DNA of 39,006 nucleotides, taken from IMG/VR virus record IMGVR_UViG_3300037882_001033, positions 1 to 39,006 of that record, one strand, 5' to 3'. The notes below the pieces were generated by a model. That model searched no databases. It was not told where the DNA came from and was given only the letters and a program-made list of their open reading frames with translations. This document shows positions 1-39,006 of this stretch, in pieces. The first letter of the stretch is position 1. Every line of letters begins with the position of its first letter. Position numbers and translations under genes: made by a program. Origin of the DNA: a virus.

Positions 1-593
1 CATGAGGCCTTACCCATGAACATACCATCTTGCATGTCCGGGTCAGTAGCCCAGGGATCAAAGATCCACGCGAGAGGATTGATGCGAGAGATCGCAATGT
101 CTCCCCAGACCATATCTTCTGCATCATCCAGAGTATGGAGGACTTCCCACACACCCAGCCCACAAATGGTGCCGTCATCAAACACTTTGTCAGTGACGCG
201 TGGGAGACGCCCGAACTCACCTGCGGCCTTGAGACTACCCGTCGCGATCTCACCCAGTCGTCGGTCTTCCAGTCCACGCGGGAGACCCGTGAAGTCCAGG
301 TTCAGACCCCGTTGCATGCCGGTGACCAGTTCGACTTGCGGGAGGATCTGATTGAACTCCAGTGCGGGTCGACTGGTTTTTTCTACAAGCTCGCGATCGT
401 GTCGACGCCATTGCTTCCCGTTACCTTCCGCCATGTCGTAATCCCGCAGCCATTTGGCACGCGCCGTCTCCGTGGCATTGAAGTAGGTCTTGAGATAGCC
501 TTGGAGGAGGTTCAGGCGATCAGAGTCCACCAGGGCATTCCCTGCGCTATAGTGTGCCCCGAGTTCTTTCTTGGGTTTGACTGGTCGTGCCAT
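1..593 (-). CDS. portal protein, P22-type (N-terminal part; gene runs off the left edge)
   Basis: The frame opens at ATG 591-593 on the minus strand and stays open for 197 codons to base 1. The protein has the order of P22-type portals: a basic start, a charged DREL..RPALEFNQILPQVE stretch followed by VTGMQRG, then DDGTICGLGVWEV and a later segment INPLAWIFDPWATDPDMQD. In that family the portal forms the dodecameric ring at the DNA-entry vertex. It starts 6 bases after the TerL stop, the usual terL-portal order. I infer the C-terminal part lies outside the window. Confidence 0.8.
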   Translation of the reverse strand, partial: MARPVKPKKELGAHYSAGNALVDSDRLNLLQGYLKTYFNATETARAKWLRDYDMAEGNGKQWRRHDRELVEKTSRPALEFNQILPQVELVTGMQRGLNLDFTGLPRGLEDRRLGEIATGSLKAAGEFGRLPRVTDKVFDDGTICGLGVWEVLHTLDDAEDMVWGDIAISRINPLAWIFDPWATDPDMQDGMFMGKAS

Positions 594-599
594 AGATGA

Positions 600-2291
600 T
601 TACAGTCCCATGTGACTACGCCGAGAAGTGGAATACTCTAGATCTAAATCAAACTCATCATCTGTTCCCTGAAGATCTTTCGCAGACCATTTGACATCCA
701 TTGGTCTGGATGCGAGAAACCCGCAAAGACCGTCCATGTGGTGATCTGATCCGTCCATCGGTTCTTCACTATGCTGACCGGCTAACTTATTCCTGGCCTT
801 CTTCCACTTATAGCCCTCGATCTCTTGTATAAAATGATGACACTTATCAAGGACAAAGAAATGAGGAGCCCCAGGTTGGCCAGTGACAGGGTGTAGATGA
901 GCAGGATCAAGAGCGAGTAGTTCATTAATGCGGTTGAATCCCACATCCCAGTTCTTCTGATTGGGTACAGGGTAGACCCCATGGTCCATGTACTCGTCAG
1001 CAATCGAGTAGAGTTGGTCTTCACGAGGGGTGCCTTTCTGGCCAATCAGTGTACGGCTGAAGGCTTGACTATCCAGGTAGGTACCACGGATTTGGTATGT
1101 GGTGTGCTCGCGGTGGGCTTTCATTTGTTGGACATGGTAGCTCACGGCCTTCTCACCTTCGTAGTGTTCATCCACGAGGAAGTAGTTGACCTGTCCACAC
1201 CCACAGTCACATTCTTTGATGACCACCCAGCCGACTGCGGTGGGTGCCGCGAGTCCATGGTCTATGTACTCATAGCAATCATCGTTGCTATCGAACAGTG
1301 GAGTGCCGTCATGCTTGGTGGCAAACCTAGGTATGGCTGACTGCTCTCGCTTCCAGGTGGGATACACCAACCCTTCCGCTTCCACCCACTTGCCTTCCAG
1401 GTATCGCTCCCACATGAGCGGGAGGTCCCGGTAGAGCTGCTCCATGTCTTCGATGTACTTGCGGGTAATGAACCCGGCATTCATCCCATCCCAGGCGGTG
1501 GCGTTGTAGGCTTTGTAGCCGGTACGCCCTGGCCCAGAGAGACCATGTTTCCCAGGGAGTCCAGGGAAGTACTGGAAGATCCAGTGCGAGGGACCTTCAG
1601 GATTGCACACCCCAAACCCGTACGTATTATAACACAAGAGATCCCAGGTTGGGTCGTATTCTCCCTTGGGAATACGCTCATCGTAGGCTGGGAGTGGATG
1701 AAGGCATAGGCGGCACTGGGTATCTCCGTGACACGCAAAGTGCTTAGCATTATCTGACTTGGAGCACTGCCCACGGACCCAGTACTGCCTATGACCATTG
1801 TGAAGGATGGGGTTCTTACGTCTGAGACGCCCCACCAGGTATTTCCAGACATCCTCAGGGACTTCCTCGGCTTGGTCAATGGCGAAGAACCCGAGAGGGA
1901 TGTTCTTTAAGTCGTTGAGGTCTTTGAAATCCCCATAGATGAGCTTCCCACCACCGTATTCCTTCTTGAGTTGGAGGAAGCCCTTCTGATCGTTATGCTG
2001 CGCCAGGTACTCCTTGGGGAGCATATCGTAGACGGACTGCATGGTGGAGGCGCGAAGGGCTTTTCCATCCAAGCGACCAAGGTATCCCAGGTTGTTGGGG
2101 ATGAGTAGGAGGAGTATAACCTTTGCCACCAGCGAGGTGGTCTTCCCATTACCAAACCCACCACTGAACATCGTGAAGGGGTCGGTCGAGGTGAGGAAGG
2201 CTTCTTGGATGGGAAGTTTGTCCCACTGCCAAGCAGGACTTTCTCCCGCCTCTGCTAAAGCATTTGCAAGACTTCTGTCTCGTGAGGACAC
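600..2291 (-). CDS. terL: terminase large subunit (ATPase-nuclease DNA packaging motor)
   Basis: 563 residues, a normal TerL length. The Walker A is GGFGNGKT at residues 44-51 and the Walker B is FFAIDQAEE at 135-143. An RNase H-type nuclease follows, with acidic residues at D344 (YIDHG), D407 (YLDSQ) and the DGSDHHMD cluster at 513-520. Two cysteine groups are unusual: C175, C186, C193 and C196 just after the ATPase core, and C361/C363/C365 in the nuclease half, which could bind zinc. The start is GTG at 2289-2291, directly after an in-frame TAA, and overlaps the end of the upstream HNH gene by 37 bases. The N-terminus resembles that of the HNH protein. Confidence 0.93.
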   Translation of the reverse strand: MSSRDRSLANALAEAGESPAWQWDKLPIQEAFLTSTDPFTMFSGGFGNGKTTSLVAKVILLLLIPNNLGYLGRLDGKALRASTMQSVYDMLPKEYLAQHNDQKGFLQLKKEYGGGKLIYGDFKDLNDLKNIPLGFFAIDQAEEVPEDVWKYLVGRLRRKNPILHNGHRQYWVRGQCSKSDNAKHFACHGDTQCRLCLHPLPAYDERIPKGEYDPTWDLLCYNTYGFGVCNPEGPSHWIFQYFPGLPGKHGLSGPGRTGYKAYNATAWDGMNAGFITRKYIEDMEQLYRDLPLMWERYLEGKWVEAEGLVYPTWKREQSAIPRFATKHDGTPLFDSNDDCYEYIDHGLAAPTAVGWVVIKECDCGCGQVNYFLVDEHYEGEKAVSYHVQQMKAHREHTTYQIRGTYLDSQAFSRTLIGQKGTPREDQLYSIADEYMDHGVYPVPNQKNWDVGFNRINELLALDPAHLHPVTGQPGAPHFFVLDKCHHFIQEIEGYKWKKARNKLAGQHSEEPMDGSDHHMDGLCGFLASRPMDVKWSAKDLQGTDDEFDLDLEYSTSRRSHMGL

Positions 2292-2803
2292 TTAAGCTTT
2301 ATACCCTTCGCTATATTACAATTAGCGCATAGTATTTGAAAATCTGAGGAGAGGAACTTACCAGATATAATACCTAAATAGAGTGTGTCACCTGTAGGTT
2401 CTCCTCCACGTCTACGTCTTGCCCCATCACCATTAGGGTGGTCAATACAAAGAGCAGGAAGCCAGGTATAACCACAACACTTACAGATACCACCAAGAAA
2501 CTTTATTGCTTGTTCTCGTAATTGCTTATTACGGTGCTTCTCATACCTTTGTATTCTAGCTCGTTGTGTAGGGCATCCCCTTACTACAATCCTATAACAA
2601 GAATCACAAAGCTTCCTTGCTACAGCTAACCTAGTTGGGTGGTTTTTACACTGAGACTTAATTCGCGGTGGTTCTAAAGGAAACGAGTTAAGCTCACCAC
2701 TCTTACTAAATCTTTGATAGCACCTACCACATAGACTACGAGACTTAATTTCGTTCTTACTACATGAAACACAAATGCTCGCACTTCTATCGCGTGTGGC
2801 CAT
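2255..2803 (-). CDS. HNH homing-type endonuclease
   Basis: 182 residues. CxxC pairs occur at C11/C14, C25/C28 and C66/C69. A C-terminal HNH core has C107, C109 and C110, then IDHPNGDG (D121, H122) and LCANCN (C159, C162). This matches phage HNH endonucleases that cut DNA and spread into neighbouring genes. It is more AT-rich than the flanking virion genes. It starts by TAATG overlap with the upstream gene and overlaps the TerL start by 37 bases. Its first residues (M, then TRDRS) resemble the TerL start (SSRDRS), which suggests the insertion captured the original TerL start region. Confidence 0.85.
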   Translation of the reverse strand: MATRDRSASICVSCSKNEIKSRSLCGRCYQRFSKSGELNSFPLEPPRIKSQCKNHPTRLAVARKLCDSCYRIVVRGCPTQRARIQRYEKHRNKQLREQAIKFLGGICKCCGYTWLPALCIDHPNGDGARRRRGGEPTGDTLYLGIISGKFLSSDFQILCANCNIAKGIKLKCPHETEVLQML

Positions 2804-3588
2804 TACTCGCCAGCTGGACGTGTACGATCAAGATACTCTTGCCACTCTTTATGTGCCTGCTGCCTTCGCAGCATGTCTAATTCGTTATTCATAGCATTGG
2901 TAGGTGGGCCTTGAGGACCAAATCCAAACCTGCTCATCATAGCCTCGCTTGGCACTCCCCCTCCGCCACTGGTCATTTGGCTCTGTCGTATCAGGTCTCC
3001 TTGGAGTGCGAGACGACCACGGAGGGTGCGATCCATTGCCGCTTTCTGCATGTCACTCATCATGGAGTATTGGTTCTGGGCTTCCAGGTAGGGCAACGCG
3101 TTGGGTCCATGAATCCCTTGCGCCATGGCGTCAGCCATCTGGTTGTTGCCTTGGATGTTCTTGAGGTACACATTGCGGTCTACTGACTCAAAGCCACCCG
3201 GCACTTCTACCTTATGGTAGTTAGGGGTTGGGACACCCATCGCCTGACGAATATCTCGTAGGCTGGCCGCAAACCCACCTGAGTCTCGTCCCAGGTCTGG
3301 CACACGCCCAAACCTACCTGCTCGACCGAGCGTGCCTGCCATCCCGGTGGGGTCGAAGGTCTTGGGTTCATTCGCATTGGCCCAAGCACCTTGAGCTATG
3401 GGGCCGACTGCCTCACCGACTGTCAGGCCTGGTTCATGGAAGCCCCAGGGTCGTCGTTGCCCATGGATGGCGTTGGTCACTGTGGCGAGCGCTTCTTGCT
3501 GAGGATCTCGTAGGACTCCATACCCAGGTCGTTGCTGGGGTAGGATGAACTGGTACATCTCTTGGGGGGTGCGAGGGGCTTGTTGCAT
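2803..3588 (-). CDS. virion-region protein of unknown function
   Basis: 261 residues, not recognised. It is rich in Gly, Pro, Gln and Met, with no membrane segment or signal peptide. A GGGG run near residue 210 precedes a charged helical C-terminus (LDMLRRQQAHKEW). The minus-strand start ATG at 3586-3588 has an ACGGAGTAA ribosome site about 6 bases upstream. The stop overlaps the HNH start as TAATG; before the HNH insertion this gene probably abutted terL. Position suggests a morphogenesis or minor virion protein, but nothing in the sequence proves it. Confidence 0.7.
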   Translation of the reverse strand: MQQAPRTPQEMYQFILPQQRPGYGVLRDPQQEALATVTNAIHGQRRPWGFHEPGLTVGEAVGPIAQGAWANANEPKTFDPTGMAGTLGRAGRFGRVPDLGRDSGGFAASLRDIRQAMGVPTPNYHKVEVPGGFESVDRNVYLKNIQGNNQMADAMAQGIHGPNALPYLEAQNQYSMMSDMQKAAMDRTLRGRLALQGDLIRQSQMTSGGGGVPSEAMMSRFGFGPQGPPTNAMNNELDMLRRQQAHKEWQEYLDRTRPAGE

Positions 3589-3591
3589 GGA

Positions 3592-3792
3592 TTACTCCGT
3601 AGCTGTCGGTTTGTCGGGGTAGGTCACTTGCAGTACTGACCAAATGGGTGGCTCATACCAGGGATGGAAGGGGATCAACTGAGGTGGGATCGAGTAGGGT
3701 TGGCCGCAATGTTGGCAGCGACCACAACCAGGGCAGATGTTCGGTTGGGGGTAGACGTAGTATGAGCCACCGGTGGTGTTGTTGGGGTACAT
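3592..3792 (-). CDS. small protein with a Cys cluster
   Basis: 66 residues, with CPGCGRCQHC at residues 19-28 (four cysteines at CxxCxxCxxC spacing) in a Tyr/Pro-rich chain. The cluster could bind one zinc or iron, but it lacks the second half of a normal zinc ribbon. The stop lies 3 bases before the next gene. No clear Shine-Dalgarno precedes the ATG. It is the first gene behind the leftward promoter at 3859-3888. Function unknown. Confidence 0.6.
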   Translation of the reverse strand: MYPNNTTGGSYYVYPQPNICPGCGRCQHCGQPYSIPPQLIPFHPWYEPPIWSVLQVTYPDKPTATE

Positions 3793-3831
3793 ATTCTAGG
3801 TGATGGGTTTTGGGCAGACTTCGGCAGAAGG

Positions 3832-3863
3832 ATATATATATAACCGAAGAGTTATATATATAT
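3832..3863. repeat. 13-bp perfect AT-rich inverted repeat over the -10 region
   Basis: The arms 3832-3844 and 3851-3863 are exact reverse complements (alternating AT ending in AAC, and GTT followed by alternating TA) around the loop CGAAGA. The right arm covers most of the -10 hexamer of the leftward promoter. It could be an operator or an easily melted cruciform. A GC-free stem argues against an intrinsic terminator. Confidence 0.65.
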
Positions 3864-3888
3864 ACCCCTTTTTGGTTCTGTTTGTCAA
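3859..3888 (-). promoter_or_regulatory. leftward sigma70-type promoter for late genes
   Basis: On the minus strand TTGACA (3883-3888) is followed by an 18-base spacer and TATATA (3859-3864). Upstream of the -35 is an A/T-rich tract resembling an UP element (3893-3911, AAATAAATATTT on the minus strand). The same tract plus CCCCGTTGACA recurs at 15.5 kb. The first gene downstream is the Cys-cluster protein, then the unknown gene, HNH, terL and portal. Confidence 0.6.
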
Positions 3889-4232
3889 CGGGGTAAAAAT
3901 ATTTATTTTCGTCTTCTGAATAATATCAGCGGCTTACTTACATTAAAAATATGTCTCCTTTATCCCACACCTCATCCTACTTTAGAGCCTTATTCTATCT
4001 AACCTGTTGATTATTAAGACTCTTTTATATTTTTAGAAAATAATTCTGTTGAGTTGGCACTGTATGCCTGGGGACATGATTACACCCTGCCACCGGCCCC
4101 TAGAGAAACAAGGGTGCACCCCCTACCTAGGGGTAGACACCTAGATAATAGTACTTTAGGTAGTGCTAGCTAGGTATAAATAAACCCTTAGGTATAGCCC
4201 CCCGGCGCTTGAGGGTACATAGAGTATGCGAC

Positions 4233-4868
4233 CTAGGTAGTTGTACCATCAGGTGCTTTACCTAGTGGTTCGTCGCTAGCTATCGCTAGCTCCTCATTTC
4301 CACCTAAGGGTTTACCCGCTAATACGTTATCAGTAAGCATAGGTCTGACCGGTTCAAGTATCCTTCTCGCGGTGTCAGACCCTAGACTACCGAATAGCTG
4401 GATGACTAGGTTTCCCCCTAGGGGTTGTACCTGAGAGGGAAATGCCTTATCGTACGCTATTCCAGCACTTAATACTAAGCGGTATAAGCTGTTGAAATCC
4501 TTTTTCCCGTAGGTCTGAGCGGCCTTCTGAGCACGATGCACTAACACTAAAGCTGTGTTTGCCCACTTATCGCGACCATTTTCTTGTTTCTTTCTGTGTG
4601 GTTGCGTGAATAATGGCCCCATAATGGTATCACTGTACGCCATACTCCCTAAGCCAGGATTACTAGGGGTTTTTACCGTAGGGTTTGTGGCTAGTGTATG
4701 GCCTGCTTCGGGGGGTTCTATCAGCTCATTTTCATCTAGTAATTGGTCTCTAAGGGTTTGTACCTGGATTGCAGGTTGCTTCGGCTTCCGTACCCGTAAG
4801 GGTTTACCCTCAGTCCTAGGGGTAGGATCATCTACGGGGATTCCACTAGGTAACTTTTTGCGTGGCAT
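4233..4868 (-). CDS. possible terminase small subunit
   Basis: 211 residues. The N-terminal 60 are basic and disordered-looking (MPRKKLPSG). A central helical part has YRLVLSAGIAYDKAFPSQ, followed by NLVIQLFGSLGSDTARRILEP. The AGIxxDK phrase and the position at the head of the terL-portal gene string resemble small terminase subunits, which bind pac or cos DNA. This is inference from layout and a weak motif. ATG 4866-4868 has AGGAGCG upstream. Its DNA is CTAG-rich, unlike terL. Confidence 0.6.
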   Translation of the reverse strand: MPRKKLPSGIPVDDPTPRTEGKPLRVRKPKQPAIQVQTLRDQLLDENELIEPPEAGHTLATNPTVKTPSNPGLGSMAYSDTIMGPLFTQPHRKKQENGRDKWANTALVLVHRAQKAAQTYGKKDFNSLYRLVLSAGIAYDKAFPSQVQPLGGNLVIQLFGSLGSDTARRILEPVRPMLTDNVLAGKPLGGNEELAIASDEPLGKAPDGTTT

Positions 4869-5123
4869 CAGGTCTACTCGCTCCTATCTAAGGGTTTTCC
4901 ACTAGGGTCACCGGTCGCTAAGCTATGCAAGTTTCATGCTTGTGTGGTTTACGCCACAGTGTGCCGAAAATACCCCTCAAATGTATCATTTTGGAGACAG
5001 GCACGATTCTTGCCGTGGTAGGTGTTTCGGCGCAAGTTGTTGAATTCATTGAATTCACGATTTTGGCACCTGGATTGCAGCAACGCTGGCATCGGCGAGC
5101 AAACCAAGCGCAAGGGGGGTATC
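4869..5123. promoter_or_regulatory. divergent intergenic region between late (left) and early (right) genes
   Basis: 255 bases with no gene, between a leftward gene and the first rightward gene. By layout it should hold the main early rightward promoter, but no good hexamer pair could be placed. It contains small hairpins (TGTGG/CCACA near 4945-4957) and the tandem TGAATTCA site. Confidence 0.5.
5040..5057. repeat. tandem 9-bp repeat TTGAATTCA, operator-like
   Basis: TTGAATTCA occurs twice head to tail (5040-5048 and 5049-5057). Each copy contains the 8-bp palindrome TGAATTCA. Two adjacent palindromes in a divergent control region suggest a regulator binding site. The regulator is unknown. 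Confidence 0.5.
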
Positions 5124-5279
5124 ATGGCACAGGGTACAGTCCAGGTAGATGACACGGTAGCAGAGCCACTGAGAGTATTCGTCGCTATGCTCTCACACCT
5201 ACCCGTAGAGGTACAGAGGGACGTACTGAATCAGGCTACTAGACAGGTGAGTAGAGCAGTAGAACAGAGTATAGCATAG
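5124..5279 (+). CDS. small early protein of unknown function
   Basis: 51 residues, starting MAQGTVQVDD. The start ATG 5124 is chosen because AAGGGGGG lies 4 bases upstream; a longer in-frame reading from 5022 lacks such a site. The C-terminal half is an amphipathic helix (LPVEVQRDVLNQATRQVSRA) with no cysteine or membrane segment. It is the first gene of the rightward unit. Not recognised. Confidence 0.65.
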   Translation: MAQGTVQVDDTVAEPLRVFVAMLSHLPVEVQRDVLNQATRQVSRAVEQSIA

Positions 5280-5309
5280 GGCTGTACTCATAACACTAGG
5301 GGGGTTATC

Positions 5310-5633
5310 ATGTCAGTGACAAAAGACAAGTGGGCCAGTATGTCGGCGGACGAGAGGAAAGCAGAGAGTAAACAGAGTCTTGAGCGGGCTATGGCCCTAG
5401 TGAAAACAGGAGCATTCCCAACGGGTATCAAGGTGCCTATCCTGGGAAAGGAGTACATTGCTAGACCGGTGAGAGTCACTGACAGTGGGGGGATTACCTA
5501 CAGTATTCCCACTGGGCCTACGGTAGCGGGCAAGCGCAATGCCAGGTTCAACAAGTTCAGCTTCACGATCATGGGAGAAGGCGGAGTGAGTGCTGCTACG
5601 TTTGACGCCAGCGAAGAGAGCTTCGAGGTCTAG
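5310..5633 (+). CDS. small early protein of unknown function
   Basis: 107 residues. The N-terminal 35 are charged and helical (DKWASMSADERKAESKQSLE); the rest is basic and beta-rich (IKVPILGKEYIARPVRV) with an acidic end (EESFEV). The start has a GGGGGG ribosome site like that of the preceding gene. A strong hairpin follows the stop. Not recognised; small basic early proteins of phages often bind host factors, but nothing here shows that. Confidence 0.7.
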   Translation: MSVTKDKWASMSADERKAESKQSLERAMALVKTGAFPTGIKVPILGKEYIARPVRVTDSGGITYSIPTGPTVAGKRNARFNKFSFTIMGEGGVSAATFDASEESFEV

Positions 5634-5648
5634 CTAGTCGCTAGGTTA

Positions 5649-5670
5649 GGGGTAGAGAAGTCTCTACCCC
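5649..5670 (+). terminator. hairpin after the early gene, possible attenuator
   Basis: GGGGTAGAG (5649-5657) pairs exactly with CTCTACCCC (5662-5670) around AAGT. No T tract follows (GTACTTAG), so it is a weak intrinsic terminator or an mRNA-stabilising hairpin. Confidence 0.4.
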
Positions 5671-5698
5671 GTACTTAGACACTAGATGAAGGTCGCAA

Positions 5699-5739
5699 AA
5701 CTCGCAGGTTTGCCCCTGGACGGGTGCAAAATGCGAGTT
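5699..5739 (+). ncRNA. 41-base structured leader hairpin
   Basis: AACTCGCA (5699-5706) pairs with TGCGAGTT (5732-5739). Inside, TTTGC (5709-5713) pairs with GCAAA (5726-5730) and CCC (5714-5716) with GGG (5722-5724), leaving a TGGAC loop. It lies in the 192-base gap before the GTG gene at 5826. CCAGGGCAAG then repeats just downstream (near 5751 and 5777). A cis-acting RNA is likely; its role is unknown. Confidence 0.45.
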
Positions 5740-5825
5740 GAGGGGGTAGGCCAGGGCAAGCGGCAAAAGTTCAACCCAGGGCAAGCCAAGCGGTTTCGGG
5801 GGGTAATTCAACCGAGGGGGGCAAC

Positions 5826-6101
5826 GTGGAAAACGGGGAATTGCACGAAACGGGCGACCGTTGGCAGCTAGACATGCTAATCCCTAACAGGGATAGACGG
5901 CTAGTAGGCCCACAAATACCACGTACTGACCTACTACAGACTAACACTAAGGTACAGATTACGACAACCAAGGTGGATAGTAGCCTAGCTCTTGATACCT
6001 CAGTCTGTAGTGTGAGAGAGACAGGGAATGAGGTACAAGGTAGACTGCGTAGGTTCTATCTAGGGGAAAAGCCTAGAGCTGATGATAGGTTTGACTTCTA
6101 A
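5826..6101 (+). CDS. small early protein of unknown function (GTG start)
   Basis: 91 residues, starting at GTG 5826 with GAGGGGGG five bases upstream, the same G-rich ribosome site as the two genes before it. The chain is hydrophilic, with a Thr/Gln/Val-rich middle (TNTKVQITTTKVD) and a basic-aromatic end (RRFYLGEKPRADDRFDF). No known motif seen. Confidence 0.6.
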   Translation: MENGELHETGDRWQLDMLIPNRDRRLVGPQIPRTDLLQTNTKVQITTTKVDSSLALDTSVCSVRETGNEVQGRLRRFYLGEKPRADDRFDF

Positions 6102-6121
6102 CTAGAGAGGGGGTGAGGTTA

Positions 6122-6259
6122 ATGGATACTGCTAAGTTAGATGAAGCGTACAGACTGTATAAAGAGGGTTTGATTACTGCCCTAGAATTGATATCTGAAG
6201 TGATCTTGTTTGACACTGAATTAGCTTTAGTAAATGACAAGCTAAAGCGAGGTTACTAG
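6122..6259 (+). CDS. 45-residue early protein
   Basis: ATG 6122 is preceded by GAGGGGGTGAGG. The peptide starts MDTAKLDEAYRLYKEGLI and is a continuous acidic amphipathic helix rich in Leu and Glu. No motif is recognised. It ends just before the structured RNA at 6260-6355. Confidence 0.6.
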   Translation: MDTAKLDEAYRLYKEGLITALELISEVILFDTELALVNDKLKRGY

Positions 6260-6355
6260 ATAGATAACTCTAGTAGAGGGAACAGGGTTGAACAGGTAGG
6301 CTCATAGAATCCAGACCATATCTGGGTACTTGTTCTCTCTACTATAGTGATCTAT
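6260..6355 (+). ncRNA. structured, possibly bistable RNA upstream of the paralogue array
   Basis: The outer stem pairs ATAGAT (6260-6265) with ATCTAT (6350-6355). The main 14-bp stem pairs 6271-6284 (TAGTAGAGGGAACA) with 6331-6344 (TGTTCTCTCTACTA), with one G-U pair. An inner hairpin CCAGA/TCTGG is at 6311-6325. A competing stem pairs GAACAGGTA (6290-6298) with TACTTGTTC (6327-6335), using bases already in the main stem. Two exclusive folds suggest a regulatory leader. It lies 16 bases before the first array gene. Confidence 0.5.
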
Positions 6356-6371
6356 TGATAAGGGGCTACCG

Positions 6372-6605
6372 ATGACACTCAAAGACATTATAGCACAAGA
6401 ACTCGGTGAAGACATAGCAGAAGTGTTTATGCTCAATCAGTTGTACCTGTCACCAGAGCGGCGGATTGCGGATAAACAGCGATCCTGTTTTGATATAAGG
6501 TATTTATTTGTGTGTACACTCCCACATCAGCATAGTGGACTTCATGCCGCCCATGGCCTCTCAGGGAACATCGTCTTTGAATGGCCACAGGAGTCACAGT
6601 CATGA
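6372..6605 (+). CDS. array paralogue 1: MTL...C/C/H/H mini-protein (diverged)
   Basis: 77 residues, first and most diverged of eight adjacent paralogues. It begins MTLKDIIAQEL and keeps the C-terminal signature: C39, C48-T, H54, H58 (CTLPHQHSGLH). The family pattern is C-x(8-12)-C-T-x4-H-x3-H, which could bind one zinc. The start has AAGGGG 8 bases upstream. The stop overlaps the next gene as ATGA. Function unknown. Confidence 0.75.
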   Translation: MTLKDIIAQELGEDIAEVFMLNQLYLSPERRIADKQRSCFDIRYLFVCTLPHQHSGLHAAHGLSGNIVFEWPQESQS

Positions 6606-6826
6606 CATTAGAGGAGTATCTGGTACAGGTGTTACAAGGGGAGCTGATACCCCTTCCCCCATTAGTCTATAAGAGTACTCCACTAGAGGCTTTTGAGTAC
6701 ATGACTCAGTTTAACCCTCGATGTAATCATATTGGTATAGCGGGGCATCCCTGTACTCGACCTGTAGGACATTATGGTCCTCATATCTCACGAACAAAGA
6801 CGGATCTTGTTCTTGCAAAATGGTAG
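6602..6826 (+). CDS. array paralogue 2
   Basis: 74 residues. The start ATG 6602 overlaps the preceding stop (ATGA) and has CAGGAG upstream. It begins MTLEEYLVQVLQGELIPLPP, the shared N-terminal module of a short helix plus GEL and a Pro pair. The metal-type residues are C41, C51, H57 and H61. It lacks the YC..W ending of paralogues 4-7. Confidence 0.8.
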   Translation: MTLEEYLVQVLQGELIPLPPLVYKSTPLEAFEYMTQFNPRCNHIGIAGHPCTRPVGHYGPHISRTKTDLVLAKW

Positions 6827-6834
6827 AGTGACCT

Positions 6835-7062
6835 ATGACACTAGAAGAATATGTGATAAAGGTGTTGACGGGAGAGCTAGTGCTTCCACCGGTCGTCCAT
6901 GATAACAACATAACAGCTATACCATACCTGAGTACAGGTAATCGTCATTGTCCGAGTGTTAGTCCAAATGGGTATCGGTGTACACGATACACTACGCACC
7001 TAGGAGAACACATCTCTAGAACAGCGTCTTGGGAATTCCTCGATCAATGGTCACAAACATGA
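6835..7062 (+). CDS. array paralogue 3
   Basis: 75 residues, beginning MTLEEYVIKVLTGELVLPP. The signature residues are C39, C49, H55 and H59 (RCTRYTTHLGEH). Like paralogue 2 it ends in a W-containing tail without the extra Cys. The ribosome site is poor (TAGAGTGACCT), so translation may depend on coupling. The stop overlaps paralogue 4 as ATGA. Confidence 0.8.
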   Translation: MTLEEYVIKVLTGELVLPPVVHDNNITAIPYLSTGNRHCPSVSPNGYRCTRYTTHLGEHISRTASWEFLDQWSQT

Positions 7063-7301
7063 CACTTGAACAATACATTACCAAAGTGATCCAAGGAAAG
7101 ATCCTATATACACCACTTGAGTATAGTGTCACTAGCCCCATAGATACGAGTTGTAATACCGATGATATGGATTTTGAGTATAGCTGTGATGAAACATATC
7201 ATGATGGGCATTACCGATGGGCTTGTACACGATCCAACGGGCATGAGGGCACTCATATTGCCCGGCAGAGTGATGGGACGTATTGTGCACACTGGGAGTA
7301 A
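7059..7301 (+). CDS. array paralogue 4
   Basis: 80 residues, beginning MTLEQYITKVIQGKILYTP. Residues C43, C56, H62, H66 and C76 give the fuller form with ending YCAHWE. The linker between the N-terminal module and the signature is longer and acidic (DDMDFEYSCDE). The start is coupled to paralogue 3 by ATGA. Confidence 0.8.
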   Translation: MTLEQYITKVIQGKILYTPLEYSVTSPIDTSCNTDDMDFEYSCDETYHDGHYRWACTRSNGHEGTHIARQSDGTYCAHWE

Positions 7302-7303
7302 CT

Positions 7304-7555
7304 ATGACACTCCAAGACTATCTCACACAGATCATTGAAGGACATCTTGTACCACCACTAGGGCTTGTTTATATACAAGAAGAGGTCATTGAAGCTATTA
7401 AGCATGAACGTGATAAAAGCAATATGGAACCTCGTAGAGATCATCGTTGTTCACAGGATAGCCGCGATGGTTGGTACTGTACACTCACTCGTGGTCACAT
7501 TGGTCGGCATGTAGCACGAAATAGTTATGGTGATTATTGCGATGATTGGGACTAA
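7304..7555 (+). CDS. array paralogue 5
   Basis: 83 residues. ATG 7304 follows the preceding stop by 2 bases. The GGGAG that can serve as its ribosome site is made by the codons for the conserved Trp-Glu end of paralogue 4. It begins MTLQDYLTQIIEGHLVPP; the signature is C49, C59, H65, H69 and C79 (YCDDWD). The linker is charged (KHERDKSN). Confidence 0.8.
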   Translation: MTLQDYLTQIIEGHLVPPLGLVYIQEEVIEAIKHERDKSNMEPRRDHRCSQDSRDGWYCTLTRGHIGRHVARNSYGDYCDDWD

Positions 7556-7557
7556 CG

Positions 7558-7803
7558 ATGACCTTAGAACAATACATCATCAAAGTCATGCATGGAGAGA
7601 TTGTGATTCCTCCCCCACCTCCAGTGATTGATACCATCAATCGAGGGATTGATCGGTCAGATATGGCTATACATGAGCGGGACTACTGTATTGGTCCATG
7701 TGACAGGTACAGTCGTGGATATATCTGTACTCGTCCTAAAGGCCATGAAGGCCCGCATGTCGCACGACTCTCAGGTGGAACCTATTGTCATCACTGGGAC
7801 TAA
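7558..7803 (+). CDS. array paralogue 6
   Basis: 81 residues, beginning MTLEQYIIKVMHGEIVIPPPPP. The signature is C44, C48, C57, H63, H67 and C77 (YCHHWD). Its first 45 bases closely match those of paralogue 7, pointing to a recent duplication or conversion. It starts 2 bases after the preceding stop. Confidence 0.8.
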   Translation: MTLEQYIIKVMHGEIVIPPPPPVIDTINRGIDRSDMAIHERDYCIGPCDRYSRGYICTRPKGHEGPHVARLSGGTYCHHWD

Positions 7804-7804
7804 T

Positions 7805-8047
7805 ATGACCTTAGAACAATACATCAGTAAAGTCTTCCATGGCGAGATCACACTTATCGTCAAACCACCAGATGCACCAATTCCAATCAGTCATGGCATT
7901 GATCCAGATAATATGGAACCTGTACAACAAAATCGTTGCCTGGCTTGCCATAACGGATGGGTCTGTACACTCTCAAAAGGCCACGAGGGTCGGCATGTAG
8001 CTCGTCAACCTCATGGACTATATTGTGATGACTGGGAGCAAGTATGA
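7805..8047 (+). CDS. array paralogue 7
   Basis: 80 residues, beginning MTLEQYISKVFHGEI. The signature is C45, C48, C54, H60, H64 and C74 (YCDDWE). Its linker repeats GIDxxxM as in paralogue 6. The start follows the preceding TAA by 1 base, and the stop overlaps paralogue 8 as ATGA. Confidence 0.8.
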   Translation: MTLEQYISKVFHGEITLIVKPPDAPIPISHGIDPDNMEPVQQNRCLACHNGWVCTLSKGHEGRHVARQPHGLYCDDWEQV

Positions 8048-8247
8048 CCTTAGAAGACTACATCCAACGAGTCTGGTCTGGACAGATTGTGGTTACACCC
8101 ACACACTATCCAGTCGAAAGACCATTTGAGAGGGGCTGTGGTGCTGAAAAAGAAGGCTGGCGATGTACTTTACCACTAGGACATGAAAACCAACATGAAG
8201 CCTATGGTGGAGGAGCTGAGCCATATTATGTTTGGCCTAATGAATAA
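8044..8247 (+). CDS. array paralogue 8 (short)
   Basis: 67 residues, the shortest member, beginning MTLEDYIQRVWSGQIVVTP. The signature is C32, C41, H47 and H51 (RCTLPLGHENQH). The C-terminal tail is Gly/Tyr-rich and lacks the extra Cys. It closes the array and is followed by a strong AAAGGAGG ribosome site for a broken reading frame. Confidence 0.8.
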   Translation: MTLEDYIQRVWSGQIVVTPTHYPVERPFERGCGAEKEGWRCTLPLGHENQHEAYGGGAEPYYVWPNE

Positions 8248-8259
8248 AGGAGGTGTGCC

Positions 8260-8307
8260 ATGTGCCCACGATGCTATACTTTAGTAGGAACAGCTAACTT
8301 ATTGTAG
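8260..8307 (+). pseudogene. broken start of a zinc-ribbon gene, cut by endonuclease insertion
   Basis: An excellent AAAGGAGGTG site precedes ATG 8260, but the frame gives only MCPRCYTLVGTANLL before TAG. It runs into the antisense end of the endonuclease gene from 8274. MCPRC looks like the first half of a zinc ribbon. The gene at 8801 also starts with a CNRC motif sharing CGATGC at the DNA level, so this is probably the orphaned original start. Confidence 0.45.
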
Positions 8308-8741
8308 TAAATAAGATAATTAATTAGAGCTGTAGCTATATTAATATCTTCATAAATATACCCTATAGCTCTATTACAATTACCACATAATAACCCTCTT
8401 ATTTGCCCTGTAGTATGATTATGGTCAACATTTAATGTACGAGTTTGTTGTTTATAGCACACGGCGCAAACAAACTTTTGCAGTTCTAATAACGTGTTGA
8501 ATTGTTCTAATGTTATTCCATATTTCTTTAATCTTTGTGCTCGTTTTATATGTGGGTTAGCCATACGCCATGCTTTCGCGTAAGCTAGCCGTTTTTCTTT
8601 GTTCTTTTCGTAATATCGTTTACATGACTCTAAAAATGGTTTAGGGTTAGCTGCATATTCTGCTTTAGCTTTAGCCCTAATACTTTCTTTGTTCTTTTGG
8701 TAAAAGGTTTTATTATGTTGCTTCGTATTTTTATGGGACAT
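8274..8741 (-). CDS. endonuclease VII-like HNH homing endonuclease
   Basis: 155 residues. The C-terminal half matches recombination endonuclease VII-type HNH domains: C92xxC95, then VDHNHTTG (D106, H107, H109) and LLCGNCN (C119, C122, N123). The N-terminal 70 residues are a basic Lys/Ala helix, probably DNA-binding. It is antisense to its neighbours, strongly AT-rich and Lys-rich, and sits between a broken start (8260) and a related intact gene (8801). These are signs of a mobile, recently acquired gene. Confidence 0.88.
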   Translation of the reverse strand: MSHKNTKQHNKTFYQKNKESIRAKAKAEYAANPKPFLESCKRYYEKNKEKRLAYAKAWRMANPHIKRAQRLKKYGITLEQFNTLLELQKFVCAVCYKQQTRTLNVDHNHTTGQIRGLLCGNCNRAIGYIYEDINIATALINYLIYYNKLAVPTKV

Positions 8742-8800
8742 ATTATTTTCTCGTATTATAAATTATTCACTGATTATATATTACTATAACAGGAGGTAAT

Positions 8801-9073
8801 ATGAATGTCAACTGTAATCGATGCAACGGGTATCTCACCAGGGATAAAGGATTCGAGTTCGCCACTCAATCCCATCCCGCCTATCACTGTATCAACTGTG
8901 GAGCGTACTATGATCTGTGTATCATGAAGAACCAACGCCTCACACAAGACGAAAGGAGTCACCTTGTTACCAAGACGCGAGTCCATCATGCTCCTGTGGG
9001 AGACGATACTTATGCTCTGCTTGTTACTCACAGTCTATTTTTGGATCATGGTATGGTATCTAGCTGGCTTTGA
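8801..9073 (+). CDS. zinc-ribbon protein
   Basis: 90 residues, beginning MNVNCNRCNGYL. Cys pairs CNRC (residues 5-8) and CINC (30-33) make a classic four-Cys zinc ribbon. A site AGGAGG lies before the ATG. The C-terminal half is unremarkable and its DNA also carries a hydrophobic frame (8988-9077), so the true gene may be read only in part. It may be the remodelled remainder of the gene whose start is at 8260. Confidence 0.65.
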   Translation: MNVNCNRCNGYLTRDKGFEFATQSHPAYHCINCGAYYDLCIMKNQRLTQDERSHLVTKTRVHHAPVGDDTYALLVTHSLFLDHGMVSSWL

Positions 9074-9077
9074 GTAA
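8988..9077 (+). CDS. possible overlapping 29-residue membrane peptide
   Basis: In a different frame from the zinc-ribbon gene, ATG 8988 (or TTG 8964, which has AAAGGAG five bases upstream) opens a peptide that is one hydrophobic helix, LMLCLLLTVYFWIMVWYLAG. Such mini membrane proteins are frequent in this genome. The overlap leaves it uncertain. Confidence 0.35.
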   Translation: MLLWETILMLCLLLTVYFWIMVWYLAGFE

Positions 9078-9142
9078 TCACGACAGGACTCATGAGATCG
9101 CTCGTGGGTCTTACTCGTTGTTATTCACAAAGGAGGTCTTCC

Positions 9143-9523
9143 ATGAAGCTCAGTGAAGCAATCCTATTAGGCTCAATGCTCAAACCCCAACACTATGGGT
9201 TTGGGAAGGAAGGTACATCGTGTGCCTTAGAGGCCGCAGCAGAAGCGATTAATGAAGAACACTGGTCATTAGTCTATAAGACCTGGCCATGGGTACAGAC
9301 ACTAAGTCGATGCCCGATACCTCAGTGTGATAGTCTTTGTTATGGTTGGTATAATCGCAGTTACCGCGATATCATCTATCACCTGAATGACAAACATCAG
9401 CTCAGTCGTGAAGCCATTGCGTTATGGGTTACATCAGTAGAGCCTCATGAACCTGAATCACCTTCTCCTACTATGCACAACGTAGTAGCAGAAGGGCAAG
9501 AGGCACAGGCCAGCAGGCGTTAA
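9143..9523 (+). CDS. MKLSEAILLGS family protein, copy 1
   Basis: 126 residues, paralogous to the gene at 12961. Both start MKLSEAILLGS, carry a CAL-x-AA helix near residue 30, a WPW motif (residues 50-52 here) and an aromatic-LND...IA.WV segment. ATG 9143 is selected because AAAGGAGG precedes it; the longer upstream reading lacks support. The layout resembles small phage proteins related to DUF6197, but I cannot assign a function. Confidence 0.75.
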   Translation: MKLSEAILLGSMLKPQHYGFGKEGTSCALEAAAEAINEEHWSLVYKTWPWVQTLSRCPIPQCDSLCYGWYNRSYRDIIYHLNDKHQLSREAIALWVTSVEPHEPESPSPTMHNVVAEGQEAQASRR

Positions 9524-9551
9524 CCCCCCATGCCTGACCCTTGCAGGGTAT

Positions 9552-9570
9552 CCACGAGAGATCCTCGTGG
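9552..9570 (+). repeat. 7-bp intergenic hairpin
   Basis: CCACGAG (9552-9558) pairs with CTCGTGG (9564-9570) around AGATC. It is flanked by a direct repeat GGGTATC. No T tract follows. Confidence 0.35.
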
Positions 9571-9599
9571 GTATCCTAGAATGGTAACAGGAGGCACAT

Positions 9600-9755
9600 A
9601 TGATCTATGTCATTGTCTATCAAATAAGTGAAAATGAGGGAGCAGCGAAAGTAATTGGATATACAGAAGATCTTGATGCTGCACAACGCTTTTGTAGGAC
9701 ACTCCAAGAACATAGCTATGGTCAATATACTGTACATGAAGCTGAGCTTATATAA
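9600..9755 (+). CDS. 51-residue protein of unknown function
   Basis: ATG 9600 follows ACAGGAGG. The peptide starts MIYVIVYQISENEGAAKV and contains a beta strand, helix (TEDLDAAQRFCRTLQEH), strand (GQYTVHEAELI) order like a tiny alpha/beta fold. The stop is followed within a base or two by another AAAGGAGG site. Not recognised. Confidence 0.65.
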   Translation: MIYVIVYQISENEGAAKVIGYTEDLDAAQRFCRTLQEHSYGQYTVHEAELI

Positions 9756-9766
9756 AGGAGGAACCT

Positions 9767-9844
9767 ATGACGACAAACTAATGCTGTGCCTGTGCCGTCG
9801 GTGTCAACCCTGTGCCATCATCTAACCTGGAGGTATTCACATGA
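9767..9844 (+). pseudogene. short gene interrupted by a stop codon (readthrough or decay)
   Basis: A strong AAAGGAGG precedes ATG 9767, but the frame reads MTTN then TAA (9779-9781). Past the TAA the same frame continues CCACAVGVNPVPSSNLEVFT and ends in a TGA that overlaps the next ATG as ATGA, the standard junction here. So the full 25-codon frame looks like a gene broken by one stop. A nested frame (ATG 9781) encodes MLCLCRRCQPCAII. Confidence 0.4.
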
Positions 9845-10032
9845 CCTTAGAGGAATTCATCAAGCAGACCTTGTGCAAGAGTGGTGTGCAGTCCGTGGCG
9901 GGAGTGGAGTTGACCTTTGGAGATGGGCGTAAGCTCACCATCCATAGTGATGACCACCCGGCATTGAAGCAGATCGTCACTGATAAGCCATCAGTGAAGG
10001 CTGTGCAGTCTGCTGAAGGCGGTCTGCGTTAA
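9841..10032 (+). CDS. 63-residue protein ending in Gly-Gly-Leu-Arg; speculative ubiquitin-like modifier
   Basis: It starts MTLEEFIKQTL, echoing the array N-terminal module. It has a predicted beta-hairpin (VELTFGDGRKLTIH), a short helix (ALKQIVTDK) and a tail that ends SAEGGLR. A terminal GG with two extra residues is what a processed ubiquitin-like precursor would show, and E2-, E1- and JAMM-like genes follow. The chain is short for a full beta-grasp fold, and a terminator separates it from that cassette, so the role is a hypothesis. The ribosome site is CTGGAGGT. Confidence 0.7.
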   Translation: MTLEEFIKQTLCKSGVQSVAGVELTFGDGRKLTIHSDDHPALKQIVTDKPSVKAVQSAEGGLR

Positions 10033-10039
10033 AGAGTGT

Positions 10040-10065
10040 AGGGGGTAGGCAGAGGTCTACCCCCT
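10040..10065 (+). terminator. intrinsic terminator
   Basis: AGGGGGTAG (10040-10048) pairs exactly with CTACCCCCT (10057-10065) around an 8-base loop and is followed by a T-rich run (ATTCTTTCTCTCATT). It should end or reduce transcription before the E2/E1/JAMM genes. A weak TTGTCA at 10079-10084 might start a new transcript. Confidence 0.6.
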
Positions 10066-10127
10066 ATTCTTTCTCTCATTGTCAATTGTGGGAGTGGGAG
10101 AAGGAATATCTTTAACCGAAAGGATTT

Positions 10128-10634
10128 ATGATGGATGTGGCATTGACCCCGACGTATTCAGCCGCAGTCAAAGACGAAACCTCCAAGTGGTTACTCGCCT
10201 TGTTAAGACGAGCGAACTTGGATGGTGCAAGTAAGCCAGGATCACTCACAGGGCATGTGTACATCAACAATGCCCCTAAGCTCTATCTCGCTGGTCGCTG
10301 GCAAATGGATGAATCGTACATCCATCTCGCAGGGAGCACATCAGACCAGACTATCTCAAGCTTCTCGCGCTTAGCTATCCTCGCAGCAATTGCGAAGTCT
10401 ACTGGCGTGATGGAAGGCCCATTGGTAGAGCGATTTTCAGTGCGACTGGCTGAGGAAATACGTAAGCAGACTCAACAGGTGTATGGACTTATTGTCTCAG
10501 CCACACAAACACCCCAACGGATGGCGATTGACCCCGTAGGGTGTCAGGTGGCCACAGAAATCAATGGACGTTGGACACTCCAGAGTGGAGCCACCGTGGA
10601 GGTAGGAGAATCATGGATCATTATGAATTTCTAG
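10128..10634 (+). CDS. unknown protein at the head of the E2/E1/JAMM cassette
   Basis: 168 residues, not recognised. A helical N-terminus (KWLLALLRRANLDG) leads to a beta-rich segment (GHVYINNAPKLYLAGRWQ), a long helical middle (FSRLAILAAIAKS...LAEEIRKQTQQVYG) and a beta C-terminus. It overlaps the E2-like gene by 22 bases, so it is translationally linked and likely part of the same system, perhaps as adaptor or substrate. The start follows AAAGGATTT; ATG 10131 is also possible. Confidence 0.7.
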   Translation: MMDVALTPTYSAAVKDETSKWLLALLRRANLDGASKPGSLTGHVYINNAPKLYLAGRWQMDESYIHLAGSTSDQTISSFSRLAILAAIAKSTGVMEGPLVERFSVRLAEEIRKQTQQVYGLIVSATQTPQRMAIDPVGCQVATEINGRWTLQSGATVEVGESWIIMNF

Positions 10635-11098
10635 CTCTCACGCGTCACGCCAGTCAAGAGATGCTCAAGTCGAGTCGTGCACGAGTCGAGAGTACTGCAT
10701 GGGGGTTAGTGGGACAACCGTTGTTCTATCCTGAGTCACGGTGTCCATTTTGTAAGACTGTGGTACGCTCACCATATGTGTGGATAATACAAGAGATGAC
10801 TGATCGTGCTATACCACGGTTACTCGGTGCATTCCTTCCTCAAGCTGATGGACGGGTGACAGTCGTACAACCCAGTCATCCACATGACACTGGTGGAGGG
10901 TATTTGTGCCGTGGTCAACATGACACCGTATGGGGGTTACTCGCGAGTGCTCCGAACCTGAATGACTGTCCTATGGGACAGTTTCGAGTACCACTATGGC
11001 TCAAACGGTACTGGAATCACCCGAACTGTGCCGAAGCGATCACGTATATGCAAGCACATGAAGTGGGTAAAACATTTATCACGGAGTATCTATCATGA
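10613..11098 (+). CDS. E2-like (UBC-fold) ubiquitin-conjugating enzyme homologue, predicted
   Basis: 161 residues. The segment HPHDTGGGYLCRG (H89-P90-H91 to C99) matches the bacterial E2-like pattern HPH...G.iC.G, in which the Cys takes the modifier as a thioester. A CPFC pair is at 44-47. The C-terminal part is helical (WLKRYWNHPNCAEAITYM), as expected in an E2 fold. The start ATG 10613 has GGAGGTAGGAG upstream. It couples to the E1-like gene by ATGA. The call rests on one motif plus context. Confidence 0.6.
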   Translation: MDHYEFLALTRHASQEMLKSSRARVESTAWGLVGQPLFYPESRCPFCKTVVRSPYVWIIQEMTDRAIPRLLGAFLPQADGRVTVVQPSHPHDTGGGYLCRGQHDTVWGLLASAPNLNDCPMGQFRVPLWLKRYWNHPNCAEAITYMQAHEVGKTFITEYLS

Positions 11099-11652
11099 TT
11101 CATGTTGTAGGACTAGGTGGAGTAGGATTCTGGTTGACGGTAGGCCTGACACGTCTCATGCCACCTGACCAGATACAATGTTGGGATGACGATACGCTAG
11201 CAGGTGGATTAGGTGCGTCACGCTTACCATGGGGGCCAGCCTCAACCAAGAAGGTCGAGTTACTGACTGGCTATCTGAGCATGGTCTTTGGTGATCGTAT
11301 TCTCCCACAGGTGGTGGATAGAAAGTTTAGTGGCGTTAACGGTGTCACTGAAGGCGATACCATCATCGACTGTACTGATATGCCCATTACCGCCCGTAAG
11401 CGTATGTGGGGAGTGAGTAAAGGGAAAGGGGCGAAGTTGATACGTGTGAGCTATGATGGACAGGGATCAACAGTACTGGTATCGACAGGCTTACCGTTAT
11501 TAGCTACCACTACTGGTGGGTATGCTGCGGTTCCCTCATTAGCACTCTCACTGGCCGCTGGAGGTATAGGCGCTGAAGTCGTCAAGCGCTATCTCGATAC
11601 CCACCAAGACCACTTCACCTTTACATTCTCTGTAGAAGGAGCCTTACAATGA
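11095..11652 (+). CDS. E1-like / ThiF-family adenylating protein (short, no obvious catalytic Cys)
   Basis: 185 residues. The nucleotide loop GLGGVG is at 6-11, followed by acidic DDD at 31-33 and R43, KK at 52-53, and IDCTD (91-95) with R101, as in ThiF/MoeB/E1 proteins that adenylate a Ubl C-terminus. It is shorter than the usual 240-260 residues. The only cysteines are C29 and C93, both in the nucleotide region, so no separate thioester Cys is seen. It lies between the E2-like gene (ATGA overlap) and the JAMM gene. Confidence 0.82.
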   Translation: MIHVVGLGGVGFWLTVGLTRLMPPDQIQCWDDDTLAGGLGASRLPWGPASTKKVELLTGYLSMVFGDRILPQVVDRKFSGVNGVTEGDTIIDCTDMPITARKRMWGVSKGKGAKLIRVSYDGQGSTVLVSTGLPLLATTTGGYAAVPSLALSLAAGGIGAEVVKRYLDTHQDHFTFTFSVEGALQ

Positions 11653-11738
11653 GTATCTTGGATGCGCCAGTCCTACTGCTCACAATTCTCATTGGTGTGA
11701 CCTGTGTGATTGGGATATTAATTTACTTCTTTGAATAA
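11649..11738 (+). CDS. 29-residue single-span membrane protein
   Basis: The ATG overlaps the E1-like stop as ATGA. The peptide starts MSILDAPVLLLTILIG and is one hydrophobic helix to IYFFE. Its place inside the cassette suggests co-expression. Function unknown; it may be a membrane anchor or a lysis-type mini-protein. Confidence 0.55.
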   Translation: MSILDAPVLLLTILIGVTCVIGILIYFFE

Positions 11739-11753
11739 CGAAAGGATGGTCTT

Positions 11754-12635
11754 ATGCTGACGATACCTGTGATTGAGTCCTGTCCCCATACTGTGACAGG
11801 ACGAGGGAAATTGACGATTGCCCATACAATCCTCGCCACCTTCGCTGGTGCGGTGTATGAGCGAGAGGAGTGGATGGCCTTACTTCTAGGTACACGCGAT
11901 GAAAGTGGATTGAATATCAATGTGACAGGTATACGAGTTCCACTTCAACAACGTAGTGTCGGGAACTGTAAGCTGGTGAAGGAAGAAGAACTCACTCCAG
12001 ACATTGTGGGTGTCGTACATTCTCACCATAGCATGGGTGCATTCTTTAGTGTGACAGACCATGATACCTTGAATCCACGGTTCCCAATGTCTATTGTCGT
12101 GGCACAACCGAAGGTGAATGAGTCTCAGGTGGAGCGGTTGTTAGGGTTTACATACAAAGCCGAAGGTCGGGTCGTGTTACCCTGTGGTAGTATAGGCATT
12201 GTGTCATTCACTGTCCTACCTGATCCTGTACTTGAAGCCTGGCCTGAGACAGTGACAGGAGCATTCCGTATACCTCACCTCAATACAGCACTTGATGAAT
12301 GCCCACACACTACCCGTACACGAGTTCAGTTGATGGATACCTGCACTACTACCTGTGGTATTGTCAGGACTGAACCAGCTGACACCCTATTTGGTCGAGA
12401 GAGTACAGAGTTTGTAAAGGAAGTGGAGAAGATGACTAAAGGGTATAACTTCCAGAAGGGTGATTACTGGGATCGTTCTACTAACTGGGTTAACCGTATC
12501 CCTGACAATCCGTATCAGTCTCTTGTGGTAGTAGACAATCGTCAACATGGTAAAAAAAAGGACAAGTCTCTACGTACATTAACACGCGAGGAGGGGTACT
12601 TCTATCGCGGATGGGGGGAATATGGCGACGACTAA
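11754..12635 (+). CDS. JAMM/JAB (MPN-type) metalloprotease, predicted deconjugase
   Basis: 293 residues. The N-terminal domain has the full JAMM zinc motif: H89-S-H91, seven residues, S99, two residues, D102, with E39 upstream in EEWMALLLG. In the family these residues hold zinc and cleave isopeptide or Ubl-precursor bonds. The C-terminal 150 residues have no recognised fold, with four cysteines between about 180 and 205 (ECPHTT...CTTTCG), and end charged. AAAGGATGG precedes ATG 11754. Position after E2- and E1-like genes is the classic bacterial ubiquitin-pathway order. Confidence 0.85.
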   Translation: MLTIPVIESCPHTVTGRGKLTIAHTILATFAGAVYEREEWMALLLGTRDESGLNINVTGIRVPLQQRSVGNCKLVKEEELTPDIVGVVHSHHSMGAFFSVTDHDTLNPRFPMSIVVAQPKVNESQVERLLGFTYKAEGRVVLPCGSIGIVSFTVLPDPVLEAWPETVTGAFRIPHLNTALDECPHTTRTRVQLMDTCTTTCGIVRTEPADTLFGRESTEFVKEVEKMTKGYNFQKGDYWDRSTNWVNRIPDNPYQSLVVVDNRQHGKKKDKSLRTLTREEGYFYRGWGEYGDD

Positions 12636-12951
12636 CACGAAGGTCATAGTCAAGCGGTCTAAGTGGTATCGGGGTAAAGGAGCAGATAATTCCTTTTTAC
12701 TCCTTCGAGGTGGAAAGATGTGTTGTATTGGATTCCTTGCGCGATCCTTTGGGTGTACACGGAAAGACATATTGTTGAAGGATGTGTTAGAATATGTCCC
12801 TTCTCAAGAAGCCTATGCGTTGATGCATGAACGTACGTTAGCGAAGTGTTATGATATCAATGATGATGACACCATTACTGAAGCCAAGCGAGAGAAAGCC
12901 TTGAAGTCTTTAGGCAAAGCTATGGGTGTGCAATTCACCTTCACAGACTAG
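12622..12951 (+). CDS. phage protein of unknown function with a CC motif
   Basis: 109 residues. KRSKWYRGKGADNSFLLL is followed by GGKMCCIGFLARSFGC, a pattern seen in many uncharacterised phage and plasmid proteins. The C-terminal 40 residues are charged and helical. It overlaps the JAMM gene by 14 bases with a GGGGGG ribosome site. No link to the ubiquitin-like genes is shown beyond co-transcription. Confidence 0.7.
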   Translation: MATTNTKVIVKRSKWYRGKGADNSFLLLRGGKMCCIGFLARSFGCTRKDILLKDVLEYVPSQEAYALMHERTLAKCYDINDDDTITEAKREKALKSLGKAMGVQFTFTD

Positions 12952-12960
12952 GAGGAGCAG

Positions 12961-13410
12961 ATGAAACTCAGTGAAGCCATACTATTAGGGAGTATCGGGA
13001 GTGAACAAGGGTTTGGGTGTGGCAGTATATATAAAGGTAGCCTCAAGAAATGTGCATTAGGAGCAGCCTTATTAGGAATTGGAAAGGAACAGGAAGAGGG
13101 TATACAAGCCTATAACACAATCATTGAGGTATGGCCATGGACCAGAGTAAGTATCCTTGCACCCGTCCATATGCCTCAACGTGAAGTATGGGGGGACTTT
13201 CCCAGTAAGGCTGAAACTATGTATGCTCTGATCTGGATGCTGAATGACTACGCCAAATGGACCCGACCACAGATCGCTGCTTGGGTTGCCACACTTGAAG
13301 CTCAGTATGATCCGACACCAGAGGAGGTATGCCCATGTCCCTCGATGACGACCTTACCCGCACCAAGCATACCATTGGTAGACTCCGTGCTCGCAGGCCA
13401 GATAACCTAG
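12961..13410 (+). CDS. MKLSEAILLGS family protein, copy 2
   Basis: 149 residues, paralogue of the gene at 9143. They share the start MKLSEAILLGS, a GFG segment, KCALGAALLG near residue 38, WPW (60-62) and LND...RPQIAAWVATLE. Identity is moderate, so the split is old. TAGGAGGAGC precedes the ATG. The last 76 bases overlap the sigma-like gene. Confidence 0.75.
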   Translation: MKLSEAILLGSIGSEQGFGCGSIYKGSLKKCALGAALLGIGKEQEEGIQAYNTIIEVWPWTRVSILAPVHMPQREVWGDFPSKAETMYALIWMLNDYAKWTRPQIAAWVATLEAQYDPTPEEVCPCPSMTTLPAPSIPLVDSVLAGQIT

Positions 13411-13787
13411 AAGATTACTTTCATGATGCCATCTGTCGAGCACTGACACGGAAGATTCCATTAACTGACCAGGGGTATCTATATAAGTCTGTCTATAACC
13501 GTATCGCGTGTGGTCGGGAGGAGCGAGACTATGTACTATTGGATGAGGGACTAGTGGAAGATACTCATTCTCTAGACCGTCATCTCAAGCTGGATGTTCA
13601 ACAAGCCTTAAAAACATTGCGACCTGTGCAGTACCTCTACATCTATGAGTTCTTCTATGAGGGCTATACCTGTCGAGAGATTGCACGACGACATTATGTG
13701 ACGTTTCAAGCAGTCAACCAGGCCATTCAACGTGCTTTACAAGCCATGAAAAGGATACTTCAACATGAAACCGAGACTGAAATTTGA
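13335..13787 (+). CDS. sigma-factor-like protein (ECF/region 4 HTH)
   Basis: 150 residues from ATG 13335, chosen because GAGGAGG lies 7 bases upstream; ATG 13329 is too close. The N-terminal part (LEDYFHDAICRAL, then GYLYKSVYNRI) resembles sigma region 2. The C-terminal part has region-4-like helix-turn-helix: LRPVQYLYIYEFFYEGYTCREIARRH then TFQAVNQAIQRALQAM. It may redirect host RNA polymerase to late genes. The core region 2 contacts are weak, so a regulator with only an HTH remains possible. Confidence 0.65.
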   Translation: MSLDDDLTRTKHTIGRLRARRPDNLEDYFHDAICRALTRKIPLTDQGYLYKSVYNRIACGREERDYVLLDEGLVEDTHSLDRHLKLDVQQALKTLRPVQYLYIYEFFYEGYTCREIARRHYVTFQAVNQAIQRALQAMKRILQHETETEI

Positions 13788-14118
13788 TGGGTCGGTATTA
13801 GTACTCACTAAAGGAACAGTGTTTCCACGTACCAAGAAAGCTGCTATGCGTATGAGTATTGAGAAGTGGGAGGTAGTTGTACAAGGTCACAAAGATGGTA
13901 TTCAACCTATTTATAGTTCAGGTTCAGACACCTGTGCATTATGTGATTTATATATAGAAGAACATTGCTCCAAATGCCCTATTAAAAAGTATAGTAAAGG
14001 TGATCTATATTGCAATAGTACTCCCTTTGAGGTCTATTGTATGCACCCGTCATTAGCCCATGCTAAAGAGGAACTCGCCTTCCTCCGCATGGTCCAGAAG
14101 AAAGAGGGGTTACTGTGA
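13765..14118 (+). CDS. phage zinc-binding-type protein of unknown function
   Basis: 117 residues. After a basic N-terminus, SIEKWEVVVQG is followed by CALCDLYIEEHCSKCP and a later C near TP, a pattern found in many unannotated phage proteins with a Cys cluster. It overlaps the sigma-like gene by 23 bases and is coupled to the next GTG gene. Confidence 0.7.
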   Translation: MKPRLKFDGSVLVLTKGTVFPRTKKAAMRMSIEKWEVVVQGHKDGIQPIYSSGSDTCALCDLYIEEHCSKCPIKKYSKGDLYCNSTPFEVYCMHPSLAHAKEELAFLRMVQKKEGLL

Positions 14119-14285
14119 AATACTATAAAGAGTATACCCCATTACAATACTTGCTTCTCCAACGTGAACTCTCTCATGCCCATGCTGCGCTACGTAGGAA
14201 GAACCTCCAGCTCAAGCACTTGAGAGCCACGTTAGAACTCCATAAGGAATATGCTAAGCTACACTCGCCAAAGCCCACACGGTAA
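14115..14285 (+). CDS. 56-residue helical protein
   Basis: GTG 14115 overlaps the preceding TGA (GTGA). The peptide is a long basic amphipathic helix with Leu heptads (QYLLLQRELSHAHAALRRKN) and could form a coiled coil. Its 3' end overlaps the antisense ATPase gene by 27 bases. Not recognised. Confidence 0.55.
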   Translation: MKYYKEYTPLQYLLLQRELSHAHAALRRKNLQLKHLRATLELHKEYAKLHSPKPTR

Positions 14286-14966
14286 TCGCTCCATCTGGTG
14301 GACGCGTGGTGAGTCAAACCGTGAGACCGTATGCAACTTACTCTGATGTATCAACCATGTGGCATCAGCTTTGCCAGTCATATAGCTGCTCCCGCGTGAA
14401 CTATTGATAACCTCTATCGCCTTCTCACTATCGAACTTACGGGTATGGTGCAGAATGACTAGCGTATACCCATGGAAGATCTGCATGATGGCATCACCTA
14501 CCTGCTTCATTTGTGTGCTGTCTTGTTCATCACAACTATGAATCTCTCGTAGTACGTCAATGATAACTACGTCAGGTGTTGCAGTGGCTAAGCTCTCGCG
14601 TAAAAAGTTCTGACTCTCTTGTGTGAGGATGTTCATGGACCGAGGGTTATCGCTGGGGTGTGTGAGGTACATGGGGCCGCCCATATTGACACCGGCTTTT
14701 TGTATAGAGATAATACGATCACGCCAGACGAGTTCACTCGGATCAAATTGTAAATATAGTACGCGTGAGGGTTTACATTTCTTGTGCATAAAGGTGCCCC
14801 CTTGGGCTAGTGATAACCCAAGCTGGAAGGCCAAGAAGGATTTCCCGGCAAAGGGTTCACCTAATAGGAGGACCATACCAGGTTTGGGTAGAATATCAGG
14901 GATCAACCAGTTAAGGCTTGGTCGTTCCAACGCAATGTAGTCAACCAACGGGACCGTACGAACCAT
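14259..14966 (-). CDS. RecA/RepA-type ATPase, antisense to its neighbours
   Basis: 235 residues. GEPFAGKS (36-43) is the Walker A, PDVVIIDVLREIH (131-143) the Walker B with D137, and VILHHTRK a sensor-like strand. This is the AAA_25/RepA-like family of hexameric helicase or recombination ATPases. ATG 14964-14966 has AAAGGTGG upstream. It is the only non-endonuclease gene on the minus strand of the early region and lies downstream of the leftward promoter at 15.47-15.50 kb, which must first cross the opposite gene at 14996-15427. Confidence 0.85.
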   Translation of the reverse strand: MVRTVPLVDYIALERPSLNWLIPDILPKPGMVLLLGEPFAGKSFLAFQLGLSLAQGGTFMHKKCKPSRVLYLQFDPSELVWRDRIISIQKAGVNMGGPMYLTHPSDNPRSMNILTQESQNFLRESLATATPDVVIIDVLREIHSCDEQDSTQMKQVGDAIMQIFHGYTLVILHHTRKFDSEKAIEVINSSRGSSYMTGKADATWLIHQSKLHTVSRFDSPRVHQMERLPCGLWRV

Positions 14967-14995
14967 ACGCTACCACCTTTCATAAGAGGATCACT

Positions 14996-15427
14996 ATGGG
15001 ACTGGACATGTACTTGACAGCGCATCACTACCTCCCGCAGACAGATGTAAAAGTATTAAATACCATTAAGAAGTTGTGCCCTGCTATGCCAGGCACACCC
15101 AGTGCAGTAGTCTTTGATGTGTGCTATTGGCGTAAAGCCAATGCGATTCATCAGTGGTTTGTTGACCATATTCAAGGTGGTGAGGATGATTGTAAGGACT
15201 ACCCTGTGTCCATTAGTACACTCCGTACCTTAGTGGATGTCTGCGAGCAGGTGAGAGGGGACGGGGCTCTAGCCCCGTCCCTCCTACCCACATACGCGGG
15301 TTTCTTCTTTGGGAGTCTTGAGTATGGAGAACACTATGAGGCTTACCTGGATCACACGATAACCACACTAAAGCCATTGTTAACATTGAAGAATCCTCCA
15401 TGGTTGACGTATCGGTCGAGTTGGTAA
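14996..15427 (+). CDS. conserved phage protein, MGLDMYL family
   Basis: 143 residues. It starts MGLDMYLTAHHYL and has YWRKANAIHQWFVDHIQGGEDDC and LLPTYAGFFFGSLEYGEHY, the marks of a widespread but uncharacterised phage and bacterial family. Length is normal. The start ATG 14996 has AAGAGG upstream; only 29 bases separate it from the divergent ATPase start. A perfect GC-rich hairpin lies inside the gene at 15258-15281. Confidence 0.8.
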   Translation: MGLDMYLTAHHYLPQTDVKVLNTIKKLCPAMPGTPSAVVFDVCYWRKANAIHQWFVDHIQGGEDDCKDYPVSISTLRTLVDVCEQVRGDGALAPSLLPTYAGFFFGSLEYGEHYEAYLDHTITTLKPLLTLKNPPWLTYRSSW

Positions 15428-15466
15428 ATGAAATTTACAGACCTCGGCATTTGTTGTTTGTCACAC

Positions 15467-15496
15467 AAATAACCCATTTTTGCCCGGTTTTGTCAA
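15467..15496 (-). promoter_or_regulatory. leftward promoter sharing the late-promoter upstream module
   Basis: On the minus strand TTGACA (15491-15496) is followed by an 18-base spacer and TTATTT (15467-15472); a 17-base spacing gives GTTATT. Upstream lies the A/T tract and CCCCG also found at the 3.88 kb promoter. It would read antisense through 14996-15427 into the minus-strand ATPase. The -10 match is only fair. Confidence 0.45.
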
Positions 15497-15536
15497 CGGG
15501 GTCGCGAGAAATATTTATTTTTCGAGGGCGTTGACA
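15491..15536. repeat. imperfect dyad joining two divergent TTGACA boxes
   Basis: TGTCAACG (15491-15498) and CGTTGACA (15529-15536) are exact inverted arms. Between them CGAGAAATA and TATTTTTCG form an inner dyad with one mismatch. The whole is an almost symmetric divergent control site. Confidence 0.5.
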
Positions 15537-15560
15537 TTTTGCCCGGTTTCGGGGTACCTA
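15531..15560 (+). promoter_or_regulatory. possible rightward promoter for the replication block
   Basis: TTGACA (15531-15536) has a perfect -35 form. The best -10 is TACCTA (15555-15560) after 18 bases, a weak match. The element lies 28 bases before the membrane-protein gene that opens the nuclease-ATPase-polymerase block. Confidence 0.35.
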
Positions 15561-15587
15561 ATGTTGGCAAATTTTGGAGGGCGCGAC

Positions 15588-15725
15588 ATGGCGTTAGAGT
15601 TACTACTTATTCTACTGAGTATGGTAGGTGTGCTCTTTGCGGTGATGAGTGTGGCGAGTGACTGGCGGTGGGTGGTCCTAGCATTTACCGTGTGTGTGTT
15701 CTTTTTCACACTAGAAAGGTTGTAA
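15588..15725 (+). CDS. 45-residue two-span membrane protein
   Basis: ATG 15588 has TTGGAGG upstream and is preferred over longer readings into the promoter. The peptide has two hydrophobic helices (LELLLILLSMVGVLFAVM and VVLAFTVCVFFF) joined by a short DWRW loop. The stop overlaps the nuclease start as TAATG. Unknown role. Confidence 0.6.
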   Translation: MALELLLILLSMVGVLFAVMSVASDWRWVVLAFTVCVFFFTLERL

Positions 15726-16567
15726 TGGAACTACCAATCTATAGCCCTACACGGACTGATACCTGGGACCGGTGTGCGTTACTCAGTTACCTAGAGAATG
15801 ACCAGCGCTGGGTACCGAAGCAGGCCAGTAAGAAGCTCATTGGAGGTGCTGCGGGGACTGCCTTCCATCTGGCAGCCTCAGTACTACATAAAGGGGGTAC
15901 CGTACAAGAGGCCATCGACCTGGGTGTGGCTGAGTTTCATGCGGATTTATGTCATTATGCCGCACACGGGGTGACCTTTGAAGCCTCCATCGAGGAGATT
16001 GTGAATGCCTCTGGAATCGTCGCTACACTGCCTAAATATGCCACGGCTGACCCCTTCAAGGGCTGGACGATCCAGGACATTGAGCAACGTCTGCCTGACC
16101 ATGGCCGGTGTATTGTAGATTTGGGTGGTCTCGATAGTGATAACCAGTTGGCGGTGGCTGATGTCAAGTACAAGCAGAACCTCGATGTACGGTATGAACA
16201 GAGTACGATCGATGAGTATCTGACCAGCTGGCAGTTCTTGCACTACCCCTGGGCGTATGGGGGGTACAAGGGACAACCGTGTTATCGCATGTACCTGTGC
16301 TTGGTGGTGAACAAACCCAAGTTTAGTGTCAGATTAATACAACACGAGGTCCATCCAGATACCCAGCAGATGTGGTTGGTTAGTGCTCAGGCCAAGTGGA
16401 AGAGGATGGTTGACTTAGAGGCACAGTTGGAAATGAGTACGAGGCACAAGGATATGTTTGGTTTATGTAGCTTCTATGACGCCTGCTTTACATTCCACTT
16501 GGATGAAGGACTGATGCGACAGAAGTATGTGCAGGTACCTGATAGGCGAAAGGTAGTAGTACCCTGA
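15725..16567 (+). CDS. PD-(D/E)XK nuclease, Cas4/RecB-like
   Basis: 280 residues from ATG 15725. Motifs in order: GTAFHLA (H48), IVDLGGLDSDNQLAVADVKYK with D132 and D146-x-K148, then WQFLHYPWAYGG carrying the QxxxY box (Q170, Y174). This is the Cas4/RecB/AddB-type fold, whose phage members process DNA ends for recombination or replication. C17 and C248/C254 could be parts of an iron-sulphur site, though a fourth Cys is not obvious. It heads the replication block. Confidence 0.85.
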   Translation: MELPIYSPTRTDTWDRCALLSYLENDQRWVPKQASKKLIGGAAGTAFHLAASVLHKGGTVQEAIDLGVAEFHADLCHYAAHGVTFEASIEEIVNASGIVATLPKYATADPFKGWTIQDIEQRLPDHGRCIVDLGGLDSDNQLAVADVKYKQNLDVRYEQSTIDEYLTSWQFLHYPWAYGGYKGQPCYRMYLCLVVNKPKFSVRLIQHEVHPDTQQMWLVSAQAKWKRMVDLEAQLEMSTRHKDMFGLCSFYDACFTFHLDEGLMRQKYVQVPDRRKVVVP

Positions 16568-16779
16568 TGACCAAGAAGGACTTCATTGCATTGGCTGACG
16601 CGATACGTAAGTCTAATAAAGACGATAATATTACGGCACTTATGCGGCCTCTATTTACTTGGGGCCACCTCGAAATACTTGCTGACTTCTGTAAGAGACA
16701 AAACCGTAGGTTTGATCGTAAAAAGTGGATTGGGTATATAGAAGGTCTTAATGGTCCTAATGGAGGGAAAGTGAAATGA
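16567..16779 (+). CDS. small conserved phage protein, KKDF..LA type
   Basis: 70 residues, starting MTKKDFIALADAIRKSNKDD and ending in FCKRQNRRFDRKKWIGYIEG. This pattern (KKDF, then FC..QN.RFDR..W..YI.G) recurs in uncharacterised phage proteins. It overlaps the nuclease stop by one base (TGATG). Basic and helical; possibly DNA-associated. Confidence 0.7.
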   Translation: MTKKDFIALADAIRKSNKDDNITALMRPLFTWGHLEILADFCKRQNRRFDRKKWIGYIEGLNGPNGGKVK

Positions 16780-16823
16780 TATGGTTATGTATGGAGGATG
16801 TGACACAACAATATCAATGTTAG
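16776..16823 (+). CDS. 15-residue leader peptide before the ATPase
   Basis: ATG 16776 overlaps the preceding TGA (ATGA) and lies 8 bases after GGAGGG, while the ATPase ATG at 16781 in another frame lacks its own site. It encodes MIWLCMEDVTQQYQC and stops 14 bases before the alternative ATPase start. It may couple translation of the ATPase. Confidence 0.35.
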   Translation: MIWLCMEDVTQQYQC

Positions 16824-16837
16824 AGGAGGTGAATACT

Positions 16838-17563
16838 TTGCGTAAGAAGTTCAACTTAGATACCCAAGAATTAGATGGTTATACCTTACTAGTTCATGGT
16901 GGAAGGGGTTCTGGTAAAACCTATTTAGCTGGAGACTTCCTCAAGACAGAATCCAAGGTAGGCCCAGTACGATTCATCAATGTAGTCGGTGAGGATGGTG
17001 CATTAACGCTACGCGGGATGGGACTGGGTGAAGTAGGTGAGGACATCGACTCACTCAAAGACTTCACTGATGCCCTCAAGGACTACCAAGCCGCCAAGGT
17101 CCATGCTATTGCGGTGGACTCCATCCATGCCCTCTCACGCTGGATCATGCAGAAGGTGACGGGAAGTGATAGACTACCAGAGATCAAGACTGGTACCAAC
17201 GAATGGGGTGATTTTCACCAACAGTCCTACAATACCTACATGACCCTACGACGAGCAGCCAAGATGATTATGTGTACGTGCCCCAGTGATAAGAGTGTAG
17301 AGCAGTTGTCAGGGAAGACCTTCGTGACACCAGACCTGCCAGGTCGTCAAGCGGCTGGGTCAGCCGGGTGGTTTGACTTTGTGGCGTACATCGAAGCTAC
17401 CAATGGAGCAGGAGGCGTCACACGTACACTGTCCATGACACCAAACAATACTGTGATTGTGAAGCAACGACTCCCGAAGCAAATCATCGATGCTATTAAG
17501 TTACCAACGGGACCAGGGGGATGGCAGGTTGTCAAGGACGCGATCGAGAAAGGGTGGAAATAA
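16838..17563 (+). CDS. Sak4/RecA-like ATPase (single-strand annealing or recombination)
   Basis: 241 residues from TTG 16838, which has GAGGAGGTG at good spacing; in-frame ATGs at 16781 and 16817 give up to 260 residues. Walker A is HGGRGSGKT; AIAVDSIHALS is the Walker B. The later part (KTFVTPDLPGRQA..GWFDFVAYI) fits the phage AAA_24/Sak4 family, which works with an SSB in annealing. It lies between the nuclease and the probable SSB, a typical recombination operon. Confidence 0.82.
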   Translation: MRKKFNLDTQELDGYTLLVHGGRGSGKTYLAGDFLKTESKVGPVRFINVVGEDGALTLRGMGLGEVGEDIDSLKDFTDALKDYQAAKVHAIAVDSIHALSRWIMQKVTGSDRLPEIKTGTNEWGDFHQQSYNTYMTLRRAAKMIMCTCPSDKSVEQLSGKTFVTPDLPGRQAAGSAGWFDFVAYIEATNGAGGVTRTLSMTPNNTVIVKQRLPKQIIDAIKLPTGPGGWQVVKDAIEKGWK

Positions 17564-17564
17564 C

Positions 17565-17753
17565 ATGGCGCTCCTGCATCAACGTATCACGACAGATATG
17601 GAATGTAAGGACATCACTATCTACGCAGTGAATGAAGAGGACTACCGGATTGCGATTCACTTTCCCACTGAAGAGGAGGACTATGAAATAACCGAGATCT
17701 TGTTTACGGCTGATGAGATTAAGTATGCGTATGATTTGTTGTTTAATCGATAA
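17565..17753 (+). CDS. acidic 62-residue protein
   Basis: ATG 17565 follows the ATPase stop by one base, with AAAGGGTGG upstream. The peptide is strongly acidic (NEEDYRIAIHFPTEEEDYEI), a possible DNA mimic or partner of a basic protein, but no family is recognised. Confidence 0.65.
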   Translation: MALLHQRITTDMECKDITIYAVNEEDYRIAIHFPTEEEDYEITEILFTADEIKYAYDLLFNR

Positions 17754-17778
17754 CCTATCACCGAAGGAGTAGTACATT

Positions 17779-18378
17779 ATGCCTAGTCCAGTAGTCTTTG
17801 ATGTCGAGTCGTACTTTGATGAATTTGCCAGTAGCAGCGCGATGGCGGAAGCCAGCAGGTTTAAGACTATCCCCACTGGTAGCTACACCGCACAGGTGAG
17901 TAAGCGAGAAGGCCGGTACTTTGAGGAGAAGGATAGCAAGAACGGGGGTAAGTACTGGTCAGCGGTGTTCAGTGATAGTGCAGAGGTCAACCCTAGTTGG
18001 AGGAAGGGTGTACAGGTGACCGCTGATGTGAGTAATGCTGAGGGGAAGAAGCTCAGTACCATTCGTATTGAGGCCAGCTGGGAAGATCGACGAGATGCAA
18101 AGGGTCGGCTGGATCAGTTGTTTACCCGGTGGGATCAGCTCACGAGAGCGATGTTTCCTGGGTTGAAGTCTAAGGATGGTGAACAGAAGTCTACGGGTGA
18201 GGTGCTAACCGCGTTGTCACAGTATCCGATCAAGGTGTATGTGACGGAGAGCTTCAAGGTGCCTGCCATTGATGGGTCTACCAAGTGGAAGACCGCTGAG
18301 AATGAGGAGGTAGCCAAGGAGTATCGGGCAGCGGGGTACGAGGTAAGGAACTTTGTGCAGAGTGTTGGGAAGGTATAA
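17779..18378 (+). CDS. probable ssDNA-binding protein (DUF669-like)
   Basis: 199 residues. An early IPTGSYTAQVSKREGRY and a later KYWSAVFSDSAEVNPSW segment resemble phage SSB-like proteins of the DUF669 kind: beta-rich with basic and aromatic patches. The tail YEVRNFVQSVGKV is not the acidic DDDLPF-type tail of bacterial SSB. Position between a Sak4-like ATPase and the DNA polymerase supports the role. GAAGGAG precedes the ATG. Confidence 0.6.
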   Translation: MPSPVVFDVESYFDEFASSSAMAEASRFKTIPTGSYTAQVSKREGRYFEEKDSKNGGKYWSAVFSDSAEVNPSWRKGVQVTADVSNAEGKKLSTIRIEASWEDRRDAKGRLDQLFTRWDQLTRAMFPGLKSKDGEQKSTGEVLTALSQYPIKVYVTESFKVPAIDGSTKWKTAENEEVAKEYRAAGYEVRNFVQSVGKV

Positions 18379-18395
18379 ACACAGGGGTTGAGGGA

Positions 18396-18650
18396 TGATC
18401 CCGAACTAGATTTCGGGATCAAAATGGAATGGCCTCCCTGTAAAGATAGAGGCGGGGTAAGTATGCTATCGCGCAGGGTAAATACTTACCGATCAAATAG
18501 GTAACCTCATAAGGAAGTTGTATGACTGTTCAATCCTTCTCTAGCCGGGGCTCCGTAGAGGAGGAGTTGGTCATACTACCGGGAGCCCCACTAATACTAC
18601 GTCAGTAGTCTATTACGGGGAAGGGGACGCATCAGAATGCTCCCTCCCCG
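18396..18650 (+). ncRNA. multi-hairpin structured leader of the DNA polymerase gene
   Basis: Five stems lie in a row in the 299-base gap before polA: TGATCCCGAA/TTCGGGATCA (18396-18421); GCCTC/GAGGC (18432-18453); GGTAAGTAT/ATACTTACC (18456-18490); a 12-bp GGGGCTCCGTAG stem with a 2-base bulge (18547-18589); and CGGGGA..GGGA/TCCCTCCCCG (18616-18650). GTATGAC (18520-18526) can pair with GTCATAC (18570-18576), giving an alternative fold. None has a terminator T tract. Confidence 0.5.
18522..18608 (+). CDS. 28-residue leader peptide inside the polymerase leader
   Basis: ATG 18522 has AAGGAAG four bases upstream. It encodes MTVQSFSSRGSVEEEL...LRQ and spans the bulged 12-bp hairpin. Translation would melt that stem, as in attenuation leaders. 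The coding reality is uncertain. Confidence 0.35.
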   Translation: MTVQSFSSRGSVEEELVILPGAPLILRQ

Positions 18651-18677
18651 ATACCAATGGAATAGCATAAGAACTCT

Positions 18678-21314
18678 ATGGTACCAAAACCTAACAGCTG
18701 TATAGATTGTCCACTCTATAGTGATGGCCAAGGCTTTGTGCCAGATGAGCTAATACCTGGAGCCACCACCCTGGTCCTCGGCCAAGCTCCTGGTTCTACT
18801 GAGGAACGTACTGGCAAACCCTTTGTGGGTGCGACTGGAGAACTCCAGACCACGCACTTCTTCCCTCTCGCTGGGCTAGAGCGTGGTGTCAACGTATCAA
18901 TCGCGAATGTTCTCAAGTGCCGGTGGGTGGACGGTGGGAAGAAGACCGATAAGCTTCCTCCTGAGCCTCTACTGGCTCAGGCCGTCGCACACTGTACCAC
19001 CCACCACTTGCGTGTACCAGCAGGTGTACGTATGGTCATTGCTGAGGGGGTGCTAGCAGCCAGTTGGTGTATGGCTCAACCCATCAAGCTGTACCAGTGG
19101 CGGGGACATGTGCTACACCCAACCAGACGAGGCTTACCCCCTGTGTACTGTGTAGAACATCTCGCCAGTGTGCTGAGAGATCCAAAGATGTGGTGGGTCG
19201 CAGAGTTGGACTGGAGAAAGGCCCAGCGTACCGCACAGAACTGGCCTCAAGTAATCCCCCCAAGGGTGATAGCCAGGGCAGATAATTGGGAGCTAGTGTC
19301 ACGGTGGTATGCAGGTTCTACAGCTTCCAAGGGGGTCGTCGCGATAGACACCGAGTTTGTTGGCCGACCCTTTGGAGCAGCCCAGCCTCTACTGACCATG
19401 ATTGGAATGGCGTACACTGATCGTGAAGGTCAGGTCCAGGGTATCCAACTGGACTGCCGTAGTGCAGAACCGTGGATGAAAGCCAGCTTTTACCAGCACT
19501 TACGTGAGCTGGTGACCAAGGTACCGGTGTTGTTCCAGAACTTCGCGGCTGATATGCCCATCCTCAAACGGTGTGCGGGGGTACCCTATGAGTCATACCT
19601 TCAGGTAGAGGACCAGATGCTGGCCCATGCAGTGTTGTACTGTGAACTCCCTCATGATCTAGAGTTCCTGACGAGTATCTATGGTGGATACTATAAGATC
19701 AAACACTTAGGAGACTATGATATCCCTGAGACTGAGAAGTGGGCGAGCTTGATTGCACTGCAACACCAGGGACAGCTCGCGTACGTCGAGGGTGACACCC
19801 CAGACCTCCTCTACAACTGGGGCGATGTCATTGAACCCCTGAAGATCTGGTCTGCCCTCACCCAGGCCTTCAAGATGGACCAGCTGGCGTATCAGGTGTA
19901 CCGTACACAGTCTATTGCGCTCATACCTACGCTACTCAAGAGTATGGAACGTGGACTGAAGGTGAATAAGTCTCGTGTCGTGGCTGCCAAGGACCAGTAC
20001 ACCGCACGTGTCTCGACCGCACAGGTCTTAGCTGAATCCTACTATGGTAAGCCTATCAACCTAGGTAGCGATGACCAGGTGGCCTACTACTGCTATCAAG
20101 AACGTGGCTACCCAGTGCAGCACCATCGCAAGTCCAAGAATCCTACAGTAGATGAAGACGCCATCGCTAACCTGAGAGACCATGTAGGACCTGATGTGGA
20201 TACCCAGGTAGACTTGACGTTACCTCTGGCACTCCTGCGTATTGACCAAGGGGCTGATCCCATATTGGAAGCACGAGTACTCTATCAAGAAGCCCAACAT
20301 ATTCTCGATAGCTATATCTATGGGTTGGTCTCTAGTGTCTATACTGAGCACGAGGAGTCCAAGAAGAAAGCGGCTCGCACCAAGGTCAAGCGCGAAGGGT
20401 TTACCGAAGCTGATGTGGTCGATCGGGTGTATGCGAACTTTGCGATCCACACTCAGAAGAATGCCCGGTGGTCTACCACCAACCCACCACTGGCACAACT
20501 CCCAGGAGACTTAAGAGATATTGTTGTACCTGACGATGGTGAGTGCTGGTTGCACTGGGACTGGAAAGGGATGGAAGTCCACTTCCTGGAAGCCCATAGT
20601 GGATCACGGTTGCTCAAGCAAGTCCACGACGAAGGCATCGACCTGCACACCTGGACCATGTGTAAGATGTTTGGGTACCAGTTGCCACCGAACTTGAAGA
20701 ACCCCTTTGGTGATCCGGTGAACCATGAATGGCGAGACCGCTATGGCTTACAATCTAGCGGTGATCCTCGGCGGGTGTTTAGTAAGTCATCTCGATTTGA
20801 GATGGCGTATGGAGGCACAGGCAGTAACGCCGCAGCGAAGGCCATACGTATGGGGTTGAATAAAGCGGAGGTCCAGCGTGCGTTGAGTAACCTACTCACT
20901 GCTGATGGGGACTACTATCGTTGGCGACAACAGATTGAACGAGAGATCAAGACATCACGGACATTACGCACGTTTACTGGGAGACCTCGTAGGTTCCTTA
21001 CGGTATCGAAGGAACATGGCACCGCAGTCCCAGCAAAGGTCGTACGTGAGGCACTCGATTATAAGATGCAGGCCGGTGTTTCGGACGTAGCCAACTTGAC
21101 CATCATCGAAATAGGTCTCAAGTATCCACAGTTGTTAATGGCCTGGACGGTACATGATGCACAGTACTATCACTGTCCAATCGCGCTGGCCACACCAGAG
21201 TTGATCGACGGGGTGAAAGCTATCGCAACAAAACCTTATACCATTGAGGGGCGAGTCAAGGCGTTCCCAATAGACTTTGATATCGTGTATCCACCAGGGG
21301 AGGTTAGAGTATGA
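18678..21314 (+). CDS. UDG - 3'-5' exonuclease - family A DNA polymerase fusion
   Basis: 878 residues. The N-terminal 170 form a family 4-type uracil-DNA glycosylase: CxxC at C8/C11, GQAPGSTEERTGKPFVGATGEL (35-56), C81 in NVLKCR, C106 and VEHLASVLR (H161), so the four-Cys iron-sulphur set looks intact. The exonuclease has DTE (D224, E226), QNFAADMP (N288, D292) and YNWGD (Y379, D383). The polymerase has motif A HWDWKGMEVHF, motif B RVFSKSSRFEMAYG (Lys and Phe present) and motif C TVHDA, where HDE is more usual. The ribosome site is weak. Confidence 0.92.
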   Translation: MVPKPNSCIDCPLYSDGQGFVPDELIPGATTLVLGQAPGSTEERTGKPFVGATGELQTTHFFPLAGLERGVNVSIANVLKCRWVDGGKKTDKLPPEPLLAQAVAHCTTHHLRVPAGVRMVIAEGVLAASWCMAQPIKLYQWRGHVLHPTRRGLPPVYCVEHLASVLRDPKMWWVAELDWRKAQRTAQNWPQVIPPRVIARADNWELVSRWYAGSTASKGVVAIDTEFVGRPFGAAQPLLTMIGMAYTDREGQVQGIQLDCRSAEPWMKASFYQHLRELVTKVPVLFQNFAADMPILKRCAGVPYESYLQVEDQMLAHAVLYCELPHDLEFLTSIYGGYYKIKHLGDYDIPETEKWASLIALQHQGQLAYVEGDTPDLLYNWGDVIEPLKIWSALTQAFKMDQLAYQVYRTQSIALIPTLLKSMERGLKVNKSRVVAAKDQYTARVSTAQVLAESYYGKPINLGSDDQVAYYCYQERGYPVQHHRKSKNPTVDEDAIANLRDHVGPDVDTQVDLTLPLALLRIDQGADPILEARVLYQEAQHILDSYIYGLVSSVYTEHEESKKKAARTKVKREGFTEADVVDRVYANFAIHTQKNARWSTTNPPLAQLPGDLRDIVVPDDGECWLHWDWKGMEVHFLEAHSGSRLLKQVHDEGIDLHTWTMCKMFGYQLPPNLKNPFGDPVNHEWRDRYGLQSSGDPRRVFSKSSRFEMAYGGTGSNAAAKAIRMGLNKAEVQRALSNLLTADGDYYRWRQQIEREIKTSRTLRTFTGRPRRFLTVSKEHGTAVPAKVVREALDYKMQAGVSDVANLTIIEIGLKYPQLLMAWTVHDAQYYHCPIALATPELIDGVKAIATKPYTIEGRVKAFPIDFDIVYPPGEVRV

Positions 21315-21619
21315 CACGCTACGTGCAACACAAGTCAGGGCAGGGGGAGACGTGGCAGGTGCATACGGAGCAGATCGCCACATGGGGTATTAAATACAAG
21401 CCAGACTGGCTCTACTTACCCAAGATTGAGTATGTCGAGGTGCCTGCACCAGAGGTGTGGAGAGATGTAACCTCACAGTGTGGACTAATACACCATTTAG
21501 AGGTAATGGGCAAGCGCGATGTATGTTCAGTACGCAATGGCTACCGCCTACGGAAGGTGTGTGACTGTGATCCTATGCCGCCTGTCGCCTTCGTGGTAGA
21601 ACGAAAGGAGACATCATGA
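21311..21619 (+). CDS. unknown protein coupled to the polymerase
   Basis: 102 residues, starting by ATGA overlap with the polymerase stop. The chain is beta-rich and aromatic (WGIKYKPDWLYLPKIEYVEV). A late CDCDP follows RLRKVC. Not recognised. Confidence 0.65.
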   Translation: MTRYVQHKSGQGETWQVHTEQIATWGIKYKPDWLYLPKIEYVEVPAPEVWRDVTSQCGLIHHLEVMGKRDVCSVRNGYRLRKVCDCDPMPPVAFVVERKETS

Positions 21620-21816
21620 GCTGGCATTACCAGGTACGTAAGCGTAATGACAAGGATAATATCTACTATGACATCGTGGAGATGTACGAGAATCCTATCG
21701 GGTGGACAAAGAATAGTATGTCACCCTGTGGTGAGACATACGAGGAGATCATCCGAGATCTTCAATATATGCTAGATGATGCGAGACAATACCCAGTCTT
21801 TGAGGAACCTACATGA
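21616..21816 (+). CDS. small phage protein, W-Y-EMY type
   Basis: 66 residues, beginning MSWHYQVRKRNDKDNIYYDI. The pattern YDIVEMYENPIGWT..MSPCGETYEEIIRDL matches common uncharacterised phage proteins of about 65-80 residues. It starts and ends with ATGA overlaps, and GAAAGGAG precedes it. Confidence 0.7.
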   Translation: MSWHYQVRKRNDKDNIYYDIVEMYENPIGWTKNSMSPCGETYEEIIRDLQYMLDDARQYPVFEEPT

Positions 21817-21935
21817 ATACAACAACATTTACATCACTCGTTCGGTACGCCTTACTTGCGCTCCTCTTCATGGCGGTCGGTGCATGTGCAGCCCTACTGT
21901 TAGGGAGTGTGGCTGTCTGCTTAGGGAGGATGTGA
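21813..21935 (+). CDS. 40-residue membrane mini-protein
   Basis: The ATG overlaps the preceding TGA. The chain has a short polar start, then two hydrophobic stretches (YALLALLFMAVGACAALLLG and SVAVCLG) and ends RM. It could be a small holin-like or antiholin-like peptide, but no lysis enzyme is nearby. Confidence 0.5.
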   Translation: MNTTTFTSLVRYALLALLFMAVGACAALLLGSVAVCLGRM

Positions 21936-22207
21936 TGACAACAAAGAAGCCAGATCGGTTTGCGCGGGTAGTTAAAAAAGAATTCGATCACCGAGCTGAG
22001 ACGACTCATTTCCACCCACGAGACATAGCTGTTACACTCTTACGTCGAGAGCATCGCGCCGTGGTCAGGTTGATACATCAGCTACGGTTACGAGCCAGGA
22101 AAGCCGCATTCGACATGGTGCTAGCGAACAAGTGCCCTGAGTGGCACGACGCGAAGATTGAAGTGCTGGATGATCTGCTTGCTGCACTGGCACGGAGGGC
22201 ACGATGA
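21935..22207 (+). CDS. basic helical protein of unknown function
   Basis: 90 residues from ATG 21935 (TGATG overlap), with GGGAGG upstream. Rich in Arg and His, almost all helix (RREHRAVVRLIHQLRLRARK), ending ALARRAR. A nucleic-acid-binding role is plausible but unproven. Composition from here to 23.6 kb is more GC-rich than the flanks. Confidence 0.65.
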   Translation: MTTKKPDRFARVVKKEFDHRAETTHFHPRDIAVTLLRREHRAVVRLIHQLRLRARKAAFDMVLANKCPEWHDAKIEVLDDLLAALARRAR

Positions 22208-22725
22208 GCGAATCGCTAAAGAAGTATCTAGTTGACCAGCGCAGGCTAATGTTGCCAGTTGAGGATGGCGTTACATTGCGAGTTGATCCAACTGACACAT
22301 TTGTCTACTCCGCGACCGACGTAGACGCCCTCCTGCGGCAACGGGAGGAGGAGTTACAGCAACAATGCCGCCAGGTTGGCTACGAATCCGTTGCATTACT
22401 TGCCGATGCGTTCTGTGAGGTGATGAATCAACGAACCGACCTTCGCGACCAGCTCGCGGCGATGACGGCGGAGCGGGATGAGGCACTCAAGAAAGCTCGC
22501 TGGAAGCATACCCACGATGACAGCCTTGAGCTTGAATTGGAAAAGCAGCTTACCACCGCAGTAGCGCGGATCACGCAACTGGAGGGATGGCTACAGTTTA
22601 TCAAGCGAGACGATAGTGACGCTGGAACGTGGGAAAGCGCCGATGAATCCTGTGTAGACTTTTACCGTAATTGCGATATGGCGCTTGAAGGTAAACCTAT
22701 CCCCACCGAAAGGCCGCCAGCATGA
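22204..22725 (+). CDS. coiled-coil protein of unknown function
   Basis: 173 residues. A central coiled coil runs from about 60 to 130 (LRQREEELQQQCRQ and LRDQLAAMTAERDEALKKA). The start (VDQRRLMLPVEDGV) and tail (WESADESCVDFYRNCDMAL) are conserved-looking. ATGA overlaps at both ends. Not recognised. Confidence 0.7.
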   Translation: MSESLKKYLVDQRRLMLPVEDGVTLRVDPTDTFVYSATDVDALLRQREEELQQQCRQVGYESVALLADAFCEVMNQRTDLRDQLAAMTAERDEALKKARWKHTHDDSLELELEKQLTTAVARITQLEGWLQFIKRDDSDAGTWESADESCVDFYRNCDMALEGKPIPTERPPA

Positions 22726-23039
22726 CGGACGAACAGGCCGCAGCCGCACAAGAATTAATAACAAAGCTACTACGCAACATGGAAGGGCGTAGAGGCTTCC
22801 GACGCGATGGTATCGACTCTGAAACAAAGGCTGAATGGGATGCCGAATGGCTACAAATTGCTGCTACGGCCCTCGCCGCCCGCGAGCGTGCGGTGTGGCT
22901 GGAGGCGGCGGGCATGGTGGACTGCGTGGAATTACTCGACCCGTCAGGGCTCACGAAGAAAGAGCAACTACGGATCTATGACATCATTAACAAGATTGCA
23001 GAGATGTGTCGCCAGCAGGCCGAGGCGGTGAAGCCATGA
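22722..23039 (+). CDS. helical protein of unknown function
   Basis: 105 residues, Ala/Glu-rich with no membrane segment. WDAEWLQIAATALAARERAVW suggests a helical bundle. ATGA overlaps both neighbours. Its high GC and Ala content differ from the polymerase block. Confidence 0.65.
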   Translation: MTDEQAAAAQELITKLLRNMEGRRGFRRDGIDSETKAEWDAEWLQIAATALAARERAVWLEAAGMVDCVELLDPSGLTKKEQLRIYDIINKIAEMCRQQAEAVKP

Positions 23040-23203
23040 AATGGACCAGCGAGAAGCCGACCGTGCCGGGGTGGTACTGGTGGTACGGTGGAGAAGACAC
23101 TGAGAAGTGCATTTGGTATGTCGAGCAGGAAGATATTGATCGTGGCTATTTACATGGACAGATATGGGCAGGTCCAATTCAAGCGCCAGAGGAGATCCCA
23201 TGA
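23036..23203 (+). CDS. 55-residue Trp-rich protein
   Basis: ATG 23036, ATGA overlap. It begins MKWTSEKPTVPGWYWWYGGE, the KPTxPGWYWW phrase of a widespread phage/prophage mini-protein family of unknown role. The rest is acidic with several Trp. It fits a compact beta fold. Confidence 0.65.
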   Translation: MKWTSEKPTVPGWYWWYGGEDTEKCIWYVEQEDIDRGYLHGQIWAGPIQAPEEIP

Positions 23204-23355
23204 CCCTCGCAGGCTATCGGCGCAGCGGGCAGCGCAAGCGGTCGAACCTACAGACGGTGAAGCACGCGGTCAAGAAGCTCTTACCCCCTGTCCCTACGCT
23301 CACGATGCAGCAGCTCAGGCAGGCGGGGCAGGAGCAGGCAAAGGAGAAGTCGTGA
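23200..23355 (+). CDS. 51-residue basic protein
   Basis: ATG 23200 overlaps the preceding TGA, with AGGAG upstream. The peptide is Lys/Arg/Gln-rich (RRSGQRKRSNLQTVKHAVKK), with a Pro hinge and then a helix. Possibly nucleic-acid-binding; not recognised. Confidence 0.55.
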   Translation: MTLAGYRRSGQRKRSNLQTVKHAVKKLLPPVPTLTMQQLRQAGQEQAKEKS

Positions 23356-23558
23356 ATGTATCATTGCAATGGTTACTTGAGGAATGTCCACGGCCAGATA
23401 GATACGGGAAGAACAGTGTCACGGGTCATAGCTGTTTCTATTATGTGCATATTCTGACTGACTGGGGACTGGTCTGCCACGAATTTGGACCAATCGTGAA
23501 GAAGTTTCCAATGAGTCCACGGCAATATCTCTTTAATAAGTCCAAGGCCAAGCCATGA
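23352..23558 (+). CDS. 68-residue protein (GTG start)
   Basis: GTG 23352 overlaps the preceding TGA and has AAGGAGAAG before it. The longer upstream reading in this frame only shadows the two previous genes. The chain is aromatic and beta-rich (HSCFYYVHILTDWGLVCHEF). Unknown. Confidence 0.6.
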   Translation: MNVSLQWLLEECPRPDRYGKNSVTGHSCFYYVHILTDWGLVCHEFGPIVKKFPMSPRQYLFNKSKAKP

Positions 23559-23650
23559 GCCCATTCTTCGTCGGCTTACTCCTGGGCCTCAGCGTGCTGC
23601 TACTTTTACTGGGGTTGGTCGAATGGTGGTTGAAGGTAGAAGGAGAATAG
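23555..23650 (+). CDS. 31-residue single-span membrane peptide
   Basis: ATG 23555, ATGA overlap. The sequence is almost one hydrophobic helix (FFVGLLLGLSVLLLLLGLVE) followed by WWLKVEGE. Such peptides recur across this genome. Confidence 0.5.
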   Translation: MSPFFVGLLLGLSVLLLLLGLVEWWLKVEGE

Positions 23651-23655
23651 TCTGT

Positions 23656-23868
23656 ATGAATAACTCTATAGTTATGGTTCTATCATTCGCGGTCGCGGTC
23701 ATTGCCTCACTGGCCTTTGCCTACACGATTGGTTGGTGGCTCGTCTGGTTGCTCCTCTTCCTTTGGAGTGCTCTCTTTACTTATAGTGCGAGAGAGGTAC
23801 TCCGGGATGAGGAAACAAAGAAATGGAAAGCTAGTCACCCTCCGTCGCAGGACGACAAGGCTCGTTAA
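23656..23868 (+). CDS. 70-residue two-span membrane protein
   Basis: ATG 23656 follows GAAGGAGAATAG. Two hydrophobic helices at about 5-26 and 28-44 precede a charged tail (REVLRDEETKKWKA). The layout fits a small holin or membrane regulator; no lysis partner is seen nearby. Confidence 0.6.
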   Translation: MNNSIVMVLSFAVAVIASLAFAYTIGWWLVWLLLFLWSALFTYSAREVLRDEETKKWKASHPPSQDDKAR

Positions 23869-23939
23869 GTATTGTGCAATGTCAAGGTGCAAGGTTCATA
23901 TACTCGTTCACCATCAACCACTCACGAAAGGATTCACCT

Positions 23940-24221
23940 ATGACCTACATTAGTGATAAACCCACCTGGGAGATGCAGCGAGAGATTGACATGCTCACCG
24001 CTGAACTCTCCTACTACAAAGGAAGGACGATGAATCACACGACTCCACGTCTGACCTGGCAAGAGTTCATAGAGCAAATGGCAGAACAAGGTGTGCTCTT
24101 GAGTACCGAACCTGACTTTGACTACCAACCAGTTATTCGTACAGAGTCAGGCGATCACGGGATTGCGGCGTGCCACCGTGAACAGGGACGGTTGGTCATA
24201 GATTTAGGTCAACCCATATAG
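23940..24221 (+). CDS. unknown protein with N-terminal helix
   Basis: 93 residues from ATG 23940, with GAAAGGATT upstream. A helix (EMQREIDMLTAELSYYKG) precedes TPRLTWQEFIEQMAEQGVLL and a beta tail. Not recognised. The 71 bases before it show no clear promoter. Confidence 0.6.
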   Translation: MTYISDKPTWEMQREIDMLTAELSYYKGRTMNHTTPRLTWQEFIEQMAEQGVLLSTEPDFDYQPVIRTESGDHGIAACHREQGRLVIDLGQPI

Positions 24222-24229
24222 GTGTGACA

Positions 24230-24397
24230 ATGGATATAAAAGAAGCTGCGTGGAATCTCCTCGATGCTATGCAACAAGCATACTATGCACGAGGACTTGA
24301 GGAGCGTCAATGGACGCAACAGGATGTGACGAAAGCCGAGAACACACTACGAAAGGTGTTATCTGCACTAGAGGAGGAACCCAGTGAAACCCAGTGA
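24230..24397 (+). CDS. 55-residue helical protein
   Basis: ATG 24230 opens MDIKEAAWNLLDAMQQAYYA, a single long amphipathic helix with many Gln and Glu. It overlaps the next GTG start by 14 bases. The ribosome site is weak (AGGTGTGACA). Confidence 0.5.
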   Translation: MDIKEAAWNLLDAMQQAYYARGLEERQWTQQDVTKAENTLRKVLSALEEEPSETQ

Positions 24398-24659
24398 CTA
24401 CATTCGCCGAGGGTGGTGTCAGAATGCCTCAGCACAAGATGACCAGGGGAGGCTCTGTGATGCCACCTCTTCCTTAGCGCAACAATGGTGTCTTGTAGGA
24501 AGTGTACGTGCGGCGTATCCTGAGGATGCTGTACGTAGAAATAAAGTATTTGATAAACTCTTCTGCCAAGCAAAAACATATGGGCTCTCATCCTGGAACG
24601 ATAACCCTGACCGCACACAGCAGGAAGTCCTCGCAGTCCTTGAAGCGATAGGAGAATAA
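24384..24659 (+). CDS. DUF6197-like protein
   Basis: 91 residues from GTG 24384 with GAGGAGG upstream. It has DYIRRGWCQNASAQDDQGR, CDATSSLAQQWCLVGSVRAAYPE and SSWNDNPDRTQQEVLAVL, the order of DUF6197 proteins (W/C start, WCL.GS.., WND.P.RT..EVL). The role is unknown. The two MKLSEAILLGS proteins are distant relatives by layout. Confidence 0.65.
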   Translation: MKPSDYIRRGWCQNASAQDDQGRLCDATSSLAQQWCLVGSVRAAYPEDAVRRNKVFDKLFCQAKTYGLSSWNDNPDRTQQEVLAVLEAIGE

Positions 24660-24666
24660 GCCGACC

Positions 24667-25404
24667 ATGCAAACACTCTTCGTGGATATTGAGACCTCGC
24701 CGAACACGGCGCATGTCTGGAGCCTTTGGAAGCAGACGGTCTCGCTGTCACAGCTCATGGAGTCCAGCTACACGATGTGCTGGGCTGCGAAGTGGGCGGA
24801 TAGTGAGCAGGTGTTCTTTGATAGTGTGTACCAGTCCTCTTCCAAGAAGATGATTAAGGGTATTCATGCCTTACTGAATGAAGCGGACATGATTGTGCAC
24901 TACCATGGGACGAACTTTGATATCCCAACCTTGAATAAGGAGTTCTTATTGCATGACCTCGCTCCGCCTAGTCCTAGTAAACAACTAGATTTACTAAGGG
25001 TCGTGCGAGAGAAGTTTCGCTTCCCCAGTAACAAGCTCGACTATGTGGCCCAGCGATTAGGTCTGGGTGGCAAGCATGACCATGAAGGGCATATGCTGTG
25101 GGTCAAGTGTATGAACAACGACCCGGCTGCGTGGAAGGCCATGCAGAAGTACAACCAACAGGATGTGGTACTACTAGAGAAGCTGTATCATAAGCTCACT
25201 CCATGGATCAAAGGGCACCTGAACTACAGTGTGTTCACCGATGCGTTCGTCTGCCCCACCTGTGGATCAGCGGAGTACCAACGTCGAGGGTATGCTTATA
25301 CCAGTGCCAGTAAGTACCAACGCTATCAATGTAAGGCCTGCCATGGGTGGTTCCGTGGGCATACGAATGTGCGAAAGACCAAAGGAAAGTTTATGGGGAT
25401 ATAG
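24667..25404 (+). CDS. RNase H-like 3'-5' exonuclease with C-terminal zinc ribbon
   Basis: 245 residues. FVDIETSP (D7, E9), VHYHGTNFDIPTL and YNQQDVVLLEKLY are the three acidic motifs of DnaQ/PolB-type exonucleases of the YprB kind. The tail has CPTCGS and CKACHGWF, a four-Cys zinc ribbon that should bind nucleic acid. It may repair DNA or remove primers beside the polymerase operon. Confidence 0.82.
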   Translation: MQTLFVDIETSPNTAHVWSLWKQTVSLSQLMESSYTMCWAAKWADSEQVFFDSVYQSSSKKMIKGIHALLNEADMIVHYHGTNFDIPTLNKEFLLHDLAPPSPSKQLDLLRVVREKFRFPSNKLDYVAQRLGLGGKHDHEGHMLWVKCMNNDPAAWKAMQKYNQQDVVLLEKLYHKLTPWIKGHLNYSVFTDAFVCPTCGSAEYQRRGYAYTSASKYQRYQCKACHGWFRGHTNVRKTKGKFMGI

Positions 25405-25415
25405 GAGCACGATAT

Positions 25416-25895
25416 ATGGGGGCCACAAGCAAGCCATTGACTATCATCATGGACCGTTCGGTGTATGAGGCGAATGAATTGGGCTGGATGTCACTCCAAG
25501 AACAAGGACACCAGATCTCGGTGCTCCTCCACCCACTAGGAGATATTGTGTTAGCCCCCTATGCGATGCGAATGACAGGTGATATGCTAGTCCAGCTTCC
25601 CTCAGCCTTCACCCTCGCAGTGAAAGGTGCAAGAGAATTACGGTATGGCGTAACCACCAAAGGTAGTACCACTTGGAAAGGAGCAAAAGGTGCACAAGAT
25701 CAAAAAGCACGCGCAAGGAAAAACAGTACGGTCAAAGCTCAAGCTGCTGGTCGAGCAGCTTCACCTCAAGGAAGTGGAGAACCACCAACTCCACCAGCGC
25801 ATCAAGGAACTGGAGGGAGTACAGTCAGTCCAGCTCGTCACACCACCAACATTGAAGGACCTGAAGTTCTTACATCAACAAGGAGGGACGCATGA
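25416..25895 (+). CDS. unknown protein, C-terminal part overlaps another frame
   Basis: 159 residues from ATG 25416, with AGGAG upstream. The first 90 residues look normal and beta-rich (SLQEQGHQISVLLHPLGDIVLAPYAM). From about residue 92 it becomes low-complexity Ala/Gly/Pro/Ser, while another frame (25690-25899) becomes helical and sensible. The stop forms an ATGA overlap with 25892. Either both frames are used or the real product shifts frame. Confidence 0.55.
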   Translation: MGATSKPLTIIMDRSVYEANELGWMSLQEQGHQISVLLHPLGDIVLAPYAMRMTGDMLVQLPSAFTLAVKGARELRYGVTTKGSTTWKGAKGAQDQKARARKNSTVKAQAAGRAASPQGSGEPPTPPAHQGTGGSTVSPARHTTNIEGPEVLTSTRRDA

Positions 25896-25899
25896 GTAA
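25690..25899 (+). CDS. overlapping coiled-coil protein in a second frame
   Basis: 69 residues from GTG 25690, with AAAGGAGC 6 bases upstream. The chain is a strong heptad coiled coil (SKLKLLVEQLHLKEVENHQL, then HQRIKELEGV). It lies wholly inside the 3' part of the 25416 gene in another frame. Codon sense favours this frame here. Confidence 0.6.
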   Translation: MHKIKKHAQGKTVRSKLKLLVEQLHLKEVENHQLHQRIKELEGVQSVQLVTPPTLKDLKFLHQQGGTHE

Positions 25900-26116
25900 A
25901 CCGATGTTACGCAAGGTACGAGCAGATGAAAAGGCAGTCGGTCCACCAGCACCCAAGCGCCTCCGTGCTGTCCAGGTCATGACCTTCCAACACCCTGAAG
26001 GTGGGGGTGATGGCCTGATGATGGTGGATAACTATGGGGATATCTATTTACGTTCTGACCAAGGATGGGTGGCGTTCCCGATGATGGAGGCACAACATGA
26101 CGATCAGACGGTTTGA
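25892..26116 (+). CDS. small protein of unknown function
   Basis: 74 residues starting MSKPMLRKVRADEKAVGPPA. A beta hairpin GLMMVDNYGDIYLRSDQGWVAF follows a basic start. AAGGAGGG precedes the ATG. Not recognised. Confidence 0.6.
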   Translation: MSKPMLRKVRADEKAVGPPAPKRLRAVQVMTFQHPEGGGDGLMMVDNYGDIYLRSDQGWVAFPMMEAQHDDQTV

Positions 26117-26399
26117 TTTGTATGCTGAGCCTGAGTTCTGGGCAGGGAATATCCAAGGACACGACGCTGGCCACTGGGCACAATGGAAGGAAGTCAGCCC
26201 CTATGTGGACTACGCCCTCGCGCATGGGTATATCCCACCAGCACCAGTAGAACTCCCGACATCTGATGTCCTCATTCAGATTGAACGCAAGGAACGTGCA
26301 GCGGTGACTGACGATGCGGTAGTAGAAGAGATAACCGAGGACGGTGATCTGTATGAACTCATCACACAACAACCCTATCCTGTCCCTCTAGAGGAGTAG
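26097..26399 (+). CDS. acidic protein of unknown function
   Basis: 100 residues, with ATG 26097 inside the previous gene (20-base overlap) and GGAGG upstream. FDLYAEPEFWAGNIQGHDAGHW is a distinctive aromatic start; the C-terminal 40 residues are very acidic. Not recognised. Confidence 0.6.
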   Translation: MTIRRFDLYAEPEFWAGNIQGHDAGHWAQWKEVSPYVDYALAHGYIPPAPVELPTSDVLIQIERKERAAVTDDAVVEEITEDGDLYELITQQPYPVPLEE

Positions 26400-26402
26400 A
26401 TC

Positions 26403-26660
26403 ATGAGCTATGCCAGTAACCATCTCAGCCAATACGATGGCTTCATTCGTCAAGGCATCGTGAACTGGTTGGGAGAACGTCTTGGAGACGCAGGCTTTCA
26501 GGTCGCAGGAGAATGGTTTCAGGGGTATGAAGCGCTGGTAGAGGTGATGCAGATTGACCCTGAAATGCGTGGGGTGTATGATGAGTTGGTCAGTCGGGCA
26601 TACAAGCAGATCGCCCAGGCTGAAGCCGAGTACTTTAGTGGATTAACTGACATTGAGTGA
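26403..26660 (+). CDS. helical protein of unknown function
   Basis: 85 residues. Mostly helix, with YDGFIRQGIVNWLGERLGDAG and an acidic end. GAGGAG precedes the ATG. It lies just before the RNR gene, but no RNR-accessory motif is seen. Confidence 0.6.
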   Translation: MSYASNHLSQYDGFIRQGIVNWLGERLGDAGFQVAGEWFQGYEALVEVMQIDPEMRGVYDELVSRAYKQIAQAEAEYFSGLTDIE

Positions 26661-26676
26661 CGGTAGGAGATCAACT

Positions 26677-28446
26677 ATGTACGAACCCCTAGGGTTCTCG
26701 AAGGATATATTCCAATCTCGTTATGCGTTTACAGATACTGAAACCTGGGCAGAGGCTTGTGCACGAGTGGCCCAGCAAGTGGTGAGTGCAGAGATCCCCA
26801 CCAAGCAAGCCATGTGGCGGGAGAAGTTTACACTCGCACTCCAAGCGAATCTGTTTGTACCAGGTGGGCGGATCTGGGCCAATGCTGGACGGCCTACAGC
26901 CTCTATGCTCAACTGTTTTGTGTTGGACCCCAACAAGGATTCGAGTGAAGGCTGGGGACAATCCGCCTACAACATGATCGTAACCTCGATGCGAGGAGGT
27001 GGCTGTGGCGATGATTTCAGTGATGTACGCCCCAGGGGTGCAAGTATCGGTGGACAACGAGGGTTGGCTCCCGGTGCGGTTGAACTTATGCGTCTTATCG
27101 ATGCCTGTGCCCAACCAGTTCGCAATGGAGGTCAACGTCGGGTCGCGCTGATGTTCAGTCTCGACTTGGATCACCCCGATGTTGAGGAGTTCTTGAATGC
27201 TAAGTTAGTACAAGGTCAGTTGACGCATGCTAATGTGTCAGTACGGAGTAAGCATACGACAGCCTTCATCAGGGCCATCAAGCATGATGGAGAAATTGAG
27301 TTGCATTGGAAGGGGCGGTATAAGCGACTGGTCAAGGCTCGTAGTCTATGGACCACCATCGTGACCAATGCGTATAACACTGCTGAACCTGGGTTCCTCA
27401 ACTGGGAGTTAGCGTCTGCTGAGAGTAACATCTACTACATTGAAGACCTCGTGAGTACGAACCCTTGTGGAGAGATTGCCCTCTCAGCCTATGACTGTTG
27501 TTGCTTAGGTCATATTGTGTTGTCCAGGTTTGTACAGGGTACAGAGATCAATTATGCGGAGTTAGCCAATACCATACGTCTAGGAGTACGGTTCCTGGAT
27601 AATGTCTTGACAGTCAATCACTATCCACTCCCGGCGATGGCAGACAAATCCCATAGCTTACGACGGATTGGGCTAGGGACCACTGCACTCGCAGACACTC
27701 TAGCATTATTGGGGTACCGCTATGGCTCAGAAGACGGTAACAAGTTCATTGACAAACTATTTAGATTCATTTCTAAGATCGCCTATGAAGCTTCCATCCT
27801 CCTCGCAGTGGAGAAAGGACCGTTTCCTCTCTGTAATCCATCACAACATGTGGAGTCTGGATACATCAAGCGTATGCCCGCCAAGATTAAATCCTTACTC
27901 AGCGAAAACGGCATACGCAACTGCGCGATTCTCACCCAAGCACCAACTGGCACGGTGTCTATATTATCAGGCAATTGCTCAGCTGGTATAGAACCCATGT
28001 TTGCCCCCGCGTACCAACGACGGTACTGGGAGAACGAGGTACGCAAGACCCAGCTAGTCTTCCATCCTCTGTTCGCCCAGTTCATGCGTGAGGGTCGTGA
28101 CACCACACACTTTATCAGTGCCCATGAGTTGTCGGTACGTGACCACCTAGAGGTCCAGAGTATTGTCCAGAGTCATATTGATAATGCGGTCTCCAAGACC
28201 ATCAATATCCCTGAATCCATGCCGATCGAGGAGGTAGAGGCAGCGTGGTTAGAGTATCTCCCACACCTCAAAGGCACGACCTTCTATCGTGAAAACACCC
28301 GTGGGTATGTGAATAAGGACGGGGTACTTGAACCACCCCCGTTGGTGCCATTGACATTAGAACAGGCCCGTGCAGCGTATACCACAGGGGATGTGGTGGT
28401 GGAGGGTGGTCAAACAGATTGTCCATCGGGAGTGTGTCATGTTTGA
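26677..28446 (+). CDS. nrdJ: class II (B12-dependent) ribonucleotide reductase
   Basis: 589 residues from ATG 26677 (TAGGAGA upstream); an ATG at 26653 lacks a site. Conserved parts: SMLNCFVLDP (C80), NPCGEIAL (C264, the thiyl Cys), C275/C276, and a phosphate-type loop TGTVSILSGNCSAGIEP. The C-terminal redox pair is CPSGVC (C582, C587). Length and a lone gene without a radical-generating subunit fit class II enzymes, which make dNTPs with adenosylcobalamin and do not need oxygen. It supplies precursors for the phage polymerase. Confidence 0.9.
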   Translation: MYEPLGFSKDIFQSRYAFTDTETWAEACARVAQQVVSAEIPTKQAMWREKFTLALQANLFVPGGRIWANAGRPTASMLNCFVLDPNKDSSEGWGQSAYNMIVTSMRGGGCGDDFSDVRPRGASIGGQRGLAPGAVELMRLIDACAQPVRNGGQRRVALMFSLDLDHPDVEEFLNAKLVQGQLTHANVSVRSKHTTAFIRAIKHDGEIELHWKGRYKRLVKARSLWTTIVTNAYNTAEPGFLNWELASAESNIYYIEDLVSTNPCGEIALSAYDCCCLGHIVLSRFVQGTEINYAELANTIRLGVRFLDNVLTVNHYPLPAMADKSHSLRRIGLGTTALADTLALLGYRYGSEDGNKFIDKLFRFISKIAYEASILLAVEKGPFPLCNPSQHVESGYIKRMPAKIKSLLSENGIRNCAILTQAPTGTVSILSGNCSAGIEPMFAPAYQRRYWENEVRKTQLVFHPLFAQFMREGRDTTHFISAHELSVRDHLEVQSIVQSHIDNAVSKTINIPESMPIEEVEAAWLEYLPHLKGTTFYRENTRGYVNKDGVLEPPPLVPLTLEQARAAYTTGDVVVEGGQTDCPSGVCHV

Positions 28447-28669
28447 TTGTAAGCTGGATGAGTATATCGCGATAGGCATGGGTGTTGCTTTTCTACTCCT
28501 TATACTATATGGTCTTATGCGAGAGAGTACAACCTCTCAAGAACGTCGTGACCGGGAAGAGTTGTACCGACTTCGTAGAGTCTATAATCCTGACGCGATC
28601 AAACAAGATCAAGAGATCCTACGTATGAAAGAGTTAGAACAGCGGTATGGATTGAAAGGACACTCGTAA
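28439..28669 (+). CDS. single-span membrane protein with charged tail
   Basis: 76 residues from ATG 28439, overlapping the RNR stop by 8 bases. One membrane helix (IAIGMGVAFLLLILYGLM) is followed by an Arg/Glu coiled-coil tail. Unknown. Confidence 0.6.
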   Translation: MFDCKLDEYIAIGMGVAFLLLILYGLMRESTTSQERRDREELYRLRRVYNPDAIKQDQEILRMKELEQRYGLKGHS

Positions 28670-28908
28670 TGTATAGCTTAACTGATTTACTCTGGTTTGC
28701 TGTGGGGGTACTCGTCGGAGTTGCCATAGGACTCACATTGTTTGAGTTAGTTAATGCAGGCCCCTATGACCCCTGTGACCAGTCGATGACACAACCGTAC
28801 CAACCCCAACCATTTGGTGGAGTCCAAGGACCTGTGACACCGAACGCCTATGGGCCTGGGCTCCATAGTGATGCTACAGGTAAACCCTTCGTCCTCCGAC
28901 CATGGTAG
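28669..28908 (+). CDS. single-span membrane protein, Pro-rich tail
   Basis: 79 residues, TAATG overlap with the previous gene. One helix (LLWFAVGVLVGVAIGLTLFELV), then a Pro/Gly-rich tail (QPYQPQPFGGVQGPV). Unknown. Confidence 0.6.
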   Translation: MYSLTDLLWFAVGVLVGVAIGLTLFELVNAGPYDPCDQSMTQPYQPQPFGGVQGPVTPNAYGPGLHSDATGKPFVLRPW

Positions 28909-29084
28909 CCATACCACTACTCAACCCACCCCAACGGGCCACTGTGGTGGGACAGGATGGAGTGATCCATAGTCTCCCTATTGGGGAGGAACATGTCCTA
29001 CGCTATGGGTGTTATTGTGATCCTACGGTACATCAATACTATGCTGGGGGATTTGTGTTAGTCCACCGAATGTTATCGTGTTAG
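28902..29084 (+). CDS. 60-residue protein of unknown function
   Basis: MVAIPLLNPPQRATVVGQDG is followed by a beta-rich part and a CYC pair near the end. It overlaps the preceding gene by 7 bases and lacks a clear ribosome site, so it is less certain than its neighbours. Confidence 0.5.
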   Translation: MVAIPLLNPPQRATVVGQDGVIHSLPIGEEHVLRYGCYCDPTVHQYYAGGFVLVHRMLSC

Positions 29085-29092
29085 GAGGTGCT

Positions 29093-29269
29093 ATGTTTGT
29101 CTGGGTGTTAGCGGTCCTTATTATGATTAGTTTACGGGCTACCGATGTCATTACCTGGGAGTGGTGGATTGTCTTGATACCCTTCTGGGTGCCTATGGTG
29201 ATCGCGTGTGTCATCACGTTACTGTTAATGGTTGGTTCTAACTTTCTAGGGCTACGACGAGGGAGATGA
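29093..29269 (+). CDS. 58-residue two-span membrane protein
   Basis: ATG 29093 has TTAGGAGG upstream and is preferred over ATG 29078. Two helices (VWVLAVLIMISL and WWIVLIPFWVPMVIACVITL) precede a basic tail RRGR. Unknown; holin-like size. Confidence 0.6.
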   Translation: MFVWVLAVLIMISLRATDVITWEWWIVLIPFWVPMVIACVITLLLMVGSNFLGLRRGR

Positions 29270-29544
29270 TGAGTATCCTCTATGTCACTGGTACAAGCCA
29301 ACACATCTACACCCATGAGTTAGGGGAGTGCAAGGAAGGCCCGTGTCCTATCCACCACCCCAGTGCACACCATATGGTCACCTGGCCCACCCATTGGCGG
29401 GAGGATCGTAAGATCATGGAGCGTATATGTGAACATGGGGTAGGTCATCCTGACCCTGATTGTCGGTATGCTCAAAAGGATACTATACATGGATGCGATG
29501 GATGTTGTAGACTACAACAGGAGGTACTAGATGGAAAAAGCTGA
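29266..29544 (+). CDS. conserved phage protein, ERICxHGVGHPDPD family
   Basis: 92 residues. CKEGPCPIHHPSAHHMVTWP, then WREDRKIMERICEHGVGHPDPD and HGCDGCC, a Cys/His-rich pattern of an uncharacterised phage family. Several C/H residues could bind metal. It overlaps the preceding gene by 4 bases. Confidence 0.72.
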   Translation: MMSILYVTGTSQHIYTHELGECKEGPCPIHHPSAHHMVTWPTHWREDRKIMERICEHGVGHPDPDCRYAQKDTIHGCDGCCRLQQEVLDGKS

Positions 29545-29803
29545 GCAAGAAACCACCATGACCTATGACTTAGAGGCCAAGACCGTGGATGTCTTTAGTG
29601 CCATACGCCGAGACCAGAGCAGACTCCAACGAGCAGGCATCAAACCGACCTACGGGACGGCAGCTCGTGGATTTGGCTACAGAGTACCGCTATCCAGGTT
29701 CAAATGGCGGGTGATTGGGACAAACCCTAAGCCTAGGGGATTTGCCCTCAAAAAGCTACGGTCTACCGTGGCAATTCCGACTAGAACAGCCCCTCTCTCA
29801 TGA
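29531..29803 (+). CDS. basic protein of unknown function
   Basis: 90 residues, with ATG 29531 after CAGGAGG. The N-terminus is acidic and helical, the C-terminus very basic (FKWRVIGTNPKPRGFALKKL). Not recognised; possible DNA binding. Confidence 0.6.
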   Translation: MEKAEQETTMTYDLEAKTVDVFSAIRRDQSRLQRAGIKPTYGTAARGFGYRVPLSRFKWRVIGTNPKPRGFALKKLRSTVAIPTRTAPLS

Positions 29804-29952
29804 GACCCCTAGTGGCGATGGGGTGGGGGGTCGTGGTGCTGGCTCCCTATGCGTCACTGTTGTATAGCTGGTGGCCATGGAGTATACTGTCTATCCCTGT
29901 GATTGTGCTAGGGTTTTTCACCATCTTCTGGATGACAAAGGTACTAGAATGA
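29800..29952 (+). CDS. 50-residue two-span membrane protein
   Basis: ATG 29800 overlaps the preceding TGA. Two hydrophobic stretches (MGWGVVVLAPYASLLYSWW and ILSIPVIVLGFFTIFWM) are joined by WPWS. The stop overlaps the next ATG. Unknown. Confidence 0.55.
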   Translation: MRPLVAMGWGVVVLAPYASLLYSWWPWSILSIPVIVLGFFTIFWMTKVLE

Positions 29953-30398
29953 GTAATACAAGCTGGAAGCAGTTGGAGCGTGAGGTGGGATTGCTGGTAG
30001 GTGGAAAGCGCTACCCAGCCAATCAGGGTGGGAAGGTCGATGTCGAAGGTCCGCTATACGTGGTACAAGTGAAAGAGCGCAAGACACTCAGTCTAGAGTC
30101 TCTGACTCAACTTGTTGAAGAGATTGAACAACTAGGACTCCAGCGCAATAAAGTTGGACTCGTGGCTGTGAAGGTACGTCGAGGTAGGGGAAAGCGGAGT
30201 CCACTGCTTATTGTCCAGACAGCGGAGCATTGGGCATTAGATAATCCAGGAAGACATGCAAGACCTAATAGAGTCATCAAGACATTACCGTTAGCTATCC
30301 ATCCTTTGGAGGATGGTGTACCACCATTGAAGTCAATACACGTTGAACCTGACTGGGTAACGATGGATAAATCTTGGATAGACCCTGAGCGTAAGTAA
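29949..30398 (+). CDS. PD-(D/E)XK nuclease, Holliday-junction resolvase-like
   Basis: 149 residues from ATG 29949. SWKQLEREVGLLVGGKRYPA is followed by GGKVDVEGPLYVVQVKERKTLSL, a D-x-E...QVK core of PD-(D/E)XK nucleases such as Hjc. A helix (LTQLVEEIEQLGLQ) and a basic strand region follow. It is the last early gene before the terminator; branch resolution before packaging is a fitting role. Confidence 0.65.
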   Translation: MSNTSWKQLEREVGLLVGGKRYPANQGGKVDVEGPLYVVQVKERKTLSLESLTQLVEEIEQLGLQRNKVGLVAVKVRRGRGKRSPLLIVQTAEHWALDNPGRHARPNRVIKTLPLAIHPLEDGVPPLKSIHVEPDWVTMDKSWIDPERK

Positions 30399-30405
30399 TA
30401 AAAAA

Positions 30406-30429
30406 GCCCCTGGCATGATAGCCAGGGGC
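30406..30429 (-). terminator. intrinsic terminator for the leftward late unit (partly bidirectional)
   Basis: GCCCCTGGC (30406-30414) pairs exactly with GCCAGGGGC (30421-30429) around ATGATA. On the minus strand it is followed by TTTTTT (30400-30405), a textbook terminator. On the plus strand only CTTCCT follows. It lies between convergent genes. Confidence 0.85.
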
Positions 30430-30462
30430 CTTCCTGATATACTATATTATATCTACTATACT

Positions 30463-30717
30463 TTAATCACATCGGTCGCCTCGTTCAAGGAGTCGTTCGA
30501 TGGCATTCTCGATGGCGATGAGTCGTTGTTTACTGACTTCAATGTGGGTGTCGTGCTCGGCCAAGTGGTCACGGAGTTGCTGGATGATCCCACATTGGCC
30601 TTCCAATGACTCAAACCGCTGGTAGAGTTTCCAGACCAACCATAGAATGATGGCGAGGAGGACAGAATTAACACTACTAACACCAAGACGCTCAAGAGCA
30701 GTGATAAAATCTCCCAC
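30463..30717 (-). CDS. holin-like membrane/coiled-coil protein
   Basis: 84 residues from GTG 30715-30717, with GGAGAAAGG upstream. A membrane helix (VNSVLLAIILWLVWKLY) is followed by a coiled coil (LRDHLAEHDTHIEVSKQRLI). This one-span form at the end of a virion gene string fits a holin or spanin-like lysis protein, but no endolysin is in the window. An ATG one base away opens another frame that soon becomes low-complexity. Confidence 0.6.
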   Translation of the reverse strand: MGDFITALERLGVSSVNSVLLAIILWLVWKLYQRFESLEGQCGIIQQLRDHLAEHDTHIEVSKQRLIAIENAIERLLERGDRCD

Positions 30718-30770
30718 ATTGTATTACCTTTCTCCAACTAATAGGGTAAATAACAGAGAGGACTTCATCT

Positions 30771-33700
30771 CTACTCTGTGAGAGGTGGTACAGCGAGAGA
30801 CCGAATGATCTCGTCTCGTTGTTGTTTGCGCTTGGATTCGTTAGCGATTTCTTCCTTGACAATTGGGGCTAGTAGAGGACCCACAATCGGGAGTCGTCGA
30901 GCGGCAGTGCGAGCAGACTTCCAGCCTGGACCCTCAGTGAGCATATCTACCACATCCTCTGACCCGCCAGCTATCAACCCTGCGGTAGGACCTAGGGTGA
31001 GACCTGCTGCGAGCTTCCAGCCTTCATCTAGGGCAGTGAGTAACAATGACCCATAGATGGCCCCTGTGCCATAGATCATAGTCTGGAGCGCAAAGGCAGA
31101 CCCATCATCACCTACTAGCTTCTTTAAGCGCTTGTTGACAAAGGGGTTGGAGTTGGGGTCTTCAGTGAAGGCATTACGAATGAACTCGGTTGCCGCTCCA
31201 CTACCAGCGGCGAGAGTCCCAGTACCTAATAGTACCTTACTGATTCTCGCGATCGCATCGTGGGTCGTGGGAGCTTGCTTCCACAGTCGGGTTAACTCCG
31301 CCTGGTTATTAAACATAAAGATGCGGTACTGGTTCGCGAGCTTCCAATGTGCGGTCTCATTGGTGGCAATCAATGGTAGTCCACGGACATCTGGTATGCC
31401 CGCCACATAGTTGGCATACCGCTGGACCATCGCGAGCTTCATAGCTTCAGGAATTGCACCTTTGGCCAGGATCTCACTGGTATTCCCGCCCATCTCTTCA
31501 ATCAAGGTATGGAGCTTTTGCTTGTTGGGGTACTTGAGCAGAGCCTTCTCTAGGAAGTCCATATACCGAACACCTACATGAGCACCAAAAGACCGAGACC
31601 ACTTATCCAGTAACGTGATGCCATAGCTTCGATGTGCAGCGGTGGACACGATAGACAATGGTCCTTCAGGTTGGAGCATATGGTTCATCAGGGTGGGATA
31701 GAGAGCACCACTCTTTTGGACTAACTCCTTATTGTTGCCCGTGACCCAATCCACTGCACCCAGGAAGGATCGCCCGAGTGGAGCACGTCCTAAGGCATAT
31801 CCTAACTGTGGTGTAGAACCTATCCCACCCAGCTGGAGTAGCGTGGCGTTGTTGAAGTCTCGTATTCCATGTACGAGGTTTCGCACAATCTGAGATTCAT
31901 TCACACCAGTGTGGATACCCTGAGCACGCTCTACCGCTTTGGTCGCCCAGTCCACCAAGTCTGCTCCACCATGCTCCGCAAGCTGTCCCATGTCCTGCTC
32001 AATCTGTGGCATCACCTTGGCCCATTGGGTGCGTAGGTGTGCGGAGGAGTTGTACTTGAACATGGCGCGAAATGGATCAGTCTCGTAGCCGAACTTCTTG
32101 GCCCACTGGTAGGGTGATCCACCTAGGGCTTCCAGGTCCAGTAATCGTGAGACCTCTAGGCCTTTGTACTTCTTCGATGCCATATCGTAGCTGATCGCTG
32201 CGGCATCCATCCCAGCCTCAGCAGCTTTAGCCTCACGTAACTCTCCCCCTTGGGACATGATACGCTTCAACTGTGACTTCCACATGGGGAAGGACTTCCC
32301 GGTACCTTCGAGTCCACCTTGCTTGTTGTAGAGCAGGTCAAGGTGCGTGTCGCTAATACCCGTGAGCGATGTAGGCTTCACCGGGATCTGTGGCATGAAC
32401 ATCTTAGGTGAACCGAGAGGTGTATGCTTGCCGGTGAGGGGGTTATAGACATCTATCCCAGCCTCATGGGCAGCCACACTAGGATGATACCCCATCCCCT
32501 CATATAACCTATCCGCAAAGTCTCGCACACGAGTAGACTGTGGAACCATACGCCCTTCGGTATACAGGTAGTTCCACGCCTGCTCGACCTCGGCTTCACT
32601 CAGATTGAAATATCGATGTGTGCCCCAGATAAAGGCGTTCTCACCTTTGGTCAGCTCACGAAACCCTTCAATGACCTTTGATGCTACTCCACGAGTCCCG
32701 ACTGCACGCTCAAGCTCAGGTACCGTCGCTAAGGTGTCATTGGTCGTCAAGACTGCACGATTGGATAGCACATCTTCCATCGCCTGAGCAATGTTGCGCC
32801 CAGGGGGTCCAATACGCTTGAGAGTATCAATGGTCGCAGCCGTGATGCGTGAAGGCCAGCCAGGGAATACCAGTGGGGTATCAGTAGGGGCTTCAGGTAG
32901 ACGGCGCAGGGATAACCCTGAATCCTTCTCAGCCTCTAGCACTGAGGTAGATCCACGCGGAGAAGTTTGGAGGTTTAAGCGGTAGTCTTGCTGTGGCGCA
33001 TAGGCCTTAGCGAATCGTTCCTTTTTCGGTGAGGTCTCACGCAGGAACTTCTCACTAAATGGAATCACATCACCTTCTTTGACAGACGGTTCAAGACCAG
33101 GGTATTCAGTATCGGCAATGCCTGTTGGCTTTCCTGTGCGTGGGTTGGGTTTTACAGGTAACACCTTTCCACCCTCGATCCCAGGTCTACGGAGTACCTG
33201 TGGACGTAGGGGTGTTTCACCGACCCCGAGTTGTTCACCCGCCTCGGCAATACGCTTCCCTGGTGTTGGTGCAATGGTAGACGTGCCAGGAATTAACTCC
33301 GTCTGTGACCCAAACCCTGCTTCCCCTTCGATAGGCTCGACAAGGTGTCCAGGTAACTCCACCTCAGGGCCATATTCTCCTGGAGAAAGTCCCGGTACAC
33401 CGCGTGCTAATGGGCGTCCTGTGCGAGCAGAGATTCCTGTTAGGGTATCAGTTTTCGCTCCCAATTCAAGCGATGGTATGACTAATGTACGCCCAGTCTC
33501 ATCCACCCGTGGACCTGGTGAGGGGTAATCTGGTGTGCCGGTACCCGCTTTGACTGCTCGTTGAGCGGCTTCAATGTTTTCAATCTCAGTCGGTGGGAGA
33601 GGGGGGATGATACCTGGACCTCTGGGTGCTCCACGTAACCCTCGCAGGACTCCCATACTCCCACCAAGCAGCAGTAAGGGGTCCACCATCATTCCAAATC

Positions 33701-34295
33701 CCCCACGCACCGCTGCCTGCTCTCGTGTCATACTGGGGTCTACCCCACCAAAGGTATAGGGGTCTACACGAGAGCCAGGTTCACCTGAGAGCATACCCCT
33801 GAGGTAATCACCTGGGGCAGCTAGGTAATCCAGAGCAGTCTGTACTCCTGGGTGGTTTTCCACCAGTGGCCCGATAGTCTTGGCGAGTGGAGACTGTTCC
33901 ATGGCCGCAGCATTACTACGGACCCGTTCCTCTCTAGTGTATGGTGCAGGGGTGTACCCTGTGGGATTCAACTCGGTCTCTGGTCGTGCGACCAGGGTAG
34001 GCGGTGCAGGGTGTTGCTCAGCCTTGAGGTCAGCCTGGTACTGTGCTTCTAACTGTTCGAGTGTTGCAGGCGGGTCAGCCGGAGCATCCATGAACTGTGC
34101 ATGATTCGCTTTCTGGATGGCCTGCACTTGACGCAGATCATCAGCAGCCTGAGAGAACGCAGGCTGGTTGGGGTCTATCCGTTGGTACGTCAGGTTTTTC
34201 TCCCGACGCTCAGCATTCGCTGAGACCACTTCGCGCATGGACTCCTGGTACTGCTGCTCGTTGTACGCTCGCTCTAGGTCATTAATGTCTGGCAT
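30771..34295 (-). CDS. large virion protein, putative internal/ejection protein
   Basis: 1174 residues. The N-terminal 150 are Gln/Ala-rich helix; about 150-450 is Gly/Pro-rich and flexible; the middle is helical and charged; the C-terminal part has hydrophobic stretches (FALQTMIYGTGAIYGSLLLTALDE, LAAGLTLGPTAGLIAGG). Such giant, partly hydrophobic proteins late in the virion operon of podoviruses are usually internal virion proteins ejected with DNA. No lytic transglycosylase motif was found. The start abuts the upstream stop (TAA then ATG). Confidence 0.65.
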   Translation of the reverse strand: MPDINDLERAYNEQQYQESMREVVSANAERREKNLTYQRIDPNQPAFSQAADDLRQVQAIQKANHAQFMDAPADPPATLEQLEAQYQADLKAEQHPAPPTLVARPETELNPTGYTPAPYTREERVRSNAAAMEQSPLAKTIGPLVENHPGVQTALDYLAAPGDYLRGMLSGEPGSRVDPYTFGGVDPSMTREQAAVRGGFGMMVDPLLLLGGSMGVLRGLRGAPRGPGIIPPLPPTEIENIEAAQRAVKAGTGTPDYPSPGPRVDETGRTLVIPSLELGAKTDTLTGISARTGRPLARGVPGLSPGEYGPEVELPGHLVEPIEGEAGFGSQTELIPGTSTIAPTPGKRIAEAGEQLGVGETPLRPQVLRRPGIEGGKVLPVKPNPRTGKPTGIADTEYPGLEPSVKEGDVIPFSEKFLRETSPKKERFAKAYAPQQDYRLNLQTSPRGSTSVLEAEKDSGLSLRRLPEAPTDTPLVFPGWPSRITAATIDTLKRIGPPGRNIAQAMEDVLSNRAVLTTNDTLATVPELERAVGTRGVASKVIEGFRELTKGENAFIWGTHRYFNLSEAEVEQAWNYLYTEGRMVPQSTRVRDFADRLYEGMGYHPSVAAHEAGIDVYNPLTGKHTPLGSPKMFMPQIPVKPTSLTGISDTHLDLLYNKQGGLEGTGKSFPMWKSQLKRIMSQGGELREAKAAEAGMDAAAISYDMASKKYKGLEVSRLLDLEALGGSPYQWAKKFGYETDPFRAMFKYNSSAHLRTQWAKVMPQIEQDMGQLAEHGGADLVDWATKAVERAQGIHTGVNESQIVRNLVHGIRDFNNATLLQLGGIGSTPQLGYALGRAPLGRSFLGAVDWVTGNNKELVQKSGALYPTLMNHMLQPEGPLSIVSTAAHRSYGITLLDKWSRSFGAHVGVRYMDFLEKALLKYPNKQKLHTLIEEMGGNTSEILAKGAIPEAMKLAMVQRYANYVAGIPDVRGLPLIATNETAHWKLANQYRIFMFNNQAELTRLWKQAPTTHDAIARISKVLLGTGTLAAGSGAATEFIRNAFTEDPNSNPFVNKRLKKLVGDDGSAFALQTMIYGTGAIYGSLLLTALDEGWKLAAGLTLGPTAGLIAGGSEDVVDMLTEGPGWKSARTAARRLPIVGPLLAPIVKEEIANESKRKQQRDEIIRSLAVPPLTE

Positions 34296-35789
34296 TTATT
34301 TGCCCTTTTTGACCGTATGTTTCTTTGCAATCTCTGCCGCAGACATCCCGGCTTTACGGAGCTTGGCATACTCCTCTGGGGTCAGGTCTACTTCAGTGGA
34401 TTTGATGGGTGAAGGTATGGGAGAGGGTGTACCAGGGAGTCGTGGAGCAAACGCTCCAGGATCAAACCCCACGTCAACCGGATCAGGTTGTGGGCCTAAT
34501 GGTGTCGTACGTGATTGTGGTTGACCTTCAATGTTGACAGACACGTTCGGTGCCCCAGCATCAAAGAAGTCAGACCCAAACAACCCTCCACGCTTAGCGA
34601 TTGTCACCCCGGTCATGGCGAGCTTGAGGAACAGATCAGTCAACTTGACGCGATCTTGGGGTGTGACATCGGTGCCTGCTAGCGTGTACGCAATGGCCTG
34701 CATCTGAGACTTCATCTCTCCCATACTGACCCGCGCACGTTCGAGTTCTGCATGCTGTGCTTGGAGATCCCCTTTACGCACGGCATCAGAAGCATTGGTC
34801 ATTGCGAGCTTGGCTTTGGCGAGTGACTCTGTGGCATCAGCCTGAAACTTCACCACTTGGTGAGGACGGATGGTCTGCTCAGTGGTCGTGCGCTCCTTAA
34901 TGTTCGTAGTATCGGCCTTGGTCTTATCAATGTTAGCTTTCAAGGCATCTTCATTGAGACTACCAGGCTTGGCCCCTTTCTCGTAATGCCCACGCGCTTC
35001 AGCGATGTACCCTGCACGTTCACCAGCCGTAGGTTGCCGACCAGTCCGATCAAAGTGGTCTCGTTCAAGTGCGTTAAGGTGCTGCATGTACTCAGTCAGC
35101 CCTGCTGGGTCAGCATGGACTCGACCTTTCTGGATACCGGTACGTCGGTCAGCCACCACATCTTGCTGGAAGGGGGTCAAGTTGGTTCCAGGAATGAGCG
35201 ATTGACGATCACCTAGTGGTTGGTCTGGTCGTAGGACTCCATAGGACTCCTGGAGTTGTCGCCCAGGCACAAGCTCCTGAGGGTGGATCAACCCCATATG
35301 GAGGGCTTCCTCCGCAGGAATAGGACGAGGGTTCCCCACACCAGCCTTATGAAGTTCATTAATAATGACATCACCGGCCATTCGGTTGGCATGGGTTGTT
35401 GCTCCACTCCCAAGGAATATGTCGGCATACATGGACCGAAAGTCCTGCTCACCCCGAATCACATCAGCCAATCGACGATGGGCTTTCTTGAGACCATCAT
35501 CGTCACTGTTCAAGATGGCTTTCTGGATCTCGTCTTTGATGGACATGAATTTCTTGTCTGCAAACCCGGTCTCCACCGCATTGATGAGTGGTTGAGAGGT
35601 GGGGTGGATTTCATGATTGTCAATCACATCCCGAGGCATCTCAGATTGGGTGTCATCTTGTGGGGCTGCCGCTGGCATAGCTGGAGGGGTGGGAGCCATA
35701 TAGGGAATCGGTGGAATACCATACGACTGTGGCGCGACCACACTCATAGGAGGAGTATCAATCATACCTTGTTGTGGATCACCTAACAT
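34296..35789 (-). CDS. virion protein of unknown function, helical
   Basis: 497 residues from ATG 35787-35789, chosen for AAAGGAG 6 bases upstream; a longer start would overlap the previous gene. The N-terminus is Met/Pro-rich, the middle a long coiled coil (QADATESLAKAKLAMTNASD), and the end a basic short helix (YAKLRKAGMSAAEIAKKH) like a DNA-binding motif. Likely an internal virion protein partner of the 1174-residue protein. Confidence 0.65.
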   Translation of the reverse strand: MLGDPQQGMIDTPPMSVVAPQSYGIPPIPYMAPTPPAMPAAAPQDDTQSEMPRDVIDNHEIHPTSQPLINAVETGFADKKFMSIKDEIQKAILNSDDDGLKKAHRRLADVIRGEQDFRSMYADIFLGSGATTHANRMAGDVIINELHKAGVGNPRPIPAEEALHMGLIHPQELVPGRQLQESYGVLRPDQPLGDRQSLIPGTNLTPFQQDVVADRRTGIQKGRVHADPAGLTEYMQHLNALERDHFDRTGRQPTAGERAGYIAEARGHYEKGAKPGSLNEDALKANIDKTKADTTNIKERTTTEQTIRPHQVVKFQADATESLAKAKLAMTNASDAVRKGDLQAQHAELERARVSMGEMKSQMQAIAYTLAGTDVTPQDRVKLTDLFLKLAMTGVTIAKRGGLFGSDFFDAGAPNVSVNIEGQPQSRTTPLGPQPDPVDVGFDPGAFAPRLPGTPSPIPSPIKSTEVDLTPEEYAKLRKAGMSAAEIAKKHTVKKGK

Positions 35790-35800
35790 AGTTGACTCCT

Positions 35801-36343
35801 TTATGCAGTCCTTTGATTCCCAACACCAGCACTCGCATTCCACGAGAACGAGTTCGACTTCGCGTTGCTACTACCTGCGAGCAAGTCCTTGATGCTATCC
35901 AGTGGTGCTGAAGCATACCCGAATGAGGCTTGGTTAAGTTCTGGTAGGAGCTTCGCACGGTCCATCGCGAACTGCGTAGACAATGGTATCAGTGTTGGAG
36001 ATGCCATCCGTACCGCGTCACCCACTACCGCATCAATACTATTGGGGCTATTAAATCCCCGTAGTGTACGTGCGCCTGAGTTCTGTGAGAACAAGTCTCG
36101 TCCTAGCTGCATCGCCCCTTCAGTGGCTCCTGTAGGTAATCCATACCGACCCACTGGTAACGCCTGATCCACCGCTGACTGATACCGTAATCCCATAGGA
36201 TCTTGCTGTCCAGCTTGTGCAGCTTGGTCTACTCGACTGAAGTACTGTGGGGTGAGGCCTGAGAAGTACCCCCGTTGTTTACGGTCCAACCCCTGTGAGC
36301 TTGTCGAGCTACTTTTGGAAGACCCGGCTGAGCCAAATCCCAT
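35801..36343 (-). CDS. virion-region protein of unknown function
   Basis: 180 residues. It starts MGFGSAGSSKSSSTSSQ, a Ser-rich N-terminus frequent in podovirus virion proteins, then YFSGLTPQYFSRVDQAAQAG and a helical end. AAGGGGG precedes the start. Not recognised. Confidence 0.65.
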   Translation of the reverse strand: MGFGSAGSSKSSSTSSQGLDRKQRGYFSGLTPQYFSRVDQAAQAGQQDPMGLRYQSAVDQALPVGRYGLPTGATEGAMQLGRDLFSQNSGARTLRGFNSPNSIDAVVGDAVRMASPTLIPLSTQFAMDRAKLLPELNQASFGYASAPLDSIKDLLAGSSNAKSNSFSWNASAGVGNQRTA

Positions 36344-36355
36344 CTGTCTACCCCC

Positions 36356-36688
36356 TTACAATGTTTTCCATGTCATCTGTGTGAGTCGAGGTGCGAGTGA
36401 ATATCCATACCGCTGTGCTCCTTGGAGTCGCGCCCAGTCCATCCCACGATGGAGTGCCCGTACTGCATCACGTCCATATCCCCACCAACAGACTTCCTGT
36501 GCCATACACTCCCATGGTGGATCGACCTGCCAGTACACCTTCGTCACACAATGAGCCTGCCCCACAGTATCCAGGTGATAGTCTGGTTGTGTGACCACCC
36601 ACTCCAACCACCGGGTACACTCACCTACGTCAAGCCCCGGCATGAGTTGTGCAACGGCGTCTGCCATATTAGGGGGTAGGTTTGGCAC
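36356..36688 (-). CDS. unknown protein, weak GNAT-like trace
   Basis: 110 residues from GTG 36686-36688, overlapping the upstream gene by 20 bases; ATG 36667 would give 103. The C-terminal GYGRDAVRALHRGMDWARLQGAQRYGYSLAP loosely resembles the acetyl-CoA loop and helix of GNAT enzymes seen in podovirus virion clusters. Trp-rich. The call is tentative. Confidence 0.5.
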   Translation of the reverse strand: MPNLPPNMADAVAQLMPGLDVGECTRWLEWVVTQPDYHLDTVGQAHCVTKVYWQVDPPWECMAQEVCWWGYGRDAVRALHRGMDWARLQGAQRYGYSLAPRLTQMTWKTL

Positions 36689-36887
36689 CCGTCACCTTAT
36701 CAAAGATGCCAATCAATCGATCACTACGCAACTCCGCTGAGGCCATCATGGAAGTCGTCATTTCTAACTTAGCATTCATGGCCGCCAACTGAGCTTCTAG
36801 CAGATTGACTCGTTGCTGGAGTAGCACCTGTGCCTCTTGAAGCATCAACACCCGCTCATCGAGTCGTTCGATCTGTTCACTCGTCAT
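36669..36887 (-). CDS. coiled-coil protein
   Basis: 72 residues. One long heptad coiled coil (ERLDERVLMLQEAQVLLQQR, then LLEAQLAAMNAKLEM) and a short polar tail. It starts directly after the collar-gene stop (TAA then ATG). Possibly a fibre-attachment or chaperone subunit. Confidence 0.65.
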   Translation of the reverse strand: MTSEQIERLDERVLMLQEAQVLLQQRVNLLEAQLAAMNAKLEMTTSMMASAELRSDRLIGIFDKVTGAKPTP

Positions 36888-37697
36888 TTAAGCCCCCGCG
36901 TAGATGATATAGGATAACGCTATCCAGGGTTGGGTGTTACTGTGGGCACCACCACCACCACTCGCATCTGTGGAACCGCCATTGTTATCATTCGCGGTAT
37001 TTACTCCACCAGTTCCCACATTACCTAATGTTCCAGTTGCCTTAATATTTTGACCATGGGTATGACTAGGTATTTCCCCCGTGACCAATGTATGTGTCTC
37101 TGTGCCTCCTACTCCACCAAGCGTCACCGCATTGGCTCCGTTCGTTGAAGCCGAAGTAATTCGTGAGGCTGCACTGCCACCCATATCATCAGTCGCAATA
37201 ACTGTACGACCACGGAGATCTGGGACATTAAATGTATTGACCCCATCCCCAACCCCATACGTTGTACTAATGATGGTAAAGAGGTCCACATAGGTGACAC
37301 GATTGACTGCCTGGCCATAGCAGAGCAACCAATGTGTCGGTGCTGTATCGGTACTCCAGATCATCATCGCCCCGATGGGCATGATATTCTTGGGAACGAG
37401 CTTCTTATTCGTACTGTCAGCGATCACGCCATACTTATCAGTCAGACCAGCAAATACCCCATTGGTGTTGATTTGCACTTCTCCATCAGCATTATGCGCC
37501 ACACCTATACGAGTCGCCAGGTCAGCTTCATTACCCTTGAGCGTCGGGCCATCACCGAGGATAGTCTCAACAGCAATCGCTGCACTCGCCGCGCCATTCA
37601 TGTTCTGGAAGGTCGCTTCGTAGGTACCATCCAGGGTGGTCTGGGTGTCGATTCCACCTGTGGTATACGTAGAATTGGTATTGGAAATGTTCGACAT
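36888..37697 (-). CDS. tail collar domain protein (fibre tip, MdpB-like)
   Basis: 269 residues. The C-terminal half is a phage tail-collar domain: MPIGAMMIWSTDTAPTHWLLCYGQ, FTIISTTYGVGDGVNTFNVPDLRGR, IPSHTH and the closing PWIALSYIIYAGA. The N-terminal 100 residues are a low-complexity Thr/Asn shaft. It contacts the host surface or caps the fibre. It starts right after the upstream stop. Confidence 0.88.
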   Translation of the reverse strand: MSNISNTNSTYTTGGIDTQTTLDGTYEATFQNMNGAASAAIAVETILGDGPTLKGNEADLATRIGVAHNADGEVQINTNGVFAGLTDKYGVIADSTNKKLVPKNIMPIGAMMIWSTDTAPTHWLLCYGQAVNRVTYVDLFTIISTTYGVGDGVNTFNVPDLRGRTVIATDDMGGSAASRITSASTNGANAVTLGGVGGTETHTLVTGEIPSHTHGQNIKATGTLGNVGTGGVNTANDNNGGSTDASGGGGAHSNTQPWIALSYIIYAGA

Positions 37698-38870
37698 TTA
37701 TAGCTCCGCTTGGGCTGACCAGTGGACAATGTGGTTATCTGCTATCGTGTTAGCTGCATTCGGTATCCAGTTCAGATACATATTCTTCTGTGTCACACTT
37801 GCGGTTGTTCCACTATTATCAGCTCCATCGGTATTATTACGAGCTTCCGCATTGGCTGCTGAAGGATTATAAGTTGTGACAGTCGGCAACGCGAACATAG
37901 GCGGAGAAAACGAGACAGAGACACCAAACCGAGAGGTCGCCGTGAAGGGAGACTGGGCTAGTGTTCCTCCTGGTGTACCCGCATTCTGAGCAGGGGCTGT
38001 TACATAATCAAAAGACTTTTGATAATGACGACTACAAAGAGCGAGCTCATCCTGGAATAATCGAGGCACAAACGCTGACGCGGTAGACCCTACCTCTAAC
38101 TTCACATCAGTAATATAAAGGAAGTCTCCCGCAGTGGTATCAGTGACATCAGACCAAATAAACAACACAATGTTGGTGGTGGATGCGGTATCAATCGCGC
38201 CAGTCACTGAGTAGGTGGCGTAGTTTGTGGTAGGGTTCAGGTTGCCTGGGGTGTTCTCGTAGGTCATATTGGCAACCAGTGTAGGGTTGGTCCCTTCTAC
38301 CCCCCAAGCACTCACGATATCACTGGTCACGGTATCAGCGGTACTCGACCATGAGATGATTGCCGCTTTAAGGTTATCAAGCTTGGTCGTGGCTGACACC
38401 TTCGCTTTGAACGAGAGCGTACAGGTTTGTCCGATGAAGCCCACACAGTTCTTCTGCTCAATAATCTGGGCAATCCCGAACTTCCTATTGGTAGTCTCTA
38501 CATCCAAGGCACAAGCATAGAGACCACCTGTAGGGATGACTGAAGTCTCACGTGTCACATCTATGGTATCATTCCCATCGCTGAGGATGTACCATCGATC
38601 CATCAAGTAGGTATCGTCGCTATTGAGTGGGATCGTCGCACCTGTAAATGAGGTTCCACGTTGCCAGACATTGAAGGCCCCATTGATGACAGGGTTGAGA
38701 AGGTTATCGCCCTTCTCGACCATATTCGGGAGTAAGTTATCTTCTACAAAATCTAGTACCTGCTGTCCAGTGGCTTTCTTGGTTGTCGAGCTACTATCAT
38801 CGACAACTGGTAGCTCATCAGCCACAGCAATGAGGTCAATCGCACCTAATGCACCAATTGCAACAGCCAT
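37698..38870 (-). CDS. tail fibre/spike protein with carbohydrate-binding-type domain
   Basis: 390 residues. After a head part (ELPVVDDSSSTTKKATGQQVLDF) comes NPVINGAFNVWQRGTSF and DRWYILSDG, the common NxxxNGxFDxWQRG...DRW phrase of phage fibre proteins. Further beta-rich sequence (GQTCTLSFKAKVS...) resembles a carbohydrate-binding module. Likely receptor binding. Confidence 0.82.
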   Translation of the reverse strand: MAVAIGALGAIDLIAVADELPVVDDSSSTTKKATGQQVLDFVEDNLLPNMVEKGDNLLNPVINGAFNVWQRGTSFTGATIPLNSDDTYLMDRWYILSDGNDTIDVTRETSVIPTGGLYACALDVETTNRKFGIAQIIEQKNCVGFIGQTCTLSFKAKVSATTKLDNLKAAIISWSSTADTVTSDIVSAWGVEGTNPTLVANMTYENTPGNLNPTTNYATYSVTGAIDTASTTNIVLFIWSDVTDTTAGDFLYITDVKLEVGSTASAFVPRLFQDELALCSRHYQKSFDYVTAPAQNAGTPGGTLAQSPFTATSRFGVSVSFSPPMFALPTVTTYNPSAANAEARNNTDGADNSGTTASVTQKNMYLNWIPNAANTIADNHIVHWSAQAEL

Positions 38871-38872
38871 AG

Positions 38873-39006
38873 TTATCCTGTGGGTTGTGAGCGGGAACGC
38901 TGGTTAGCTAACAGATGAATACGGTTGATCTCATACGCGGCATACGTAGTGACCACGAGCGGATCACCTACTTCTGTGGTCAGCGTGACCCCGGCTTCTG
39001 TGATGA
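38873..39006 (-). CDS. partial virion gene (C-terminal 43 residues)
   Basis: The frame is open from the right edge and stops at 38873-38875, 2 bases before the fibre start. The peptide ITEAGVTLTTEVGDPLVVTT precedes a helical end (AAYEINRIHLLANQ). It may belong to a head-tail or fibre-linked protein; too short to name. Confidence 0.55.
   Translation of the reverse strand, partial: ITEAGVTLTTEVGDPLVVTTYAAYEINRIHLLANQRSRSQPTG

Follow-up and report, generated by a model that had tools for sequence, protein, structure and literature searches.

A five-gene phage cassette that probably encodes a ubiquitin-like conjugation and deconjugation system

Eukaryotes and the anti-virus defences of bacteria are the best-known settings of ubiquitin-like protein tagging, and bacterial conjugation of ubiquitin-like proteins (Ubls) has so far been studied mainly as an anti-phage defence. 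The locus described here lies on a tailed-phage contig of 39,006 nucleotides, analysed as a whole and referred to as the window, and raises the question whether a phage can own a miniature ubiquitin system that may tag proteins of the infected bacterium. We consider it probable that the cassette is a phage-encoded system for Ubl conjugation and deconjugation.

Organization and inheritance of the cassette

The cassette comprises five genes encoding a 63-aa protein, a 168-aa protein, an E2-like protein, an E1/ThiF-like protein and a JAMM protease. All genes and motifs named in a preliminary description of this DNA are present in the sequence and the ORF translations. The features of the locus are:

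9841 to 10032, plus strand: Ubl candidate, 63 aa, MTLEEF...AEGG-LR; predicted mature form of 61 aa with the end AEGG
10038 to 10067, plus strand: terminator-like hairpin directly 3' of the Ubl gene
10128 to 10634, plus strand: 168-aa protein (u168), constant partner gene
10613 to 11098, plus strand: E2-like protein, 161 aa, ATG start, H89-P-H91...C99-x-G101
11095 to 11652, plus strand: E1/ThiF-like adenylating protein, 185 aa, GLGGVG, WDDD, DCTD95
11649 to 11738, plus strand: 29-codon ORF with a single TM segment (MSILDAPVLLLTILIGVTCVIGILIYFFE), present in this phage only
11754 to 12635, plus strand: JAMM/JAB metalloprotease, 293 aa, E39, H89-S-H91-x7-S99-xx-D102
12622 to 12951, plus strand: 109-aa gene with a CCIGFL motif, co-occurring with the cassette

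The genes had been described as chained by overlaps, which holds for u168 and the E2-like gene (22 nt) and for the E2-like and E1-like genes (4 nt), but not for the 63-mer gene and u168, which are separated by a 95-nt gap containing the strong terminator-like hairpin, nor for the E1 and JAMM genes, between which about 100 nt hold the 29-codon ORF. This ORF is probably incidental; in the related loci L009 and L017, the E1 and JAMM genes lie too close together to accommodate it. The JAMM gene overlaps the following 109-aa gene by 14 nt. The latter adjoins the cassette in G003 and L017, has no match in the cassette-less phage G001 and is possibly a passenger or a target of the cassette.

Relatives of the cassette were found via the terminase and alignments, not via single-protein searches: when single window proteins were compared with viral contigs and a phage collection, E2 and E1 had no relatives and JAMM had marginal ones; genome contigs contained no relatives of JAMM or E1, and none were found on plasmids. 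All five genes are syntenic in two further IMG/VR phages, giving three phages together with the window. In the sister phage G001, the flanking genes are kept and the entire five-gene block is absent, and a search with the E1 profile was also negative; the cassette is gained or lost as one block. Among the viral contigs searched, the 63-mer gene occurs solely alongside the cassette. A more distant cassette, L018, has kept E1, the E2-like protein and JAMM, and a 63-mer homolog is not detectable there. A 107-aa gene at the same position ends in KAGF; it was considered as the Ubl counterpart and set aside, as it shares the position and no sequence support. The preliminary description had named the retention of E1 and JAMM with loss of the GGLR tail as an observation that would count against it; L018 partly touches on this case, and in the three close orthologs the Gly-Gly is kept. 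Taken together, synteny, active-site conservation, absence of the block from the sister phage and analogous phage cassettes provide good support for a linked Ubl/E2/E1/JAMM cassette.

The E1-like, JAMM and E2-like proteins

The E1/ThiF motifs GLGGVG, WDDD and DCTD reported for the 185-aa protein were confirmed, and the superfamily positions GxGGxG, D-x-D, R, K and D are present. In an hhalign comparison with phage ThiF proteins, it was aligned over 159 columns (97.4%, E 1.6e-11). The Asn of the ATP site (usually N-x-x-R) is not conserved, with Leu, Ala or Thr at this position in three close orthologs. It had also been proposed that the protein lacks a separate catalytic Cys, and this agrees with the alignment: of C29 and C93, only C93, which belongs to the ordinary DCTD motif, is invariant, so that the separate catalytic Cys of canonical E1s is missing. 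The E1 ortholog of L018 matches ThiF (7.6e-5) and PRTRC_ThiF (2.6e-5), and MoeB models as well. The JAMM motif HSHx7SxxD with E39 is complete, and E39, H89, H91, S99 and D102 are invariant in five sequences. The protein matches the Prok-JAB profile (1.7e-6) and, weakly, PDB profiles of AMSH-like Sst2 and AfJAMM, and its C-terminal extension contains Cys. As judged from their sequences, the E1 and JAMM assignments are both firm.

The complete JAMM active site would also suit a counter-defence function, in which JAMM strips Ubl conjugates made by the CBASS or Bil systems of the host while E1, E2 and the 63-mer act as decoys; indeed, bacterial Ubl conjugation has an anti-phage role (PMC10097602, PMC11354881). 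This is very unlikely, as the conjugation side is conserved too and not JAMM alone, with E1 as the best conserved enzyme of the cassette (67% identity), which fits the expectation for an active pathway, and the window proteins show no convincing similarity to defence families.

Returning to conjugation by the phage itself, the E2-like motif was verified as H89-P-H91...C99 in the 161-aa protein. H89, H91, C99, C44, C47 and H136 are invariant in four sequences, and C44-P-x-C47 together with H136/C139 is a probable Zn site. In a profile comparison, the protein matches E2-like proteins of other phages over the motif region, with a score above those of all 60 shuffles. The structural model is of low confidence (pLDDT 58.6) and has the order of elements of an E2, namely helix, strands, active-site loop and helices; compared with the PDB, this poor query model gave no match, and no UBC folds were among the results. 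The identity as an E2 is a tentative assignment from the motif, the operon position and weak profile support. The orthologs of u168 are 35-37% identical, and family searches with u168 were without match; the family libraries recognised neither the 63-mer nor E2 nor u168.

An E1 without a catalytic Cys resembles MoeB/ThiF, and the 63-mer could accordingly be a sulfur carrier of the ThiS/MoaD or QbsE type rather than a modifier, with JAMM trimming it, E1 adenylating it and a thiocarboxylate delivering sulfur. The removal of one or two residues after GG by a JAMM has a precedent in QbsE, from which two such residues are removed, and the matches of the L018 E1 to both ThiF and MoeB models point in the same direction. 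We nevertheless hold a sulfur carrier to be unlikely: the block includes the E2-like protein with its invariant HPH...C motif, analogous phage cassettes likewise pair a Ubl and an E1 with HxH...C proteins, and the window proteins scanned included no rhodanese, desulfurase or sulfur acceptor.

The 63-aa protein as a possible minimal modifier

The 63-residue protein ends in AEGGLR, in line with the EGGLR end on which the idea of a Ubl precursor had been based. Its orthologs in the two syntenic phages (71-74% identity) end in AQGG-D and AQGG-M. All three orthologs keep the Gly-Gly, and the tail of one or two residues varies between LR, D and M, which is the pattern expected for a Ubl precursor and strengthens the original idea. 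A GG near the C-terminus is by itself not rare, as it occurs within the last five residues of 5 of the 296 window ORFs of at least 40 aa and of 21 of 889 ORFs in the relatives. What goes beyond chance is the retention of GG in three orthologs with differing tails, in a cassette-restricted gene under a dN of 0.19-0.26 versus saturated dS.

The AF2 model of the 63-mer (pLDDT 80) has the order H-E-E-H-E, and AlphaFold and rank tests map the protein to ubiquitin residues 21-76. The neighbours of the model in VIA-align are mostly beta-grasp domains among the matches listed, with weak Z scores of 3.8-2.5. Rather than a full beta-grasp, the 63-mer resembles one whose first hairpin is absent, since beta1-beta2 is missing from the model. 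An annotated start that is too late and hides this hairpin was ruled out, as in three phages the conserved ATG has in-frame stops upstream and is preceded by a Shine-Dalgarno sequence (GGAGG). In a rank test with the profile of the 63-mer, 13 of 13 other phage Ubl candidates fell within the top 17% of 1074 ORFs, a result equalled by one of 60 column shuffles, and pairwise comparisons with these candidates reached z values of up to 5.9. The rank and pairwise tests alone were positive; hhalign gave no Ubl-to-Ubl match with these candidates, and Foldseek of the model against a viral library returned nothing informative.

The lack of a full beta-grasp, the unconfirmed fold of the 161-aa protein and its zinc-like CPxC and H/C residues would also be compatible with a peptide-modifying system, in which the 63-mer is a peptide substrate that E1 and JAMM modify at its C-terminus, by adenylation or otherwise, in an MccB-like manner and the 161-aa gene product is a zinc protein instead of an E2. 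Such a system is quite unlikely in view of the conserved GG, the E2-like motif, whose alignment with cassette proteins of other phages outscored every shuffle, and the E2 order of elements in the 161-aa model.

If the cassette conjugates a Ubl, the chemical steps, direction and targets that we infer are the following. JAMM would trim the 63-aa precursor after Gly61, thereby removing LR, and the E1-like protein would adenylate the exposed Gly-Gly end using ATP. Since E1 has no catalytic Cys of its own, the Ubl may be passed straight to Cys99 of the E2-like protein, which would attach it to a target, possibly a host or virion protein. In this step, u168 may serve as an adaptor, and the attachment would probably take place early in infection; JAMM could take the Ubl off again. 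The hairpin behind the Ubl gene (z -5.2 in the window, -3.7 in L017 and -1.6 in L009), whose counterparts in both orthologs are at the same place and differ in sequence, would allow an excess of Ubl over the enzymes. A more specific proposal, which we put forward tentatively and at less than even confidence, is that the 63-mer is the smallest ubiquitin-type covalent modifier, a phage Ubl reduced to helix-beta3-beta4-beta5-GG that dispenses with the beta1-beta2 hairpin, relies on a partner such as u168 or the enzymes to complete its exposed sheet edge and tags host or phage proteins during infection. If so, the 61-aa modifier would be a measure of the minimal ubiquitin fold for activation and transfer.

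Comparison with known systems

The best reading of the cassette is a variant of the PRTRC-like kind, which we take to be type 6d of Iyer, and not its described form. Row 6d of the survey lists plasmid- and ICE-borne operons of a Ubl, a JAB, an E1-like, an E2-like and an extra protein (PMC1779556). The cassette likewise encodes a small Ubl, an E2-like, an E1-like and a JAB protein in genes of their own, along with one extra protein. Among curated models, PRTRC_ThiF comes closest to the L018 E1 and PRTRC_A to the JAMMs, with scores below the cut-offs (23.7 of 144.75 bits and 16-19.5 of 101.8 bits, respectively); PRTRC_B gave no match. In contrast to the 6d E2s, which lack an upstream His and have a conserved downstream His, the invariant H89 and H91 precede C99. 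Further differences are a JAMM without an evident 6d N-terminal domain, an extra 168-aa protein that matches nothing, a Ubl that seems to lack the first hairpin and the location on a phage.

Analogous, differently built cassettes are found in crAss001 (gp79-gp78-gp77-gp76), Flavobacterium phage FpV4, Dulem virus 41, Xanthomonas phage PhiXhv-15, whose Ubl candidate ends in KASGG, and IMG/VR L021 and L022. They share adjacent genes for a Ubl-like protein, an HxH...C E2-like protein and a ThiF E1, usually with a JAMM; however, their Ubls retain the region before the helix, often with a C-terminal extension, their E2-like proteins are larger (370-890 aa versus 161 aa), and a clear sequence relation to the cassette exists for E1 and JAMM only. 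Their genes are mostly annotated as 'thiamine biosynthesis' or hypothetical. The phage Ubls that we found in the 2006 survey are tail-assembly proteins, and neither ThiF nor JAB nor ubiquitin comes up in the main text of the crAss gut survey; beyond the open-access literature, phage cassettes may already be described. If full cassettes in several unrelated phage lineages, including the cultured crAss001, are indeed conjugation systems, tagging would also be an offensive or regulatory tool of bacterial viruses, and crAss-like phage genes filed under 'thiamine biosynthesis' or 'metalloprotease' would become testable.

BilABCD also combines Ubl, E2, JAMM and E1 in a single operon, and its JAMM exposes a C-terminal Gly (PMC11354881). 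It differs in the two Ubl domains of BilA and the Cys domain of BilD, as opposed to a single 63-aa mini-Ubl and a 185-aa Cys-less E1 on a phage. Cap2 of type II CBASS is an E1-E2 fusion that acts on the CD-NTase, and there is no separate Ubl. The Cap2/Cap3 system (PMC10097602) shares E1 and E2 activities and a JAB protease with the cassette, whereas in the phage E1 and E2 are unfused and are accompanied by a separate Ubl candidate.

Organisation and conservation of the gene block

The virus is a tailed phage, with genes for a terminase, tail collar and fibre proteins, a DNA polymerase, a Sak4-like protein and a B12-type ribonucleotide reductase in its 39,006 bases. A block of five genes, flanked by small early-type genes on one side and a sigma-like gene on the other, had been proposed to encode a ubiquitin-like conjugation cassette, and every motif named in that preliminary description is present in the genes.

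Genes of the cassette and its flank (window coordinates, strand)
9841-10032, +, candidate ubiquitin-like modifier (Ubl), 63 amino acids
10128-10634, +, 168-amino-acid protein (u168)
10613-11098, +, E2-like protein
11095-11652, +, E1-like protein
11754-12635, +, JAMM protein
13329-13787, beyond the cassette, sigma-like gene

Three related IMG/VR contigs were recovered using the terminase as entry point; one of these phages, G003/L009, carries the five cassette genes in identical order, as does a second phage, L017, recovered by JAMM alignment. Identities to the window in L009 and L017, respectively, are 74% and 71% for the Ubl, 35% and 37% for u168, 38% and 45% for the E2-like, 67% and 64% for the E1-like and 53% and 51% for the JAMM protein. 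In the sister phage G001, whose terminase is 79% and polymerase 72% identical, flanking genes are retained on both sides, and none of the five cassette genes was found; thus, the block was gained or lost as a unit, including the 109-amino-acid gene at 12622.

The u168, E2-like and E1-like genes overlap and may be translationally coupled. A terminator-like hairpin lies 3' of the Ubl gene (10038-10067, z -5.2), and hairpins of different sequence occupy the same site in the two orthologous loci, with z of -3.7 in L017 and -1.6 in L009; partial termination there would leave the modifier in excess of the enzymes.

Elsewhere in the window, a uracil-DNA glycosylase family 4-like N-terminal region and a DNA polymerase I-like protein share a single frame (18678-21314). 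An endonuclease VII-like gene (8274-8741, -), possibly a mobile insertion, lies on the opposite strand within the small-gene region and has a relative elsewhere in G003. Seven tandem small genes (6372-8247), most ending in a zinc-like CT..GHxGxH motif, start with MTL[EQK]xxx.., which resembles MTLEEFI of the 63-mer; in G003, G001 and L017, this start pattern was found only in the Ubl.

The putative enzymes and related cassettes

The JAMM protein matches Prok-JAB (E 1.7e-6), and its residues E39, H89, H91, S99 and D102 are unchanged in five of five sequences; the weak best matches of a PDB profile search include AMSH-like Sst2 and AfJAMM. The E1-like protein on its own barely matches ThiF (E 0.21); the alignment reaches E 1.6e-11 over 159 columns against phage ThiF proteins, and the member from L018, a more distant cassette contig, matches ThiF (7.6e-5) and PRTRC_ThiF (2.6e-5). 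The GxGGxG, Asp, Arg43, Lys53 and Asp95 positions are retained; the Asn that usually precedes the Arg is present in L018 and replaced by Leu, Ala or Thr in the other members. Since C93 of DCTD is the only invariant cysteine, the protein lacks a catalytic one.

The 161-amino-acid protein is probably E2-like. H89-P-H91...C99, C44, C47 and H136 are invariant in all four sequences, and C139 aligns in three, with a nearby Cys in L018; this set suggests a zinc site adjoining the E2 active site. Its profile aligns with E2-like proteins from other phages, and the alignment spans HxH...C (E 0.025, exceeding 60 of 60 column shuffles). At pLDDT 58.6, its AlphaFold model is of low confidence; it follows the E2 order of helix, strands, active-site loop and helices, and a PDB search with it gave no match. 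The L018 protein (6448-7416) has about 180 additional residues rich in CxxC pairs that may form a treble-clef or RING-like domain; an E2-E3 fusion is possible.

JAMM-ThiF pairs adjoin HxH...C proteins and Ubl-like genes in the crAss-like phages L002, L003 and L025-L029, whose gene order recurs in L038, as well as in cultured crAss001 (gp79-78-77-76) and Flavobacterium phage FpV4. In crAss001 (L041, 1301-5711), gp79-gp76 resemble the series Ubl, E2-like, JAMM, E1. Xanthomonas phage PhiXhv-15 (L040, 751-4630) has a Ubl-E2-E1 series with a 141-residue Ubl candidate ending in KASGG and an 892-residue E2-like protein (HPH...GSLCLG, Cys-rich tail); no JAMM was recognised among its annotated neighbours. 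The contigs L021/L022 encode a 79-residue protein with weak ThiS likeness (E 0.072) together with a JAMM, an E1 and an E2-like fusion protein that contains HPHLSGGKPC. We read the small or N-terminal domains of these cassettes as Ubls from their pattern and place rather than from database matches. Many phage records label the E1 'thiamine biosynthesis protein'; 78 records match the E1 query.

The 63-residue candidate modifier

Judged from the sequence, the start codon is secure because a Shine-Dalgarno sequence, a conserved ATG and upstream in-frame stops occur in the three phages. The C-termini read AEGG-LR (window), AQGG-D (L009) and AQGG-M (L017), and dN is 0.19-0.26 against saturated synonymous change. 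When viral contigs were searched with the Ubl alignment, the L009 and L017 loci were the only matches.

The AlphaFold model from three sequences (pLDDT 80.4, pTM 0.61) comprises helix 3-14, strands 21-25 and 31-34, a short helix 40-43, strand 51-55 and a flexible tail 60-63. Beta-grasp domains form the majority of the 50 VIA-align matches listed, among them staphylococcal EAP/SSL, ubiquitin, NEDD8, ISG15, parkin Ubl, FERM, SUMO-E1 UFD and the bacterial Ubl-deubiquitinase complex 8tyx, the listed ubiquitins aligning from about residue 21 to 76; with Z at most 3.8, these matches are a hint, not proof. In an independent alignment, the match between the 63-mer and Ubl-like N-domains in crAss-like cassettes starts at residue 2 of the 63-mer, TLEEFLKDTLCKSGI pairing with TLGELKRELDNAGI from residue 25 of the latter (best-pair z 5.9). 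When 1074 ORFs are ranked with the 63-mer profile, all 13 Ubl candidates taken from other cassettes fall within the top 17%, and 1 of 60 column shuffles attains their mean rank; hhalign against other phage Ubl candidates gave no support for a relationship. Structural matches and sequence comparison agree in hinting at a beta-grasp that would begin at the helix. In ubiquitin, the strands left without the first hairpin (order 5-3-4) make a contiguous sheet, and such a helix-first remnant is therefore sterically possible; its exposed beta5 edge could accept a partner's strand.

Proposed pathway and relation to known systems

The best reading is that the JAMM protein would trim the 63-mer precursor, the E1-like protein would activate the trimmed Ubl and pass it straight to C99 of the E2, and the ensuing conjugation would be reversed by the JAMM. 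The main rival, that the small protein is a sulfur carrier, is opposed by the E2-like partner in the cassette and by the scan of window proteins, which showed no sulfur-transfer genes. For the conjugation pathway, host takeover or counter-defence seems likelier than virion assembly, because the neighbours of the block are early-type accessory genes.

A 2006 survey predicted bacterial operons with this cast (6a-6e) and assigned phage Ubls to tail assembly (PMC1779556); Bil serves defence (PMC11354881), and CBASS is likewise described as defensive (PMC10097602). The window cassette falls below the PRTRC model cut-offs and does not carry the E2 signature of type 6d, and is therefore not filed as PRTRC. 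Judged against the open-access literature, it is a variant of a known Ubl operon kind with an unusual mini-Ubl.
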